Assembly (NCBI GenBank): GCA_002282015.1 | Contig: NCIJ01000003.1 | Coordinates: 62,001-126,000 of the forward strand | Length of the DNA: 64,000 nt | Origin: Sulfuricurvum sp. 17-40-25 | GTDB lineage: Bacteria; Campylobacterota; Campylobacteria; Campylobacterales; Sulfurimonadaceae | Reading direction: 5' to 3' | Part shown: piece by piece, positions 1 through 64,000 of the stretch | How positions within the stretch are numbered: position 1 is the stretch's first letter | Layout: each line of letters opens with the position of its first letter | Program-made: the position numbers and the translations under genes | The notes under the pieces: generated by a model | The model's input: only the letters and a program-made list of their open reading frames with translations | What the model was told of the DNA's origin: nothing | Database searches by the model: none

Positions 1-20
1 ACTAATAAAAGGATATAACA

Positions 21-1268
21 ATGAAAAAAATTACATTATCAGCGGTAGCTGTTCTCTCTCTAGCAAGCGGTTTTACTAGTACTCTTAGTGCGGATGAATT
101 CACACTTTTTAGCAATCCTAAATTCAATGGTGAAGTTAAAGCGCGTTATGAAAACGTTGATGATCAAAGTAATACCGTACAACAAGCCAATGCGTATACG
201 GTTCGCACGACGTTAGGTCTTGAAACCACTTTACTAGGGGTTAACGGATTAACAATGAAACTAGATGGGACAACAGTACAAACGATTGGAGGAACAAAAT
301 ACAATGACCTATCCCCAACCAAATTTACCAATTACGATGTTGTAGCCGATCCAGAACAGACTCGCTTCACTCAAGCGCATCTTCAATACAAATATGGAGC
401 CACAACTGCCAAGGCAGGACGTCAACTCATCAATTTAGATGCTCAACGCTTCATCGGTTCGGTTGATTGGAGACAAATGCCACAAAGCTTAGATGCTGTT
501 TCCATCAGCAACACATCAATTCCTGGTTTAAATTTGTATGGAGCGTATGTCTACAGCTATGAAACAATTTTTGATGAGCGAACCTATGACAGTAAATCGG
601 TGATCTTAAACGGAAGCTATAAGGTTAATGACATGCTAAAAGTCACCGCGTACGACTATATGCTCTCATTAGAAAGAGGTGCATTTGCAGCCGATACTTA
701 TGGAGTCGCTTTGGCAGGTGATGTTCCTGCAGGACCACTAAAACTTTCCTATCACGGTGAGTACGCTAAACAAACCGATGCAACCTTTGCAACAACAACG
801 ACAAATATCAAAACCCAAAACGATGCTTCGTATTATAATATCGAAGCAACCGCAAGCATGATGGGTATTTCACTGGGAGCGGGGCAAGAGCTTCTCAGCG
901 GTACAAGCGGAAGTGATGGAAAAACAAAATTCCAAACGCCATTAGCAACACTTCATAAATTTAACGGTACTGCAGATAAATTTTTAGTAACCCCTACTGG
1001 CGGGCTGTGTGATACCCATGCAACTGTTGGTTATGGAGCTGCTGGGCTGGGTAAAGCCTTAGCTACTTATCACACCTTTAAAACCGATGTTGCAATGGGT
1101 GGTAATAGTGACCTTGGTAGCGAGTTTGACATCCAATACTCTAATGCAATTCCTGGAGTAAAAGGACTAAATGGACTTCTAAAAGCTGCTTTTTATGATG
1201 GCGGAAATGTTACAGGCTACACCAGCGATAAAGATGTATTCTGGATTGAACTCGATTATAAATTCTAA
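21..1268 (+). CDS. OprD-type outer membrane porin
   Basis: This encodes a 415-residue outer membrane beta-barrel that probably lets small solutes or anions diffuse into the periplasm. Residues 1-24 form a signal peptide (KK, then a hydrophobic core, predicted cut after TLSA). The rest is a run of alternating short amphipathic strands and Gly/Asp/Asn-rich turns, and the protein ends in the aromatic YKF expected for BamA recognition. Length and style match Campylobacterota OprD/major-porin proteins. One Cys (in GGLCDTH) is unusual for a porin. An AAAGGA Shine-Dalgarno lies about 8 bases before the ATG, and the promoter is outside the window. The 3' end overlaps the convergent helicase gene by 4 bases. 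The porin class is fairly sure; the substrate is unknown. Confidence 0.8.
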   Translation: MKKITLSAVAVLSLASGFTSTLSADEFTLFSNPKFNGEVKARYENVDDQSNTVQQANAYTVRTTLGLETTLLGVNGLTMKLDGTTVQTIGGTKYNDLSPTKFTNYDVVADPEQTRFTQAHLQYKYGATTAKAGRQLINLDAQRFIGSVDWRQMPQSLDAVSISNTSIPGLNLYGAYVYSYETIFDERTYDSKSVILNGSYKVNDMLKVTAYDYMLSLERGAFAADTYGVALAGDVPAGPLKLSYHGEYAKQTDATFATTTTNIKTQNDASYYNIEATASMMGISLGAGQELLSGTSGSDGKTKFQTPLATLHKFNGTADKFLVTPTGGLCDTHATVGYGAAGLGKALATYHTFKTDVAMGGNSDLGSEFDIQYSNAIPGVKGLNGLLKAAFYDGGNVTGYTSDKDVFWIELDYKF

Positions 1269-2509
1269 TCCATTATTTCCATAAAGCCCAATGCTTTTGG
1301 GTGAATAAAACAAAGCCGTTCCCATGAACGGTTTGGTTTTGTCAATGTCACTCTATGCGCAGAGATAGAACGGGAAAGTGCCACATAAAATTGCGAAGGA
1401 GCAAATATCTCATTGGTCTCAATGACATAGTCACTCAAGCTCATCCCTTGTGATTTATGAATCGTGATCGCGAATGCAAGGGTGATGGGAAATTGCCCAA
1501 GAGTGATAAGCTTTTCTTCATTCATCACTTTTGCTTTTTCGACCCATTTTGTTTTTGTCGTTTCGACACGCTCCACCTTGACACTCTTACCATCTTCTTT
1601 TTTGACCCATACTACATCGTCTTCAATCGATATGATTCGCCCACGCTCACCGTTATAATAGTTCCACGCATTTCGGGTAAATAGGATTGGAGCACCTGCT
1701 TTGAGTACCATTACAGATTCAATGCGACTTTCACTCATAAATCGCTCAATATCTCTGTCTTGCATTTTTTTATCATGGACAGTGACATAGGTGGAAATCT
1801 CAACTTCCTCTCCATTCAAATGAGCCAGCTGAGAACGATTGTGGTTTTGAGCGCTGATATTTTTACCGTAGAGCAGTGTAATCGTACTTTTATCCTCAGG
1901 GAGTTCTCGTACCAACGTATCCAATGCACGCGCTTCCTCTTCCGAGATAGAGGCATGCCGCACTTTCTCCAACAAACTCAAAAACTCTTCTTCATGGGTA
2001 CGAAAAGAGCCTCTCAGATGAATCGTCTCAAAACCAAAACGTTCCCAACTAGGCGATTCAAACGCAAAATAGATTTGCTCATTACCTCGCACTACCGGTG
2101 GAAGCTGTAGAAAATCACCTATAACCACCAGTTTACCATTAAACTCAGCCTGCAAAAGCCGAAGGCGTATCATATCCAGCACCGGTGCGCTCACCATGGA
2201 TATCTCGTCTATGACAATAAGATTCATCGAGTGAATAAGCTTATGTACTTTCTTCGAACACTCCAGTTTTCCATTTCGATCCAGCTCTTCTTGAGAGTTC
2301 GCAATCCCAAGGTCGAAAAAACTGTGCAGGGTTTGCCCACCGATAAGTGTCGCCGCCATCCCTGTTGAAGCCAGCGATGCCACTTTTTGTCCATGGGTAT
2401 GTGCATATTCGATAATAGCCCGTGTCAGGGTCGTCTTTCCCGAACCCGCACCACCTGTTATAAAAAGATTGGAGGTTTCTAAGATTTTGAGAGCAGTATC
2501 AATCATCAT
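1265..2509 (-). CDS. RecD/PIF1-like SF1 DNA helicase
   Basis: This is a 414-residue ATP-dependent helicase of superfamily 1, in the PIF1/RecD2-like branch. Walker A is GGAGSGKTTL near residue 20 and Walker B is VIDEISMV near residue 100. A C-terminal UvrD-type motif ITIHKSQGMSL binds ATP and DNA. The start is ATGATG behind AGGGAA; which of the two Met codons is used cannot be told. It stands alone, pointing away from the degenerate GGDEF gene and into the porin. Compared with RecD2 it lacks the long N-terminal region, so it resembles the stand-alone AAA/PIF1 helicases of Campylobacterota. A role in resolving unusual DNA structures or in recombination is inferred from the family. Confidence 0.82.
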   Translation of the reverse strand: MMIDTALKILETSNLFITGGAGSGKTTLTRAIIEYAHTHGQKVASLASTGMAATLIGGQTLHSFFDLGIANSQEELDRNGKLECSKKVHKLIHSMNLIVIDEISMVSAPVLDMIRLRLLQAEFNGKLVVIGDFLQLPPVVRGNEQIYFAFESPSWERFGFETIHLRGSFRTHEEEFLSLLEKVRHASISEEEARALDTLVRELPEDKSTITLLYGKNISAQNHNRSQLAHLNGEEVEISTYVTVHDKKMQDRDIERFMSESRIESVMVLKAGAPILFTRNAWNYYNGERGRIISIEDDVVWVKKEDGKSVKVERVETTKTKWVEKAKVMNEEKLITLGQFPITLAFAITIHKSQGMSLSDYVIETNEIFAPSQFYVALSRSISAHRVTLTKPNRSWERLCFIHPKALGFMEIMD

Positions 2510-2651
2510 TTCCCTTATTCATCGCATCATTATAATCCATCAGCCTAAAAACTACCGAACAGCTAAACTATCTTCACTCTCTTAATAACTTTAGCTATAA
2601 GAAGAAATTATCCCTATAAGTGCACCCTTTTAAACTTTTGATTACATATGT

Positions 2652-2657
2652 TATAAT
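2652..2657 (+). promoter_or_regulatory. Probable sigma70 -10 box for the GGDEF-like/TonB pair
   Basis: TATAAT lies 27 bases before the ATG at 2684. The -35 region (TTTAAA at 17-base spacing) is poor, as is common in Campylobacterota. Confidence 0.55.
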
Positions 2658-2683
2658 CAAGCAAAATTGTGTAGGAAAATGAG

Positions 2684-3127
2684 ATGCTTGATACGTTCAA
2701 TGAGTACCGTAAACGCTTTCAAGAGCAATTGCTCAATGACATCTCAGGATATCATTACCGTTTTACACGTCATCATCAACCTTATTCTATTGCATTGGTC
2801 TATGTTTCCGAAACAGATGTCAGCCTTGATACCTTTGAAACTCATCTTCGAGAAAGTGACACCATTATTTTTTTGAAGGCCAATCTATGTGCCATCATCT
2901 TTGATGATGCCAATGAAGAACAAGGCTTAAAAGCAGCCGAAAACCTTCTCTCTCTTGTTCAAGATATCTGCTTTACCAAACACCTTTATATGGCAGTTGT
3001 CACTGTCAATTCAGATATCAATGACTTTCAAACCGTTCATGATCTCTTTGATCTTATTGCCTATGCCCTCGATCACAATATGGATAACAGCGTATTAGAA
3101 AAATCACAAATTATAAAAAATGCTTAA
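2684..3127 (+). CDS. Degenerate GGDEF-like protein
   Basis: This 147-residue protein has no signal peptide or membrane segment. It resembles the core of a GGDEF domain: LRESDTIIFLKANLCAIIF sits where lRxxD...GGDEFaii would be, followed by a helix (GLKAAENLLSLV) and a closing strand. The GGDEF signature itself is gone (KANLC), so cyclase activity is not expected; nucleotide binding or a purely structural role is possible. A -10 box lies just upstream, and the tonB-like gene follows after 15 bases, so the two are probably co-transcribed. The GGDEF relationship is my inference from the pattern and should be tested by profile search; otherwise this is a hypothetical protein. Confidence 0.5.
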   Translation: MLDTFNEYRKRFQEQLLNDISGYHYRFTRHHQPYSIALVYVSETDVSLDTFETHLRESDTIIFLKANLCAIIFDDANEEQGLKAAENLLSLVQDICFTKHLYMAVVTVNSDINDFQTVHDLFDLIAYALDHNMDNSVLEKSQIIKNA

Positions 3128-3142
3128 GTAACCCTATACTCT

Positions 3143-3820
3143 ATGATCGTAATCCCCCGTTCACTTACCTATTCTTTGGCAATTCATCTTTGTCTCCTAG
3201 CTGTACTTATCTTCACCTTATTGCCTGATTCAAAAAAAGAGACCCGTAAATCGTTAAAATTACAGATGATATCCCTGTCTCCAAGTCCTGCTGTAGTTTC
3301 AAAACCTAGAACTCCCCAACCAACAGTGCCCGCTAAACCTATCCCAGTTCAAAAAATAAAACCATTAACCCCAGCTACGGTACCGATCACAGCAGTAAAA
3401 CCATTGTTACCAACGCCAGTCATTACTCCAATGCGAACACCGTCTCCACCAGTTCTTCAGACCATAACACCCGTTGAGACACCCAAAGCGGTTTATACTC
3501 CTACGCCTCAGCCACAAGTGCAAAGCGTTAACGTAGAAAAAGAGTTTTTAGATGCCCATCTAGGAAAAATTCGTGCCCTACTCATCCAAAATCTCAAATA
3601 TCCTAGAAACGCACAACGTCTAAAAATGCAGGGAGAAGTTCGGGTAAGTTTTCGTCTAAAAAGTGATGGGAGCGTAGAGAATATAGAGGTTGTTCAAAGC
3701 TCAGGGTTTGAACTGCTGGATGAGGATGCAAAAACATTGATTAAAAATACCGCACCTCAATTTCCAAAACCGACCAAGAGCATCACCTTAAGTGTTCCTC
3801 TGGCCTATCTTCTTCGTTAA
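3143..3820 (+). CDS. TonB-family energy transducer
   Basis: This 225-residue protein would carry proton-motive energy from an ExbB/ExbD motor to outer membrane receptors. A single N-terminal membrane anchor (about residues 8-27, IHLCLLAVLIFTLLP) is followed by a Pro/Lys/Thr-rich periplasmic spacer (about 45-125). The C-terminal TonB domain contains YPRNAQRLKMQGEVRVSF and the usual SGFELLDEDA segment. No exbB or exbD gene adjoins it, so it must use a motor encoded elsewhere, perhaps the one at 15.6-18 kb, or serve a TolA-like purpose. Its stop overlaps the convergent exonuclease gene by 4 bases. Confidence 0.85.
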   Translation: MIVIPRSLTYSLAIHLCLLAVLIFTLLPDSKKETRKSLKLQMISLSPSPAVVSKPRTPQPTVPAKPIPVQKIKPLTPATVPITAVKPLLPTPVITPMRTPSPPVLQTITPVETPKAVYTPTPQPQVQSVNVEKEFLDAHLGKIRALLIQNLKYPRNAQRLKMQGEVRVSFRLKSDGSVENIEVVQSSGFELLDEDAKTLIKNTAPQFPKPTKSITLSVPLAYLLR

Positions 3821-4560
3821 GAGGCCAAAACCTTATCGATACTGTAACGCATATCATCATCCAGACTGTCCATATTGCCTAACATCCATGTCAGGTAACC
3901 TTTGTCTGCAGTCACGATTTCTGCAAGTGTTTTCCCTTTATACTTTCCAAACTTCAATGGCTTCGTATAAAATACAGGAGTCTGTGTCAACTCTACCATT
4001 TTATCGATTGGATTAACGCTTCCAAAACGATCTTCGAGCTTTTTACGCAGTTCACTCAAAAAGAGTTTTAAAACCAGTACGTCTCCGATCGCATCATGCG
4101 CTTTTACAACAATACCCAATGCAGCGGCTTCCGCTTCTTCTTGCTTATACAATTCCAATCGATAGCGAAAGTATTGCAATCGGTGTGCATCTTCATCTTC
4201 AAAAAGATGTTTGGCGCATCGAAGCGTATCGATCAAACGCATTTGCGACGTAAAGTTTTCTTTGGACAGCATTCCCAAATCAAATGGAGCATTATGAATA
4301 ATAAGGACATTGTCTGGGGTATTAAGCTCACATAAGGTTTTAAACGCCTCTGTCTCAATACATATAGGCTTGTCTTCAATCATCTCAGGGGTAATACCAT
4401 GCACTTCCATCGCTGGATATGCAATAGGAGTATCACAAGAACACAAATCATTATAGACATCGACCGCTTTGCCATTAAGGACTAAAAATCCTAATTGGAT
4501 AACACGATCGTTCTCACCGGTTCCTGTTGTTTCCGTATCAAGAATGATGTATTTCGCCAT
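3817..4560 (-). CDS. DnaQ-like 3'-5' exonuclease with C-terminal DUF3820-like domain
   Basis: This 247-residue protein belongs to the DEDDh exonuclease family (DNA polymerase III epsilon/RNase T type). ExoI is ILDTETTGTG (Asp and Glu ligands near residues 8 and 10), ExoII is IIHNAPFDLGML near 90, and ExoIII is KAHDAIGDVLVL near 155 with the His-Asp pair. Residues about 195-247 (LKFGKYKGKTLAEI...YLTWML) look like the small DUF3820 module often found after such exonucleases. A role in proofreading or DNA/RNA end trimming is inferred. The gene for the acidic protein lies 2 bases upstream on the same strand, so the two form an operon. Confidence 0.85.
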   Translation of the reverse strand: MAKYIILDTETTGTGENDRVIQLGFLVLNGKAVDVYNDLCSCDTPIAYPAMEVHGITPEMIEDKPICIETEAFKTLCELNTPDNVLIIHNAPFDLGMLSKENFTSQMRLIDTLRCAKHLFEDEDAHRLQYFRYRLELYKQEEAEAAALGIVVKAHDAIGDVLVLKLFLSELRKKLEDRFGSVNPIDKMVELTQTPVFYTKPLKFGKYKGKTLAEIVTADKGYLTWMLGNMDSLDDDMRYSIDKVLAS

Positions 4561-4562
4561 CC

Positions 4563-4910
4563 TTAATACTGATCGTTGTCATCATGGTCAAAGATATCGT
4601 AATCATCTTCGTCCTCATCATCTTCGTCATCATAAATATCGTCATCATCGCCTTCACCTTCAGAGCGCATTGCGGTGAGTTCTGTATAAAGCTGCTCCGC
4701 TTCTTCTTCATCGATATCGCCGGTTTGAAGCTCTTTGAGTAATTCTTTATACTCATCACGCAGTGCTTGCATGTCTTCTAACTGTGTTCGCTCATCGGCA
4801 GTTGCATCTTTTGCTGATGCAATACCCTCAAAAAGATCATCAATATGATCCTCAACGTCAGGAATAAGTTCATTTTGTATTAAATGCTTTAATTGCTCGA
4901 TGTAAGCCAT
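4563..4910 (-). CDS. Conserved-type acidic hypothetical protein
   Basis: This 115-residue protein of unknown function has two parts. Residues 1-80 are helical and charged, probably coiled coil (EDMQALRDEYKELLKEL). Residues 83-115 are almost entirely Asp/Glu with a few Tyr, so the C-terminus is an intrinsically disordered acidic tail. No signal peptide or membrane segment is visible. The ATG is preceded by AAGGGGAAACC. It lies 2 bases upstream of the DnaQ-like exonuclease gene, which suggests a shared transcript and perhaps a nucleic-acid-mimic or chaperone-like role; that is speculation. Confidence 0.7.
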   Translation of the reverse strand: MAYIEQLKHLIQNELIPDVEDHIDDLFEGIASAKDATADERTQLEDMQALRDEYKELLKELQTGDIDEEEAEQLYTELTAMRSEGEGDDDDIYDDEDDEDEDDYDIFDHDDNDQY

Positions 4911-4938
4911 GGTTTCCCCTTGTATTCTATGTCCCTTA

Positions 4939-6873
4939 TTATACCAAAGCCTTTAAAAATTCCTCAAATTTTTCGGCACTTAATGGACGGGAATAAAGAT
5001 ACCCCTGTCCTTGTTCACACCCAAAGTTTTTTAAAAATTCTGCCTGTTCTACTTTTTCTATTCCCTCAGCAATCGTTCGAAAGCCAAGTGCTTTTGACAT
5101 CGCTATAACTGCTTTCACAATTGCCATATCCTGCTCGTTATGAGGTATCCCCCCTACGAACGATTGATCGATCTTTAGTTTATCAATCGGAAACTGTTTG
5201 AGATAGCTCAAACTAGAATACCCTGTCCCAAAATCATCAATGGCCACTTCAATACCAAGTGTTTTTAGCTCCATTAATTTTTCACCAAAAATTTGAGGAT
5301 TCCCCATCAAAACACTTTCGGTCATTTCAAGTTCTAAATAACGAGGTTCAAGTTGAATCTCATCAATAATGACCTTAATCACTTCAACGATATCCGGACG
5401 CTCAAACTGTTTACCCGATACATTGACCGAAATACGCCCTTCAAATAGTCCTTGTTCTTTCCATAACTTCACTTGGATACAAGCATCCCTTAATATTTGT
5501 TCACCTATGGGAATAATCAAGTTATTGCTTTCACACAATGGGATAAAAACATCAGGAGAAACAATTCCCATAACCGGATGATTCCATCGGACCAAAGCTT
5601 CTGCACCCGTTAGTTTTCCCGTTTGTAAACTCACTTGAGGCTGATAATAGACCAAAAATTCTGACGCTTCAATTCCACGTCTTAACTCTCGTTCCAATAA
5701 AACCCGTTCAAACAGTTGTACGCTCATATCAGAAGAAAAGAAACAATACTTATTGCGTCCATCGTCTTTGGCTCGACGCAATGCAATGTCCGCATTTTTC
5801 AAAAGTATTTCGCCGCTCTCACCATCATCCGGGTATGCTGCTATACCGATACTCGCAGAAAGCGTAAAGTCCACTTCACCCACCGTAAAGGAATTGTCAA
5901 ACAAAGCTTGCACCCGATTCACAATCTCTTCGCTCTTCAATACATCTTGAAGCCCCTCTAAGACAATAATAAACTCATCGCCTCCTACTCGAGCCAGTGT
6001 ATCTCCTCGGCCAAGTACCGAAGACAGTTTTTGAGCTACTTGTACTATCACGTCATCACCGACTGCATGGCCATACGATTCATTAATGTCTTTAAAATGG
6101 TCAAGATTTAAATCCAATACAACCACTTTCTCATGGGGACGCTTTGGGTGTGAGATCGCATGGTCTAATTTTGCTAATAACAGTAACCGATTCGGCAAAT
6201 CGGTCAAGCCATCATAATGCGCAATATGTTCAATTTTTCGCTCTAAAGATAGGCGCAATTCATCGCCTAAACGAACCAACTCACTCACATCGTTTAAAAA
6301 AAGCTTTAGCACTCTTTGACCTAATAGTTCGACTTCCATTAGCGTCACATCATAAACACGGCTACGTACTTTTATGCGCTCATGATCCACACCACCGTGC
6401 GTATTAAAAATCTCCATCAGATGATCCCATATCTCCGGCGTTAACATCTTGGATATTGGGTCATCGATATTCACCCCAAAAGTCATCATGGCTTCTGCAT
6501 TAAGCCACCGTATGATCTGTACTTTTTGAACATAAATAATTTCACAAAATGCAATGCCTAACATATTAAATGTCGCTTTTGCATCCCTGAATTTAGCTTC
6601 TATCACTTTACATTCGGAAGATTCGTCACAAAAAAGACGCCATTTTTCTTCATCATTTAATGTCATACAATAAAGTTCAATATCGGCTTTTGTTAATGTC
6701 CCGGCATATTCCTCGTTCTCATCCAATAACCTGATTTGATCAACTTTATGATCATTCATAATCTCTATTGCCATATCAAGCGGGCGGTCATTATGAATGG
6801 TGATATGCGCATCTAATGCAGAATCTACTGTGAGCTGATCTTGTTTATCTGTAATAAGATCATTCAGTAACAT
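4939..6873 (-). CDS. CBS-PAS-GGDEF-EAL cyclic-di-GMP protein
   Basis: This 644-residue cytoplasmic protein probably makes and/or degrades cyclic di-GMP. In order: a CBS-like region (about 20-85), a PAS-like region (about 115-205), a GGDEF domain with intact RVGGDEF near residue 315, and an EAL domain with intact GAEALVRWNHP near 430 and DDFGTGYSSL near 560. The product-inhibition site RxxD is missing: the residue three before the Asp is Gly (LGRGDTLARVGGDEF). I chose the ATG at 6873 because AGTAGG sits 8 bases upstream; a longer reading frame to 6921 would run into the rhodanese gene. Only 8 bases separate it from that gene, so the two are co-transcribed. CBS domains suggest control by adenine nucleotides. 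Confidence 0.88.
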   Translation of the reverse strand: MLLNDLITDKQDQLTVDSALDAHITIHNDRPLDMAIEIMNDHKVDQIRLLDENEEYAGTLTKADIELYCMTLNDEEKWRLFCDESSECKVIEAKFRDAKATFNMLGIAFCEIIYVQKVQIIRWLNAEAMMTFGVNIDDPISKMLTPEIWDHLMEIFNTHGGVDHERIKVRSRVYDVTLMEVELLGQRVLKLFLNDVSELVRLGDELRLSLERKIEHIAHYDGLTDLPNRLLLLAKLDHAISHPKRPHEKVVVLDLNLDHFKDINESYGHAVGDDVIVQVAQKLSSVLGRGDTLARVGGDEFIIVLEGLQDVLKSEEIVNRVQALFDNSFTVGEVDFTLSASIGIAAYPDDGESGEILLKNADIALRRAKDDGRNKYCFFSSDMSVQLFERVLLERELRRGIEASEFLVYYQPQVSLQTGKLTGAEALVRWNHPVMGIVSPDVFIPLCESNNLIIPIGEQILRDACIQVKLWKEQGLFEGRISVNVSGKQFERPDIVEVIKVIIDEIQLEPRYLELEMTESVLMGNPQIFGEKLMELKTLGIEVAIDDFGTGYSSLSYLKQFPIDKLKIDQSFVGGIPHNEQDMAIVKAVIAMSKALGFRTIAEGIEKVEQAEFLKNFGCEQGQGYLYSRPLSAEKFEEFLKALV

Positions 6874-6881
6874 TTGATTAC

Positions 6882-7790
6882 CTACTTTATGACTTCGGTA
6901 ATGGGATGAAATTCTTCCCATTTATATTGAATCATACCAGTGTCCTGCCTATTGCCCCACTCACGCATGGATGCATCGTAAAGGCGAATATTTGTATAAC
7001 CCAAAATACCACTGAGAACAAAATAGTTAAAAGAGGTTTCAAGCCCACCTGTACAGTAAACAACAACCGGTTGAGCCGGTGCTAAACCAAAGCCCTCACT
7101 AAAAATCTTTTTGAGCTCTCCCGTTGGTCTCACCTTTAACTCCGGAGTAATACTGTACGTCCAAAAATAGCTCATAGCCCCAGGTATATGCCCTAATCGT
7201 TCAACTCCATTAGATGCTAGAATTCCAAAATAATTCTCACTTGCACGGGCATCTATCATCGCGACTTTGCCGATGTTTTGTTTGACATACGACAAATCAG
7301 CCACCATTTCAGGCATCTTTTGCACCGTAAAATTTCCATCAGCTGCTTTTGGATCATCACTCAGAACAAAACGTTTCTCTGCTTTCCATTGTTCCAATCC
7401 ACCATCCATAATAGCTACATTTTTAGCTCCACTGGATTTCATTGCCCAATACACATACGTACTCGTTAGCAGATCTTTAGCAACTCCTAGATGACCGTAC
7501 AGGATAATATTTGAATCGGAATTAATCCCAAGAGAACGCATATGGTTTTGTATCTCATCTGGGGTCTTAAGTAAAAAATGTTTTTCCTGTGCTGTTCTCC
7601 ATGCACTTATATCGGTACGAAGAGCACCATGAATATGCCCCTCTTTATGATAGGTATCCAGTTCAGACACATCGATAATAACTACTTTTGGATCATTAAG
7701 CATACTGGCAACTTGTGCCGTGGTTTGCAAGGCATCCCATCCCCATACACTACATAATGAAAATGCATAGATAAGTATCATTTTATTCAT
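6882..7790 (-). CDS. Periplasmic two-domain rhodanese (sulfurtransferase)
   Basis: This 302-residue protein transfers sulfane sulfur, typically from thiosulfate or a persulfide to a thiol acceptor. An N-terminal signal peptide (about residues 1-17, MILIYAFSLCSVWG core) points to the periplasm. The N-terminal rhodanese repeat (KVVIIDVSELDTYHKEGHI) lacks an active Cys and is structural. The C-terminal repeat has the active loop VVYCTGGLETS with the catalytic Cys. Such proteins are common in sulfur-oxidising Campylobacterota, and a link to thiosulfate or polysulfide metabolism is inferred. It is the first gene of a pair with the GGDEF-EAL gene, which could tie c-di-GMP to sulfur availability. 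Confidence 0.85.
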   Translation of the reverse strand: MNKMILIYAFSLCSVWGWDALQTTAQVASMLNDPKVVIIDVSELDTYHKEGHIHGALRTDISAWRTAQEKHFLLKTPDEIQNHMRSLGINSDSNIILYGHLGVAKDLLTSTYVYWAMKSSGAKNVAIMDGGLEQWKAEKRFVLSDDPKAADGNFTVQKMPEMVADLSYVKQNIGKVAMIDARASENYFGILASNGVERLGHIPGAMSYFWTYSITPELKVRPTGELKKIFSEGFGLAPAQPVVVYCTGGLETSFNYFVLSGILGYTNIRLYDASMREWGNRQDTGMIQYKWEEFHPITEVIK

Positions 7791-7899
7791 AAAATATCTC
7801 CATATTTCTACAATAAAAAGATAGTAACGGAAGTGAACTTAAAGGGATATTTTAGAGAAAGGGAGGAACGAGAGAATATAAATAGTAAAACACACAATT

Positions 7900-7916
7900 G
7901 AGGATTTAGAATCCTC
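7900..7916. terminator. Hairpin downstream of the DUF302 lipoprotein gene
   Basis: Arms GAGGATT and AATCCTC (7 bp) enclose a 3-base loop. On the minus strand they are followed by AATTGTGTGTTTT, so the hairpin may end the DUF302 transcript before the rhodanese gene. Confidence 0.5.
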
Positions 7917-7942
7917 TTTTGCTTCTAACACACAAGAGAGGA

Positions 7943-8530
7943 TTAAAAATCCCCTTTTGCTCCTTTTTTGATCAACATTTCCATTGTTTCTTTAACAACA
8001 AGAGCTTGTTTCAACATCGCAGGAGGAAGTGGTTTACCCCCATAAATTGCCATTTGCAAGTCCATAGTAACTAAAAAGCGATCACCATTGCCATATTCAA
8101 TCAGCATAATTCGACATGGCATAAATCCGCCGTAATATCGAGAATGATTTAAAAATACTTTTGCAGTTGTTAAATTACATACAGAGACAATACGTGCATG
8201 TTTAACTTCTGTTGGTCCTGCATCATTCTTAGTGTACATTTTAACGTCACCGGTTACCATCATATTACGCTCTTCTGTAATAGCTTTAATCGAATCTACA
8301 GCCTGATCATTAGTAACATCATCTAAGATTTTTTCTTCAATCATCATCGCTTTTGCAGGATCACCCGATTCATCAACTACGTTTAACATTTTCACATATG
8401 ACGCTTGTGTATTTGATTCCAAACTTGCAAATGCTGGTGCCATAGACATCATATTTCCCATTGTGGTACATCCACTCATTAGCATTACCGTTAGTGTTGA
8501 TAGCAACACTGAAAGTATTGTTTTTGTCAT
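7943..8530 (-). CDS. DUF302-family lipoprotein
   Basis: This 195-residue predicted lipoprotein has a signal peptide ending in the lipobox LMSGC (Cys 21). The mature part carries a DUF302-like fold: KHARIVSVCNLTTAKVF, then GGFMPCRIMLIEYGNGDRFLVTMDL, close to the family hallmark (small aliphatic residue, PC, then acidic). DUF302 proteins occur in sulfur-oxidising bacteria and some are thought to bind metal, heme or copper, but no firm biochemistry applies here. A Met-rich stretch (MGNMMSMAP) right after the lipid anchor could be a linker or a metal ligand. It is monocistronic, with a hairpin downstream. Lipoprotein status is sure; function unknown. Confidence 0.78.
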   Translation of the reverse strand: MTKTILSVLLSTLTVMLMSGCTTMGNMMSMAPAFASLESNTQASYVKMLNVVDESGDPAKAMMIEEKILDDVTNDQAVDSIKAITEERNMMVTGDVKMYTKNDAGPTEVKHARIVSVCNLTTAKVFLNHSRYYGGFMPCRIMLIEYGNGDRFLVTMDLQMAIYGGKPLPPAMLKQALVVKETMEMLIKKGAKGDF

Positions 8531-8756
8531 GTATTTCTTCCTTTGAGTTTTTTTTTCTATTTAATTCTACCTATTGTCTCTAAAGTATTTCCTTAATCTA
8601 TTTACATTTTTTTTACGCAAATACGATAAGAATATTTTTTATGGAACAAATATAAGTAACCTTATGTGGATGTCAATATACAAATTGCACTGTAACACCG
8701 CTGTAATATTAAAAATATACAATTATTTTGAAATTTAAAAAAAAAAGGTGAAGATC

Positions 8757-9995
8757 ATGTCAGCACAAACGCATTTAGCAAGTAAAGGTGTTACAGTCCA
8801 GCAAGCTTATGATTACATTATGAGCAATATATCAAATCCATCAACAATATTTGATACATCCAAAACATTTGGTGTAACAAACGATATGCTTGGAGAAATT
8901 GTAAATGTAAACGCTTCTGTTGTGAAGCAGTTTTGGCAAGAAAATAATCTAGGCTTTGGTGTTTTGGACACTGTAAACACAAAACAAACTTTATCAGGCG
9001 ATATTACTACAAGTATGACCTTAACCAATGATAAAGTATGGGTTTTGGATGGACTAGTAGCTGTTAAAAACGGCGCTACTTTGACAATCCAAGCAGGTAC
9101 TACAATCGTAGGTAAAGACGGGACAGGATCAGCAACATCGTATCTTATCATCGATAAAGGGTCAAAAATCGATGCACAGGGAACGGCAACGGCTCCTATT
9201 ATTTTCACTTCTGAAAAAGCACACGATGGTGCTGCAGCAGCTGTAGGACAATGGGGTGGTGTCACAATCATCGGAAACGCCGGTAATTCACAAGTAAATG
9301 CTTATGAAGTTAATACAGCTTACACGGCTGGTACAAGTAATTTGGCAGATAACTCGGGTATTCTTAATCACGTTAAAATTTATAACTCCGGTATCACAAT
9401 GGAGCAAGACAAAGAGATCAATGGTCTTAGCCTTGTAGGTGTTGGTTCTGGAACGACGATTAGCAATATCACTATCGACAATTCCGATGATGATGGTATC
9501 GAACTATGGGGTGGAACAGTTAATCTTAGTAACATTACGATCACTCGTGCTACGGATGATCACTTCGATATCGATGATGGCTACTCTGGAACTGTTACGA
9601 ATTTAACAATTACACAAACATCTGGAAATGCTGGAATCGAAATGTCCGGTACAACTTCAGCGACATTTGATGGGTTGACAATTACTCAAAATGCCTCTAA
9701 CAAAGAGGGTGGTATCTTCTTTAAAGGTGCCGGCATCGGTGGTACGATTAAAAATGCAACGATTATTGATAATGTTAGCTCTACGACTCAATATGGAGCG
9801 ATTCACTCTGATAATTCAGGTGCCAATACGGCTGGAACAACGTTCACAAATGTTACTATCAAAGGTACATCAACTGATGCAGATTTCACTGGACCTGTAG
9901 CAACTGCACTACAAGCACAATTTACTGCAGGAACAGGTAATGTTACTTTAGTAGGTCTTTCGGCTGTTGTCGATACTGGTATCGTAGTAGCTTAA
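8757..9995 (+). CDS. Right-handed beta-helix surface protein, signal-peptide-less
   Basis: This 412-residue protein has a small helical N-terminal domain (about 1-65: AYDYIMSNI..., GVTNDMLGEIV, VKQFWQ) followed by a right-handed parallel beta-helix. The helix is recognisable by many short VTNLTIT / ISNITID / TIKNATI rungs with Asn/Asp/Gly turns, and it contains the pattern VKNGATLTIQAGTTIVGKDG typical of extracellular proteins. There is almost no Cys and few charged Lys/Arg residues, as in secreted S-layer or RTX-type proteins. No Sec signal is present, so type I secretion or a non-classical route is inferred. I chose the ATG at 8757 with AAGGTGA 6 bases upstream; a GTG at 8748 lies inside that Shine-Dalgarno. 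A strong terminator follows. Binding or enzymatic function is unknown. Confidence 0.75.
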   Translation: MSAQTHLASKGVTVQQAYDYIMSNISNPSTIFDTSKTFGVTNDMLGEIVNVNASVVKQFWQENNLGFGVLDTVNTKQTLSGDITTSMTLTNDKVWVLDGLVAVKNGATLTIQAGTTIVGKDGTGSATSYLIIDKGSKIDAQGTATAPIIFTSEKAHDGAAAAVGQWGGVTIIGNAGNSQVNAYEVNTAYTAGTSNLADNSGILNHVKIYNSGITMEQDKEINGLSLVGVGSGTTISNITIDNSDDDGIELWGGTVNLSNITITRATDDHFDIDDGYSGTVTNLTITQTSGNAGIEMSGTTSATFDGLTITQNASNKEGGIFFKGAGIGGTIKNATIIDNVSSTTQYGAIHSDNSGANTAGTTFTNVTIKGTSTDADFTGPVATALQAQFTAGTGNVTLVGLSAVVDTGIVVA

Positions 9996-10009
9996 TTTAT
10001 CACGTCAAC

Positions 10010-10045
10010 TTCAGATCACAAATAGGTGATCTGAATATGTCTTTT
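10010..10045 (+). terminator. Rho-independent terminator after the beta-helix gene
   Basis: A perfect 10-bp stem (TTCAGATCAC / GTGATCTGAA) with a 6-base loop is followed by TATGTCTTTT. It starts 14 bases after the stop codon. Confidence 0.8.
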
Positions 10046-10167
10046 CTTCATTATTTCATCTTACCTCGTAAATCTTTTTTATGATTGATCTATTTCATTA
10101 AATTACAATGGCAGCTGACAAGTTCATTCGGAATTATTCACTAGTTAGAATCGATATAATCGATCGT

Positions 10168-10338
10168 CTATTGAGCAAAATGAGTCCAGACTTCTCCCCC
10201 ATCTTTTTCAGTTAATCCCTTTTTAGTTATTTTAGAACTAGACTCATTATCTCTTGTAGAACCTATATTAGCTAATGCACACCCATTTATAAGTATTAAA
10301 CCTGTAGACATAAGTAAAACAATTTTGATTAGAGGCAT
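10168..10338 (-). CDS. Small lipoprotein, unknown function
   Basis: This 56-residue protein is nearly all signal: a hydrophobic stretch (IKIVLLMSTGLILING) ends in the lipobox LINGC with Cys near residue 20, leaving a 36-residue hydrophilic mature peptide (NIGSTRDNESSSKITKKG). I chose the ATG at 10338 because AAAAGGGGGGA lies 5 bases before it; upstream codons are not needed. It follows the TonB-dependent receptor gene on the same strand but beyond a strong hairpin, so it is probably transcribed on its own. It is small but convincingly coding because lipobox and Shine-Dalgarno coincide. No family recognised. Confidence 0.6.
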   Translation of the reverse strand: MPLIKIVLLMSTGLILINGCALANIGSTRDNESSSKITKKGLTEKDGGEVWTHFAQ

Positions 10339-10478
10339 AATATCCCCCCTTTTATTTGAATATTGTAAAGAGATCACAAAAATATTTTAGTGATTTAGAC
10401 TTTAATTTATTTTCATGTTATGTATTAAATGTAACTTGACAGCTTATTCAGAATATGAAGTGTTATGCAGAATCAAAT

Positions 10479-10502
10479 GGCCAGATGACACTCTATCTGG
10501 CC
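10479..10502 (-). terminator. Terminator of the TonB2-type operon
   Basis: A perfect 8-bp stem (GGCCAGAT / ATCTGGCC) with an 8-base loop lies 18 bases after the receptor stop codon. On the minus strand it is followed by ATTTGATT, so the U-tract is weak. Confidence 0.65.
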
Positions 10503-10520
10503 GATAAAACAATAGGACTA

Positions 10521-13500
10521 TTAATATTTGTAAGTGATACCAAAAGAAAAATTTTGACCAAGTTTATAACGGTTGGTAACACGACCGCCTTGTTTCCATA
10601 TGGTCTCTTCATCTAAAATATTTTGAAGTTTAAGTTGACCACTGAAGGATGGGGTGAATTTCTCCATCCAAACAAAGTCTAATACCGACGCTGGAAACTC
10701 ATAAATATCAGGAAAACGTTCAATATCATCAATCATACCAACTTTACGGATACGTTCTCCCATTTGATTGTATGAAAAGACTGCCGAGCGCTCCGATGTC
10801 TCATAGCCGCATGAAAAGTTCAAAACCGTTTGAGAAAGCCCTTGTAGCTGTCGATGATTATTGGTATAGATAGCCTCTTGCTCTTTTCTAAGCGTTACGT
10901 CTGAATCGGTGTAAGAAAAATTTCCTGAAATAAAATACCCATTCAGCATAGAAGAAATAAAATCAAGCTCTTTCCGTCCATCGACTTCAAATCCATACAG
11001 AGTAGCCGAATCGGCATTGTCAAAGGAATAGATGGGTAATGAAGAAGATGGAATTTGAACATCTTCTATCGGTTTATCCAACAATTTATAAAAAAGTCCA
11101 AATTTAATATTTTCCGTATCGGAGAAAAAATGGCTGTATTTCAAATCGATACTATATATATTGGTGTTTTTAAGTTCAGGATTACCTACAACCGTTGCAA
11201 CATCATAAGGGTGAAAATATTCGCCATCCGTAAACTCCCGTAAATCAGGAACAATATAAGTTTTTGAAATCGCCGTATCGATATGGTTTTTATCATCCAC
11301 TTTGTATTTCAAACTTATACTTGGAAAAATACCATTTAAAGTCAACGATTCGGGTATCCTTTGGATTAGACGGCGCTTTGTCATGTCAGGATTTTCACGA
11401 TCCTCTTTATACTGATACACGACTTGCTCAAATCCGACATCGCGAAATCCAACCAGCATTTCAATCTGTTTCGTAGGATTCAAAAATGCACTTACATAAT
11501 AACTTTTCTCATCCACCTCAGCGTCAAAATAATCTGCTGGATTAAATAACTGCCCTACAATAAACGGTCTCTCATTATAGGGAATATCTGCACGAACATA
11601 TTCATCATAAATTGATTCGATACTTCCCGTCATATCAATATCATCCACTATCGAAGAACCACCAAGTTTACGCAAATAATATTTGTTTTGTCGGGATTTG
11701 CGTTGTTTACTGCTTACTGCAATACCCACTTCAAGATAATCTTCAGGTGAAAAGATTTCATAGTTTAATTTATTAGTAACATAAAAAGCTGAAACCTCAT
11801 CATCGGATTGAAGATTGTTGGCAATATTATTGGATATTCTATTATCCAAATACGGCACCCCTTCATTTCGATAGACATACTGATAATTATTCGGTTGATA
11901 GAGCTTAGAAGCAGCCTCCTCAATACCAAATGTCAACGTCGATGGATGGTCATATAAAAGATAATCAAATGTCCCGTTGATCTGATTGACATCAAGTGTA
12001 CGCTCTTCCCAATCCAAATAGTATCTGGTCATATTTTCATCATTTGATCCCATGATACCGCTTGCTATCCTAGTGGCATCATCCGTATTGTGCGAATAAA
12101 GTTTAGTATATTGAAGTTTCAATACATCATCAAAACTATATCCAAGATTGAATAATGCAGCATGCTTATATTTACTTGTGGTATTGCGCAACGTACCATA
12201 CTGTTGTGGCTCTATTTCGAGTTCACCCGTAGCTTGGTCATATTCATACCGTGCATACGACTCTTCTCTAAATTTATGATCCTGCTCATATCCATAGTTT
12301 CCAAAAAAACTGATTTTGTTCTTATCATCAAGCTGTAGTTTGTAGGCCCCTTCAATAAAACCCTTAAACCCATAAGGAAGTTTAGTTTGAGTAACATCAT
12401 AATTTCTTGTGAGAGAATTTTGGGTAAATTTTGACAACTCATCTTGCGTAAAATAGGATGTAGTAAAGGCTTTCATACGCTCTCCTACCACAACCTGAGA
12501 ATTATTTAAAATCTCTGCCGGTATTGCTCGGTATCCATCATCAAACCCTTTCCAGTCCGATCCTCCACCTTGATATCCATCAACACTTTTCCCCGTATTT
12601 GAATTGCCTTTAGTCTCCATTGAGACTCTAAGATAGTTGTCGTTCGCATCATGTTTAGTACGTATATCGATATATCCACCACCAAAACTGGCTGGAACAT
12701 CAGGTGTACCACTTTTTTGTACCTTCATTGATTCAATAACACCTGATGGAAAGATGTCCAACGGAACAACACGCTTAGTAGGATCCGGTGATGGAATAGG
12801 CATGGAGTTCATCTCGATATTCGAATAACGATCCCCAAGACCACGTACATAAATACTTTTTCCACCTATAAGAGTGACTCCCGTTACACGTTTTAGTGCC
12901 GCAGCAGCGTCGCTATCTCCCTTTTTCGACATTTCTTCAGAACTTAAGATGTTCGAAATAGATTGACTCTCTTTTTCTTCCAGCATAACACTGCTGATAG
13001 ATCCGCCGACTTTAGGGGCCAATACCACAAATTCTTCAAGTTCAACACTAGCAGGTGTTAATAAAACATTTTGATCTTTTACAACACCTTTTGCTACAAC
13101 AAGATTATTCAATGTTTTTGAACTATACTCAGAGTGCACTACCGATATAGAAATATTTTGTTCCGCAGGAATCGACAAAGAAAAATGGCCATTCGTATCA
13201 CTTCGCACATCAATAAATGTCCCTTTGACAAATAGGCGAGCATTAGCAATAGGATGACGCTTATCATCACTCAATACTACCCCTTTTAGTATTCCCATCT
13301 TCGTTGTATCTATTTTTTTAATTCCGCTCTCTTTATTATCATCCGGTGTTTCAAGTAATAGACTTGGTTCCTTTTCATTTTCAAATGAGACAATCAATTG
13401 GGTATTTTTTCCCTCTTTTATCTCCACTTGTTTTTTCGAGTAGCCTAGATTGCTTCCTTGTTTATTTTTTGCAAACACCTCAACTTGATGCTTACCCAAA

Positions 13501-13688
13501 GAGAGCTCTATTCTTAAACTACCATCCTTATCGGTATAGTAGCTGTTCTGTCTATCAAGTCGTACCTCATTGTTCGCCAATGCGGTTCCTTGATTAAATA
13601 TATAAAGGCTAAAAGTTCCAACAGCATCACCAAACAGGGGCGATACTACCCCTAAAACGATAAAAATAGCACCGAACAATCGTTTCAT
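10521..13688 (-). CDS. TonB-dependent outer membrane receptor with carboxypeptidase-like N-terminal repeats
   Basis: This 1055-residue receptor has a signal peptide (residues 1-22, IFIVLGVVSPLFGDA). Two CarboxypepD_reg-like beta domains follow (about 25-105 and 130-215). A TonB-box candidate EEFVVLA lies near 220. The plug (about 230-340) contains YVRGLGDRYSN, SPDPTKRVVPLDIFPS and FGGGYIDIRTK. A 22-strand-type barrel ends in FGITYKY. Receptors with this plug pattern often accompany TonB2-like machinery. The start codon is the ATG overlapping the upstream stop (TGATG), with GGGAG 8 bases before it. As last gene of the DUF3450-TtpC-ExbB-ExbD-TonB-TPR operon it is the likely dedicated client. 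The substrate cannot be told from sequence; siderophore, oligosaccharide or peptide are all possible. Confidence 0.9.
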   Translation of the reverse strand: MKRLFGAIFIVLGVVSPLFGDAVGTFSLYIFNQGTALANNEVRLDRQNSYYTDKDGSLRIELSLGKHQVEVFAKNKQGSNLGYSKKQVEIKEGKNTQLIVSFENEKEPSLLLETPDDNKESGIKKIDTTKMGILKGVVLSDDKRHPIANARLFVKGTFIDVRSDTNGHFSLSIPAEQNISISVVHSEYSSKTLNNLVVAKGVVKDQNVLLTPASVELEEFVVLAPKVGGSISSVMLEEKESQSISNILSSEEMSKKGDSDAAAALKRVTGVTLIGGKSIYVRGLGDRYSNIEMNSMPIPSPDPTKRVVPLDIFPSGVIESMKVQKSGTPDVPASFGGGYIDIRTKHDANDNYLRVSMETKGNSNTGKSVDGYQGGGSDWKGFDDGYRAIPAEILNNSQVVVGERMKAFTTSYFTQDELSKFTQNSLTRNYDVTQTKLPYGFKGFIEGAYKLQLDDKNKISFFGNYGYEQDHKFREESYARYEYDQATGELEIEPQQYGTLRNTTSKYKHAALFNLGYSFDDVLKLQYTKLYSHNTDDATRIASGIMGSNDENMTRYYLDWEERTLDVNQINGTFDYLLYDHPSTLTFGIEEAASKLYQPNNYQYVYRNEGVPYLDNRISNNIANNLQSDDEVSAFYVTNKLNYEIFSPEDYLEVGIAVSSKQRKSRQNKYYLRKLGGSSIVDDIDMTGSIESIYDEYVRADIPYNERPFIVGQLFNPADYFDAEVDEKSYYVSAFLNPTKQIEMLVGFRDVGFEQVVYQYKEDRENPDMTKRRLIQRIPESLTLNGIFPSISLKYKVDDKNHIDTAISKTYIVPDLREFTDGEYFHPYDVATVVGNPELKNTNIYSIDLKYSHFFSDTENIKFGLFYKLLDKPIEDVQIPSSSLPIYSFDNADSATLYGFEVDGRKELDFISSMLNGYFISGNFSYTDSDVTLRKEQEAIYTNNHRQLQGLSQTVLNFSCGYETSERSAVFSYNQMGERIRKVGMIDDIERFPDIYEFPASVLDFVWMEKFTPSFSGQLKLQNILDEETIWKQGGRVTNRYKLGQNFSFGITYKY

Positions 13689-14959
13689 CAGACACACTCC
13701 CTTGGATTAACTTTACATTTTTCAATATTCTTACGGATAATTGTCGCTTTTTGAAACAGATCATTATCGTTTATCAACTGCAGGTATATCTCTGCATTTT
13801 CATAATCTCCAACCATATAATATGAATAGGCTAGTACATAGATCATATTTTCATCATCATGCATCCCATTTCTCATCATCGCGTCTTTTAGACCGGTAAT
13901 TTGCTCAAACTCACCTCTCTCTAAATGCATCGCAATTTTTTGTTTAATGTTGTCTTTTTGATCTACTACATGTAAATTAAGATATAAAGCATGCGAATAA
14001 TCTTTGACTTGGCGAAAAGCCTCAACAGAGTCTTTAAGATATTTTTGATCTATATTGGCAGTGTTCTCCAAGATCGTTGCACCAGTGTGAGGCATCTCTT
14101 TTTTAAGATACACATTGGTCAACATAAGTCCAAATGTTGGATTGGATGGAAAAATCATTTTCCCCTCTTCAAGAATCATTATCGCATCTTCTGTTTGTTT
14201 GGCCTGTATTAACATTTGTGCAAGATAAAGATAATCATCTTCTTTTTTTCCTGCTTTATCAATGTAAACCTTGGCTGTTTCTACTGCTGCCTTATATAGC
14301 TTGAGTTCAGACAAATAAAAATACTTTTGTTTAAGCAATTGAACATCAGAGAATTTTTTATAACCGTAATTGAGCGCTTCCATCGCATTAGAATGCTCAC
14401 CAACTTTCCAATAACAATCTGCCCTAAAAGCAAATAATCCAGACTTATTTCGTCCATTTTCACCAGACAAATCGAGTGCTTCAACGCTTTTTTTATACTC
14501 TTTTAATTTATAGTACGATTGAGACAGATTTGCATAAAGACGTTCAATCTTAATTTGTCTATTACGTTCAAACTCAGGATCGATTTTGATCTCTTGCACT
14601 ACCTTTGATGTGCTGCCGATTTTAAAAAGGTACTTACGCTTTTTATCTTGAGCTTCTTTAGGGGAAACATACACCAACTTTTTGGTTTCATCAATCGCTT
14701 TAATAAAGTTTTCTACGGCTTGTTCGTGCTGATTTGTTTTAGATGCCAATGTCCCTTTTATTGTATAATATTTAGCACGATCCAATTCTGGAGAATTGAT
14801 ATCGACTAGATCCAATTCCGATTTAGCAGTATCATATTTTCCATCATAAACCATTGCTATCGCAATAGCCATATGATCAACTTCACCTTTTTTGGTATTT
14901 TCATCTGCACTATTTGCACACACCATTAGCATCAATACCAGTAGAATTTTTTTTATCAC
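13688..14959 (-). CDS. Periplasmic TPR protein of the TonB2-type cluster
   Basis: This 423-residue protein begins with a signal peptide (IKKILLVLMLMVCANS, about 1-18). It then consists of tetratricopeptide-like helical pairs (AIAIAMVYDGKYDTAKSEL, QSYYKLKEYKKSVEAL, VLAYSYYMVGDYENAEIYL) across most of its length. In Vibrio and Shewanella TonB2 clusters a TPR gene follows tonB2 in the same way, and there it is thought to help assemble or couple the complex; that role is inferred here. The gene sits 9 bases after tonB and overlaps the receptor start by one base, so translation is coupled. Confidence 0.85.
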   Translation of the reverse strand: MIKKILLVLMLMVCANSADENTKKGEVDHMAIAIAMVYDGKYDTAKSELDLVDINSPELDRAKYYTIKGTLASKTNQHEQAVENFIKAIDETKKLVYVSPKEAQDKKRKYLFKIGSTSKVVQEIKIDPEFERNRQIKIERLYANLSQSYYKLKEYKKSVEALDLSGENGRNKSGLFAFRADCYWKVGEHSNAMEALNYGYKKFSDVQLLKQKYFYLSELKLYKAAVETAKVYIDKAGKKEDDYLYLAQMLIQAKQTEDAIMILEEGKMIFPSNPTFGLMLTNVYLKKEMPHTGATILENTANIDQKYLKDSVEAFRQVKDYSHALYLNLHVVDQKDNIKQKIAMHLERGEFEQITGLKDAMMRNGMHDDENMIYVLAYSYYMVGDYENAEIYLQLINDNDLFQKATIIRKNIEKCKVNPRECV

Positions 14960-14968
14960 AATACAGTC

Positions 14969-15595
14969 CTAATTAAATTTGATCTTTTGTTTTGCCCACA
15001 ACTTAACCGGTTTTCCTTTATTTTTGCCAGGTGTAAATTTCCAATCTTTTACCCCTCTGGTTGCTGCTGCATCAAATACACCTGATGGCTGAGACTCCAG
15101 TACTTTAACCATCTCAACATTACCATCGGTATCGATCAACAGATTGACTACCACATACCCGTGCAGACCCTCTTTAGCAGCATTGCTTGGATATTCCATC
15201 TCGGTACGCGTAACCACTTTAGGTGGAGTATCAGCATTTCCCTCACTCTCATCTCCAGCTTGTTCCAGCAGTGATGCCGCATCTTGCATAAAGCCTCCAA
15301 AAGATAGTTCTGGAATATTCATCGCAATTCCCCCAAGCATAGAGCCAATATTTGGAAGTGCATTATTGTTCGCTTGAGCCTGTTTTTGTTCAGGCTTAGG
15401 CTCAGGTTTAGCCTGAGCTTGTTGTATTTGACTCTGTCGTTTTACATCCAAGATCCTGCTTTTAGTTACTATCACTTCTTCTTTTTTATCTACTGGGCGA
15501 TTAAGTACCACGATCAATAAAACCATCACCAACGAGCCAATTAATCCAATAAAAACAGGAAAAATTGATTTCGTTTTTTTATTGTTGTAAATCAT
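14969..15595 (-). CDS. TonB2-type energy transducer
   Basis: This 208-residue protein has an N-terminal cytoplasmic tip and one membrane span (about 10-32, FPVFIGLIGSLVMVLLIVVL). A short Gln/Pro/Lys-rich periplasmic linker (QAQAKPEPKPEQKQAQA) follows. A C-terminal TonB fold (about 120-208) has YPSNAAKEGLHGYVVVNLLID, SQPSGVFDAAA and WKFTPGKNKGKPV. The linker is much shorter than in TonB1, as in TonB2 proteins, which use the TtpC partner to span the periplasm. It lies 3 bases after exbD. It is the second TonB paralogue in this window, the other being at 3143-3820. Confidence 0.9.
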   Translation of the reverse strand: MIYNNKKTKSIFPVFIGLIGSLVMVLLIVVLNRPVDKKEEVIVTKSRILDVKRQSQIQQAQAKPEPKPEQKQAQANNNALPNIGSMLGGIAMNIPELSFGGFMQDAASLLEQAGDESEGNADTPPKVVTRTEMEYPSNAAKEGLHGYVVVNLLIDTDGNVEMVKVLESQPSGVFDAAATRGVKDWKFTPGKNKGKPVKLWAKQKIKFN

Positions 15596-15598
15596 TCT

Positions 15599-16003
15599 TT
15601 ACCCTATCTCTTTGGTCGTCGAAACAGCAACTTCTTTTGCACCGCTCATACGACACTCATCCACTACATCGATCAGCGAGTTGACTGGTATATTGGAATC
15701 TGAAACCACTAAAACCGATTTCTCTGTGGAAGAACGAAGCATGTCTCGTAATTTGGATTGCAAAGCCCACACTTTTATAGGTTGATTGTCCACATACACT
15801 TCATTGGCACTGTCAATATAAACACGTATAGTTTTAGCGTCTGATGCTGAAGCTGAAGCCGCTGCAGGACGGTTGAGATCCACTTTCATGTCTTTGACAA
15901 ACGTCGTCGTAACCATGAAAAAGATAAGCAAGATAAAAACCATATCAATTAACGGTGACAGATCCAACGAATCCACGTGATGATTTTTTTGTCGCAGTCT
16001 CAT
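15599..16003 (-). CDS. exbD: ExbD-type proton-channel subunit
   Basis: This 134-residue protein has one N-terminal membrane helix, LIDMVFILLIFFMVTTTFV (about 17-35). It carries the Asp that takes part in proton transfer in ExbD/TolR, and a periplasmic domain follows (TIRVYIDSANEVYVDNQPI). It forms the proton-driven motor with the ExbB-type protein encoded immediately upstream; their genes overlap by 4 bases (ATGA). TolR is an alternative by family, but the operon with TonB, TtpC and a TonB-dependent receptor favours ExbD2. Confidence 0.9.
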   Translation of the reverse strand: MRLRQKNHHVDSLDLSPLIDMVFILLIFFMVTTTFVKDMKVDLNRPAAASASASDAKTIRVYIDSANEVYVDNQPIKVWALQSKLRDMLRSSTEKSVLVVSDSNIPVNSLIDVVDECRMSGAKEVAVSTTKEIG

Positions 16004-16620
16004 GAATTATCCTTTGTGCATATAATGTCTTTTATTTGTTCAAATTCCAAAGAGTACATTTCCTCTTTTTTATCCAATATTTTTCCTAAAATAATGCCTG
16101 GAACCGCCACAACCAATCCCAGCTCAGTTGTGAAAAGCGCTTTGGATATCCCGCTGGAGATACTCGCCCCCTGTCCAAACAATCCACTGCTTGATTGAAG
16201 CGCATCAAACGTCTCGATCATCCCACTAACGGTTCCAAGCAACCCAATCAATGGTGCCAAAACAACAATTGTTTTAATCAAAATCGAATATTCTCGTATT
16301 CCGCGTACATACGGAAACATCGCATCCTCAATGTGACGACGAGGTAATAAGTTCAGATTTTTTACCTCTTCATAGGTATTCAAGGAGTCAATTACAACGC
16401 AATCAACTATTCCCTTAATCTCTTCTTCCTCTTTTTTAGTTTCATACTTTTCTATCAAGTAACGTACATTTCCTTGTCTCCCCCGCCGTAAAACTAGGAA
16501 ACGGTGTCCAATCGCATACCATAAAATAAAATTGAGTACAAAAAGGGGCCACATAATCGCCCCCCCGCCGTTGTTCATAAACGTAACAAAAAACGTTAAG
16601 CTCTGAAAAATAGGCTCCAT
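16000..16620 (-). CDS. exbB: ExbB-type proton-channel subunit (MotA/TolQ/ExbB family)
   Basis: This 206-residue inner membrane protein has three helices: about 18-36 (IMWPLFVLNFILWYAIG), about 110-135 (ILIKTIVVLAPLIGLLGTVSGM) and about 150-185 (ALFTTELGLVVAVPGIIL). The family signature PLIGLLGTVSGMIETFDAL is complete. With ExbD it makes the motor that energises TonB. It is shorter than E. coli ExbB, as is typical of the second ExbB in TonB2 clusters. It overlaps the TtpC-type gene by one base and exbD by four. Confidence 0.9.
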   Translation of the reverse strand: MEPIFQSLTFFVTFMNNGGGAIMWPLFVLNFILWYAIGHRFLVLRRGRQGNVRYLIEKYETKKEEEEIKGIVDCVVIDSLNTYEEVKNLNLLPRRHIEDAMFPYVRGIREYSILIKTIVVLAPLIGLLGTVSGMIETFDALQSSSGLFGQGASISSGISKALFTTELGLVVAVPGIILGKILDKKEEMYSLEFEQIKDIICTKDNS

Positions 16621-17939
16621 TATTTTGCCTGATTTTTCTCATAAAGATTAATTACATGCAGTGCACCGTGTTCCATGGCATCTTTAATGTTATTTGCCCA
16701 TCCGCTGAGCAGGTTTCCAAACAATAGCAACGGTATTGCCACTATTAGCCCCAATTCAGTCGTTACTAACGCTTCAGAAATACCACCGGATAAAAGCTTT
16801 GGATCGCTTGTTCCATGCTCAGTGATGCTATCAAATGTAGCAATCATCCCCGTAACCGTACCAAGTAATCCTAACAATGGTCCAACAGATGCAAGTACTA
16901 AAATAAATCCACCGAAGCGATCCAGTGGAGCACTTTCACTTAAAATACTCTCCATAACAATGTCTTCGACATGTTCGCGATCTCTACCAACATTTCGTAG
17001 TGCTGATTTAATTACACGAGCAGCTGAACCTTTGTAAGAAGCAATCGCTTCAAGAGCTTTTTGTGCATTTTCATTTTCTAGTTTTTCATAAACAATCTGG
17101 GTAATTTTTTTATCATCAGAACCTGCACGGTAAAGAAATAGCGCTCGTAATATGACTAAAAACAACCCTAAAAATCCAAGTGCGACAATGGAATACCCAA
17201 TTGGACCACCCGCTTTTAATACATCACTTAATGTTTTTTCTTTTTCAAATTCAACTTCTTTATCTAATGTTTCATAAATAAATATATTCAATTCTTCCGG
17301 CATTTTGCCATCGGCTAACATTTTTGCTTCGCTTTGTGGTCCTTGTTTATTCCAAAGCTTATATGTCCCATTCCCCGCCGGAGCAAGCGTTCCTGCTCCT
17401 TGTGCCGAAATACCATATGCGGCTACATTCCCGACACGAACAATCTCGCCTGAAACGCTGGTGCCGTCTTGAAGAAAAAACTCTCCTTTTGTTTTACGGA
17501 TCGACGAAAGCTCTTTAAATAATCGTGATGATTCGCTAAAAGCAAGCTCGATTGCGGCCAAATCGGAAATAGACTCATTTTTAATAGGGCTACCATAGTC
17601 ACTGAGTGCTGTTTTTACCTGTATTGCTACGCTTGAAACGATTTCCTTGTTACCGGTTGCATCGTCAAGTGTTTCTGATGTTTTTTTTACGTCCATTTGC
17701 AATGCATCCGTGGATCGTGTTGCTTGAATATACTGTTCTTGAAGTCCGCTGACTTCTTGATTTAGCTTTGCGATTTGTAAATCTTGCTCTTTTTTCTCTT
17801 TTTGCAGGCGATTTTGCAATTCAGTTTTTTGTGCTTTCAAAAACGCATACTCTTTTGCATACGCATTGGTAATTTCGTCCGCATGTGCTGATCCAAATCC
17901 TAAAGCTGCCGCTAATATGGCTGTTACTAATTTATTCAT
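16620..17939 (-). CDS. ttpC: TtpC-like MotA/TolQ/ExbB-family protein with periplasmic coiled coil
   Basis: This 439-residue protein resembles TtpC of Vibrio TonB2 systems. A signal peptide (1-20) is followed by a long coiled coil (about 25-110, FLKAQKTELQNRLQKEKKEQD) and a globular periplasmic part (about 110-240). The C-terminal ExbB-like unit has three membrane helices and GPLLGLLGTVTGMIATFDSI near 360, then TTELGLIVAIPLLLFGNLL. TtpC-type proteins are required for TonB2 function and probably extend the complex across the periplasm; this follows from the family. The neighbours (DUF3450 upstream, ExbB downstream) match the Vibrio gene order exactly. Confidence 0.88.
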   Translation of the reverse strand: MNKLVTAILAAALGFGSAHADEITNAYAKEYAFLKAQKTELQNRLQKEKKEQDLQIAKLNQEVSGLQEQYIQATRSTDALQMDVKKTSETLDDATGNKEIVSSVAIQVKTALSDYGSPIKNESISDLAAIELAFSESSRLFKELSSIRKTKGEFFLQDGTSVSGEIVRVGNVAAYGISAQGAGTLAPAGNGTYKLWNKQGPQSEAKMLADGKMPEELNIFIYETLDKEVEFEKEKTLSDVLKAGGPIGYSIVALGFLGLFLVILRALFLYRAGSDDKKITQIVYEKLENENAQKALEAIASYKGSAARVIKSALRNVGRDREHVEDIVMESILSESAPLDRFGGFILVLASVGPLLGLLGTVTGMIATFDSITEHGTSDPKLLSGGISEALVTTELGLIVAIPLLLFGNLLSGWANNIKDAMEHGALHVINLYEKNQAK

Positions 17940-18715
17940 TTTCCACCCTCCATCATTACCAAGGCATTTGGAAGTTGGAAATACCCTGTTCGAATCTGCA
18001 ATTTCAACGCATTGAACAATGCAGCAATTTTTTCTTTCTCGTTTTTATCTTGTGTTACCTTATATTTGTAACTGTTACCTTCTTTGACGACATAACCTAA
18101 ACGATTATCGGCTGTAGCAAAAAACATCATAACTGTCCCAATTTTTCCGATTTCACATAGTACTTTTTTATTATCCAAAACGATCTCTTGCTTGAACACT
18201 CCGATCTCTTTGGTCATACGTAGGTTATCGTCAAACCCTGCCCACACCAATGATAGTGCTTTTTCTTGAGTGATCAACTTATCATTAAGCTGTTGTTGTA
18301 TTTTGTTCACACCAGCAAGGCGCTCTTCTACTTTAAACGGGATTCCATTACGAATATTCTCTTTGAGTAAAGCCATTCCATTTTCTAACAAAGGTGTCAG
18401 CTCAATATTTTTCCCAGATGCCATAGCTATATTGGACTTCACCTTGGAAAGCTCCAGTTGAGCTAACTTCTTAGAAGTTGTTTGACGATTGAGCTGTGCT
18501 TTATTATCTGAGCTTTGAGAAGAGAGCGATTTCATTTGAGATTTATAGTTCTCTTTGTTTTCATCGATCTTAGAATAAAGCGATTCTACTTCGGAACGCA
18601 GTTTCATTACGGATTGAACCATCTCTTCATTACTTTGTACGGCTAACAGGGGAGATGAAAGCATTAAACAACTCAGTGCTAAAGAGACAACACCCTTTTT
18701 TTTATTTTCAAACAT
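17936..18715 (-). CDS. DUF3450 periplasmic protein of the TonB2-type cluster
   Basis: This 259-residue protein is the first gene of the operon. A signal peptide (about 1-25, LALSCLMLSSPLLAVQS) precedes a coiled-coil stretch (about 30-90, KLRSEVESLYSKIDENKENY). A globular C-terminal part follows, containing VWAGFDDNLRMTKEIGVFKQE and FFATADNRLGYVVKEGN. This layout and length fit DUF3450, which almost always accompanies TtpC/ExbB2/ExbD2/TonB2. CTGGAGTACAA precedes the ATG. Its stop overlaps the TtpC-type start by 4 bases. The molecular role is unknown; it is presumably a partner of the TtpC coiled coil. Confidence 0.85.
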   Translation of the reverse strand: MFENKKKGVVSLALSCLMLSSPLLAVQSNEEMVQSVMKLRSEVESLYSKIDENKENYKSQMKSLSSQSSDNKAQLNRQTTSKKLAQLELSKVKSNIAMASGKNIELTPLLENGMALLKENIRNGIPFKVEERLAGVNKIQQQLNDKLITQEKALSLVWAGFDDNLRMTKEIGVFKQEIVLDNKKVLCEIGKIGTVMMFFATADNRLGYVVKEGNSYKYKVTQDKNEKEKIAALFNALKLQIRTGYFQLPNALVMMEGGK

Positions 18716-18824
18716 TTGTACTCCAGAAAGTATTTTGCGAATGTTACATTCAAATTATTACGCTTATGTTACGAAATGTATAACAAGCCATCCCTGACCT
18801 GATGAAACCGATAAGCAGTATGCC

Positions 18825-19017
18825 CTCATCATTACGAGTGATACTCCTAAAAAGTTTGCCTATCAGCAAAGTTCAAAAGACTAATTTCTACTTTGCACAT
18901 CCATACCAGTCATGGGAACAAGTGCTGAATGAATATACGAATGGATTGGTACAGGAATATTTCCAAAAAGAGAAAGAATTTAAAGAGATAACAGATGAAC
19001 AGATCGTTACCAATTAA
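18825..19017 (+). pseudogene. IS30-family transposase C-terminal remnant, frameshifted
   Basis: Two frames together recall the end of an IS30 transposase. ITSDTPKKFAYQQSSK (from about 18831) matches the usual TSDNGKEFA block. After a frame change at about 18870, TNFYFAHPYQSWEQVLNEYTNG continues in the frame that stops at 19017, matching YFAHPYSSWERGLNENTNG. The second Asp and the Glu of the DDE triad are recognisable, but the N-terminal two thirds, the first Asp and both terminal repeats are missing. It is a decayed relic 38 bases from the tRNA-Leu gene and is certainly not functional. Confidence 0.8.
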
Positions 19018-19055
19018 GTATGGGGAAAAAAAGAATGTATATTAAATTTAAAAGA

Positions 19056-19140
19056 TGGTGCGGTCGGGGGGATTTGAACCCCCACACCCGTAAGGCACTA
19101 CCACCTCAAGGTAGCGTGTCTACCGTTCCACCACGACCGC
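19056..19140 (-). tRNA. tRNA-Leu (anticodon GAG)
   Basis: The minus strand folds as a cloverleaf with acceptor GCGGTCG/CGACCGC and discriminator A. The CCA end is encoded. The D arm contains TGGAACGGTAGACAC. The anticodon stem CTACC/GGTAG encloses loop TTGAGGT (anticodon GAG). A short class II variable arm and T loop GTTCAAATC follow. It reads CUC/CUU codons. Total length is 85 with CCA. Confidence 0.95.
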
Positions 19141-19151
19141 ATAAGAAAGGT

Positions 19152-19171
19152 GAATCAGCAAAAGCTGATTC
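19152..19171 (-). terminator. Hairpin after atpE
   Basis: Arms GAATCAGC and GCTGATTC (8 bp) with a 4-base loop begin 17 bases after the atpE stop codon. On the minus strand CACCTTTCTTAT follows. It separates atpE from the tRNA gene. Confidence 0.6.
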
Positions 19172-19187
19172 TAAAAGAAAGCCGAAC

Positions 19188-19565
19188 TTACGCTACTAAA
19201 TAAGGGTTAGCGTAAAGAGCGATAAGAGCGATTACCAATGTATAGATAACCTGTGCTTCGATCATAGCTAAAGCGATGAACATAGTAGTCATCAATTTTC
19301 CGCCAAGACCTGGGTTACGTGCAGTACCTGCGATAGTTGCAGCAGCAGTGTTACCCATACCAATAGCACCACCAAGTGCAGCCAAACCAAGACCAACACC
19401 CGCAGCGATCATTGAGTACGCTTTAAGAGTTTGGTTTGCAACATCACCAGTTGCAGCCGCTACTGCAGGTGCAGCTTCAACAGCAGTTTCAACAACTGCT
19501 ACAGCGTCTTCAGCACCAAATGCTGCAGCAACAAGTGCAGTCATAAGAAATAGAACTTTTTTCAT
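19188..19565 (-). CDS. atpE: F-type ATP synthase subunit c
   Basis: This 125-residue subunit builds the rotating proton ring of ATP synthase. Two membrane helices (about 50-78 and 95-122) flank the polar loop TARNPGL, and the second helix carries the ion-binding Glu in IALAMIEAQVIYTLVIAL. Residues 1-17 (KKVLFLMTALVAAAFGA) look like a cleavable signal peptide, followed by an Ala/Val/Glu-rich stretch. A signal-like start is known for Campylobacterota AtpE, though this linker seems long. As in related genomes, the gene stands apart from the other atp genes. A -10 box lies in the upstream gap, and ACGGAGATTACTC precedes the ATG. Confidence 0.95.
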   Translation of the reverse strand: MKKVLFLMTALVAAAFGAEDAVAVVETAVEAAPAVAAATGDVANQTLKAYSMIAAGVGLGLAALGGAIGMGNTAAATIAGTARNPGLGGKLMTTMFIALAMIEAQVIYTLVIALIALYANPYLVA

Positions 19566-19632
19566 GAGTAATCTCCGTATTTAAGTCAAAGTCTGTTCGG
19601 ATAGTTTCCCTACTTATCACTTTGTAGACGGA

Positions 19633-19638
19633 ATTATA
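19633..19638 (-). promoter_or_regulatory. -10 box of atpE
   Basis: TATAAT on the minus strand, about 68 bases before the atpE start, within the pnp-atpE gap. The predicted leader is about 60 bases. Confidence 0.55.
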
Positions 19639-19657
19639 ATGGGGAGGAGCTAAAAAA

Positions 19658-21835
19658 TTACTTAGCTCTACCTAAGCCTATTTTGTTGCCTTTAAATTCA
19701 ACGATCTCTACCATCAACTCATCTCCCTCTTTGATCACATCGCTCACACGACCTACATGTCCATCGGAGAGTTTTGAAATATGAATAAGACCGTCAATTC
19801 CACCTGGAAGTTCAATGAATGCTCCAAAATCAACGATTTTTTTAACTTTACCTTGTACGATATCGCCCACTTTGTAATCCACTTTTTCTACTGGAGTCAA
19901 ACCGCTCGTGATCCCCTCAATATGATCACGTGCCCCTTTGATCCCCTCTCTGTTTTTACCTGTGAGTTTAACAGAGCCTTTTTTCTTATCAATATCAATG
20001 GCAACATCAAAACGCTCAATGATCTCACGTATCGTTTTACCCGCTTGACCAATAATATCACCTATGAAACTAGGATCCACGTGGAATAAATCCGTGCTTG
20101 GCAATGTCCCCTCGTTGAGTTCAATGTTCTCTTCAGATGCCATCATAATATCAATGATATGAGCACGTGCTTCTTTGGCTTGATACAATGCTTCTTTGAG
20201 GATATCTAGGTGAATTCCACCCAGCTTAATATCCATCTGCATAGCAGTAATACCTTCTTTTGATCCGGCTACTTTGAAATCCAAATCTCCATCATGATCT
20301 TCTAAGCCCATGATATCGGTCAAAATAGCATGACGATTTCCCTCTTGTACCATTCCCATGGCCACACCCGCGATTGGATCACATACTTCGATATCTCCTG
20401 CACGCAATGCCATATAGCCGCCACATATCGTAGCCATTGACGAAGAACCGTTTGACTCTAAGATTTCAGAAACGAGACGGATCGTTTGTCCATTTCTCAC
20501 TGTAGCGCCTTCAAGTGCTCGTTTGGCCAAGTTTCCATGACCTAATTCACGACGTCTTGGAGCACCGATGGGTGACGCTTCTCCTACGCTAAATCCTGGG
20601 AAATTATAATGAACCATAAAGCCTTCATTTTGAGTGCCATGATCCGTTAGACCTTCGTACATCTGGGCATCTTTAGGCCCGCCAAGCGTCAAGACTACAA
20701 GCGCTTGAGTTTGTCCACGTGTAAAGAGTGCAGAGGCATGTGCACTTGGCAATACATTCGTTTCAATACTGATTGGACGAACGTCTTTAAAACCACGTCC
20801 ATCTGATCGTACCTTATCATCTAAAATCTGTGCACGAACCATAGATCGTTTAACGGATTCTATCGCTTTTTTGAGTTCGTGTTCATCCCATTGTGTTTTT
20901 TCTGTCATCACAGCTTTACGAATCGTTCTAAGTGCCGTTGAACGTTCAGTTTTGGCCATTTGACTAATACCGCGCTTGAGATCATCGGTATGAACCTCAC
21001 GTACATAATCACACATTTCTTCATCAATGTCTTTAATTACACACTGCAGTTCAAACGGTGCTTTGGCATAAGCTTTGAAAGCATTTTCATACTTTGTGTT
21101 TGCATCCAAAAGAACGGCTTGTGCCTGTGCTAAGACATCGATTAATTCATCCTCACTCATTGCATTAGATTGGCGCATAGAGATACTTTGAGATGCCATG
21201 ACCGGATCCACAAACGGATCAGCTAATCCCAATTCAATAATCTGTGCTTCATCACTGCCCAGTGCTTGCATCTCGATCATCAGCATATCGTCTTTGCTTC
21301 CCGCCAAATAAAGATCAAAGGTACTGCGTTGCAAATCACTGTGTTTTGGATTGAAAACAATTTCACCGTCAATTTTAGCAACACGAACACCGGTTACTGA
21401 GTTAAAAATATCAATATCCGAAATGTATAAAGCTGCCGATGCTGCATTAAGACCCAATACTTGCAAGTCGGCATCTTCATCCGCACTAAGCACTAAAACG
21501 GAAATTTGTATCGGATTCGCAAACCCTTTTGGAAACAAGGGACGCAATGAGCGGTCAATAATACGGGATGTTAATGCCTCAAAATCGCTTGGTTTTGTTT
21601 CACGCTTGATAAAACCACCCGGAAATTTACCTGCCGCGTAACTTTTCTCAAGATACTGTACCGTTAAAGGTAAAAAGTCTTCATCTACAAAATGCGTTTC
21701 ATCGATAACAACGGTTGCCAAAATAACAGTATTTCCCGATTTAAGCCATACGGCACCATTGGCTTGCGCCGCTACTTGATTGAGTGCATAAGACTCTTCT
21801 TTGTTTTTTAATGCCAGTTCGACGGTATATTTCAT
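19658..21835 (-). CDS. pnp: Polyribonucleotide nucleotidyltransferase (PNPase)
   Basis: This 725-residue enzyme degrades RNA 3' to 5' by phosphorolysis and can add tails. It has two RNase PH domains (about 5-220 and 300-535), the second with RRRELGHGNLAKRAL and GDLDFKVAGSKEGITAMQMDIK. A KH domain (about 555-615, FIGDIIGQAGKTIREI) and an S1 domain (about 635-705, GKVKKIVDFGAFIELPGG) follow. I chose the ATG at 21835, with TAGGA 8 bases upstream; codons further up overlap the MCE gene. It ends the minus-strand run that begins at purD, 16 bases after the MCE protein gene. Length is close to the family norm. Confidence 0.96.
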   Translation of the reverse strand: MKYTVELALKNKEESYALNQVAAQANGAVWLKSGNTVILATVVIDETHFVDEDFLPLTVQYLEKSYAAGKFPGGFIKRETKPSDFEALTSRIIDRSLRPLFPKGFANPIQISVLVLSADEDADLQVLGLNAASAALYISDIDIFNSVTGVRVAKIDGEIVFNPKHSDLQRSTFDLYLAGSKDDMLMIEMQALGSDEAQIIELGLADPFVDPVMASQSISMRQSNAMSEDELIDVLAQAQAVLLDANTKYENAFKAYAKAPFELQCVIKDIDEEMCDYVREVHTDDLKRGISQMAKTERSTALRTIRKAVMTEKTQWDEHELKKAIESVKRSMVRAQILDDKVRSDGRGFKDVRPISIETNVLPSAHASALFTRGQTQALVVLTLGGPKDAQMYEGLTDHGTQNEGFMVHYNFPGFSVGEASPIGAPRRRELGHGNLAKRALEGATVRNGQTIRLVSEILESNGSSSMATICGGYMALRAGDIEVCDPIAGVAMGMVQEGNRHAILTDIMGLEDHDGDLDFKVAGSKEGITAMQMDIKLGGIHLDILKEALYQAKEARAHIIDIMMASEENIELNEGTLPSTDLFHVDPSFIGDIIGQAGKTIREIIERFDVAIDIDKKKGSVKLTGKNREGIKGARDHIEGITSGLTPVEKVDYKVGDIVQGKVKKIVDFGAFIELPGGIDGLIHISKLSDGHVGRVSDVIKEGDELMVEIVEFKGNKIGLGRAK

Positions 21836-21851
21836 TCTAATTCCTATGTAA

Positions 21852-23249
21852 TTATCGCGCCATGGATGCGGCGCCAAAAGTGTATTTTATATCGTTGTCG
21901 ATGAATCGCATTCCCACCCCTAAGAAAAGGTTTTGTGCTCTAGGATTTAAAAAGTTATCCCAACCGCCGTAGACTTCTAAATGTTTTAGCATCTGATAGC
22001 GAAGTTGCGCTTTAAGATGAACACGATCTCCGCGAATGTCATTCATCGCATTAAAATCAAAGGCTTCACCTGATATTTTTAAACGATCATGATTTGCAAA
22101 ATAATCCACTCCAACCCCGCCTGTTGACTCAATAAGTCCAAAACGCAACAAAAAGTCATCAAAACGTTTTCCATACTGTGCTGAGTAGAGCTTATTTGTC
22201 TCAACATGCTTTCCTGGAGTCACATTAGGCTTGGAATAATCATCTGTACTGATCAAGTCAAGCATATAATAGGTTTCAGGATTGGGAAGATACGTGATTC
22301 CTAAATATATTTTTGAATACTCATCCCTCATCATATAATCGGCATGCATGGCTATTTGCAATTCACTCGTTGTAAAACTAGAAAGCAAGGTGTCAACTCT
22401 ACCAAATGCCTCTTCACCGCTTTTGAAAAAAGAGCCAGCTGAGGAAATTGTATCTTTAAGGCCAGTACGGTTTTCTGCTAACATAACACTGACATTGTCT
22501 TCAATTTTCGTAAATTTATCAACAGCTTCAGGAAGCTTATATTCTAATGCACCACTGATATTATCCAACCGCGTCGTCAAAGAATTGACGCGTGTCATAA
22601 TTTCCGGTAAATCTTTATTAACGGTATCAGCTGTTTGACTAAATCCGGCACTCATATCTTTAAAATTAGCGATTGCAGCATAAAGATTTTGACGGTTGTC
22701 CCCAATAACACCATTGAGATTAACTCCTACATCGCGAAACGCAATAATCGCTTCTTGAATTGCTTGACGATGTTCATCGTCCAAGGTTTCTCTAAAATCA
22801 TGCAGTAATAATTCCATCTCTTTGGCAGCAGCATTGACTGAATCGCTTGTTTGATCAAAAGAAGCATAGCGTTTTGACTGAACAAGGGTTCCCCCTTTTT
22901 GAAGCATACTTGTAGCATCTCCAACGGCAATGTTTACCACCTTTGAGCCTAATAATGATTCTTGGGTGACAATGACCGCTGAATCATCAGGAATGTTAAC
23001 CCCATCATTAATCAAAAGGCTCAAGCGAACACGTTTTCCCTCGATCGTAATATCTTTAATCTCACCGATCGTTACCCCGTTCATTAATACATGGGTATGT
23101 TTTTCAAGCCCTGACGCGTCATCTACATATGCTTCGATTGGATAACCGCTTTGACCCCATTTCCCCAGTGATGTTACTTGAGTCGACAATATAAGTAAGG
23201 CTCCCAATGCCAGTACTACAAAAAGGCCTATTTTTGCTTCGAGTTTCAT
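21852..23249 (-). CDS. MCE/MlaD-type lipid transport protein with barrel-like C-terminal region
   Basis: This 465-residue protein has a membrane anchor (about 5-25, IGLFVVLALGALLILS) and then an MCE domain (about 35-115: YPIEAYVDDASGLEKHTHVLMNGVTIGEI, SKVVNIAVGD). A long helical stretch (about 130-285) follows. The C-terminal 165 residues are rich in alternating aromatic strands (KIYLGITYLPNP, YSAQYGKRFDDFLLRFGLI, LEVYGGWDNFL, LFLGVGMRF) that look like an outer membrane barrel or beta-rich cap. MCE proteins bind and shuttle phospholipids between membranes. A gene beside lptD fits an envelope role. The C-terminal assignment is inferred from the pattern. Confidence 0.82.
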   Translation of the reverse strand: MKLEAKIGLFVVLALGALLILSTQVTSLGKWGQSGYPIEAYVDDASGLEKHTHVLMNGVTIGEIKDITIEGKRVRLSLLINDGVNIPDDSAVIVTQESLLGSKVVNIAVGDATSMLQKGGTLVQSKRYASFDQTSDSVNAAAKEMELLLHDFRETLDDEHRQAIQEAIIAFRDVGVNLNGVIGDNRQNLYAAIANFKDMSAGFSQTADTVNKDLPEIMTRVNSLTTRLDNISGALEYKLPEAVDKFTKIEDNVSVMLAENRTGLKDTISSAGSFFKSGEEAFGRVDTLLSSFTTSELQIAMHADYMMRDEYSKIYLGITYLPNPETYYMLDLISTDDYSKPNVTPGKHVETNKLYSAQYGKRFDDFLLRFGLIESTGGVGVDYFANHDRLKISGEAFDFNAMNDIRGDRVHLKAQLRYQMLKHLEVYGGWDNFLNPRAQNLFLGVGMRFIDNDIKYTFGAASMAR

Positions 23250-23257
23250 CTCTGCCC

Positions 23258-25393
23258 CTATTGGTTATTAGTGATTTTATAATTAAATGCAGAACCGCCA
23301 ATCGGCTTTAAAATCAATGTAATAAATATATAAGAATCATTGACTGCATTGTCATTATTGACATTGGTAAGAACCGGGCGAATATTTTGTACAAAACGCA
23401 AACCTAAGTCCAAACATCTTTGAGAATACAGAAAGCCAATTTCTTTTCGCTTCATCAATTTTTCTCTGTAATCATACGCTACCAGTCCAAAAAAACGATA
23501 GTTTCGATCATACTGATACGATGCGTCAGCTGTCCAATAGCTCGAGTACACACTAGTACCATTTTTTAATACATCTGAATAATGATGATTCAGTGCTCCC
23601 GATACAACATGATCATTATAGCGTATCGTATTGAGCTCTTTACTCACTCTTGAACGCTCATGATTATATGCCGTGACATTGTAATAGCTAATAGACTCTG
23701 CAATTTCCCATTCCAATTCATTGGTTATTTCACCGTAGTAATTCCCGGTATTGTCATAACGAAAATTTTGTGAAAGCCGATCGACTATCGTTTGTTTTCC
23801 ATTTTCAAAAAGATAGTTGTTGACTCCCAAAGAAAGCGTATCTCTCGGACTTTGTAAGGTAAAAAATTCACATACTGGATCCGTATTTCCATCGACGCAT
23901 ACTTCATTATAACGCTTATAATAACCTTCATAATAACGATTTCCAGCAAAAGTGTACGCTATATCAGGGGCGATAACATGCGTCTTTGTCCCATAAGGCT
24001 TAACAAGTGTTGTCCCTAGTTTGAAAGTATGATCAAGCTGCGCGTATTGTCCAGAGTCATAGGCATCATTGCTCTCACCAGACTGTGCATTTCCGTAAAA
24101 ACCGATCAAACGACCGCTTATATGTGCCGTATAGCTAGCATCAATAGTGTTATCAAACAAACCAGTTTGCAAAATAAGGGGAATATTTACATTACCTTCA
24201 ACCGCTCGTTTTCCATCAGGTCTGTAAAAATTTGTCACTGAGGTATCAGCATTATAAAGTAAGTGATCGCCTAGTAAATTTTCCAAATAACGATGGTAAT
24301 TCAATGTTGGCAGAATTTGAATTGTTTTACTGTTCTCGGCGATATCAAGATATTGATAATGTTTCAAATACATCCCGAGATAATCATCTTCATCACTGTA
24401 ATACGCATTAATCCGCGATAATATCTGACTTGTAGTCACGGTCTGTGTTTCATCGGTTCCTTGTAAATTAAGGTAATCAACGTCATTCATCCAACTACCC
24501 TTAACGTATAAGCCCGACTCTCCTTGAATATTTAACCCAAACCATTCCTCTAAAAAAGCAGTATGATGATAGTCAATATCATACCCATAATGTTTTTCAT
24601 GCGCTAAATCACGCTCTTGAGCATATGCTGCTTGTTCTTTAAAATAACCCATTCTAATCGATCCAAAAGAAGAAGCGGTATCCACAAATCTAAAATCTGC
24701 ATAAAGACCCTCTCCACGCGATGTTCGGATTTGAGGACGTAACTCTGCATCCCACCAGTTTTGCGGTGCAATATAAATAGGCTGTTGATAAAGAAACCCT
24801 TCAGAGCTTGATACACCAAGGGTAGGTATCAACAAACCGCTACGGCGAGTTTTATCCGTTGGATATCCAAAATAGGGAAGATAAAAAAGCGGAATGTCTT
24901 GGACATAGAGACGTGCATTATAAATATTCATCCACATCTTATCGGTGTTATAATCAGCACTGCTAAAGTGTATTTTCCATACAGGGTCTGTTGAATTACA
25001 TCCCGATAACATTCCGCTTGAAAGATCGATTTGACTTTCACATGCATCGGATTCTTGCGTACTAACCCATAGTTTTGTTTGATGGTCAATCATGTAAAAA
25101 GGACGAGATTGACGGGTATCTGTGTCCATATTCAATTTTAAGTAATCACTCATTGCATGAAGCGTACCATGCTGAAAAACAGAGACATTACCCTCCGCTT
25201 CAATAATACTCGAATTGCGGTCATAGGAAAGACGATTTGCCGTTACGATTTTATCCTGATAGGTAATAACAGGATTCCCGTAAGCATTGACTACCGATCC
25301 ATTGGTATCAGCGCTTGATCCTAATAATTCCACACGATCATTGGCCAGTACAGCACTGCATGCAATAATACTAAGGCAAATCAGTTTACGCAT
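23258..25393 (-). CDS. lptD: LPS-assembly protein LptD
   Basis: This 711-residue outer membrane translocon places lipopolysaccharide in the outer leaflet. A signal peptide (1-17) is followed by an OstA/LptA-like jellyroll (about 20-130: YQDKIVTANRLSYDRNSSIIEAEGNVSVFQHG). The LptD signature YLPYFGYPTDKTRRSGLLIPTLG comes near 180, then a barrel of about 500 residues. The Cys pattern (DACES, SGCNS, EVCVD, PVCEF) provides the pairs expected for interdomain disulfides. It overlaps the RDD gene by 8 bases and precedes the MCE gene by 8, so the three are translated in one run. Confidence 0.94.
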   Translation of the reverse strand: MRKLICLSIIACSAVLANDRVELLGSSADTNGSVVNAYGNPVITYQDKIVTANRLSYDRNSSIIEAEGNVSVFQHGTLHAMSDYLKLNMDTDTRQSRPFYMIDHQTKLWVSTQESDACESQIDLSSGMLSGCNSTDPVWKIHFSSADYNTDKMWMNIYNARLYVQDIPLFYLPYFGYPTDKTRRSGLLIPTLGVSSSEGFLYQQPIYIAPQNWWDAELRPQIRTSRGEGLYADFRFVDTASSFGSIRMGYFKEQAAYAQERDLAHEKHYGYDIDYHHTAFLEEWFGLNIQGESGLYVKGSWMNDVDYLNLQGTDETQTVTTSQILSRINAYYSDEDDYLGMYLKHYQYLDIAENSKTIQILPTLNYHRYLENLLGDHLLYNADTSVTNFYRPDGKRAVEGNVNIPLILQTGLFDNTIDASYTAHISGRLIGFYGNAQSGESNDAYDSGQYAQLDHTFKLGTTLVKPYGTKTHVIAPDIAYTFAGNRYYEGYYKRYNEVCVDGNTDPVCEFFTLQSPRDTLSLGVNNYLFENGKQTIVDRLSQNFRYDNTGNYYGEITNELEWEIAESISYYNVTAYNHERSRVSKELNTIRYNDHVVSGALNHHYSDVLKNGTSVYSSYWTADASYQYDRNYRFFGLVAYDYREKLMKRKEIGFLYSQRCLDLGLRFVQNIRPVLTNVNNDNAVNDSYIFITLILKPIGGSAFNYKITNNQ

Positions 25394-25835
25394 TAACGAC
25401 CACCGTTTTAGCCGTCAAATCATGCCAACTTCGTCGATAAGGATCCAAAAAGGCCCAGACAAATCCAAAATACATAAGGGCTTCACTCACAATTCGAAAT
25501 ACAGCCCGATTAAAAGCCGCAAAAAAGGCAGGATTTGATAATGTATTCACTTCTATAATGCGAATTTTCATCACAATTTTTCCCAATGTTGCTCCGTACT
25601 GCATCGTAAAAAAAGTTTGATAGACAATTTTAATTGCCATAAATTCAAGTAAAAAATGATTGGTAAGTCCAATAATCGCTTCTACCGATGTTGCTTGTGA
25701 GATAGTGTCCCAAAGAACAATCAAGAGCAAAGTCGAGATTAATACTTCATCTATCGCCAAAGCCACTGAACGTGCTTTTAGTGATGCAATCTGAAGATTT
25801 TCACGATCCAATACGTCATCGAGCTGTTCATTCAT
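25386..25835 (-). CDS. RDD family membrane protein
   Basis: This 149-residue protein carries the RDD fold: RSVALAIDEVLISTLLLIVLWD (first helix with Arg and Asp), a middle helix around KIVYQTFF, GATLGKIVMKIRII, and FRIVSEALMYFGFVWAFLDPYRRSWHDLTAKTVVV. That closing motif is the usual end of RDD proteins. Three or four membrane spans are expected. RDD proteins are small inner membrane proteins, some linked to ion transport or envelope assembly; the role here is unknown. It overlaps purD by one base (TAATG) and lptD by eight. Confidence 0.88.
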   Translation of the reverse strand: MNEQLDDVLDRENLQIASLKARSVALAIDEVLISTLLLIVLWDTISQATSVEAIIGLTNHFLLEFMAIKIVYQTFFTMQYGATLGKIVMKIRIIEVNTLSNPAFFAAFNRAVFRIVSEALMYFGFVWAFLDPYRRSWHDLTAKTVVVNA

Positions 25836-27103
25836 TAGCGAAGGGCTTGATAGGCTATATCGGTACGTAATTTTTTACCTGCAAAGTGGACTTGACCGCA
25901 GAGCATATAGGCGCGATCTCGTGCACTTTTAATACTGTCTCCGACTCCAACACATACGAGAACCCGTCCACCATTTGCATAAAGCTTGCCATCTTCTGCG
26001 CTGACCCCTGCATACGAAATATGTGTGTTTTGAGCAATGTCATCATGATGAATAGTATCCACCACAATCTCAGCGGGAACAGAGCTGTCGTAAGGATAGT
26101 TTTTACTTGCCATCACCACACCTACAGCGTACTTATCATGAAACTCGATATTAAGAGTATCGAGTTGTTTCGTTGCTGCTTTATAAAACAGTTCACTCGC
26201 TGGGGTTTTAAGTAAAGGCATCAATATCTCACATTCTGGATCTCCAAAACGGACATTGAACTCCAAGGTGATCGGTTCCCCATTGACCACCATAATACCG
26301 ATAAAAAGAACACCCTCAAACGGGGCTCCTTCTTTTTGCATTCCCAGTAATGTCGGTCGAACCACGCGCTCTTTTACTTTCTCATAAATCACATCATCCA
26401 CAAGGGGGGTTGGCGCATACGCACCCATTCCACCCGTATTTGGACCTTCATCACCGTCCAAAAGACGCTTATGATCTTGCGCTGCTGGTAGAAGGATAAA
26501 GTCTTTTCCATCGCATAGTGCAAACATGGAAAGTTCATAGCCGTCTAAAAATTCTTCGACTATTACTCGTTTTCCCGCATCACCAAACGATTTACCGCTA
26601 AGCATTTCAGAGACCGCTATTTTTGCTTCATCGTAGGTTTGGGCGATAATAACCCCTTTACCTGCACACAAGCCATCTGCTTTTACCACGATCGGAAGCG
26701 GTAAAGTGGCAATAAATTTAAAGGCCTCTTCAATGTGTCCTGTTTCAATGTAGCGCGCTGTAGGAATCGCGTATTTGGCCAAAAAGTTTTTCATATAGAC
26801 TTTTGAACCCTCAAGCTGTGCTGCTGCTTTACTAGGACCAAAGATCACCAAGCCTTTAGCTTTGAAGATATCAACAATTCCCTCTGTCAAAGGGCCTTCT
26901 GGACCGACAATCGTCAAATCAATCGCATTATCAAGGGCAAATTGTGCAAGTTCCTGAAAATCGCTAAGTGCAACATTTTCACCCAACATTGGAGTTGCAC
27001 CGTTACCGGGAGCAAAATAAACTTTTTCAACCGCTGTGTCTTGCGTTAATACTCTCCCTATGGAAAACTCACGCCCACCACTACCGATTATCATTACACG
27101 CAT
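25835..27103 (-). CDS. purD: Phosphoribosylamine-glycine ligase
   Basis: This 422-residue ATP-grasp enzyme joins glycine to 5-phosphoribosylamine to give GAR, the second step of purine synthesis. The N-terminal motif [16 protein letters not shown], the ATP-grasp region ([19 protein letters not shown], near 145), the [17 protein letters not shown] block and the [10 protein letters not shown] metal site are all intact. I chose the ATG at 27103 with GGGG six bases upstream; a GTG two codons earlier lies within that spacing. It is first in the purD-RDD-lptD-MCE-pnp run and lies 68 bases after the probable 6S RNA, which it may share a transcript with. Confidence 0.96.
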
Positions 27104-27171
27104 ACACACCCCGTTACAATAAAATAATACACTTTATAAAAAACCACTGTTTGGCATTTTAAAAATGTAAA

Positions 27172-27359
27172 GGCCCAGGCGGGCGTTTTCGCAGCAGCTT
27201 TGGTTCTCAAAGCGTAATTAAGCAGATCGAGCACCCATCCGGCGGCAATCTCTCGCGCTTACGCGCTCAAACGAGACCACCGACACACCAAGGTGACTAC
27301 CGATACCACTAAGTGTATATGTAGAACCCTCAAATGCGATTACTCGCTGCGCCCAGGTA
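27172..27359 (-). ncRNA. ssrS: Probable 6S RNA (RNA polymerase regulator)
   Basis: This non-coding 188-base stretch folds as one long rod on the minus strand. The closing stem contains GGGCG/CGCCC, CGCA/TGCG and GGTTCT/AGAACC. A large, mostly unpaired middle follows. The terminal arm contains ATCG/CGAT, CACCT/GGGTG, CGGTGG/CCGCCG and TCTC/GAGA, with an inner GCGC-GTAA-GCGC hairpin. This rod with a central bubble is the 6S RNA plan, which mimics an open promoter and sequesters sigma70 RNA polymerase in stationary phase. A good -10 box lies just upstream. Position before a purine synthesis gene agrees with what I recall of 6S loci in this group. The SRP RNA tetraloop and tmRNA features are absent. 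Ends are approximate. Confidence 0.72.
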
Positions 27360-27365
27360 GAGATA

Positions 27366-27371
27366 ATTATA
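27366..27371 (-). promoter_or_regulatory. -10 box of the 6S RNA gene
   Basis: TATAAT on the minus strand, about 7 bases before the predicted RNA start. There is no good -35 hexamer at 17 bases. Confidence 0.6.
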
Positions 27372-27403
27372 ACCTCAAAAAGCTTAATATGGATACTACA
27401 ATT

Positions 27404-28045
27404 TCAAGAAGCAGCTATTTTTCGTCCCATTTCAATACAGGAAACCACACTCGCTTCTTGACTCAGTGTCGATTTTATCCCTAATGGAAGCGCTGCTTGG
27501 GTGGTACTACCAATGACAATAACATCATGGGTGGACACAATAGTAGCTCTCTTACAAAAACATTCAATACTTGAGGGTGACGTAAAAATCAGGACACTGT
27601 TTTGTACTATTTCGAGGTCTTTTACCTCGTCATTGCACGTTGTTTCATATAGGATAACTTCATCAACTTCTATTCCCAATTCACGAGCGCGTGAGGGCCA
27701 TGAAGAAGCAATCGTTTTAGGCCGTACATAAAGCCATTTTCCCTGATGGGGCGATAACACTTCTACAATACTCATCCCATATCCTTGAGCTATTTCTATA
27801 TGGCTGGCACCTAATTCTTTTATTACGTTAGCAGTCGATTCACCGACGCACACTATCTTCAATTCAATCCAATCAGGAGAATAATACTGTAACGCTTGAG
27901 CACCTTGTTTGGAAGTCACAATGATCCCTGTATAAAGGGAAAAATCAATATTAGGAGTTAAGAAATGAATGGAAAGAATAGGAATATGAATAACGTCCAT
28001 CGCTTGATCGAATGGAGTTTTAGAAATGAGATAGATGGGGCGCAA
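27404..28045 (-). CDS. hemD: Uroporphyrinogen-III synthase
   Basis: This 213-residue HemD-like protein closes and inverts hydroxymethylbilane to uroporphyrinogen III in heme synthesis. The two-lobe pattern is visible: FLTPNIDFSLYTGIIVTSKQGAQAL, IVCVGESTANVIKELG, WLYVRPKTIAS, VDEVILYETTC, SVLIFTSPSSIECFC, DVIVIGSTTQAAL. These blocks match HemD, whose overall sequence conservation is low. The best start is a TTG at 28045 with AAGGGGAG seven bases upstream. That places it just after the guaA stop; ATG codons further up would lie deep inside guaA. It follows guaA by 13 bases. Confidence 0.85.
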   Translation of the reverse strand: MRPIYLISKTPFDQAMDVIHIPILSIHFLTPNIDFSLYTGIIVTSKQGAQALQYYSPDWIELKIVCVGESTANVIKELGASHIEIAQGYGMSIVEVLSPHQGKWLYVRPKTIASSWPSRARELGIEVDEVILYETTCNDEVKDLEIVQNSVLIFTSPSSIECFCKRATIVSTHDVIVIGSTTQAALPLGIKSTLSQEASVVSCIEMGRKIAAS

Positions 28046-28058
28046 AAGCGTGCTCCCC

Positions 28059-29603
28059 TTATTCCCACTCAATCGTTGCAGGAGGCTTGGAACTGATATC
28101 GTACACAACGCGATTAATACCGTCAACTTCATTGATAATACGACTGCTGATACGCTCTAATAAGGTATGCGGAAGATGTGCAAAGGTTGCTGTCATCCCA
28201 TCAACCGCTTCCACGACACGAACACATACCGTGTTGTCATACGTACGATTATCACCCATAACTCCAACACTCTTGACATTAAGCAATACCGCAAATGCTT
28301 GCCATGTTTTTGCGTAGTAACCGCTTGCTTTGAGCTCATCGAGTAAGATCGCATCCGCTTCACGCAAGATATACAAGTCAGGCTTGTTCACTTCACCCAT
28401 GATACGAATACCAAGACCTGGTCCAGGGAAAGGATGACGATTGACCAAATAATCAGGCAAACCTAGCTCAAGTCCTAGCTTACGCACTTCGTCTTTGAAC
28501 AAATCTCGTAACGGTTCAATAAGATCAAAATCCATCCAATCCGGCAATCCACCGACATTGTGATGGCTTTTAATCGTAACGGATGGACCATTCACCGATA
28601 CCGATTCGATAACGTCTGGGTACAGTGTCCCTTGCGCTAAAAATTTGATGCCATCATGCTTTTTAGCCTCTTGTTCAAACACTTCGATAAACGTGTGCCC
28701 GATGATCTTACGCTTAGTTTCAGGATCCGTCACTCCTGAGAGTTTACCGAGAAAATTCTCAGCTGCATCTGCAACCACTAGAGGTACTTTAAGATGAATT
28801 TTGAAAATATTTTCAACCGATTCGCGCTCGTCTTTACGTAAAAGCCCGTTATCCACAAAGACCGGGATCAACTGATTTCCAATTGCTTCATATAACAATG
28901 CCGCAACAACCGAAGAATCAACACCGCCGCTAAGAGCACAAAGGACTTTTCCATCCCCTACTTGCGCACGGATTTTGACGATTTGTTCTTTGAGAAAATG
29001 GCCCATGTCCCATTTTTCGGTGATACCACAAATTTTGCGTGCAAAATTACGAAGCATCAGATATCCCTCTTCTGAGTGGTTGACCTCAGGGTGATATTGC
29101 ATCGCATAAATACGGCGTGTCTCATCTGCGATTGCTGCATATGGAGAATTGGCAGAGTGTGCAATCGGAGAAAAACCTTCTGGTAAAACATCCACTTTAT
29201 CTGAGTGACTCATCCAAGCAATACGCTCGTCTTCACACTCATCAAAAAGGGGAGATTTTTTGGTTTGATCAATAAACAGCTCCGCTTTACCATACTCATG
29301 ATGATCACTGCGGATAACTGAACCGCCAAAATCTGCGGCAATACGCTGCATACCATAACAGATTCCTAAAACAGGTATTCCCATCGTATAGACACCCTGG
29401 TCCACTTCATAGGCATCTTTATTGTAAACAGACGAGGGACCACCACTTAATACAATCCCTTTTGGATTTTTAGCAACAATTGCTGCTAGTTTCGTATGAT
29501 AGGGCAAAACTTCACAATAAATTTTTTCTTCGCGTAAACGGCGTGCAATCAACTGAGTGTACTGGGAGCCGAAATCAAGGACGATAATACTGACTTCTTT
29601 CAC
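28059..29603 (-). CDS. guaA: GMP synthase (glutamine-hydrolysing)
   Basis: This 514-residue enzyme amidates XMP to GMP. The N-terminal class I glutamine amidotransferase (about 1-195) has [18 protein letters not shown] with the catalytic Cys and the YHPEVNHSE His-Glu. The ATP pyrophosphatase domain (about 200-385) has the P-loop [17 protein letters not shown], and the C-terminal dimerisation domain ends [18 protein letters not shown]. The start codon is GTG at 29603 with AAAGG upstream. Length and motifs are normal. It forms an operon with hemD. Confidence 0.97.
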
Positions 29604-29640
29604 GGATGAGCCTTTGAGTAGAGATAGTTAGGAGGGATAA

Positions 29641-29666
29641 GTACCCTTTGGATTGTGAAAGGATAC
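29641..29666. terminator. Weak hairpin between nhaD and guaA
   Basis: Arms GTACCCTTT and AAAGGATAC (8 of 9 pairs) with an 8-base loop lie in the 81-base gap. There is no clear U-tract, so it may be an attenuating or regulatory hairpin in the guaA leader instead. Confidence 0.35.
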
Positions 29667-29684
29667 TCTAAAGATATTTAGCCC

Positions 29685-31013
29685 TTAATAAAACCCTAAA
29701 ACGATAAACTGGACATACCATACGCCAAGAGAGACCATATAACCGATCAATACCGTCCATGCAAGTCGAATATGAGAGGAAAACGTATAAATACCGGCCA
29801 TTTTTCCCATCACTCCAACACCAGCAGCACTTCCAAAACTGATCAATGATCCTCCGATACCGGCTGTCATGGTGACCAACATCCATTGTGCCTGATCCAA
29901 TGCAGGGTTTGCTTTTAGTACTGCCGACATCACCGGCACATTATCTACAATAGCCGATAAAAAACCGACTCCAATGTTCACTATTGTCGGATTGAAAATT
30001 TCATACAATTTTGCTGCATATTCCAAAAATCCAATAAAGTGCAATGCACCTACAGCTGCCAAAATACCAAAGAAAAAGAGAAGAGTATTGTTCTCAATCT
30101 TACTCATCGCTAAAAAAATACTGACATCTTGCTTGTGGTTCTTTTTGAGAAAATACATGTAAAGCTGTAAAAGGGATAACCCAAACAGCATACCCCACAT
30201 CGGAGGTAAATGCATCACCTGTTTTCCTACAACGGCCAGTGCGATGGTCAATGCTCCAAAAGCAACAATCATCTTACCCCCTTTGAGGATTTCAATTTTA
30301 TTGGCTACTTCAATATCCCCATCTTTATTTGGATCCAAATCGGGAACATACCGACTCAATAAATAAGCAGTGATCAGCCATCCTAAAAATGCTGCTGGGA
30401 AAAGATACAAAAACTCAACAAAACTCCCTTTTTCAGCGGTCCAGACCATCAAGGTTGTAATGTCTCCAAACGGGCTCCACGCGCCTCCAGCATTTGCCGC
30501 AACAACCACATTAATAGCACTGGGGATCAAAAATTCTTTATCTTTTTCATTGATTGTCAACAATACGGTTGAAAGGATCAATGCAGTTGTCAGATTATCC
30601 GCAACCGGCGATATAAAAAACGCTAACACTCCCGTAATCCAAAAAAGTTCCCGGTAGCTGTACCCCTTGGCAATTAGTTTCGTTCTAAGCGCACTAAAAA
30701 CACCTCGTTCGATCAACGCTTCTATATAGGTCATCGCGACAAATAAGAAAAAGAAGATCTCAGCGATTTCTAAGATCAAATGATCGATTGCATGTTCAAA
30801 AGGGGTAAAACTCAAACCTTCAATTGCGTAATATAACCCAATCAGTACAAACATAAACGTCCCTACAAAAAGAGCAGGCTTAGCTTTGTCAATATGATAG
30901 TTTTCTTCCGTAGCTATAAAATAATATCCTATGATAAATACTGCCAATAAAAGCCAACCAAAAGGGTGCCCTACAAAATTCATAGCAGCCGCTTGGGAAA
31001 CTTCCGTCGTCAT
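29685..31013 (-). CDS. nhaD: NhaD-type Na+/H+ antiporter
   Basis: This 442-residue inner membrane protein has 11-13 hydrophobic segments. It fits the NhaD branch of the ion transporter superfamily: YIEALIERGVFSALRTKLIAKGYSYRELFWITG, FFISPVADNLTTALILSTVLL, NVVVAANAGGAWSPFGDITTLMVW and a final SAIVDNVPVMSAVLK with GIGGSLISFGSAAGVGVMG. It exchanges external protons for cytoplasmic sodium or lithium, giving pH and salt control. Its start overlaps the nadB stop by 4 bases (ATGA). It may use the weak hairpin at 29.6 kb as terminator. Confidence 0.93.
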   Translation of the reverse strand: MTTEVSQAAAMNFVGHPFGWLLLAVFIIGYYFIATEENYHIDKAKPALFVGTFMFVLIGLYYAIEGLSFTPFEHAIDHLILEIAEIFFFLFVAMTYIEALIERGVFSALRTKLIAKGYSYRELFWITGVLAFFISPVADNLTTALILSTVLLTINEKDKEFLIPSAINVVVAANAGGAWSPFGDITTLMVWTAEKGSFVEFLYLFPAAFLGWLITAYLLSRYVPDLDPNKDGDIEVANKIEILKGGKMIVAFGALTIALAVVGKQVMHLPPMWGMLFGLSLLQLYMYFLKKNHKQDVSIFLAMSKIENNTLLFFFGILAAVGALHFIGFLEYAAKLYEIFNPTIVNIGVGFLSAIVDNVPVMSAVLKANPALDQAQWMLVTMTAGIGGSLISFGSAAGVGVMGKMAGIYTFSSHIRLAWTVLIGYMVSLGVWYVQFIVLGFY

Positions 31014-32497
31014 TTACTATTTCCTTCTTGAACTATATAATGGACCCCTATGGATTCGGTTCGTTTCAATGCCGATTCGATAATGCACTTTGCACTCAAT
31101 AAACGTAAAAGAAGCAAGCGTCCGACTGGTTCATCCAACATCGCTTTGACCGTATCCAAAGCACTGTTCAGGCCTGTATTGGTACGAACAATAGAGACTT
31201 TTTCCCACATGATTTTACGCAACAGATCTTTTTTCTCTTTGTCTGATGACAGCTCTAAAACATCATCACCTATAGCAAAGGGTTCAGAGCATCCTTGCGT
31301 AGGTATTTGGACGATACTGTTAGCCACTTTCACGGCAAATACAAGTCCCTCAAGCAGTGAATTACTGGCAAGACGGTTTGCACCATGCACTCCTGTGCAT
31401 GCTGCTTCTCCAATGACGTACAGTCTCTGCACGCCTGGAACTTTTCCCTCTAGATCGCTTTTAATTCCTCCAACGGAATAGTGAAATGCAGGAGAAATCG
31501 GCACTCTGTCTTTGGGCATTTGATAGCCAAAATCATTTAATGCTTTAAATATATTTGGGAAACGCTCTTGAAAATACTCTTTATCAAAATGCTCACACGA
31601 AAGATAGACTTGGCTTGAGGTTCGCTGTTTGTAATCAAAGATCGCGCGGCTTACAATATCACGCGGTGCCATTTCTCCACGTTCATCGTATTCATATAAA
31701 AAGCGATAGCCATTCTCATCAACAATCCACGCCCCCTCACCTCTCAGCGCTTCAGAAAGCAGCTGTTTACGTGCCCCGCTGTTACTCACAAAAACCGTAG
31801 GATGAAACTGTATCATCTCCATGTTTTCAAGTGCAATCCCTTTTTCCAAACAGATCCCATGGATATCCGCGCTGATAGTATGGGCGTTGGTGTGGTATTC
31901 GTACAGCGATCCGACACCGCCACTGGCGATGACCACGTGTTTGGCTTCAATGATACGACGTTTACCCTGACTGATGACTTCAACACCGCAGCAAGCTCCA
32001 TCGTGAATCAGAAGATCAACCACAGTTGCGTCCGACAACATCGGATGAGGGTTTTGCTGCAGTAAAAAGAAATGCAAATGGCGCCCTGTCGCATCTCCAC
32101 CTGCATGTAAAATACGGTTGCGTGAATGAGCCGCTTCTTTGGTATACAAGAGATTACCTTGGACATCCGTATCAAATTCAAAACCACGTTTAATTAGATC
32201 TTGAATAATCCCTTGCGAACTCTCACTCATCAAACGTACCGCATTAGCATCACACATACCAGAACCCGCATCCAACGTATCTTTGATATGCAGATCAATA
32301 TCTGCATCATCGTACGCAGTCGTTACTCCGCCTTGCGCATAATAGGTATTACACTCCCACGGATGAGACTTATTAATCAACAAGACTTTAAGCGTTTTAG
32401 GAAGGTTCAGTGCGGCATACAAGCCTGCTATTCCTGAACCAATAATGACAACATCATAGCGCAACGGTTGAGCCTTTATCGTTAGTTTGTTTTTCAT
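31010..32497 (-). CDS. nadB: L-aspartate oxidase
   Basis: This 495-residue flavoenzyme oxidises L-aspartate to iminoaspartate for NAD synthesis. The FAD motif DVVIIGSGIAGLYAALNL is followed by NTYYAQGGVTTAYDDADID, the active-site HAGGDATGRHLH, and GEAACTGVHGANRLASNSLLEGLVFA near 350. The start is uncertain. The ATG at 32497 has no good Shine-Dalgarno, and a TTG 33 bases downstream has AAAGG before it. Both starts lie inside the lptM-like frame, so the two genes overlap by about 44 bases. The 4-base overlap with nhaD suggests one transcript. The reduced C-terminal tail is slightly short compared with E. coli NadB (540). Confidence 0.93.
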   Translation of the reverse strand: MKNKLTIKAQPLRYDVVIIGSGIAGLYAALNLPKTLKVLLINKSHPWECNTYYAQGGVTTAYDDADIDLHIKDTLDAGSGMCDANAVRLMSESSQGIIQDLIKRGFEFDTDVQGNLLYTKEAAHSRNRILHAGGDATGRHLHFFLLQQNPHPMLSDATVVDLLIHDGACCGVEVISQGKRRIIEAKHVVIASGGVGSLYEYHTNAHTISADIHGICLEKGIALENMEMIQFHPTVFVSNSGARKQLLSEALRGEGAWIVDENGYRFLYEYDERGEMAPRDIVSRAIFDYKQRTSSQVYLSCEHFDKEYFQERFPNIFKALNDFGYQMPKDRVPISPAFHYSVGGIKSDLEGKVPGVQRLYVIGEAACTGVHGANRLASNSLLEGLVFAVKVANSIVQIPTQGCSEPFAIGDDVLELSSDKEKKDLLRKIMWEKVSIVRTNTGLNSALDTVKAMLDEPVGRLLLLRLLSAKCIIESALKRTESIGVHYIVQEGNSK

Positions 32498-32582
32498 GAT
32501 ATGGAGGTGCTTTATACCCACATCCACTCAAACTTACCAGTAATGCGGCATTTATAAAAGCAATTGCCAATAATTTTGTCAT
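32454..32582 (-). CDS. lptM: LptM-like small lipoprotein
   Basis: This 42-residue lipoprotein overlaps the start of nadB in another frame. A hydrophobic signal (LLAIAFINAALLVSLSGC) ends in the lipobox LSGC at Cys 21, followed directly by GYKAPPYH, close to the GCGLKGPLY hallmark of LptM/YifL. In E. coli LptM helps mature LptD disulfides; the same role here would fit the lptD gene at 23-25 kb, but that is inference. AGGGAATAAG precedes the ATG. Its stop (TGA) lies 44 bases into nadB if nadB starts at 32497. It is easily missed because of its length. The lipoprotein call is strong; the family call is moderate. Confidence 0.75.
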   Translation of the reverse strand: MTKLLAIAFINAALLVSLSGCGYKAPPYHEKQTNDKGSTVAL

Positions 32583-32615
32583 CTTATTCCCTGTACCTAT
32601 TTTCATTAGGGATGG

Positions 32616-32621
32616 TATAAT
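32616..32621 (+). promoter_or_regulatory. -10 box of uvrC
   Basis: TATAAT 33 bases before the uvrC ATG in the 71-base divergent gap shared with the lptM-like gene. No clear -35. Confidence 0.55.
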
Positions 32622-32653
32622 AGCTACCATAAATTATTGATTAAGACCAAGTT

Positions 32654-34462
32654 ATGATTGAAAAAATACGCTCATTGCCACATTGTGCCGGTATCTACCA
32701 ATACCTGGATGCCAAAGGGCGTATTCTCTACGTTGGAAAAGCCAAAGACCTCTCCAAAAGAGTCAAAAGCTATTTTAATCTAACCCCATCTCTTACGCCA
32801 AAGACAACCTTATCATTACGCATCCAAAAAATGCTCCATGAAACATCCTCACTGCATTACCTCATCGTGGAAAATGAACATGATGCCCTGATTTTGGAAA
32901 ACTCTCTAATCAAACAACTCAAACCCAAATACAATATTCTATTACGGGATGACAAGACGTATCCCTATATCTATGTCAATTTAGAGGAGCAATACCCTCG
33001 GTTTGACATTACCCGTAAAATCATTAAAGGTAAATCGATACGCTATTTTGGCCCTTTCTCGACAGGAGCACGTGATATTCTGGATTCTTTGTATGAATTA
33101 CTTCCCCTTGTGCAAAAGAAAAGTTGTCTAAAAGGTAAAAAAGCGTGTTTATACTACCAGATGGATCAATGTCTAGGGCCCTGTGAGTTCCCCGTTGACC
33201 AAGAACAGTACCAAGAGATGGTAAATACCGCTGCTAAATGGGTGGCCAATAAAGAGCTTCTGATTCCAAAGCTTCGTACTAAGATGGAGTTCTATGCCGA
33301 AGAACTGCGTTTTGAAGAAGCAAAAGCCTTGCGGGATCGATTAGAGCGCATCGGACGCAGTACCGAACATTCCCAAATAGACCTGGCCTCCAACGAAGTC
33401 TACGATATTTTTGCCATTGCGACCAATGAACTGCGCGGATGTATCGTACGCTTGTTTATTCGTGAGGGAAAAATCGCATCCAGCAGCCACGACTTTTTTG
33501 CAGCAAACGATCAATACTCGCGTGATGAAGCCTATGAACGAGCACTTGTCAACTATTACGGCAACGAAAAGCCTCCTATTATTGCACCCATCTTACTGCA
33601 TGACTCGTTTGAATCGCAAGATTGGGTGGCAGAGCACTTAAGCCAACTGTTTGAGAAAAAAGCCTCCATAACGGTCCCAAAACAGGGAATCAAAAAAGAG
33701 CTTACGGCCTTGGCAAACATCAATGCACTCGAACTGCTCAAATCCCCTCAAAATGATAAAAGCACTTTACTAGAAGGGATTGCCGAACTCTTTCATCTTG
33801 AACATATTCCTCATCGCATTGAAGCATTTGATAACTCTCACTTTGCAGGGCAAGCGACAGTGGGTGCCATGATCGCTTACAGTAATGGCAGCTTTGACAA
33901 AAAAGGGTACCGCACCTATCATCTCGAACATAAAGACGAATATTCCCAAATGCGGGAGATGCTGACCCGCAGGATCAAAGGATTCGACTCCAATCCCCCT
34001 CCTGATTTATGGGTGATTGACGGAGGAGAAACCTTACGTTCACTTGCCATGGAACTACTGCATTCAAGTGGTACCCTCATCGATGTCATCGGTATCAGCA
34101 AAGAAAAAGTGGATGCAAAAGCGCACAGGGCAAAGGGTTCTGCCAAAGACATAGTTCACAGCAATCAAGGTATTTTCAGACTGGACACCGACGATAAACG
34201 GCTTCAATTTATCCAATTACTGCGAGACGAATCCCATCGATGCGCCATAACCTTTCATAAAAAAAGTAAGCTCAAAGAAGACCAAAGCTCCACACTTTTA
34301 ACCATACCCGGCATCACCCCAGGAAAAATCCAAAAATTAGTGACCTACTACGGAACCTTTGATGCCATAGCAAAAGCCGATTTTAAAACCCTGCAAGAGC
34401 TTATTGGAACATCCGGAGCTAAAAATGTTCATAATTATTATAATTTGCCAAAATCTCAGTAA
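32654..34462 (+). CDS. uvrC: Excinuclease ABC subunit C
   Basis: This 602-residue endonuclease makes the dual incisions of nucleotide excision repair. The GIY-YIG nuclease (about 8-90) begins CAGIYQYLDAKGRILYVGKAKDLSKRV. The UVR motif near 200-235 contains YAEELRFEEAKALRDRLERI. The RNase H-like 5' nuclease (about 365-535) has IEAFDNSHFAGQATVGAMI and LWVIDGGETL. A helix-hairpin-helix tail has LLTIPGITPGKIQKLVTYYG. Cysteines in KKSCLKGKKACLYYQMDQCLGPC form the usual cluster site. No strong Shine-Dalgarno precedes the ATG. A 66-base gap separates it from the PAS gene. Confidence 0.96.
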   Translation: MIEKIRSLPHCAGIYQYLDAKGRILYVGKAKDLSKRVKSYFNLTPSLTPKTTLSLRIQKMLHETSSLHYLIVENEHDALILENSLIKQLKPKYNILLRDDKTYPYIYVNLEEQYPRFDITRKIIKGKSIRYFGPFSTGARDILDSLYELLPLVQKKSCLKGKKACLYYQMDQCLGPCEFPVDQEQYQEMVNTAAKWVANKELLIPKLRTKMEFYAEELRFEEAKALRDRLERIGRSTEHSQIDLASNEVYDIFAIATNELRGCIVRLFIREGKIASSSHDFFAANDQYSRDEAYERALVNYYGNEKPPIIAPILLHDSFESQDWVAEHLSQLFEKKASITVPKQGIKKELTALANINALELLKSPQNDKSTLLEGIAELFHLEHIPHRIEAFDNSHFAGQATVGAMIAYSNGSFDKKGYRTYHLEHKDEYSQMREMLTRRIKGFDSNPPPDLWVIDGGETLRSLAMELLHSSGTLIDVIGISKEKVDAKAHRAKGSAKDIVHSNQGIFRLDTDDKRLQFIQLLRDESHRCAITFHKKSKLKEDQSSTLLTIPGITPGKIQKLVTYYGTFDAIAKADFKTLQELIGTSGAKNVHNYYNLPKSQ

Positions 34463-34528
34463 TCTTTTACCTTCTTTATGCCATATTCCTATACTTGTGT
34501 TTATAGTGCTATTAATTAAGGAGTTTTT

Positions 34529-34942
34529 ATGGATAGACCCTATCCTGTCGATGAAGAATATTTTTTTGACGGACGTGCCATTGTGAGTGAAACCGACCTA
34601 AAAGGGGTCATTACGTTTGCTAATCGACGTTTTTGTGAAATTTCCGGCTATAGCGCCAAAGAATTAGTAGGAGAAGCTCACAATATCATCCGCCATCCCG
34701 ATATGCCAAAAGCAGCTTTTGCTCAATTATGGAAAACTATTTTATCCGGTACTATTTGGCATGGATTGGTCAAAAATCTTCGTAAAGACGGAAAGTATTA
34801 TTGGGTTGATACCGAAGTCTCTCCTATCTATGATACGGATGGCACTGTCAAAGGGTACATGGCAGCTCGTAAGCCGGCTTCCCGTAGAAACATCGAAGAA
34901 ACTGTACTTCTCTATCAAGAAATGATTGCAAAAGAAAGCTAA
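34529..34942 (+). CDS. Aer-type PAS domain protein
   Basis: This 137-residue cytoplasmic protein consists of one PAS domain closely following the Aer/CetB pattern: ETDLKGVITFANRRFCEISGY, AHNIIRHPDMPKAAFAQLW, IWHGLVKNLRKDGKYYWVD and GYMAARKPASRRNIEE. In Aer-like proteins this domain binds FAD and senses redox state or energy. There is no output domain, so it must signal by protein contact, as CetB does with CetA; here the HPt and kinase genes follow directly. TTAAGGAG lies upstream of the ATG. It is first in a four-gene plus-strand run with gaps of 12-14 bases. Confidence 0.88.
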   Translation: MDRPYPVDEEYFFDGRAIVSETDLKGVITFANRRFCEISGYSAKELVGEAHNIIRHPDMPKAAFAQLWKTILSGTIWHGLVKNLRKDGKYYWVDTEVSPIYDTDGTVKGYMAARKPASRRNIEETVLLYQEMIAKES

Positions 34943-34954
34943 AAAGGAGAAAAG

Positions 34955-36547
34955 GTGTTACTTTATAACCATAAACAAGAATTTATTGGTATAGACGATG
35001 AAGGTTTACAACTTCTCAATTATGCTTCACTAGAAGAACTCTTAAGCGTTTGCTCCGATGTTGCCGATCTTTTTGCCAACGAACCGGGATATATCCATAA
35101 TTTTAAAAGCTTCGGATGGATCGATTTTCTCCTGCATGCCGATTCGGATGCATCCAGCGCGATTGTACATGGAAACGGACGGACATTTAGCTGCCAACTG
35201 AGGGTTACTTCCTTTCATTTATGCGCTCAACCCGGTGAGAATGGGTACAGTATCGAGATGTCCCAGATCAAAAGTATCAGTGGTGAAGAAATTAAACCGC
35301 ATGCTATTACGCCAAAAACACCTACTAAAGAGTTTGCCCCACCAAGTGAACCTACACAAACGCTCCAAACAGCTCCACTACCTGATTACACACACCTCGC
35401 TGCAACACAGTTAAGTGAACCCACACTTTTTGATATTCCAAAAACACAGCCCACATCTCTCGATGATACGGATGATATTTATGCTTCGCTAATGGCTCCA
35501 TTAAGCGATGAAGAACTTGATTCTTACCCAGAGGAACCTGTACTAAAGTCTGTAGAACCAATAGATGAATCCATCCAGACTCCTGTTGCAGTTGTTGAGC
35601 GTCCAATGCTTGGAAGTACCCAATATTCCAAGGAAGAAAAAGGATACCTCTCCCATCATAAAGTCGATAGTTCTTATATATACGATCCCAATGTTGCTGC
35701 TAATGAGCTTGGCCTTCCTGTGGACTTGATTGAAGAGTTTATCGGTGACTTTATCCAGCAATCTCATGATTTTAAAGATGAACTCTTTGAGTCTGCACTC
35801 AAAAGCGATATCAACACCTTACACATTCTTTCTCATAAACTCAAAGGAGTTGCTGCCAACTTGCGCGTTGAAAATGCTTTTGAAACTCTTAGTGTAATCA
35901 ACAGCTCAACGGACCCCGTCGAAATTGAAGCCAATCTCAAATACTACTATGCCCTTATCGCAAAACTAGAAGGCAAAGAGATTTTAGATATCCAAGATTC
36001 ACCTTTAGAAAAACAAGAAGCAATCAAACCTGCTACACCTATTGTTCCTGAACCTGTTGAGGATATTTATGAATTTGCACTCAAACAAAATGAAGATGAA
36101 TCGCTTTTAGTACATCTCAATGATATCGATTTAGAAGATGAGCTGTCCGCTGATGTACAAGAAGAAGTTCCCTTTAAAAAAGAACTTTTAGAATTAGAAG
36201 ATGAGTCTGTAGAAGCTGTTCCAACTGAAAAAACAAGTACAGTACCACCACTGCACTACGATCTACAAACAGTTGCAGGAGCACTTGGCATGGAGCCTGC
36301 TTTTATGGAAGAACTGCTCCACGATTATAAGACAGATGCTTCCGCCATGAACGCTACTATCATACAAGCCATCAAATCGTTTGATACCCACACATGGAGA
36401 AGCAGTGCGGCTAAGCTAAAAGGGATTAGTGACAATTTACGTCTTACCGAGATATCCGACGAGCTTGCTATCTTATCTATTACCAATGATGCACAGGAAG
36501 CCAAGAAATCTTTTCTACGCCTTTCAAGCTATCTTGATCAACTTTAA
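34955..36547 (+). CDS. Tandem HPt protein (one intact, one His-less)
   Basis: This 530-residue protein starts with a PAS-like fold (about 1-110) and a long, acidic, Pro-rich linker (about 115-220). A histidine phosphotransfer domain follows (about 240-330: DLIEEFIGDFIQQSHDFKDE, LSHKLKGVAANLRVENAFETL), with phospho-acceptor His 294. After another acidic linker comes a second HPt-like domain (about 425-525: FMEELLHDYKTDASAMNATI, SSAAKLKGISDNLRL), where Ala 486 replaces the His. The start is GTG with AAAAAGGAG before it. It is probably the relay between the receiver of the hybrid kinase and the single-domain receiver downstream; the second domain may act as a docking or inhibitory decoy. Confidence 0.82.
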   Translation: MLLYNHKQEFIGIDDEGLQLLNYASLEELLSVCSDVADLFANEPGYIHNFKSFGWIDFLLHADSDASSAIVHGNGRTFSCQLRVTSFHLCAQPGENGYSIEMSQIKSISGEEIKPHAITPKTPTKEFAPPSEPTQTLQTAPLPDYTHLAATQLSEPTLFDIPKTQPTSLDDTDDIYASLMAPLSDEELDSYPEEPVLKSVEPIDESIQTPVAVVERPMLGSTQYSKEEKGYLSHHKVDSSYIYDPNVAANELGLPVDLIEEFIGDFIQQSHDFKDELFESALKSDINTLHILSHKLKGVAANLRVENAFETLSVINSSTDPVEIEANLKYYYALIAKLEGKEILDIQDSPLEKQEAIKPATPIVPEPVEDIYEFALKQNEDESLLVHLNDIDLEDELSADVQEEVPFKKELLELEDESVEAVPTEKTSTVPPLHYDLQTVAGALGMEPAFMEELLHDYKTDASAMNATIIQAIKSFDTHTWRSSAAKLKGISDNLRLTEISDELAILSITNDAQEAKKSFLRLSSYLDQL

Positions 36548-36559
36548 GAGGAATTCATT

Positions 36560-39500
36560 ATGCATTTAGGATTAAAAAATCGACTTCGTCTGATCAGTCT
36601 CTTCCCGATATTGATCCTGTTTTCACTCGCCACGTATTACGTTTACACTTCTTATAAAAGCTTTCAATCTGCTCAGTACCTCCAAGCGAGACTAGAGGGT
36701 AATAAACAACTCAACAACATGATCAATGATATCTCGCGTGAACGCGGTATGACGGTGATGTATCTTGGAAATGCTTCGGCAGCTACTCTTAAATCACTCC
36801 ATGCGCAACGTACCATCGTTGATAACTCTATTAAAGCATTCAGTGCCGATAATACTTCTCCTGAAGTTGTAGCGATTATTGCCAAATTAGAAAAATTACG
36901 CCATCAGTCACGTCCTTCAGTAGACAACGAAACCGCTGATTTTGACGAGATCTTTAATGATGTTTATGGAAAACAACAAGAGGCCCTTATCCATGAACTC
37001 TCTTCTCTATCAACCGTATTGCTGGATGAGAAAGTCGCATCCATGGCGAACAGTTATCTCTCTTTGGTACGCGCCAACCAATACACCAACTTAGAGCGTG
37101 ACTATTTGACCTATTTGCTATCACGCGGCGATGCTTTAGAGGATGAAGAACTTGAAAAGTGGATTACTTTCATCGGTAGTTCCGATGCTTTAAATTTAGA
37201 GGGAATAACCAATCAAGGACTAAAAGCATCTCTAAAAGCTTCTATTTTTTCTGAAGACAACACCGAACTTTTTCAAGATATTACAGCTGAAAGAGGCAGT
37301 ATTCTACGCTCCAGTGCAAAAGGAAACTACGATACCCAATCCGGTATTTGGTTTGCCATGCTTTCAGAAAAAGTTAATGCACTGAATGAAGGCGAAAAGA
37401 TCCTGCTTGACACGATGGATGGTAGAGCATCTGTCGTTAAAACCCAAGCACTTCAATTTCTAATCACTGCAATTACCGTATGGCTGGTATCCATTTTAAT
37501 CGGTACTTTGGGAATCTTACTTTCAAATGAAATTGCCAAAAACATTAAAAATCTTGAATCAGTTCTTAAGCGTGTTGCAGAAGATACGCATGATAATGAA
37601 GCAGATATACTTAGTAAATCGATCAATCTTGATACTGCAGACGGTACAGCACAAGCCTATGCCCTTTTGGAACGTATCATTGAGCAAACGATGGGCGATA
37701 AACAATTTGCTCAAGAGGCCAGTGAAGCCAAATCCATGTTCTTGGCCAATATGTCCCATGAGATCCGTACCCCTCTTAATGGTATTGTCGGATTTACCGA
37801 ATTGCTTAAAGATACCGAACTGCATGACGAACAACGTGAATTTATTGACATCATTGAAAAAAGTTCTGAAAACCTTCTTGAGATCATCAATAACATTCTT
37901 GACCTTTCAAAAATTGAGAGCAATAAACTTGAAATCGAAGACATCGCCTTTAATCCTCTGGAAGAATTCGAAAGTGCCGTTGACGTTTATGCCGTGCGTG
38001 CTTCTGAAAAACATATTGACCTTGGATGTTTCATCGATCCGAGTCTTGAGCGTCCTCTCAAAGGGGATCCGACTAAGATCAAAGAAGTCATTATCAATCT
38101 TCTCAGTAACGCCGTTAAATTCACCAATGCAGGCGGAAGTGTCAATGTCGATGTACGCCGAATCGAAAGTAACGAGCCAAATCGTGCACGCGTACGCTTC
38201 CAGGTAAAAGACAGTGGTATTGGTGTAACCAGTGAGCAAAAATCACGTATTTTTGAAGCATTTTCCCAAGCAGATACTTCGATTACCCGTAAATATGGCG
38301 GAACAGGTCTTGGGCTTACGATTTCAAGCCGTTTTGTGGAACTTATGGGAGGACAGCTTGATCTTGAGAGCACTCCTGGAGATGGGACTATGTTCTTCTT
38401 TACCTTATCTTTTGAAGAGATTGAGACCCTTAATGATCCTATAAAAGGAACCTTCTCAAATATCAATGCTGTTATCCATGAAAGCAGAAGTAAGAAAAAA
38501 ACGCAGTCTACCTATCTCAAAGAGTATCTGGATTATTTTGGCGTCAGTTACACTACATTCCATGATGTTGAAGAGCTAAAACTTCTAGAGCGTCAAGTCA
38601 ATTATGACTTATTATTTATCGATAATGACTACACCAATGATGTTGATTTGGTGCAGTTTTCATCCACTCAAGAGCAATTGGTCCTGATTACTAAATCGTT
38701 CTACATGAAAAAAATCGACAGTATGGGTCTTGATGTATTCAAAGTTCTTTATGAACCGGTCAATAGTAGTAAGATCCGTACTGTGCTCGAAACCTATGAT
38801 ATTGAAGCATTCAACAATCGAAAGCAAAAGTCATCACGCCGTAAAAAATTCGATGAGAAAAACTCACGTTTTGAAGCATCTGTCCTCGTCGCAGAAGACA
38901 ATATTATCAATCAAAAACTTATACGCCGTACCCTAGAAGATATTGGGTTAGAAGTCACCGTTGCAAATAATGGTTTAGAAGCCTTTGAAAAACGTAAAAA
39001 CTACCAATTTGATCTCATCTTTATGGACATTCAGATGCCGGTACTAGATGGTATTGAAGCTACTCAAGAGATTCTTGATTATGAAGCCGATTACGATCAG
39101 CATCACATTCCCATCATTGCTCTGACAGCCAATGCTCTCAAAGGGGACCGTGAACGCTTTTTAGCCGCTGGTATGGATGAATACACAACGAAACCTTTGG
39201 TTAGAAGTGAGATCATTGCATTGCTCAATAATTTTCTTTCTCATAAAATTGTAGAGCTTAATATTGTTCCAAAATCAGCGGATCATTTAGTAAATGAAGC
39301 AGTCGAGGAAACGCTACCAGACGTGGAGCTTCCTGTTGATGTCGAGACTACAGAAGATGAGTCAGTGTTACACGTAGAGGAAAAGGCCGTAGAGACCGTT
39401 GAACCTATAGCGGATGTAAAAGTTTCAGCGTATGATGCAGATGTCTTGCTGGCAAAACAAAATACGCTTGAGATGAAACTCTTTAGTCGAATACTTGATG

Positions 39501-39781
39501 ATTTGGGATACACTTATGAATGTGTTGATTCGGTAACAGACTTAGAGAATAATATTGCCACCAAACGTTATAAAGTTGCGTTATTTGACAAAACATTAAA
39601 AGAACTGGACCTCAAAGAACTGTATGATACAATTCGCGCTAAGAACAGCGACATCTCTTTGGTCATGCTCATTGATCCAAATGTCAAAGAAGACAAAAAT
39701 GATGCCATGTACGTACACGAAATGATCAAAAACATAGTTAACAAAGATCTATTACGTCTTGTATTTGAAAAATTTATCTAA
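36560..39781 (+). CDS. NIT-sensor hybrid histidine kinase with three receiver-like domains
   Basis: This 1073-residue membrane kinase has a first membrane helix (about 10-30) and a periplasmic NIT-type all-helical sensor (about 35-290, [20 protein letters not shown]). NIT domains are known from nitrate/nitrite sensing but also elsewhere. A second membrane helix (about 300-325), a HAMP-like linker, HisKA with [15 protein letters not shown] (His 400) and an ATPase domain with [16 protein letters not shown] and GGTGLGL follow. A degenerate receiver (about 635-755) comes next, then a true receiver (about 770-895, [19 protein letters not shown], Asp about 823, LTANA, TKP), then a third, degenerate receiver (about 955-1073). 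It is co-transcribed with PAS, HPt and receiver genes. Confidence 0.9.
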
Positions 39782-39795
39782 AGTAGGAATCATAA

Positions 39796-40173
39796 ATGGT
39801 TGATAACAAACTAAAAGTACTAGCAGTCGATGATGATATGATCAATTTGAAGTTACTCAAAACGATCCTCATGAAAGCCCCGAATGTCTACCAAGTCGTA
39901 GAGGCCAAAAACGGAGCAGATGCTATTGGTATTTTAAAAGCTCAAGATGATATTGACATCATTTTGCTGGATATTATTATGCCGGTTATGGGGGGTATTG
40001 AAATGCTCAAAGTCGTTCGAGCCGATGAATCCCTTCGTCAGCTTCCAGTTATCATCCTCACAACCGATGAAACGAAGAAGACAGAAGCGCTTGAGTGCGG
40101 TGCAAATGGCTTTTTGATGAAGCCTGTTCGTGAAAAAGACGTTCTCTCTAAAATAGCACAGCTTACTATCTAA
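39796..40173 (+). CDS. Single-domain response regulator (CheY-like)
   Basis: This 125-residue receiver has the acid pair in LAVDDDMINLKLL, the phospho-acceptor Asp in DIILLDIIMPVMGG, Thr in VIILTTDETKK and Lys in GFLMKPVREKD. There is no DNA-binding or enzymatic output, so it must act by binding a partner, possibly the flagellar motor, another kinase or the HPt protein as phosphate sink. It lies 14 bases after the hybrid kinase gene and ends the operon. A bidirectional hairpin follows. Confidence 0.93.
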   Translation: MVDNKLKVLAVDDDMINLKLLKTILMKAPNVYQVVEAKNGADAIGILKAQDDIDIILLDIIMPVMGGIEMLKVVRADESLRQLPVIILTTDETKKTEALECGANGFLMKPVREKDVLSKIAQLTI

Positions 40174-40184
40174 TACTTCTATCC

Positions 40185-40206
40185 TTCATGGGATTCCTCC
40201 CATGAA
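40185..40206. terminator. Bidirectional terminator between the relay operon and the pilin-like locus
   Basis: A 9-bp stem (TTCATGGGA / TCCCATGAA) with a 4-base loop lies between convergent genes. On the plus strand a TCTCTCGTCTTTTATT tract follows. Confidence 0.7.
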
Positions 40207-40224
40207 ACCATCTCTCGTCTTTTA

Positions 40225-40677
40225 TTACAGCTTCTGCCAAGATCTCTTATGAATACGTATTGGTTCCGTTGATAAGTTTGCATCTGTATTTGTAGTCACC
40301 GTTACATCCATCAATATCATTGTACTTTTATTGGTATCAGATGCCAAAGTTGTACATCCTGCAATCGCTGTGCCGTAAAATGAATACGACAATGAGGTAT
40401 TGACATCAAACATACTGCTTCCAGTCGAGTCTGTTACATTGATGTTAAGCTGATTGAGACAATTACCCCCTGTATGATTAAAACCCTGTGCACGCATCAC
40501 AGCAAACTCAGTAGCACTGTCTGCTAGTAGTTCTGCTTGAGCTCTCAAATAATTGTCTCCGACAGCTTTGTGCCCTTTTATCGCATTACTAAGTAACATA
40601 GCTCCACCGGCGGCGACCAAAACCACTACAAATATCGCCAAAATCATCGCAAATCCAGAACGTTTAGTAGCGTACAT
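40225..40677 (-). CDS. PilX-like minor pilin candidate
   Basis: This 150-residue protein starts with a class III-type leader: RSGFAMILAIFVVVLVAAGGAMLL. The Gly-Phe cleavage site is present, but the usual Glu at +5 is missing (Leu instead), as in PilX/GspK-type minor pilins. The remainder is a soluble domain with ALLADSATEFAVMRAQGFNHTGG and two or three Cys. I chose the ATG at 40677 with AAGGAGAG just upstream; a GTG five codons earlier would overlap the previous gene more. It is last in the minus-strand pilin-like run and overlaps the previous gene by 14 bases. The piliation role is inferred. Confidence 0.65.
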   Translation of the reverse strand: MYATKRSGFAMILAIFVVVLVAAGGAMLLSNAIKGHKAVGDNYLRAQAELLADSATEFAVMRAQGFNHTGGNCLNQLNINVTDSTGSSMFDVNTSLSYSFYGTAIAGCTTLASDTNKSTMILMDVTVTTNTDANLSTEPIRIHKRSWQKL

Positions 40678-41584
40678 GTACTCTCCTTTCACGACAGATT
40701 CCTTGAGCTTCTGTATTACTGTTACTCAAATTTGCATCAAGACCCCGCATACACACTTTGAGCCGCCATACCAAACCTCGATCACTTACACCTGGATTAT
40801 TTTGAAAATCGGATGCATTGTAATCAACATAAAAGTGAGCCACATTTTGGCCTAAAAGATTTATATTAGTCGCATTAGTATAATTTGTCCCAGCCCACGG
40901 ACGGAAATTAGAATACATTGTAAAATTGCCATCATCTTGAACTCTGAATGCATAGCCCGTGCGCAATAAATATTTACGTTTTCCATTCGTAGCATTATTA
41001 TCGGTATTTAAAGATAGAGTTGTATCGGTTGAATTGGTGATCGTATGATACCCCGCTGTTGCGTTCCCACTCCAACGAAAACGAGCACATGCATTCACAT
41101 CAACACTGTCCATATCGTATACCGCAGAATTACCCAATGTTGAGCCTAGGCTATTGATTATAGTGTTTGCATTAGTATAATTCACATCCAATGCCATTAA
41201 AACGTTATTACTTCTCAAAAGTGTCTCTTCACTCCAACCAGGACGGCTACTTAATCCTCGCATACTGTCACCATCCACTCCAACAAATGCGATTGTATAA
41301 TCATTGGCATCCCCAGCTACCGGTGGACCATAACACCCTACAGCTGCCCCTTGTTGATCTAGATTTACAATTGAACTGCTGATCGCATTTTCAAAATATT
41401 TCGTAAGCTGATCCAAAATGTGATCTGCTTGATCTGAACGTTTACTGTATTCTCCGGTACGGTAGATCCCCTCATAGTATTGACGGATTGTTTCGAGTGT
41501 GATTCCACCGACAATACCTAAGACAACAATAACAAAGAGTAATTCAATCATTGTAAATGCGCTTCGTTTATTAGGTGCATTCAT
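40664..41584 (-). CDS. Prepilin-like protein (PilW-type candidate)
   Basis: This 306-residue protein has a textbook class III leader: KRSAFTMIELLFVIVVLGIVGG, cut before Phe, with Glu at +5. Sequences such as SDQADHILDQLTKYFENAI and later Asn/Asp-rich repeats and Cys residues (ACARF, VCMRGL, GICRERR) suggest a large disulfide-bearing pseudopilin head, similar in size and place to PilW/MshO minor pilins. AAAGG precedes the start and overlaps the stop codon of the preceding pilin-like gene. Confidence 0.8.
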   Translation of the reverse strand: MNAPNKRSAFTMIELLFVIVVLGIVGGITLETIRQYYEGIYRTGEYSKRSDQADHILDQLTKYFENAISSSIVNLDQQGAAVGCYGPPVAGDANDYTIAFVGVDGDSMRGLSSRPGWSEETLLRSNNVLMALDVNYTNANTIINSLGSTLGNSAVYDMDSVDVNACARFRWSGNATAGYHTITNSTDTTLSLNTDNNATNGKRKYLLRTGYAFRVQDDGNFTMYSNFRPWAGTNYTNATNINLLGQNVAHFYVDYNASDFQNNPGVSDRGLVWRLKVCMRGLDANLSNSNTEAQGICRERRVHVRY

Positions 41585-41585
41585 C

Positions 41586-42239
41586 TTAATTACCTTTGTT
41601 GGATTTAAAGAAAGTCAAAACAATGTCTGTGGAGGTTTCAGGATCATTAAAACGTGTCACCACTCTTTTAAGATGTGTAGGAACCGTCAGTGATCCATTA
41701 GGTGCCATGTTGGTCGATGAACCAAGTGTCCACGTTGCAGTAGCAGTATTACCGTTTGTTACCACAGTAGAATTTACGTATCTTACCGCATAAGTTGCAT
41801 TTACATCATAAGTTGCAGTGATCGTAATTGGCTCAGTTCCCCCGTTAAGCTGTTCTATACCATTAGCAAGAACACCATTCCCATTAGCAGGGATCGTAGT
41901 TGGATTAAGCAGTAGATTGCATTGCATCGAAGAGACATTTTCATCTGAACCCCAGCGATACATCCCATCGCGCGTACAATTCAAATCCCCTGTATCAGGA
42001 TTAAGAACCAAGGGCCCAGACCCTGAAGCAGTATAGTTTCCATCCCATCGTGCTTGAAACTTATCCAACGTCCATCCTGAAAGACGTGACAAGACATCAT
42101 CATCGATGACAATACCCTTGGATGCCTTATCCGCCACAGCCACCATCATCGGAATCGTGATAATACTAATAGCAATCACGACTATGGCAAAAATGAGCTC
42201 GATCATTGCCATGGCTCGGCGCATCTTTTTTCCTATCAT
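41586..42239 (-). CDS. Prepilin-like protein (type IV / pseudopilin)
   Basis: This 217-residue protein begins KKMRRAMAMIELIFAIVVIAIS, a class III leader in which Ala-Met replaces Gly-Phe at the cleavage point, with Glu at +5. The head domain has two Cys (LNCTRD, MQCNLL) that could form a disulfide, and Asn/Thr-rich strands. Prepilin peptidase would remove the short basic leader. It overlaps the end of the 1319-residue gene by 4 bases (ATGA), so the two are translationally coupled. Membership in a type IV or type II secretion pseudopilus is inferred. Confidence 0.8.
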   Translation of the reverse strand: MIGKKMRRAMAMIELIFAIVVIAISIITIPMMVAVADKASKGIVIDDDVLSRLSGWTLDKFQARWDGNYTASGSGPLVLNPDTGDLNCTRDGMYRWGSDENVSSMQCNLLLNPTTIPANGNGVLANGIEQLNGGTEPITITATYDVNATYAVRYVNSTVVTNGNTATATWTLGSSTNMAPNGSLTVPTHLKRVVTRFNDPETSTDIVLTFFKSNKGN

Positions 42240-45200
42240 CGTGTAGCCGGAGCATAATCACTGGTACTTCTCCATGCCCCTCCTCCGCTTGTCGATGCTT
42301 TACTGCTCTTGTTCATTTCAGTTGTCGTTCCATCTTGATATTTTGCGCTACCCGTTGCCCCTACAGCTGGGACGACATTAACATTGAAACATGGATGAGT
42401 CAGACAGTCTAGATTTCCAGCACTAGGATCTAAATAAGGGGAGATAGTCGTTCCATACCATAACCATGGGTCGGTATCGATATGTGCTTTTGCACTAAAA
42501 GGGATTGTGGCAGATGCATTAAACTCATAGGTTTTAACCCCGGCTGCATACGTTGTATTATTTGGCAAATTACCACTAGATATTTGACTTACCGTTCCAT
42601 TACCATCCGTAAAATCGGTATGTAATGTATTCGTAAACCACATTGATTCATTCTTGCTCGCAGGCATGCTTACGCCATTGAGCGTAGACGCATTATAGAT
42701 CTCAAACCATGCATTAGCACTAAATCCTACAGACCCGAACACACGAACATCACGAGGTATGATACGACCATACACAAAAGTACTATTACCATCTGCAGGT
42801 GTCACATCCACGTATGGAAGATCATTTGCCCCAGTCCCTAAGCGTGATCCATTGATATCTGCCTGCTTTGCACCATCGATATAGGTTGATAGTATTGAAA
42901 TATTTAAATCGGTCCCAACCACTTTGAAAGCATTAGCTGTTTGATTGGTATCTCGTCGGAAATTAAAACGCAGATATTTTGAGGTATTCGTCTCATTCCA
43001 TGCTATTGTCTTGGTTCCATTAGCATCCGTCCCAATTCCAAATCCTACTAAAGTATTCGTAATATTGGTCTCATTTGCATCGGGATATCGATAGGTCGAT
43101 TTACTAACGACAGGAATAACCGTGATTGGATTTTCCCATAATGGAGTTTGATTGAAATTATGTGTCACATCATTGTTCTTGTTCATTGCTCTGATTTTTG
43201 TATGTATACGCCCTGCTATTTTATCGACTTCATTTGCAAGATAGGTAAATGAACCAGGACTCCCATTATTGTTTGTAATATTGAGTTCATTGAAATCAAA
43301 GTGTTCAGGGATAAAGGTTACATTTTTATCACCGCATACATAAGTACCATTAGCGGAACAATCACGTGCAGTTGGATCAATAGGATTGTTAATATCTACC
43401 GCTGCCCACTGCTGGTCTTTAATACATACATTTATTTTACCAACATCGTCAAACGACAACCCTGCAACTTCGTTACTGACAATACCCGCTTTTTTTGATA
43501 GACCGTTAGAGATATTAAAATCAGAGACACCAAAAGAAGATGTCCCATACATCGCAGGGACAGTAGTAGTGTTTCGTTCTATATTATTACGATCATACAT
43601 CTTTGTGACCATTGACAATACAGTATTGGCATTCGTCACATTATAATCCACCGTATGAATCGTCCCATTATGATTATAGGCATGAATCGTCGTATTATAG
43701 TCTTGCGCAGAGCGTAGAAGGTTAGGCATATGAAGATGCGATGAATTGACATCCAAACGATCAGGACGTATAGCGAAATTATCACTTGAACATGTCGGGT
43801 TAATATCAAAAGTACACATATAGCACCCTAGATCATTATGATAAAGAGGGTTATAGCTTGGTTCAGATGGATCTGCTACACCATGATTATTTGATGTACA
43901 CGGCAATCCACCGCCTAGCCCACACCGACTCCATGCATTATCTCCAAATGCCGCTCGATACTGAACTTCTGAGTTTGCACACTGTGCAACACGAGCAAAG
44001 TTACCGGTAGTCGAACTGTTTGCAATACATTGTTGACCGTCAACACTCAAGGTAGCGGGATCCACTACAATCACTTTAAAACGGGAATCTTTATGCGCCT
44101 TAGACTTAACTTTGATGACTCCAGTGGCTGCGGCGGACGCGTTGCTAATATCGATGACAATCTGCTCACCCACTGCATTCAGTACATTTTCTGTCATCGT
44201 ACAGGTTCCATCGCTCCAAAAAGGGATAACAGAAAACTTCCAAGTATTATTACTTGGTGTATAGTTTGTCGCTTGACCACCACTATCAAGATGGACTGCT
44301 GTTATAGTCACATTCGATTTATCCGAAATTTTTGTTCCAATATATTTTTGAGTGCCGTTATTATAGGAAGCTATTGTTGTAAAAGTATCGATAATATCAG
44401 CTGAAGTAGCAGGGGCAGGTGGTGAATAACCATAAAAACTATTAACTGAACCATCACAAGACGACAATATAATTGGATTGGCAGAATAGTCGATCCCAAG
44501 TGCTGCATTCACATAAGAAGCTTTATAAATATTACTGTAATTACTGTCTACTGCTTTAACGGTTGCATTGTACTCAAAAACAGCATACGTTGGAAAAGCG
44601 GAAGAAGACGAATTAAAATCCCCGCCTTCTGTACTGTTGGCATTTATACCCAGATTTATTTTTCCAAGAAGTGACGTAGTGTTATACTCATATAAATCGT
44701 TACCACTACTGTCTGTTGCCGCTGTACGTGTATAAGACGGTGGCATTACTGTTTGATACGTAGGATTACTATTATTATAATTGGCCGAATTCGCAACATA
44801 TGGAAACAAGTTGTCAAACTGATGCTGAACCTGAACCTTTGATGCTATTTCATTTCCTGTATTTTTAAGATAAACACGTACCGTTAGGTTATCATCCACA
44901 TTAACCTGAGCACCGACACCGCTGATGTTGGTTGTTCCTTTAAAAATATTTTCGACATAGCAAATATTAGGCTGGTAAAGTTCAGTTGAAAAAGCAACCA
45001 ATCCAACAAAAGCAATGTCAGCACCATTATTGTATTGCACGTACAGGTTAAGATCTGTTTGACTCTGACTATTATCCATTTTTGAACTGATATCAAACGT
45101 ATCAATATCCATTAAATGGTGATACATTGAGTTTACATTTGTTCCAAAATAAGAAAATGTATCATTAAAAACGTTGTCAGATGGATTTACTGCATTAGTG

Positions 45201-46195
45201 AGCTTATCCATAACACCTGTATTTGCATTTAGTATCTCAAAAGAATCACGATTCGCACTTTTATTTCCTCCTCCTGCGTAAAACATCAACTTGGATTCAA
45301 CTGTTCCGGAGGTAGGGGTCAAAAATCCATCAATATGAATAGGAATATTCATTGGTGTTGTACGATCACCGTTCGTGATGACTTTCATGATTTTAAAGCC
45401 ATCATACACACTGACATTCTGTAAAGTATAGTTTGGTTCTTCAAACACAACGACTAGTGACCAATTTCCATGATTACCTATGGACCAAATTTCATCAGCC
45501 CAATTATCAATAGGATCTTTCATCACTCTCACGTCTCCATCCGTAGATTTAATATCACCCACTGTAAACGTTTTAGCTGCTGACGAATAGCTATTTTTAA
45601 CTATATCCGTTACATCTTTGAAGCCTTGATAAAAAAATCGATATTCATCACTATCTTCCAAAGAAAAGTGATTCATAACACTTGTGTCATTATGATCAAT
45701 ATCAATCGTATGCTCTGTGCCATCAGGCGTTTTAAACTTTACAATATCATAATCAGTTCCAGCATTTTTAACAGCATTCGCAATAGCATCCGCATTTGCA
45801 GGATTACCGATACCACTTTTTAAACCATGGATATGTCCTTGCCAAAGTAATCCAGCCCACTTAATTGTTGCACCCGTAGGGATCTCTAACGTAGCTGATG
45901 CTGAATTTAAATTAGACAGCGATGGCTCATTTTGGATATGTTTTGTTTTAGTTGTAAAAGTATTAGTTGGATTTGTAATACATTGATTACTGGCATTTAC
46001 AGCACACTGAACTGATGCCCCTGTAATATTAAAATCACCTTTTATATTAAATGTTGCAAGTTTTTGAGCTGCATGATTCGTAGTAAATGAACGTTCTGCT
46101 TTAAAATAGGTATTATTCCCCCATCCATCAATAGAAAATATAACTAATAATCCAAAAGCGGCCATCAGCCGCGGCAATAATTTATAAGTTCTCAT
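42236..46195 (-). CDS. MshQ-like (DUF6701-type) large extracellular protein, candidate pilus-tip adhesin
   Basis: This 1319-residue protein starts with a signal peptide (about 1-26, LMAAFGLLVIFSIDGWG). Residues about 60-420 hold beta-rich repeats (LEIPTGATIKWAGLLWQGH). A DUF11/CARDB-like segment lies near 420-520 (VDDNLTVRVYLKNTGNE). A Cys cluster follows near 740-800 (WSRCGLGGGLPC, LGCYMCTFDINPTC), then DNFAIRPDRLDVN. The C-terminal half has features seen in MshQ. GGAGGATGAA precedes the ATG. It is first in the pilin-like run, so a tip or minor-pilin-associated adhesin is likely. A short UGA-interrupted frame ends inside its ribosome binding site. Confidence 0.7.
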   Translation of the reverse strand: MRTYKLLPRLMAAFGLLVIFSIDGWGNNTYFKAERSFTTNHAAQKLATFNIKGDFNITGASVQCAVNASNQCITNPTNTFTTKTKHIQNEPSLSNLNSASATLEIPTGATIKWAGLLWQGHIHGLKSGIGNPANADAIANAVKNAGTDYDIVKFKTPDGTEHTIDIDHNDTSVMNHFSLEDSDEYRFFYQGFKDVTDIVKNSYSSAAKTFTVGDIKSTDGDVRVMKDPIDNWADEIWSIGNHGNWSLVVVFEEPNYTLQNVSVYDGFKIMKVITNGDRTTPMNIPIHIDGFLTPTSGTVESKLMFYAGGGNKSANRDSFEILNANTGVMDKLTNAVNPSDNVFNDTFSYFGTNVNSMYHHLMDIDTFDISSKMDNSQSQTDLNLYVQYNNGADIAFVGLVAFSTELYQPNICYVENIFKGTTNISGVGAQVNVDDNLTVRVYLKNTGNEIASKVQVQHQFDNLFPYVANSANYNNSNPTYQTVMPPSYTRTAATDSSGNDLYEYNTTSLLGKINLGINANSTEGGDFNSSSSAFPTYAVFEYNATVKAVDSNYSNIYKASYVNAALGIDYSANPIILSSCDGSVNSFYGYSPPAPATSADIIDTFTTIASYNNGTQKYIGTKISDKSNVTITAVHLDSGGQATNYTPSNNTWKFSVIPFWSDGTCTMTENVLNAVGEQIVIDISNASAAATGVIKVKSKAHKDSRFKVIVVDPATLSVDGQQCIANSSTTGNFARVAQCANSEVQYRAAFGDNAWSRCGLGGGLPCTSNNHGVADPSEPSYNPLYHNDLGCYMCTFDINPTCSSDNFAIRPDRLDVNSSHLHMPNLLRSAQDYNTTIHAYNHNGTIHTVDYNVTNANTVLSMVTKMYDRNNIERNTTTVPAMYGTSSFGVSDFNISNGLSKKAGIVSNEVAGLSFDDVGKINVCIKDQQWAAVDINNPIDPTARDCSANGTYVCGDKNVTFIPEHFDFNELNITNNNGSPGSFTYLANEVDKIAGRIHTKIRAMNKNNDVTHNFNQTPLWENPITVIPVVSKSTYRYPDANETNITNTLVGFGIGTDANGTKTIAWNETNTSKYLRFNFRRDTNQTANAFKVVGTDLNISILSTYIDGAKQADINGSRLGTGANDLPYVDVTPADGNSTFVYGRIIPRDVRVFGSVGFSANAWFEIYNASTLNGVSMPASKNESMWFTNTLHTDFTDGNGTVSQISSGNLPNNTTYAAGVKTYEFNASATIPFSAKAHIDTDPWLWYGTTISPYLDPSAGNLDCLTHPCFNVNVVPAVGATGSAKYQDGTTTEMNKSSKASTSGGGAWRSTSDYAPATR

Positions 46196-46204
46196 TTCAT
46201 CCTC

Positions 46205-46360
46205 CTAGGGATTTTTAGGGCACTGCGCAATTAGGGCTCGGTAGCGTATACGTCTAACGAAAACAGTACGAATCACACTATATCGACCATAAAACCCATA
46301 TTTTAAAGCCCCATCCCAATCATCTCACTCGATGCTAATGAGAAAGAGCACAACTCGCAT
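46205..46360 (-). other. UGA-interrupted 51-codon open frame in the gap before the MshQ-like gene
   Basis: This lies in the 311-base gap between the MshQ-like gene and hpf. The frame starts with ATG at 46360, 8 bases after AGGA. It reads MRVVLFLISIE, then TGA (46327-46325), then continues for 39 codons (ending RYRALIAQCPKNP) to a TAG at 46207-46205 whose last bases fall in the AGGAGG of the MshQ-like gene. I cannot assign it. It could be a broken small gene, a leader peptide or chance. The rest of the gap holds the hpf promoter and AT-rich sequence. Confidence 0.3.
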
Positions 46361-46440
46361 CAGTTTATTCCTAAGATAATTAAAAAGAAATTAAGATAAC
46401 TATTTATTTTGATGACTTCTCATTTATTTTGAAACCCTTA

Positions 46441-46468
46441 TTGACGTTTGCATTTTGTATGTTATAAT
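46441..46468 (+). promoter_or_regulatory. Near-consensus sigma70 promoter of hpf
   Basis: TTGACG and TATAAT (46463-46468) are 16 bases apart, 39 bases before the hpf ATG. This is the best promoter match in the window and predicts strong transcription. Confidence 0.75.
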
Positions 46469-46506
46469 CAATATCTCTACAAATTAACTTAACTAAGGGG
46501 TCACCC

Positions 46507-47043
46507 ATGAACATCTCACTCGTCGGACGCCATATCGAACTAAGCGACGCCAATAAAGAACATATTCTCAATTCTATAGATTCACTTGAAAAATTTCACC
46601 TCGATCTCATCAGTGTCAATGCTGTTACCTCTATGAACGAACGTAAAAAAGGGGTAAACATAGAATTTACCATCAACATCGCGGGGAAAAATACCATCGT
46701 AATCACACAACGCAGTGATGATCTGTATGCTGCAGTAGACATCGCCATCGATCGTGCTCAAAAAGCTCTTCGTCGCTTACACGAAAGAGAAACTGATCAT
46801 CGCCATGTCGGCATCAACGAGGCCAAAGCCGCTGCTGCCGCTCCTATCGATCTGCACGCTGTTGGCGAGGGGATGGAGGACGAGATCGTCCCGACAGAAC
46901 TACTCCTCTACAAACCTCAAGAGGTCGGAGAAGTGATCGAATTGCTCAAAGAAAGCACTAAAGTGTTTGAAGTCTTTATGGATAATGATGGCAAAATGCG
47001 CGTTATGTATAAACGTAATGACGGCAAATTTGGACTGTATTAA
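46507..47043 (+). CDS. hpf: Long-form ribosome hibernation promoting factor
   Basis: This 178-residue protein dimerises 70S ribosomes into inactive 100S particles during stress. The N-terminal YfiA/HPF domain (about 1-100) reads NISLVGRHIELSDANKEHI and then SDDLYAAVDIAIDRAQKALRRL. The C-terminal dimerisation domain (about 120-175) reads VPTELLLYKPQEVGEVIELLK and ends MRVMYKRNDGKFGLY. The length matches the long HPF class. AAGGGGTCACCC precedes the ATG, and a strong promoter and AT-rich hairpins flank the gene, so it is monocistronic. Confidence 0.95.
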   Translation: MNISLVGRHIELSDANKEHILNSIDSLEKFHLDLISVNAVTSMNERKKGVNIEFTINIAGKNTIVITQRSDDLYAAVDIAIDRAQKALRRLHERETDHRHVGINEAKAAAAAPIDLHAVGEGMEDEIVPTELLLYKPQEVGEVIELLKESTKVFEVFMDNDGKMRVMYKRNDGKFGLY

Positions 47044-47053
47044 GCACTTCTCT

Positions 47054-47079
47054 TTCTTTTCTTTTTATAAAGAAAAGAA
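47054..47079 (+). terminator. AT-rich hairpin after hpf
   Basis: An 11-bp inverted repeat (TTCTTTTCTTT / AAAGAAAAGAA, 4-base loop) lies 10 bases after the hpf stop. Its strength is uncertain because it lacks GC and a distinct U-tract. Confidence 0.4.
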
Positions 47080-47092
47080 CCAAAAGAAAATC

Positions 47093-47167
47093 GCCTCCAC
47101 AACAAATCGCTGTCGGTACGCCTTCGCACGTATGCGGGCGACCTTGCTTCTTGTGTGTTATGGAGGC
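47093..47167 (-). terminator. Large structured hairpin after recG, possible repeat unit
   Basis: Arms of 12 bases (GCCTCCACAACA / TGTTATGGAGGC, 11 pairs) enclose 51 bases that contain GTCG/CGAC and CGCA-TACG-TGCG inner stems. On the minus strand the hairpin starts right after the recG stop codon and is followed by GATTTTCTTTT, so it may terminate the kdsA-recG run. The GC-rich, multi-stem form also resembles intergenic repeat elements. Confidence 0.55.
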
Positions 47168-48988
47168 CTAATTTATTTTATTTAAACATTCTTTTACTTC
47201 TCGCACTATTTCTTCATCTTCTGCCATATCTACCCATCGAAATTTATTACCGCTTTGGAGTCTACCCTCGAGCAAATCACCGCTTTTACGAAATTTTAAA
47301 TCCAGTGCCGCTATCTCAAAACCGCTCATACAGCTACCAAAGGATTCTAACCTTTCATTTTTACCCGTTGTGTTGGTATACAAATAACAATATCCCTGCA
47401 AACCCGTACGGCTGACACGTCCACGTAATTGGTGCAGTGTGGATAATCCCAACCGTTCGGCACCGACGATCACGACGGTAGAGAGACGCGGAAGTGAAAT
47501 GCCGACCTCTACAACCGTAGTGGCAAGTAAAATCGATCCTGTTTGGCGAAAATCGATCAAGACCTGCTCTTTTTCTTTGTCTTTTCCGTGCGTTACGTAA
47601 ACATTGTTAAACTTACTCTCCCAATACCCTCGTGCTTCTTCGATGCTTTGGTAGTTAATGCTCTCGCTTTGCTCTACGAGCGGATAGACGATCAAGACTT
47701 GATGATCTTGTGCTATTTCTGCGCGTATATGTTCTAACAAGGTAGTAAAATCGTTTTTATGGATGACTTTTGTCGCAATGTTTTTGACAAACGGTGTTTG
47801 GACGATCAGACTTACATCGATGTGTGCCGATTCGATCATCGCAAGGGTACGTGGTATAGGTGTGGCTGAGAACTGCAGAAAATGAGGTGCTGTGTCATTG
47901 TCGGTGAGTTTTGTGAGAGCATGGCGCTGTGCCGTTCCAAAGCGATGTTGTTCATCCACCATCACGAGCCCACACTCTGGCATAGGACGATGTAAAACCG
48001 CATGCGTACCGATGATAAAATCGTACTCCTCTAAGGAACCCTTTTTTGTTGCACTGGTCACCAGTACCGTTTTGAGATGCGGCAGATATTTCTGTGCCTC
48101 TTCGTACAGCTGGTTGGCCAAGATCGTCGTAGGTGCCATCAAGAGTGATCGATAGGGTTGCATCAACACAACCGAAGCAAAAATAACCATCGTTTTACCC
48201 GATCCCACATCCCCCACGATCATACGGCGTGCGGCATTGGGAGCGCGAAGGTCATGCGCAATATCCGCAATCGCATTTTTCTGATCATGCGTTAGCTCAA
48301 ACGGGAGGCTTTTCATCCATTCATCTGCACTGCTACTAGAGTGATAATGCGTTGGATGAAATCTGCGTTTATGGCGAAGGCGTCCCATATAATCGTACAG
48401 TTCTGCAAATTTAAGGGCATGGAGCTGTTGTTCATTCAGGGGTTTAGGCTGTGTCGGAAAATGAATATCGTATAAGGTTTGCGCAATAGCCTGTGGGATT
48501 CCCTCAGAGCATAGTGCCTCAACGGTAACCAACTGTTGTACCAAGCGACGCATTACATCAGCACGCAAGGGCGTTTTATACACAGGGACGATTGTGCCAA
48601 CTGCTGTGATTTTCATCGGTTGTATGATCTGCCAGCGCCCTTGTTCTAACATCGCTTTACCGCTAAAAAAACCGCGTGTCCCTTTGGGGAACTGATGTAT
48701 CATGTAGGGTCTTGGAGCGAAGATCACTCCCTCGAGCGTTGCCTCTAAGTTATGGACAAAAAAAGTGATTTTAAGCGTTTTAGGAGTGCGTGCGATGTGT
48801 TCAACAGTTGCATCAATAACACACGAAGCGTTATGCGTTAGTTCATGGCTGAGACGACGATCTTCAAAAGATGAGGGGGCGAGTATAGAGAGAGCTGTAA
48901 CACTGCTCACCCCTAATGTGTGAAGTTTTTTGGCTGTTTCTTCGTTACTTGGTAACAATGGCGTAGCTAAGATTGCGGATTTCACCAT
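47168..48988 (-). CDS. recG: ATP-dependent DNA helicase RecG
   Basis: This roughly 606-residue helicase remodels stalled forks and Holliday junctions. An N-terminal wedge-like region (about 15-220) is followed by Walker A IVGDVGSGKTMVIF near 250, LVMVDEQHRFG (DEQH box), QFSATPIPRTLAM, VYPLVEQSES, and the RecG-specific end motifs GAERLGLSTLHQLRGRVSRTGLQGYC and LRFRKSGDLLEGRLQSG-like sequence. The start is uncertain: the ATG at 48988 lies 44 bases inside the M16 gene without a clear Shine-Dalgarno, and a TTG shortly downstream is also possible. It is the last gene of the minus-strand run and appears smaller than E. coli RecG (693), as usual in Campylobacterota. Confidence 0.93.
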   Translation of the reverse strand: MVKSAILATPLLPSNEETAKKLHTLGVSSVTALSILAPSSFEDRRLSHELTHNASCVIDATVEHIARTPKTLKITFFVHNLEATLEGVIFAPRPYMIHQFPKGTRGFFSGKAMLEQGRWQIIQPMKITAVGTIVPVYKTPLRADVMRRLVQQLVTVEALCSEGIPQAIAQTLYDIHFPTQPKPLNEQQLHALKFAELYDYMGRLRHKRRFHPTHYHSSSSADEWMKSLPFELTHDQKNAIADIAHDLRAPNAARRMIVGDVGSGKTMVIFASVVLMQPYRSLLMAPTTILANQLYEEAQKYLPHLKTVLVTSATKKGSLEEYDFIIGTHAVLHRPMPECGLVMVDEQHRFGTAQRHALTKLTDNDTAPHFLQFSATPIPRTLAMIESAHIDVSLIVQTPFVKNIATKVIHKNDFTTLLEHIRAEIAQDHQVLIVYPLVEQSESINYQSIEEARGYWESKFNNVYVTHGKDKEKEQVLIDFRQTGSILLATTVVEVGISLPRLSTVVIVGAERLGLSTLHQLRGRVSRTGLQGYCYLYTNTTGKNERLESFGSCMSGFEIAALDLKFRKSGDLLEGRLQSGNKFRWVDMAEDEEIVREVKECLNKIN

Positions 48989-50231
48989 GGCGTTTGATAA
49001 AGTCATTGAGATCATCCAATGACAACTCACTGATTAGTTTGAGCTCTGCTAGTGAGTGCCCTAATGGTTTTCCACCGTAGTACTCACCAAAAGTTCGCCC
49101 AAGACGTTGAGAGAGTGTTTCTACGCGCATCGGTTCTGAACCCAGCATAAATTTTTTCGCTTGATCGAGTTCTGATTGGGTTACGCCGCTCGTGACAAAG
49201 GTGTCAATCACTTCGGCAACGGTTTTTTTGGCTTCGGCTTGAGATTCCAGTTTGGTCTGGAGATATCCACTGAAATACGTATGCGTTTTAGCAACACCCA
49301 AACGTGAATAAGCAGAATACGCTAACCCGCGTTTAACACGAATCTCTTCCATCATGCGGCTACCAAATCCACTCGAGCCTAAGACGAACATCGCCACACG
49401 TGATTTGTAAAACTCTGTATCACCCTCACGCATCGCAAACGGTGCACCGAAATACAAATACGCTTGTTCCGTACTAGGGCGTTTTAAAATGGACTCTTTA
49501 GGTGTTTTACGAGGCTCATAGTAACGCTCTTTGGTTTTGGTACCTACGCTAAAGTCTTTGAGTAATTTGGCCACTTTTTCTTTTGCAGTTACTGCATCTA
49601 TATCACCACCAATAACGATGAGGGCATTCGACAAGACTCTATGTTGAGCCAAAAAGCTTTTGACTTCCTCGAGCTTTAACTGGGCAATCGATTCTTTGGT
49701 CCCGATGTTTGGAATGGCCATCGGCGTTCCCTCAAATAAAATCGCTTTGAGTTCATCGGAGGCTACCGTATCAAAATCTGCTTCTTTGCGAGCGATGTCA
49801 CTCAAGGCTCTGGTTTTGACTTTTGCCAATGTCTCTTCGGTAAGGTTTGGTTCTTTGAGCAATTCTGCCATCAAAGACAGTCCTGTATCCAGCTCTTCTT
49901 TGAGTGTGCCCAATTCTATGACAAAGGACTCCTTACCTACGTTGGTACTGAGCTGAATTGCTCGTGCATCCAGTGCATCCGCAAAACCAACGGCTCCGCG
50001 TTTGAGCGTCCCCTCGTTCATCATTTTTGCGCTGATACGTGCTAAACCAGCACTTTTACCCTCATCGATACTGCCGCTGCCTGTAAATACCAACTGCATT
50101 GATACCAAAGGTAAGCGCTTGTCTTCTTCATGAATAAAAGGGATTTTTACCCCTTTAACGTCTATATAGTCTAAAGTAGTTGCCATTAGTGTCTGCCCTA
50201 AAAATAAAATCGTTGCTAAAAGGTGTTTCAA
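48945..50231 (-). CDS. M16-family protein lacking the zinc motif
   Basis: This 428-residue protein has a signal peptide (about 1-18, HLLATILFLGQTLMATT) and the two-lobe M16 fold: LVSMQLVFTGSGSIDEGKSAG, VIGGDIDAVTA, GSSGFGSRMMEEIRVKRGLAYSAYSRLG. Active M16 peptidases need HxxEH in the segment GLAHFLEHMLFKGT; here it is GLARISAKMMNEGT, so no zinc ligands remain. The C-terminal Arg/Tyr motif is retained. It therefore resembles the non-catalytic partner subunits of the family, or a divergent periplasmic enzyme. It overlaps mqnC by 4 bases upstream and recG downstream. Confidence 0.85.
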   Translation of the reverse strand: MKHLLATILFLGQTLMATTLDYIDVKGVKIPFIHEEDKRLPLVSMQLVFTGSGSIDEGKSAGLARISAKMMNEGTLKRGAVGFADALDARAIQLSTNVGKESFVIELGTLKEELDTGLSLMAELLKEPNLTEETLAKVKTRALSDIARKEADFDTVASDELKAILFEGTPMAIPNIGTKESIAQLKLEEVKSFLAQHRVLSNALIVIGGDIDAVTAKEKVAKLLKDFSVGTKTKERYYEPRKTPKESILKRPSTEQAYLYFGAPFAMREGDTEFYKSRVAMFVLGSSGFGSRMMEEIRVKRGLAYSAYSRLGVAKTHTYFSGYLQTKLESQAEAKKTVAEVIDTFVTSGVTQSELDQAKKFMLGSEPMRVETLSQRLGRTFGEYYGGKPLGHSLAELKLISELSLDDLNDFIKRHGEIRNLSYAIVTK

Positions 50232-51274
50232 GCAAATTTCTCTAACGTCTCATACGCGGTGTTACGGATAGCAGGGATTTCGCCTATATCATGAATAAGA
50301 CGTATCATCTCTTCTTTTGCCATACGAAAACCTGCACCCGCACTTCGCACTACGTTTTCTTCCATCATCGTAGAGCCCAGATCATTGGCACCGTACAACA
50401 ATGCCATTTGACCTACATACGGCCCTTGCGTCACCCATGAGCTTTGGATGTTTTGAAAATTATCCAAGAACAAACGTGAAACTGCCAAAAGACGTAAATA
50501 ACGGTTGGAGGATTGTTTTTGTATCTCAGGATGTTCTTGGATCAGTTGTGTGTTCATCCCCTGAAACGACCACATGATAAACGCACGAAAACCACCCGTC
50601 TCGTCTTGTAAATCACGGATAAGATTCCAATGCTCTACGATCTCTTCGTCGGTCTCAACCGTACCGTACATCATCGTAGCCGTTGACATGATCCCCAGTT
50701 TATGCGCTTCACGGTGAACTTCTAGCCATACCGCACTGTCAATCTTTTTAGGTGCGATGATGTCACGTACACGGTCACTGAGTATTTCTGCACCAGCGCC
50801 CGGTATGGATGATAACCCTTTAGCATGAAGACGTGATAAACACTCTTGGATCGTGATCTTGGAGACTTTAGCAATGTAGTCCAGTTCGATCGAAGAAAAA
50901 CCGTGAATCGTGATGGTCGGGTATTTGAGATGGATGTGCTCTACGAGGTCTTCGTACCACTCGATCTTGAGTTTTGGGTGGACTCCGCCTTGGAACAATA
51001 TCTGCGTTCCGCCGATCTCCAAAAGCTCATCGATTTTTTGATCGATCTCTTCGAATGTCAGGACATACGCATCATCGGCTTTTGGACTGCGGTAAAACGC
51101 ACAAAACTTACAATCTACCCAACACACGTTGGTATAGTTGATATTACGATCAACGACAAACGTTGTGATCCCTTTTGGATGCAGTTCACGCTTACGCGCG
51201 GTTGCCATTTTCCCCAGTTCTTTGAGATCGCCATTATGTATGAGGTCTAATGCCTGTTCTTTGGTAAGTCGCAT
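50228..51274 (-). CDS. mqnC: Cyclic dehypoxanthine futalosine synthase
   Basis: This 348-residue radical SAM enzyme makes cyclic dehypoxanthinyl futalosine in the futalosine menaquinone pathway. The cluster motif CWVDCKFCAFYR (CxxxCxxC) lies near 55-65, then QILFQGGVHPKLKIEWYEDL, IPGAGAEILSDRVRDIIAPKK and FIMWSFQGMNTQLI, all typical of MqnC. The conserved end MMEENVVRSAGAGFRM is present. AGGTACC is upstream of the ATG. It overlaps the M16 gene by 4 bases and follows nusB after 8. Presence of MqnC implies that quinone is made by the futalosine route. Confidence 0.95.
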   Translation of the reverse strand: MRLTKEQALDLIHNGDLKELGKMATARKRELHPKGITTFVVDRNINYTNVCWVDCKFCAFYRSPKADDAYVLTFEEIDQKIDELLEIGGTQILFQGGVHPKLKIEWYEDLVEHIHLKYPTITIHGFSSIELDYIAKVSKITIQECLSRLHAKGLSSIPGAGAEILSDRVRDIIAPKKIDSAVWLEVHREAHKLGIMSTATMMYGTVETDEEIVEHWNLIRDLQDETGGFRAFIMWSFQGMNTQLIQEHPEIQKQSSNRYLRLLAVSRLFLDNFQNIQSSWVTQGPYVGQMALLYGANDLGSTMMEENVVRSAGAGFRMAKEEMIRLIHDIGEIPAIRNTAYETLEKFA

Positions 51275-51282
51275 AGTGGTAC

Positions 51283-51681
51283 CTATTTGTCTTTTGCAAT
51301 GGCATCAAGAACACCATTGATGAATTTTGGCGATTGCTCACTGCCAAATGCTTTGGTTACTTCAATGGCTTCGTTGATAATCACAGCAGAATCAAGTTCC
51401 CCAAACATGATCTCATAAGCACCTAAACGCAAGGTCGCACGCTCGATCGAACCCAAACGATCAAAATCCCAGTCTTTTAGGTGTTTGTCGATTGCTTCAT
51501 CGACGGGTGTCAAATGTTCCACCACCCCTTTGAAAAGATCAAGTGCAAAATCACGCTGTTTATTACGAATCTTTTTTTCTTCTAGAATCTCATCACTAAA
51601 ATCAAGAATACTTTGATTGCCTAAATCATAAGCGTACAACAGACTTACAACAGCCATACGGGCTTGATGTCGTGTCGCCAT
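51283..51681 (-). CDS. nusB: Transcription antitermination factor NusB
   Basis: This 132-residue all-helical protein binds boxA RNA with S10 in rRNA antitermination. The opening TRHQARMAVVSLLYAYDLGN, the middle DKHLKDWDFDRLGSIERATLRLGAYEIMF and the end INEAIEVTKAFGSEQSPKFINGVLDAI are the full NusB signature. It begins within the ribH stop codon (TAATG, one-base overlap), the usual ribH-nusB pairing. Confidence 0.96.
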   Translation of the reverse strand: MATRHQARMAVVSLLYAYDLGNQSILDFSDEILEEKKIRNKQRDFALDLFKGVVEHLTPVDEAIDKHLKDWDFDRLGSIERATLRLGAYEIMFGELDSAVIINEAIEVTKAFGSEQSPKFINGVLDAIAKDK

Positions 51682-52151
51682 TACGCCTCCATCGCTTCAT
51701 AAAGGTCAAGTAATTCGATAACAACCGTCATCGCTTCGAACCCTTTGTTACCCGCTTTTGTACCTGCACGCTCGATGGCTTGCTCAATCGTATCCGTAGT
51801 CAGTAGACCAAACGATACCGGTTTTTTATGTTTAAGACTCACGGTTGCGATACCTTTGGTAGCTTCTGCTGAGACATAATCAAAATGAGGAGTCGAACCA
51901 CGGATAACCGCACCCAATGCACACACGGCATCGTATTTTCCGCTGTTTAGAAGCTGATCGATGACCATCGGAAGTTCAAATGCACCCGGGGCAAGAACAT
52001 GGGTCAAATCGTTATCATCACCACCGTGACGTGAGAAGGCATCTTTTGCCCCTTCTACGAGTCTGTCAACGATAAAATGGTTCCATCGTGTACTGACAAT
52101 CGCTACTTTTTTTCCGGCACGAACGCGCAAGTTTCCTTCGATAAGTTTCAT
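51681..52151 (-). CDS. ribH: 6,7-dimethyl-8-ribityllumazine synthase
   Basis: This 156-residue enzyme condenses two precursors to lumazine, the penultimate step to riboflavin, and assembles into large shells. [61 protein letters not shown] and [24 protein letters not shown] are all conserved, including the His of PHFDYV. AAGGATAAACACA precedes the ATG. It follows kdsA by 5 bases. Confidence 0.97.
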
Positions 52152-52156
52152 TGTGT

Positions 52157-52954
52157 TTATCCTTTTATTGCATCTAGTTTTAATAATGTCTCTGTGAGTG
52201 TACTTAATTGCTCTAATGTTAGCATATTTGGACCGTCACTCAAAGCGCATGTCGGATCAAAATGGGTCTCAAAGAAAAATCCATCCACTCCAACGGCTGC
52301 TGCTGCACGTGCCAGATGAGGGACCATCGAACTGTCTCCCCCTGTTTTACCGCCGCCGATACCCGGCATCTGAACCGAGTGAGTCGCGTCAAAGATAACG
52401 GGAGCAAATTGGCGCATAATGTGTAATGAACGCATATCGACTACCAAATTACCGTATCCGAAACTCGATCCGCGTTCGCACAAAAAGACCCCATGTTTTT
52501 GGGATGCTTCGTAGCTTAGTTCATCACATCCGCGTGTTCTGAGTACTTTCATTACGGAGTACTGCATGTCACTAGGGGTCATAAACTGACCCTTTTTGAT
52601 GTTCACAATTTTATCGGTTTTTCCCGCAGCTACGAGTAAATCGGTCTGACGACACAAAAAAGCAGGGATTTGAAGCATGTCCACTACCTCAGCGGCTATT
52701 GGAACCTGATAGCTCTCATGAACATCGGTGACGATCTTGAATCCAAAGTCTTCTTTAACTTTTTGCAATAGTCGTAAACCCTCTTGCAGTCCTGGTCCGC
52801 GGTAGCTCTCCAAAGAAGTACGATTTGCTTTGTCAAAACTGGATTTAAAATAAAAATCAAACCGCGGATCGTTGTGATAACGCTCAAGTTGTTTGGCAAT
52901 TTTAAAAAGATTTTCTTCACTTTCAATTACACATGGTCCCGCCATCAATACCAT
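52157..52954 (-). CDS. kdsA: 2-dehydro-3-deoxyphosphooctonate aldolase (KDO8P synthase)
   Basis: This 265-residue enzyme joins arabinose-5-phosphate and phosphoenolpyruvate to KDO-8-phosphate for the inner core of lipopolysaccharide. Conserved blocks: [73 protein letters not shown], and [21 protein letters not shown]. The Cys near residue 8 (AGPCVIE) fits metal-dependent forms of the family. AGGAGC precedes the ATG. First gene of kdsA-ribH-nusB-mqnC-M16-recG. Confidence 0.96.
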
Positions 52955-52999
52955 AAAAAGCTCCTATGTGTTTAATGACGTATTGTACTTGCGATTAGA

Positions 53000-54229
53000 T
53001 TAAAATCCCATTCGACATGTACGTTTGTTTTGCGGGATAAGTTCTACCCCTTTTGCGCATTGACGATGTAGGAGATAACGGTACCCACGCATGATTATCG
53101 CTTTGATAACATACCCTACTACACCGCTAAAGCGTATCCAGCCCAACAGTGAAACACTCGCATAGTTTCCACCAAGGGCAATCATCATCCCCTTAAGCTT
53201 GATATTCGAAGGGCTCATCGGATTTCCTTGAATCAGTGCTAGGATATTCATAGCGGCACTTAACCCACTGGCTTCTGCACCTTGTGCTGTAGGAGGGACC
53301 AGTTTTCCCTCGAGATCATGAAGCTCTGCAATATCCCCTGCCGCAAAGACCCCATCATACTCCACCACGCGCATATACTCATCGACGATCAACTGGGATT
53401 TTTTGTTTTTCGCTACTTTCATCCCCTCCGTCAATGTCGAAGCAACAATCCCACCGGTAAAAATCATAAAATCAAAACAAACAGCTTCACTTCCGTTAAG
53501 AGTAAGCGCGTGTTCTTGTACCGAGGTAATACGTGAGTGATTAATAATATTGACCCCTAGCTGAATCAACCGTTTAGTCGCGTGTTTGATCAAATATTCT
53601 TCCATCCCTTCCAAGACTGTCTCATGTGGAATGATCAAGAAAATATGGATATTGTCGCATGTGAGCGTATTGTCTTTGTGAAAAACACGGATATAGTTGG
53701 CCATCTCTGCGGCAATCTCAACACCGCTAAGTCCACCGCCGCCGATGACGATGTTAAAAGGCTCAGCACACCATCCACCCTCACTCTCCATACGTTGATA
53801 CAAACGCTGTTCAAATTGCTGTTTAAAGGATAATGCACTTTGTAATGTCTTGACCCCATGAGAATATTGGCGTAATCCTTCGGTCCCTCCATTGTACGCT
53901 GTACGGCTTCCTGTACACAATAGTAAATAGTCATACGAATGCCCTGAGATATTGCCTATAATGTGCTTGGCTTCGTAATCCACTTCTCGTATCGTGTCTT
54001 TAATATAGGTCACATGATTACCGTAACTCAGACAAAGTGCGACCAGGTCAATCATCACACGCGTCATTGAACATTCATTGGCAATAAGCTCGTAGGCTTC
54101 TGTCTGTAAATAGTGATACGGATGTTGATCGATCAGGACAACATCACACTCACCCCAAGCAGCCAAAGTCTTTAGGGCCTGTACACCAGCATAACCCCCA
54201 CCCACTATAATAACGCGTTTACGTGCCAT
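53000..54229 (-). CDS. ndh: Type II NADH dehydrogenase (NDH-2-like)
   Basis: This 409-residue FAD flavoprotein probably passes electrons from NADH to the quinone pool without pumping protons. FAD motif: RVIIVGGGYAGVQALKTLA at the start; NAD motif: NIVIGGGGLSGVEIAAEMANYI near 165. The C-terminal FAD loop is YDGVFAAGDIAELHDLEGKLVPPTAQGAEASGL near 300. The end (about 365-409) has an amphipathic, Arg-rich helix suitable for membrane attachment. Monocistronic between kdsA and the BaiN gene. Sulfide:quinone reductase is a less likely alternative, because the Cys pair expected there is absent. Confidence 0.88.
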   Translation of the reverse strand: MARKRVIIVGGGYAGVQALKTLAAWGECDVVLIDQHPYHYLQTEAYELIANECSMTRVMIDLVALCLSYGNHVTYIKDTIREVDYEAKHIIGNISGHSYDYLLLCTGSRTAYNGGTEGLRQYSHGVKTLQSALSFKQQFEQRLYQRMESEGGWCAEPFNIVIGGGGLSGVEIAAEMANYIRVFHKDNTLTCDNIHIFLIIPHETVLEGMEEYLIKHATKRLIQLGVNIINHSRITSVQEHALTLNGSEAVCFDFMIFTGGIVASTLTEGMKVAKNKKSQLIVDEYMRVVEYDGVFAAGDIAELHDLEGKLVPPTAQGAEASGLSAAMNILALIQGNPMSPSNIKLKGMMIALGGNYASVSLLGWIRFSGVVGYVIKAIIMRGYRYLLHRQCAKGVELIPQNKRTCRMGF

Positions 54230-54268
54230 ACTAAATTCCTTATGAGAATGCTATTAAAAAAGATTATA

Positions 54269-55429
54269 TCATTTTATCGAATTATTGTTCACCACACTCG
54301 TTGCACATACCACGGCAGAACTAAACGCCCATTGGAAATTATACCCGCCAAGCTCACCTGTCACATCTACTGTTTCACCGATAAAATACAACCCTTTGAC
54401 TTTCGTGCTTTGCATCGTATGTGGTTCAAGCTCTTCGCATGCCAGTCCTCCCCGACACACTTCGGCTTTGGTCAGTCCAAAAGTTCCTGAGGGTGCCATT
54501 TTATAATTTTGGATCAAAGAAAGTTTTGAGCGTTCGTCTACATTTAATCGGTTACACGGTTTGTCTTCCAATCCAATCGCTTCCAAAAAGGCTTTGCTGA
54601 ATCGTTTGGGCAACGGCAATCCGGTACTGAGCAATTTTTTTTCGTTTTCAAGACTCTTCAAATCAAGATCAGGACAAAAGTTAATACTAATCTCACCACG
54701 ATGCCAATACAGCGATGCCGACAGCACTACAGGACCGCTGATTCCTTTGTGCGCGAATAAAAGATCTTCGTCCAATATTTTGCCCGCGACCATAATACGA
54801 GCTTTAACGCTTACGCCACTGAGCTCTTTCATCCAAAACTCTTTGGGTTGTAACGTCAATCCAACTAATGCGGGAGCGAAGGGAATAATAGAGTGCCCAT
54901 ACTCCTGCGCGATTTTTAGACCGATGTCACTGGCACCCAGTGCTTTGTAGCTTGCACCGCCCGTTGCTACCACTACGTGTGAAGCGCTAAACTTTGCTTT
55001 GTCCGTAGTGACGATAAACGGTGAATTTCCCTCAACTGACACAATATTGTGCCCCATAAGCATCTCGCTTCCGCGTGATTTTTCCAATAAAATCGAAATA
55101 ACCTCATCCGAACTTTTGGGACAAAAATAATAACGCTCTTTACGTATGACGGGACGAAGCCCGCCATTATGAAAATACCGTAACAATGCTTCTTTGGAAA
55201 ACACACCCAGCGCATGAGAGACCAGCGATTCTTTTCCCAAAAAATGGCTCGCGTTTACTTCAACATTGGTCAGATTGCATTTTCCACCGCCTGAGGCTTT
55301 GAGTTTGAGTGCGGGCTTCATATTGCCCTCTATGAGTGCGACTTTTAACGAACTCTTTTCGCGCAGCTGCGCCGCGCACATGAGTCCACTTGCCCCTGCT
55401 CCTAAGATGATGACATCAAAATGCCTCAC
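54269..55429 (-). CDS. BaiN/RdsA-type FAD flavoprotein (HI0933-like)
   Basis: This 386-residue NAD(P)/FAD oxidoreductase belongs to the HI0933/YhiN/BaiN group. Conserved: HFDVIILGAGASGLMCAAQL at the N-terminus, KLKASGGGKCNLTNVEV near 50, ATGGASYKALGASDIGLKIAQEYGHSI, LLFAHKGISGPVVLSASLYW and the C-terminal GLYFIGETVDVTGELGGYNFQWAFSSA. Members are flavoproteins of unclear substrate (a bile-acid reductase in gut clostridia). It overlaps msrQ by 4 bases, so it may share redox chemistry with the MsrPQ system, but that is only context. Confidence 0.9.
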   Translation of the reverse strand: MRHFDVIILGAGASGLMCAAQLREKSSLKVALIEGNMKPALKLKASGGGKCNLTNVEVNASHFLGKESLVSHALGVFSKEALLRYFHNGGLRPVIRKERYYFCPKSSDEVISILLEKSRGSEMLMGHNIVSVEGNSPFIVTTDKAKFSASHVVVATGGASYKALGASDIGLKIAQEYGHSIIPFAPALVGLTLQPKEFWMKELSGVSVKARIMVAGKILDEDLLFAHKGISGPVVLSASLYWHRGEISINFCPDLDLKSLENEKKLLSTGLPLPKRFSKAFLEAIGLEDKPCNRLNVDERSKLSLIQNYKMAPSGTFGLTKAEVCRGGLACEELEPHTMQSTKVKGLYFIGETVDVTGELGGYNFQWAFSSAVVCATSVVNNNSIK

Positions 55430-56034
55430 CGCTTCACCAGCCGTAGTGCCAATAATAAAAAGAGGGTTCCGACAACCGTAACATTTGTTAGTGTGATCGT
55501 TTTATGACTCATCAGATAATGGATCGCGATGAGCACCACTGCAATATAGACCAGTTTATGCCATGACCGAAATTTTGCAAACAATTTTTTGCTTGAGGTG
55601 AGTGCCATCAAGAATAAAATTAAAAAAGCACCCATACCAAAAGCGATAAACGGTTTAGTCATCACTTCATGCTGTACACCAAACAGATCAAACTGCTGAT
55701 CGATTCCAATAAACATCAACGCATGGATCAACGCGTAAAAAAAGGCAAACAGTCCCAATAAACGGCGATATTTTAGAAGATTGATCCCGATGTAACTGCG
55801 CAACGGTGTGACTAACAGTGTTAGTGCCAAGAGCCACAAAGCACTGTTTCCCACAAGGTCACTCAAAAATTTCAACGGGTCGGTAGGTGTTCTCGTCAAT
55901 ACCAGATGAACATACCCTTCCAAATACACCAAACCATCATACAGCCACTGCGGATGAAATTCAACACTAAACCGTAATGCCGCATAAAGAAGCGGTAACA
56001 GCGCCCCTAGCCAAATCAACACTCGCAAAATCAA
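55426..56034 (-). CDS. msrQ: Heme-binding quinol:MsrP oxidoreductase subunit MsrQ
   Basis: This 202-residue integral membrane protein has five or six helices and belongs to the YedZ family. It passes electrons from the quinol pool or a flavin reductase to MsrP. Heme-ligand His residues are recognisable in FYALIHALMFIG, WHKLVYIAVVLIAIHYLMSH. The plan (N-terminal anchor, TLLVTPLRSYIGINLLKYRRLLGLFAF) is standard. It follows msrP by 7 bases and overlaps the BaiN gene by 4. Confidence 0.93.
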   Translation of the reverse strand: MILRVLIWLGALLPLLYAALRFSVEFHPQWLYDGLVYLEGYVHLVLTRTPTDPLKFLSDLVGNSALWLLALTLLVTPLRSYIGINLLKYRRLLGLFAFFYALIHALMFIGIDQQFDLFGVQHEVMTKPFIAFGMGAFLILFLMALTSSKKLFAKFRSWHKLVYIAVVLIAIHYLMSHKTITLTNVTVVGTLFLLLALRLVKR

Positions 56035-56041
56035 ACCTCTT

Positions 56042-56971
56042 TTAAAAAAACTTGCGTAAGTTTACGCCTTTATACATATGAGCCACCTCTTTTTCATACC
56101 CATTGAACATCAATGTATCTTGTTTGAAAAAACTCCCCAGAGGGCGCTCACGTGCCTGCGACCATCTAGGGTGATCCACGGTAGGATTGACATTTGCAAA
56201 AAAGCCGTATTCTTTGGGTGCCATATCATTCCATGTTGTATGCGATGGAGTTTCTCTGAGTGTAATGCTCACAATACTTTTGATACTTTTAAACCCATAT
56301 TTCCACGGGACGACCAGACGTATCGGTGCACCGTTTTGAGGTAAAAGCTCTTTTCCGTACAAACCTACCGCCAATAACGTCAAAGGGTTCATCGCTTCAT
56401 CGATGCGTAATCCCTCGCGATAGGGAAAGCTAATGCTGCCAAAGCTCTCCCGTTGTGCCGGAAACTGTTTGGGGTCAAACAGGGTTTGAAATTCCACAAA
56501 TTTGGATTTAGACGTCAACCCCACGTGTTTGAGTACCGAAGCCAGAGGGATACCAACCCAGGGTACCACCATCGACCACCCCTCAACACAGCGAAAACGG
56601 TATATACGCTCTTGCGCAGGGATGAGTTTCAGTAACTGGTCAATATCCAAAGTCACTTTTTTTTGAACTTCTCCGCCGATGCTCATCGTCCATGGTCGTG
56701 TTTTTAAATTTTTAGCCAAACGTGCCGGGGATTCTTTGTCGGTTGAATACTCGTAAAAATTGTTATACGTGGTAATCTGATCAAACGACGTCGGTTTTAA
56801 TCCTCTGCTGGTTTTCTCCCGTTCATAATTCAATGCTCCAAACAACGGCGTAGCTGCCAATGCTACTGCCGATGCCGCTAGCTTCATGAGCTCTCGACGT
56901 TCTTTATAAACACTCTCAGGCGTAATCTCATTTGAAGGGATAGTTTTGGTGTAGTTATGACGTATAAGCAT
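56042..56971 (-). CDS. msrP: Periplasmic methionine sulfoxide reductase MsrP (molybdoenzyme)
   Basis: This 309-residue molybdopterin enzyme (YedY) repairs oxidised methionine in periplasmic proteins. A Tat-type leader has KERRELMKLAASAVALAATPL (about 26-46). The molybdenum ligand is Cys in YRFRCVEGWSMVVPW (near 125). QNGAPIRLVVPWKYGFKSIKSI and the C-terminal region are family-typical. I chose the ATG at 56971 with TGGAG nine bases upstream. It is transcribed away from rimO across a 52-base gap, and msrQ follows directly. Confidence 0.93.
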   Translation of the reverse strand: MLIRHNYTKTIPSNEITPESVYKERRELMKLAASAVALAATPLFGALNYEREKTSRGLKPTSFDQITTYNNFYEYSTDKESPARLAKNLKTRPWTMSIGGEVQKKVTLDIDQLLKLIPAQERIYRFRCVEGWSMVVPWVGIPLASVLKHVGLTSKSKFVEFQTLFDPKQFPAQRESFGSISFPYREGLRIDEAMNPLTLLAVGLYGKELLPQNGAPIRLVVPWKYGFKSIKSIVSITLRETPSHTTWNDMAPKEYGFFANVNPTVDHPRWSQARERPLGSFFKQDTLMFNGYEKEVAHMYKGVNLRKFF

Positions 56972-57023
56972 GGTAAAACTCCAGTTGGCTATAATAGCAC
57001 TAATAATATCCAAGGGTTGGTAA

Positions 57024-58340
57024 ATGGCAAAAAAACTTCACATCGTTTCACTGGGTTGTACGAAAAATCTTGTTGATACCGAAGTCATGTTGGGACGGTT
57101 ACAAGAATATCAAATGACGGACGACAGTACCGAAGCCGATGTCATCATCGTCAACACCTGCGGATTCATCGATGCCGCAAAACAAGAGTCACTCAATACG
57201 ATTTTCAATCTAAATGAAGGACGTAAAGAAGATTCCCTTTTGGTAATGGCAGGATGTTTAAGCGAACGCTACCAAGAAGATTTGGCCAAAGAGCTTAAGG
57301 AAGTCGATATCTTCACAGGTGTTGGCGATTACGACAAGATCGATGAGCTTTTAGCCCTCAAACAAAGCCGTTTTACCCCTCAAGTCTACCTTATCGATGG
57401 TGCTGAGCGTGTGGTTACGGGTTCCACCTATCATGCGTATATCAAACTATCCGAAGGGTGTAATCAACAGTGCAGTTTTTGCGCCATTCCTTCGTTTAAA
57501 GGGAAGCTAAACTCCCGTAGTTTGGACAGTATCGCCAAAGAAGTGGAAGGATTGGTTGCAAAAGGATATTATGACTTCACCTTTATTTCTCAAGATTCCA
57601 GTTCATATTTACGTGACCAAAACGTCAGCGAAGGGCTTATTCATCTTATCAAACGTATCGAACTTATCGATGGTGTAAAAAGTGCGCGTATCTTGTATCT
57701 TTACCCATCTACTACAACACTAAAACTGATCAAAACCATTGCTGATTCACCTGTTTTTCAAAACTATTTTGACATGCCGATCCAGCATATCAATGATGAG
57801 ATGCTTCGCATCATGAAACGTGGTTTTGGAAAAGAAAAAACGATTGAACTTCTTAATGCCATGCGTAGCCTTCCTGGCTCTTTTATCCGCACAAGTTTCA
57901 TCGTAGGACACCCGGGTGAAACACCCGAAATGTTTGACGAGATGGCCCAATTTGCTGCGACATTTGGCTTTGATCGTATCAACATATTCAGTTACTCTGA
58001 TGAAGAAGGGACCAGTGCTTATAAGTTCGAGGACAAAGTTCCTGCAAAAACCATCAACGAACGTGCTAAAAAACTGGGAGATATCGCTTCTGCTGTAGAA
58101 GTAGAGAGTCTCAATAAGCTAGTCGGTACAGACATTCTTCTAGTCATCGATGGCGAAAGTGATGAACACGAATTCCTATTGAGTGCGAGTGCACTTCTAT
58201 GGGCTCCCGATATCGATGGTGAAATTTATGTCAATGATCGTGAAATCGAGGGAGAGCTGACCTACGGAAAAGTTTATTGTGCCCGTATTACAGAAATTAT
58301 TGACAAGCACCCATTGGCTACAATCACGGGCGATGCTTAA
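57024..58340 (+). CDS. rimO: Ribosomal protein S12 methylthiotransferase
   Basis: This 438-residue radical SAM enzyme methylthiolates an Asp of ribosomal protein S12. N-terminal UPF0004 domain: HIVSLGCTKNLVDTEVMLGRL, IVNTCGFIDAAKQESL, VMAGCLSERY supply three Cys for the auxiliary cluster. The SAM cluster is in LSEGCNQQCSFCAIPSFKGKLNSR (CxxxCxxC). A TRAM-like end reads DILLVIDGESDEHE. RimO rather than MiaB is favoured by SLGCTKN and the S12-type radical motif. It starts 52 bases from msrP and overlaps tilS by 8 bases. Confidence 0.95.
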   Translation: MAKKLHIVSLGCTKNLVDTEVMLGRLQEYQMTDDSTEADVIIVNTCGFIDAAKQESLNTIFNLNEGRKEDSLLVMAGCLSERYQEDLAKELKEVDIFTGVGDYDKIDELLALKQSRFTPQVYLIDGAERVVTGSTYHAYIKLSEGCNQQCSFCAIPSFKGKLNSRSLDSIAKEVEGLVAKGYYDFTFISQDSSSYLRDQNVSEGLIHLIKRIELIDGVKSARILYLYPSTTTLKLIKTIADSPVFQNYFDMPIQHINDEMLRIMKRGFGKEKTIELLNAMRSLPGSFIRTSFIVGHPGETPEMFDEMAQFAATFGFDRINIFSYSDEEGTSAYKFEDKVPAKTINERAKKLGDIASAVEVESLNKLVGTDILLVIDGESDEHEFLLSASALLWAPDIDGEIYVNDREIEGELTYGKVYCARITEIIDKHPLATITGDA

Positions 58341-59349
58341 TCTTTTACATCTAGATCTTCTCAAGCAAGGAAAAGCCCTTCTTGCCTTTTCAGGCGGGGT
58401 TGATTCAACCGCTCTTTTTTATCTTCTACGTTCTCATAATATCACTTTTGATATTGCTCATGTTAACTACCACACCAGACCCTCAAGCGATGAAGAAGCC
58501 CAAAGTGCTGAAGATCTGGCTCTAACTCATAATCTTCGCTGCTATACACACTCCTGCCGTTTGGAAGGTAAAAACTTCGAGCACCGTGCTAGGGAAGAAC
58601 GCTATACTTTTTTAAACTATCTTGTGCAAAAGTACGGCTACACTCATGTTCTCACCGCCCATCAGCTTAACGACCGGCTTGAATGGTTAATGATGCAGTT
58701 TTGCCGTGGTTCAGGATTACCAGAGCTTCTTGGTATTCGTTCCATAGATCACAGAGATGACATGACACTCATACGACCTCTGCTCGAACATGACCGTGAT
58801 AGTATCGAAGCGTATTTAGCCAAACATAATCACTCCCATTTTATCGATGAAAGCAATAACGATGATCGCTATACTCGCAACATCTTTCGCCGTCGCTTCA
58901 GTACTCCGCTGATGCAAGAATACCGTGAAGCCATCAAACGCAGTTTTCGATATTTGGAAGAAGACAATGCAGCACTCATTGAAGAGGTTTGTGTTGAACG
59001 CGTAGACGAACTTTATTATTTTTCCAATCCCAGAAACACTCATTCACTCATCCTTGCAGTAGACAGTATTTTAAAATCGCTGGGACATGTCATGCGCGGA
59101 AATGAAAAAGAGTTGTTGAAACAGGAGAAATCACTGATCGTAGGTCGCACCTATGTGGTCACTATCGAGGATAATTATACGTATATCATCCCCTATATCG
59201 CCGAAGAAAGCATGAAAAAAGAGTTTAAAGAAGAGTGCAGAATACAAAAAATTGACCCTAAGATGCGCGGCTATCTAGCCACTCACCCTAAAGCGTATGA
59301 GGCTATACGTCGATTAAAAGACGCTCCAAGACCTCTTCGATACGACTGA
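58333..59349 (+). CDS. tilS: tRNA(Ile)-lysidine synthase
   Basis: This 338-residue enzyme lysidinylates C34 of tRNA-Ile(CAU) so that it reads AUA. The P-loop LLAFSGGVDSTALFYLL lies at about 14-32, then VLTAHQLNDRLEWLMMQFCRGSGLPELLG and SNNDDRYTRNIFRRRF. This is a short TilS without the large C-terminal domains of E. coli, as in other Campylobacterota. The ATG at 58333 lies inside the rimO stop region (ATGCTTAA), an 8-base overlap that suggests coupled translation. The last 47 bases overlap the end of lon on the other strand. Confidence 0.94.
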   Translation: MLNLLHLDLLKQGKALLAFSGGVDSTALFYLLRSHNITFDIAHVNYHTRPSSDEEAQSAEDLALTHNLRCYTHSCRLEGKNFEHRAREERYTFLNYLVQKYGYTHVLTAHQLNDRLEWLMMQFCRGSGLPELLGIRSIDHRDDMTLIRPLLEHDRDSIEAYLAKHNHSHFIDESNNDDRYTRNIFRRRFSTPLMQEYREAIKRSFRYLEEDNAALIEEVCVERVDELYYFSNPRNTHSLILAVDSILKSLGHVMRGNEKELLKQEKSLIVGRTYVVTIEDNYTYIIPYIAEESMKKEFKEECRIQKIDPKMRGYLATHPKAYEAIRRLKDAPRPLRYD

Positions 59350-61726
59350 CACCCACGATTTCCAAAGCGCTTTTCACTTCATCAGGAATATCACTCAAAT
59401 CACGCTCGAAATTTTTCTGCGGGATGAGGGCTAAAATCATGCCAGCACGGTGCGCGGCAATGAGTTTTTCTTTGAGCCCGCCAATAGGAAGAACATTACC
59501 ACTCAATGATACTTCTCCTGTCATTGCGATATCGGCGCGTACTTTTTTATTACTCAAGATCGAAGCAATGACCGTACACATCGCGATACCGGCACTCGGA
59601 CCATCTTTTGGTGTGGCACCATCAGGTACATGGATATGCAAGTCAAAGCGTTTATACACTTCACTCGCATCTACCAGAACATCCGTCTCACGTTCAGCTG
59701 TACTTAGAGGAATGACCGAATGGTCCACAGTCACCTTGCCCGTATCAATCAGTGTCTTGACCACAGACAGTGCAATGCGCGCCGATTCTTTCATCACCTC
59801 ACCCAAACTTCCAGTAAGCTGTAACATCCCTTTACCATTGATACGAATCGCTTCAATTTTGAGAACATCACCACCAACTGCCGTCCATGCAAGACCATTT
59901 ACCACACCAACACGATTGACGTGATCCGTTTTCTCAATCTCAAAGACGGTTTTTTCCAAAAAGTCTTTGAGGTTTTTAATACTGACGTTGATTTTCTCTG
60001 ACTCTGGATTTTCTAAAATCCGTTTGGCACTTTTGCGCACAATATCTGCGATACGGCGACGAAGATTTCGTACCCCTGCTTCTCGTGTGTGTTTTTCAAT
60101 GACTTCTGCCAATGCTGTTTTAGAAATAGAGAGTTCTCCCGCTTTGAGCCCATGTTTTTTCAGCTCTTGCGGGATCAAATACTGTTTTGCTATTTGAAAC
60201 TTCTCTTGTGGCGTATACGAACTAACCGGAATGAATTCCATACGATCACGTAACGGTCCTGGAATTTTACCCGCATCATTTGCGGTTGCGATGAAAATGG
60301 CTTTGCTCAAGTCGAGATTAAAATTCAAATAGTAATCTCTAAAATGGCTGTTTTGCTCTGGGTCCAAAATCTCTAACAATACCGCTGTCGGATCACCGCG
60401 ATTGGACTTGGCCACTTTATCGATTTCATCCAAAACGATGACTGGATTCATCTTTTTAGCTTCGATCAATCCTTGGACAATACGCCCGGGCATGGCTCCC
60501 ACGTACGTACGGCGATGTCCCCGCAGCTCATTGACGTCTTCCAATCCCCCCAAAGCAACACGAATCAATGGACGCTTTAATGCAACCGCAATCGAATTGG
60601 CCAATGATGTTTTACCCACACCAGGTGGTCCTACGAAACACAAAATCGCTCCACGTCCCTCTTTATCCCCCATACCACGTAGTTCTAAAAGCTCTTTAAC
60701 GGAAAAATATTCCAAAATACGCTCTTTTGGTTTACGAAGAGAAAAGTGATCTTTATTAAGCTGTGTTTCTACCTCATGTACATGAAGCGCTTTTTTAGCC
60801 TCTTCCCCGTAAGGAATATCCAACACCCATTCCAAGTAGGTTTGTATCACTCCTGCATCTGCACTGTCTGGATGCATACGGGCAAAACGTTCTAACTGCT
60901 TATTGATCTCTTTGTAAGCATCTTCGTGCATTTTAGCTTTTTTACTCTCAAGCTTTTTACGAAACTCTTCGATCTCTTCATCACGATGCGTATCGGTACC
61001 AAGCTCTTTTTGAATCTGCTTGAGCTGTTCTTTGAGGAAATATTCTTTGTTCACCTTTTCAATACGCGTATGTACTTTCGAACGAATCTCTTTTTGCAAT
61101 CGTGCCGCTTCTGTCTCTTCAATGAGCTCATCAATCAGTATCAAACAACGCTTTTCAGGATCACGTTCAATAAAGAGCGCATAGGCATTCTCTTTTTTGA
61201 GCTTAATCGAGCTACAAATCAGATCGATAATACGATTATGTTCATGATTTTCTTCAATCGTACGTAGTAAGTCTGCGGGAAAATAATTGCTGACTTGCGA
61301 TAATGCACGTACTTTTTCACGTAATATTTCGAGAATAGCATCCATTTTTAAGTTACTGACTTCTTGTGAAGTAATAATATCAACATGTGCGCGTAACGGA
61401 TTATCATTGCTAAACTCCATGATATGACCGCGTGCAAGACCTTGAAACAAAATTTTAATACGCCCATCTGGAAGGACTACTTTACGCATAATAGAGCCAA
61501 TAACCCCTGCATCATACACCGATGCACCGTCACGTTGACCCTCATGATCCGGCTTAACCGGGCATACGATCACCAAAGAATTATTTTCAATCGCTTCGGT
61601 TGCAGCGGCTATGTTTTTTTCATCGTTTAAAAAAAGGGGAGAAATCATAAAAGGGTATAAAAAAAGATCGTCTTCCGCAATAACCGGTAAAACGGTTGGA
61701 AATGGGCTGTAATTACTAAGTTGCAT
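59303..61726 (-). CDS. lon: ATP-dependent protease Lon
   Basis: This 807-residue cytoplasmic protease degrades damaged and regulatory proteins. The N-terminal substrate domain (about 1-200) starts FPTVLPVIAEDDLFLYPFMISPLFL. A coiled coil (about 220-300) leads to the AAA+ module with Walker A GPPGVGKTSLANSIA near 360 and Walker B VIVLDEIDKVA. The C-terminal protease domain has GATPKDGPSAGIAM, catalytic Ser 711, and LKEKLIAAHRAG, catalytic Lys 754 (43 residues apart as in the family). AGGATTTATATA precedes the ATG. It is convergent with tilS. Confidence 0.97.
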   Translation of the reverse strand: MQLSNYSPFPTVLPVIAEDDLFLYPFMISPLFLNDEKNIAAATEAIENNSLVIVCPVKPDHEGQRDGASVYDAGVIGSIMRKVVLPDGRIKILFQGLARGHIMEFSNDNPLRAHVDIITSQEVSNLKMDAILEILREKVRALSQVSNYFPADLLRTIEENHEHNRIIDLICSSIKLKKENAYALFIERDPEKRCLILIDELIEETEAARLQKEIRSKVHTRIEKVNKEYFLKEQLKQIQKELGTDTHRDEEIEEFRKKLESKKAKMHEDAYKEINKQLERFARMHPDSADAGVIQTYLEWVLDIPYGEEAKKALHVHEVETQLNKDHFSLRKPKERILEYFSVKELLELRGMGDKEGRGAILCFVGPPGVGKTSLANSIAVALKRPLIRVALGGLEDVNELRGHRRTYVGAMPGRIVQGLIEAKKMNPVIVLDEIDKVAKSNRGDPTAVLLEILDPEQNSHFRDYYLNFNLDLSKAIFIATANDAGKIPGPLRDRMEFIPVSSYTPQEKFQIAKQYLIPQELKKHGLKAGELSISKTALAEVIEKHTREAGVRNLRRRIADIVRKSAKRILENPESEKINVSIKNLKDFLEKTVFEIEKTDHVNRVGVVNGLAWTAVGGDVLKIEAIRINGKGMLQLTGSLGEVMKESARIALSVVKTLIDTGKVTVDHSVIPLSTAERETDVLVDASEVYKRFDLHIHVPDGATPKDGPSAGIAMCTVIASILSNKKVRADIAMTGEVSLSGNVLPIGGLKEKLIAAHRAGMILALIPQKNFERDLSDIPDEVKSALEIVGVSRIEEVLERLLIDV

Positions 61727-61782
61727 TATATAAATCCTATAATTAATGTATCTATTGTGCCTCTATAAGAGACATAAATATT

Positions 61783-62568
61783 TTAGAAAGAAGGGATTAA
61801 GAAGTCATACCACGACGTTTCTTTTGAAGTTACCGGTGACACTTTGGCAGAAGCATTAATATCATCGTCCATTGAAACGACACTACGAGTTTGTGGAATC
61901 ATAAATTCATACCAACTGCTAGTTCCATCTCCTTCAAACATTCCACGGTACCATGGTACTTGCGCCGCTTCTATTTCAGAAGAATTAATCCATGTAACAG
62001 GAGCAATATCACGATAAAAAACCGCCCCTTTTGGTTTTCCCAATCGATCATATAAGGCTGCAATTTGATCATTCAATGTCGCCTTTGCCAACTCCAACTG
62101 CGTCTCCATAGTATTGACTAAGGGCATATAGATTGAATAAGGGTAGTTTTGCTTAAAAGCCAGTGCTCCTTTTAGTGTTTCGTCAATCAACCCCTGATCT
62201 CGTCCAGGATGAGGAAGTGCTAAAAACTTAGCTTTTATTTTCAAAAACTCCGAGTACTCTTTACCTGCACCCGTTGCGTAGCGGCGATTGTACTCGTCTA
62301 AAAAATGTTCCGCAAGCAAATACTCTTCGTACGCCATGTGTGCTTGTGCCATAATCAAGGTTCCCTCATTCAATAATGGAGAAGCCACATGCTCACTTTG
62401 CAATGAACTAAAATAGCCATCTGCTTTTTCTAAATTTCCATCCGCAACAGCAGTAACCATTTTTCCGTACCAATAATCAGCAGGCTTGTTGTATTCCTCG
62501 ACCTCTTTTGAGCATCCGCTTAAAAAAAGTATACTCACTACTGCCATAATTACGATTCGAATCATCAT
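61783..62568 (-). CDS. bamD: Outer membrane assembly lipoprotein BamD
   Basis: This 261-residue lipoprotein is a component of the BAM complex that folds outer membrane barrels. A signal peptide (VIMAVVSILFLSGC) gives lipobox Cys 19. TPR-like helices follow: PADYWYGKMVTAVADGNLEKADGYFSSLQSEH, LIMAQAHMAYEEYLLAEHFLDEYNRRY, and FKQNYPYSIYMPLVNTM, which are typical of BamD/ComL. The C-terminal 70 residues (about 190-261) form an unusual tail with repeated SSWYEFMIP / TSWYDFLIP blocks of unknown role. It is divergent from fliW and upstream of lon by 56 bases. Confidence 0.88.
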   Translation of the reverse strand: MMIRIVIMAVVSILFLSGCSKEVEEYNKPADYWYGKMVTAVADGNLEKADGYFSSLQSEHVASPLLNEGTLIMAQAHMAYEEYLLAEHFLDEYNRRYATGAGKEYSEFLKIKAKFLALPHPGRDQGLIDETLKGALAFKQNYPYSIYMPLVNTMETQLELAKATLNDQIAALYDRLGKPKGAVFYRDIAPVTWINSSEIEAAQVPWYRGMFEGDGTSSWYEFMIPQTRSVVSMDDDINASAKVSPVTSKETSWYDFLIPSF

Positions 62569-62730
62569 TTATCGTGTCCATTTTCTGTTAAGTTAGAACC
62601 ATTTTACCAAAAAGAAATTAATATAAAGTAGCTATTTACCCAAGATCTCGGGTGAATATTCACTCTATATGACTTTTTTTATAGTTCATGTGTTAAAATC
62701 GTGAACAATCCTTAACTTTGTGAGGCTATT

Positions 62731-63120
62731 ATGCAGTTTACTCTACAACTTCCAATGCTTGGTTTCGAGTCGGTGACTCATATGGAACTTAAAAAAATTG
62801 ATGACATTTTTATGCGTCTTGAAAGCGTGGATGACGGCCCTTCATTTACCCTTATCAATCCTTATGCTTTACGTGAATATTCTTTTGATATCCCGACATC
62901 GTTGCAAGCTGCAATGCAGATCACTGAGACTACCAATCTACTCATCTTTAATATTGTTATTTTAAGCAGTACCATTGAAGACTCAACTATCAATTTTGTC
63001 GCTCCCTTGATTTTTAACACTGACAATCAAAGTATGGCGCAAGTCATCATCGATAACCGTACTGATTTTGCAATTGCTGAACCTATCCGCAACTATCTCA
63101 AAGGTGACGCCAATGAATAA
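62731..63120 (+). CDS. fliW: Flagellar assembly factor FliW
   Basis: This 129-residue cytoplasmic protein binds flagellin and CsrA, so that CsrA-mediated repression of flagellin translation is released when flagellin is exported. Conserved features: LPMLGFESVTHMELKKIDDIFMRLES near the start, FTLINPYALREYSFDIP, LLIFNIVILSSTIEDSTINFVAPLIFN and MAQVIIDN near the end, matching FliW in order. TGTGAGGCT precedes the ATG. It overlaps proC by 8 bases (ATGAATAA). Confidence 0.92.
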   Translation: MQFTLQLPMLGFESVTHMELKKIDDIFMRLESVDDGPSFTLINPYALREYSFDIPTSLQAAMQITETTNLLIFNIVILSSTIEDSTINFVAPLIFNTDNQSMAQVIIDNRTDFAIAEPIRNYLKGDANE

Positions 63121-63877
63121 ACCACTCATTACGTTTATCGGCAATGGAAAAATGGCTCTTTCCATTGCTAAAGGGCTAGAAGAGACTTATTCGATTGAAG
63201 TTATAGGACGCACTAAAGAGAAACTGGATCAGTTTGAAACTGCTCTAGGGTGCAGTATTCAAAAAACACTTTATGAAGAATCAAACTGCGAGAGAAAAAC
63301 GATTATTCTATGTGTCAAACCGTATAATCTTCCCGAAATCTCAACCCGTTTACGTGGTAAAGCAAAAGCTCTTTACTCCGTACTAGCAGGAACACCGTTG
63401 TCCTCACTGCACTCTATCAGTGCTGTAAGCTATGTACGCGCAATGCCAAACCTTGCTGCTGAAGTGAGTCTGTCTATGACATCACTTGTGGGGGATGCTT
63501 CTTTGAAAGAGGAAGCGGTTGCATTGTTTACTTCAATCGGTAAAACCTTATGGCTTGGAAGTGAAAAAGAGCTTGATATTGCAACTGCTCTTGCGGGCAG
63601 CGGCCCTGCTTATCTGACTCTCATAGCAGAAGCCCTATGTGATGGTGCCGTACGTGAAGGGCTCAAAAGAGACGATGCTATGAGCCTCATGCGAGGACTT
63701 TTCCAGGGATTTGGAACACTCATTCAAACCTCTCATCCTGCGTTACTCAAAGACAATGTGATGAGTCCAGGAGGGACAACTGCTGCAGGCTATGGAGCAC
63801 TCGAAAAGTTTGGCGTACGTCACGGATGCATGGAAGCTATCCGTTTGGCATACGAAAAGGCTAAAAGTTTTAAATAG
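63113..63877 (+). CDS. proC: Pyrroline-5-carboxylate reductase
   Basis: This 254-residue enzyme makes proline from pyrroline-5-carboxylate using NAD(P)H. The Rossmann motif LITFIGNGKMALSIAKGL, the segment ILCVKPYNLPEI, AVSYVRAMPNLAAEVSLSMTSL and the substrate-binding signature GSGPAYLTLIAEALCDGAVREGLKR followed by SPGGTTAAGYGALE are all present. The ATG at 63113 lies within the fliW stop region. It overlaps the convergent next gene by 8 bases. Confidence 0.95.
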   Translation: MNKPLITFIGNGKMALSIAKGLEETYSIEVIGRTKEKLDQFETALGCSIQKTLYEESNCERKTIILCVKPYNLPEISTRLRGKAKALYSVLAGTPLSSLHSISAVSYVRAMPNLAAEVSLSMTSLVGDASLKEEAVALFTSIGKTLWLGSEKELDIATALAGSGPAYLTLIAEALCDGAVREGLKRDDAMSLMRGLFQGFGTLIQTSHPALLKDNVMSPGGTTAAGYGALEKFGVRHGCMEAIRLAYEKAKSFK

Positions 63878-64000
63878 CGTTACGATGAACTTTCATCGTG
63901 AAAGATGATTTGATTCTATCCCCTTCACGCTCAAAATAAATAGGAAAATTAACCGCAATAATCCAGTCACTTGTGTTGATCTTCTCAAGGAACTGATAAA
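63870..64000 (-). CDS. 3' end of an unidentified gene, cut by the window edge
   Basis: The minus strand is open for 42 codons from the window edge to a stop at 63872-63870. It encodes a C-terminus with YQFLEKINTSDWIIAVNF and ends KSSFTMKVHRNAI. Trp, Tyr and Phe occur at reasonable density, and the frame overlaps the proC stop by 8 bases, in keeping with the compact layout. Too little is visible for a family assignment. Confidence 0.55.
   Translation of the reverse strand, partial: YQFLEKINTSDWIIAVNFPIYFEREGDRIKSSFTMKVHRNAI

Follow-up and report, generated by a model that had tools for sequence, protein, structure and literature searches.

A barrel-tipped MlaD encoded behind lptD in Campylobacterota, probable component of a Veillonella-type MlaEFD transporter

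The Mla system of Escherichia coli (MlaFEDB, MlaC and MlaA) contains an MlaD protein of 183 residues, and PqiB and YebT (LetB), which are likewise MCE proteins of diderm bacteria, span the periplasm and carry several stacked MCE domains. Three or seven MCE domains are counted in PqiB and YebT (PMC5561183), and a periplasm-spanning role is stated for PqiB (PMC10897342). In mycobacterial Mce1 (8fed), one MCE domain is followed by long tunnel-building helices, and each chain gives one strand to a shared six-stranded barrel (PMC10665443). The architecture that concerns us here is already published: according to Grasekamp et al. (2023), MlaD of Veillonella parvula combines an N-terminal membrane helix, one MCE domain, a helical stretch of about 150 residues and a ten-stranded C-terminal barrel. 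Its separated domains fractionated with the two membranes, mutant data are given too, and mlaEFD form one operon before tolC and tamB, the arrangement of the Negativicutes (PMC10665443). The proposal that a barrel MlaD replaces MlaA and MlaC draws on one organism and on a broad survey that sought MlaF by gene neighbourhood; genomes with a barrel MlaD tended to lack MlaA and MlaC in that survey, a tendency and no rule (PMC10665443).

A protein of this layout is encoded in the window, by which we mean the whole stretch of 64,000 nucleotides of Sulfuricurvum DNA analysed here (Table 1). As judged from the described layout, it shares with V. parvula MlaD the membrane helix, the single MCE domain, the long helical stretch (residues 131-292 here), the ten-stranded barrel and the absence of MlaA and MlaC. 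Unlike in Veillonella, mlaD lies behind lptD, and mlaE and mlaF stand alone at two other places, which makes three loci; that MlaE and MlaF are its partners, as in Veillonella MlaEFD, is indicated here by co-occurrence. With the E. coli system it has in common an MlaD-type MCE domain, an MlaE permease and an MlaF-like ATPase, but the MlaD protein has 465 residues and a barrel, and neither MlaA nor MlaC was found. The single MCE domain distinguishes it from PqiB and YebT, and the ten strands predicted for each chain distinguish it from Mce1. What is added here for Campylobacterota is that the gene is linked to lptD, which genes are its likely partners, and that it excludes MlaA and MlaC; among the papers listed by literature searches we recognised none on a barrel MlaD beside lptD or on scattered mlaEFD genes in this phylum, and the survey in PMC10665443 may contain such sequences. 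We consider it probable that the barrel protein serves as the MlaD subunit in a phospholipid transporter that crosses the whole envelope, as Veillonella MlaEFD does, that is encoded at three loci and that replaces MlaC and MlaA.

Table 1. Positions of the genes and protein regions discussed (window positions unless a contig, C, is given).
Feature	Position	Strand	Basis and remarks
Barrel-tipped MlaD (MCE) gene	21852..23249	minus	465 aa; ORF and translation, Pfam MlaD, orthologues
lptD	23258..25393	minus	Directly upstream of the barrel MlaD gene, 8-bp gap; NCBIfam LptD models and synteny
RDD-family membrane protein gene	25386..25835	minus	Pfam RDD, E 9.1e-21
purD	25835..27109	minus	Pfam GARS domains
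pnp	19658..21835	minus	Directly downstream of the barrel MlaD gene, 16-bp gap; Pfam RNase_PH, PNPase, KH, S1
N-terminal inner-membrane helix, residues 3-26	23172..23243	minus	AlphaFold2 and hydrophobic sequence
MCE domain, residues 35-124	22878..23147	minus	Pfam PF02470; Foldseek to the E. coli MlaD core
Amphipathic long helix (proposed tunnel wall in the periplasm), residues 131-292	22374..22859	minus	AlphaFold2 (low pLDDT), hydrophobic period, orthologue length
Predicted ten-stranded barrel, residues 296-451	21897..22364	minus	AlphaFold2; matches with outer-membrane barrels in Foldseek and VIA-align
Turn joining barrel strands 2 and 3 (YLPNPETYY, conserved), residues 320-328	22266..22292	minus	Alignments
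Last barrel strand, G-x-G-x-x-F end, residues 442-449	21903..21926	minus	Invariant columns of alignment A4
Lone MlaE	C34:114525-115319		265 aa; adjoins a gene with RadA-like domains
Lone MlaF-like ATPase	C1:234201-234950		Behind a DUF4149 gene and prmC, facing ftsZ

The barrel MlaD gene starts with an ATG at 23249 and its stop codon ends at 21852, and the forward reading of the same interval in frame 1 has many stops; the coordinates given in a preliminary description are correct, and the strand is minus. The gene belongs to a run of purD, the RDD gene, lptD, the barrel MlaD gene and pnp, in which the genes from purD through barrel MlaD are separated by 8-bp gaps or overlap. The lptD, RDD and purD neighbours named in that description were borne out by the NCBIfam LptD models (E 3.6e-34, though under the model cut-offs) and by the Pfam RDD and GARS domains. 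The Pfam domains of pnp were read on a longer TTG frame (to 21877), with an ATG at 21835. Related loci with 73-88% identity number 32, 26 of them from Sulfuricurvum. Elsewhere in the window (13688-18715, minus strand) lies a cluster that encodes a TPR protein, a TonB protein, an ExbD/TolR-like protein, two ExbB/TolQ-like proteins, one of them with a long N-terminal part, and a protein of 259 aa.

The preliminary description had read the protein as an inner-membrane anchor, an MCE domain and a long helical stretch, and prediction and comparison support this layout. A single Pfam MlaD (PF02470) stretch was found at residues 35-108 (E 4.2e-16, above the cut-off), and the MCE part superposed on the E. 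coli MlaD core 5uw8_B with an rmsd of 1.7 A in Foldseek. The AlphaFold2 model of the full protein, built with 24 sequences, has a helix at 3-26, MCE strands at 35-124, helices at 131-292 and ten strands within 296-451; it matched MlaD and Mce1 structures in Foldseek, Mce1 being the second row. A profile of the full protein likewise matched MlaD and Mce chains among the PDB sequences, none of them past residue 289. Over 35 aligned orthologues the pre-MCE stretch (34 residues) and the MCE stretch (91) are constant, and the helical stretch ranges from 145 to 184 residues. Its helices were modelled with a pLDDT of 27-40 in most blocks, about 30, and its periodicity was also analysed. In the window protein the hydrophobic period is 100 degrees, with a power of 174.7 (maximum of 114.9 in 200 shuffles), and the best angle was 100-102 degrees in 35/35 aligned sequences, which fits a long straight amphipathic helix. 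At a helix rise of 1.5 A per residue, 160 helical residues would span about 24 nm, by this estimate close to the width of the Veillonella periplasm. The latter was measured as 24.2 nm (PMC10665443). As a separate observation, the lengths of the helical stretch often lie 7 residues apart between families (145, 152, 159, 166; 170, 177, 184), with few others (146, 175, 176); to judge from the alignment, it is as if helix turns had been gained or lost.

The last part of the protein, described earlier as aromatic alternating strands, gave a ten-stranded barrel in two AlphaFold2 predictions: in the full model the block means of the barrel were 55 to 85 pLDDT, except 44 in the S3-S4 loop, and the C-terminal part predicted alone again folded into ten strands (mean pLDDT 77.7, pTM 0.70). 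Alternate positions differ by more than 1.9 units of mean hydropathy in 9 of the 10 strands, strand 3 scarcely alternating (0.4). We rejected the idea that this alternation arose by chance, because the fold recurs in the two predictions and the helix period exceeds that of the shuffles. By sequence, the barrel gave a single row at E up to 1 in the PDB, an antifreeze protein at 0.43, and in Pfam, for 27 barrels, one weak match of one member (E 0.09); the barrel has no Pfam family. The turn between strands 2 and 3 (Table 1) has an invariant first Y and first P in alignment A4, the remainder differing between families. In the last strand, G-x-G-x-x-F-x-D is kept, among other invariant residues, in 27/27 aligned barrels, and its G-x-G-x-x-F end presumably resembles the outer-membrane beta-signal. 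In the alignment of 35 sequences the turns S1-S2 and S2-S3 are of 4 residues each and loop S7-S8 is of 13, all constant, although in another alignment one sequence (L114) carries 4 inserted residues close to S1-S2. Loop S9-S10 has 8 residues, except 7 in L074 and 30 in L119, and loop S3-S4 ranges from 13 to 28. The barrel of L119 (genome G017) has a 22-residue insertion in S9-S10 and an S3-S4 loop longer than in the other 34 sequences.

Could this domain be a beta-barrel that stays soluble in the periplasm, where it would bind lipid and cap the helical tunnel without ever entering the outer membrane? Strand alternation alone cannot separate the inside from the outside face, and VIA-align gave scores to BFA1 (Z 12.2), nitrobindins (to 11.5) and OssO, Rv0813 and AttH-like proteins (Z of at least 10), all of which we take to be soluble; this is why we keep it as a rival. 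Its higher rows, however, were outer-membrane barrels, namely OpcA (Z 15.9, rmsd 2.9, 141 aligned), Legionella porin I (15.7) and Pla (13.7), together with the designed membrane barrel TMB10 (12.8), and the five Foldseek matches at E up to 0.001 (Ail, OprF, TMB10, OmpA and OMPLA) are all membrane barrels. The loop that varies widely in length, S3-S4, would face the cell surface were the chain to come in from the periplasmic side, and the invariant end of the last strand also argues against a cap. We therefore hold a soluble domain to be very unlikely. Nor do the orthologues end before the barrel, which is present in nine family groups (found with a profile that includes it). The further proposal that one polypeptide reaches from the inner to the outer membrane is supported by the predicted barrel and its matches, by the amphipathic helix and by the published Veillonella protein of the same layout; on these models the protein may well do so.

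We then looked for the partners. The genome of the window has three MCE genes and three MlaE genes. Two of the latter, on contigs C1 and C14, each adjoin their own MlaF gene, a short barrel-less MlaD gene and a lipoprotein gene (Pfam ABC_trans_aux; the match passes the cut-off on C1 and falls short of it on C14). The third is the lone MlaE, next to a gene that we take to be radA; a radA-like gene was seen around it in 14 of 20 loci. The best NCBIfam model for the lone ATPase was MlaF, below the cut-off, and its surroundings recur as well (prmC and DUF4149 each in 18/20 loci, ftsZ in 17/20). Among 397 Campylobacterota genomes, 48 have an orthologue of the lone MlaE (E 1.7e-77 or better, with the following tier of matches beginning at 5.0e-32) and 47 have the barrel gene, 46 of them sharing both. 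The barrel gene was counted by a profile search whose opening scan was loose, so that divergent barrel copies may be missed. Fisher values take no account of relatedness among the genomes and are not relied on. The two genomes with lone MlaE and no barrel gene (G004, G440) gave no lptD match either, and the barrel locus is therefore probably missing from those assemblies. One genome (G433) has the barrel gene and the ATPase and lacks the lone permease. For MlaF, MlaA and MlaC we used 40 of the 49 genomes with barrel gene or lone MlaE and 40 of the 348 with neither, both samples picked by hand for spread over genera and families and including related genomes, and absences hold at the thresholds of the searches. 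The lone MlaF was present in 40/40 of the first set (E 1.4e-77 or better) and in 0/40 of the second (best 2.5e-51).

These counts bear on another possibility, that the barrel MlaD works with one of the clustered MlaE-MlaF pairs and not with the lone permease and ATPase. Such pairs do exist on C1 and C14, but each has its own short MlaD adjoining, and of the 46 genomes that have the barrel gene together with the lone MlaE, 29 show no second match to the MlaE query; we give this possibility almost no credence. A single match each to PF02470 and to the lone MlaE query was obtained in 17 of the 47 genomes with the barrel gene, meaning that no other partner was detected there, and in at least 11 of these 17 the PF02470 match is the barrel MlaD itself. 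Comparison of genomes supports the lone MlaE and lone MlaF as its partners. A lone permease and ATPase would escape a search by neighbourhood, and now that both are named the swap is directly testable.

Some features of the other copies are recorded here. The clustered MlaE permeases (L101:5734-6852 on C1; L102:3440-4555 on C14) have an N-terminal extension of more than 100 residues with weak STAS matches below the Pfam cut-off; the lone MlaE is without this extension and no STAS domain was detected on it. MlaB is said to be missing in Campylobacterota (PMC11756786); from the sequences, it may be fused to the clustered permeases. The third MCE cluster lies on C14 (L102, 8512 bases), a contig that also holds a transposase piece (PF13751), and nine other genomes of the genus have one or two MCE matches each; since the contig is small and carries this piece, and given the counts in the genus, the C14 copy may be acquired or a contaminant. 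Two genes without Pfam match (171 and 197 aa, L124:6417-7519) precede the lone MlaE in the genome of the window and in a relative (L126), and were not recognised in the other 18 of the 20 lone-MlaE loci. In genome G151 two TGA codons interrupt the frame of the MlaF-like match, and lptD is in pieces, one of which also contains a TGA; either the genes are broken or the assembly is in error.

MlaA was found in 0/40 genomes of the barrel-gene or lone-MlaE set as compared with 23/40 outside it, and MlaC in 0/40 as compared with 21/40; the genome of the window itself (G000) gave no match to either. Within the sampled Campylobacterota, as far as such searches reach, the occurrence of barrel MlaD without MlaA and MlaC is therefore exceptionless. 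One phylum thus holds both solutions in relatives, mutually exclusive in the 80 genomes tested. Outside the set, 17/40 genomes lack MlaA and 19/40 lack MlaC, some lacking both, so that barrel MlaD and MlaA/MlaC are not the only solutions; Helicobacter pylori is reported to have neither (PMC11756786).

From the predicted architecture and the gene partners we infer the following arrangement. At the inner membrane, the N-terminal helix and an MCE ring would be joined by the lone MlaE as permease dimer and the lone MlaF as its ATPase. A hydrophobic tunnel across the periplasm would be lined by amphipathic helices, most likely those of six subunits, and the C-terminal barrels would enter the outer membrane and hold the mouth of the tunnel there. 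Barrel MlaD would do the work of MlaC and MlaA, most likely by returning mislocalised phospholipids from the outer to the inner membrane. Its expression would be tied to LPS delivery through the lptD gene cluster, which we suppose to be an operon.

The same architecture and partners could also serve anterograde transport or another hydrophobic substrate, or act mainly as a membrane tether, the link to lptD then reflecting the building of the outer membrane and not its clean-up. The gene is indeed linked to lptD and not to mla genes, and Grasekamp et al. ask whether transport could be two-way and call the barrel too narrow for a phospholipid (PMC10665443). Against this, the exclusion of MlaA and MlaC in the sample fits a shared function, and tamB mutations are reported to suppress Veillonella mla mutants, read as opposite transport functions (PMC10665443); neither point fixes the direction for Campylobacterota. 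We regard this family of readings as unlikely, if worth keeping in mind, and retain retrograde phospholipid transport as the probable function.

The place of the gene is nearly fixed. It lies directly behind lptD in 18/18 genomes and in 40 of 41 further loci, the exception being L074 (Thiovulum); L073 (contig end) and L076 (no barrel gene) were left out of the 41. Of 35 genomes searched for lptD 33 gave a match, and 30 became loci and were examined (G116, G190 and G113 left out). In 29 loci from genomes that lack the barrel gene, a profile of the barrel protein drew no match with an E value of 1 or less, the control locus (G433) scoring 2.5e-212, and pnp was on the same strand within the 1.5-kb flank in 26 of these 29. 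A tree of 49 genomes was made with genes of the lptD locus, and not with species markers; along it the barrel gene switches state 8 times, and at least 5 of these switches fall on supported branches. Over 5 independent contrasts, lone MlaE and MlaF changed the same way as the barrel gene in 4.9 and 5.0 on average, whereas MlaA and MlaC went against it in 4.2 and 4.1 and never along with it; 5 contrasts are too few for a sign test to go below 0.0625. The fixed places across families point, on this comparative evidence, to descent from an early ancestor, with the three unlinked genes lost together.

A more far-reaching idea is that the barrel docks on LptD or shares its insertion site, so that LPS would be delivered and phospholipid removed in a coupled way at a single site in the outer membrane; were it true, the fixed place behind lptD and the matched divergence of the two proteins would be traces of contact. 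Distances of barrel MlaD and LptD correlate with an r of 0.875 over 18 genomes (0/2000 permutations as high), as shared descent alone would also produce, and we consider docking quite improbable.

In the genome of L076 (Desulfuromonadales) the MCE protein is short, and a search for the barrel, run without a positive control, found nothing. On plasmids the MCE part had four distant matches, of which two carry an Mce annotation. Finally, a phosphoribosyltransferase-like gene, absent at that place in the window, was seen between lptD (or the barrel gene) and pnp in many loci; it encodes 200-280 aa (L108:9369-9959, for example), with 22 matches in 30 loci.
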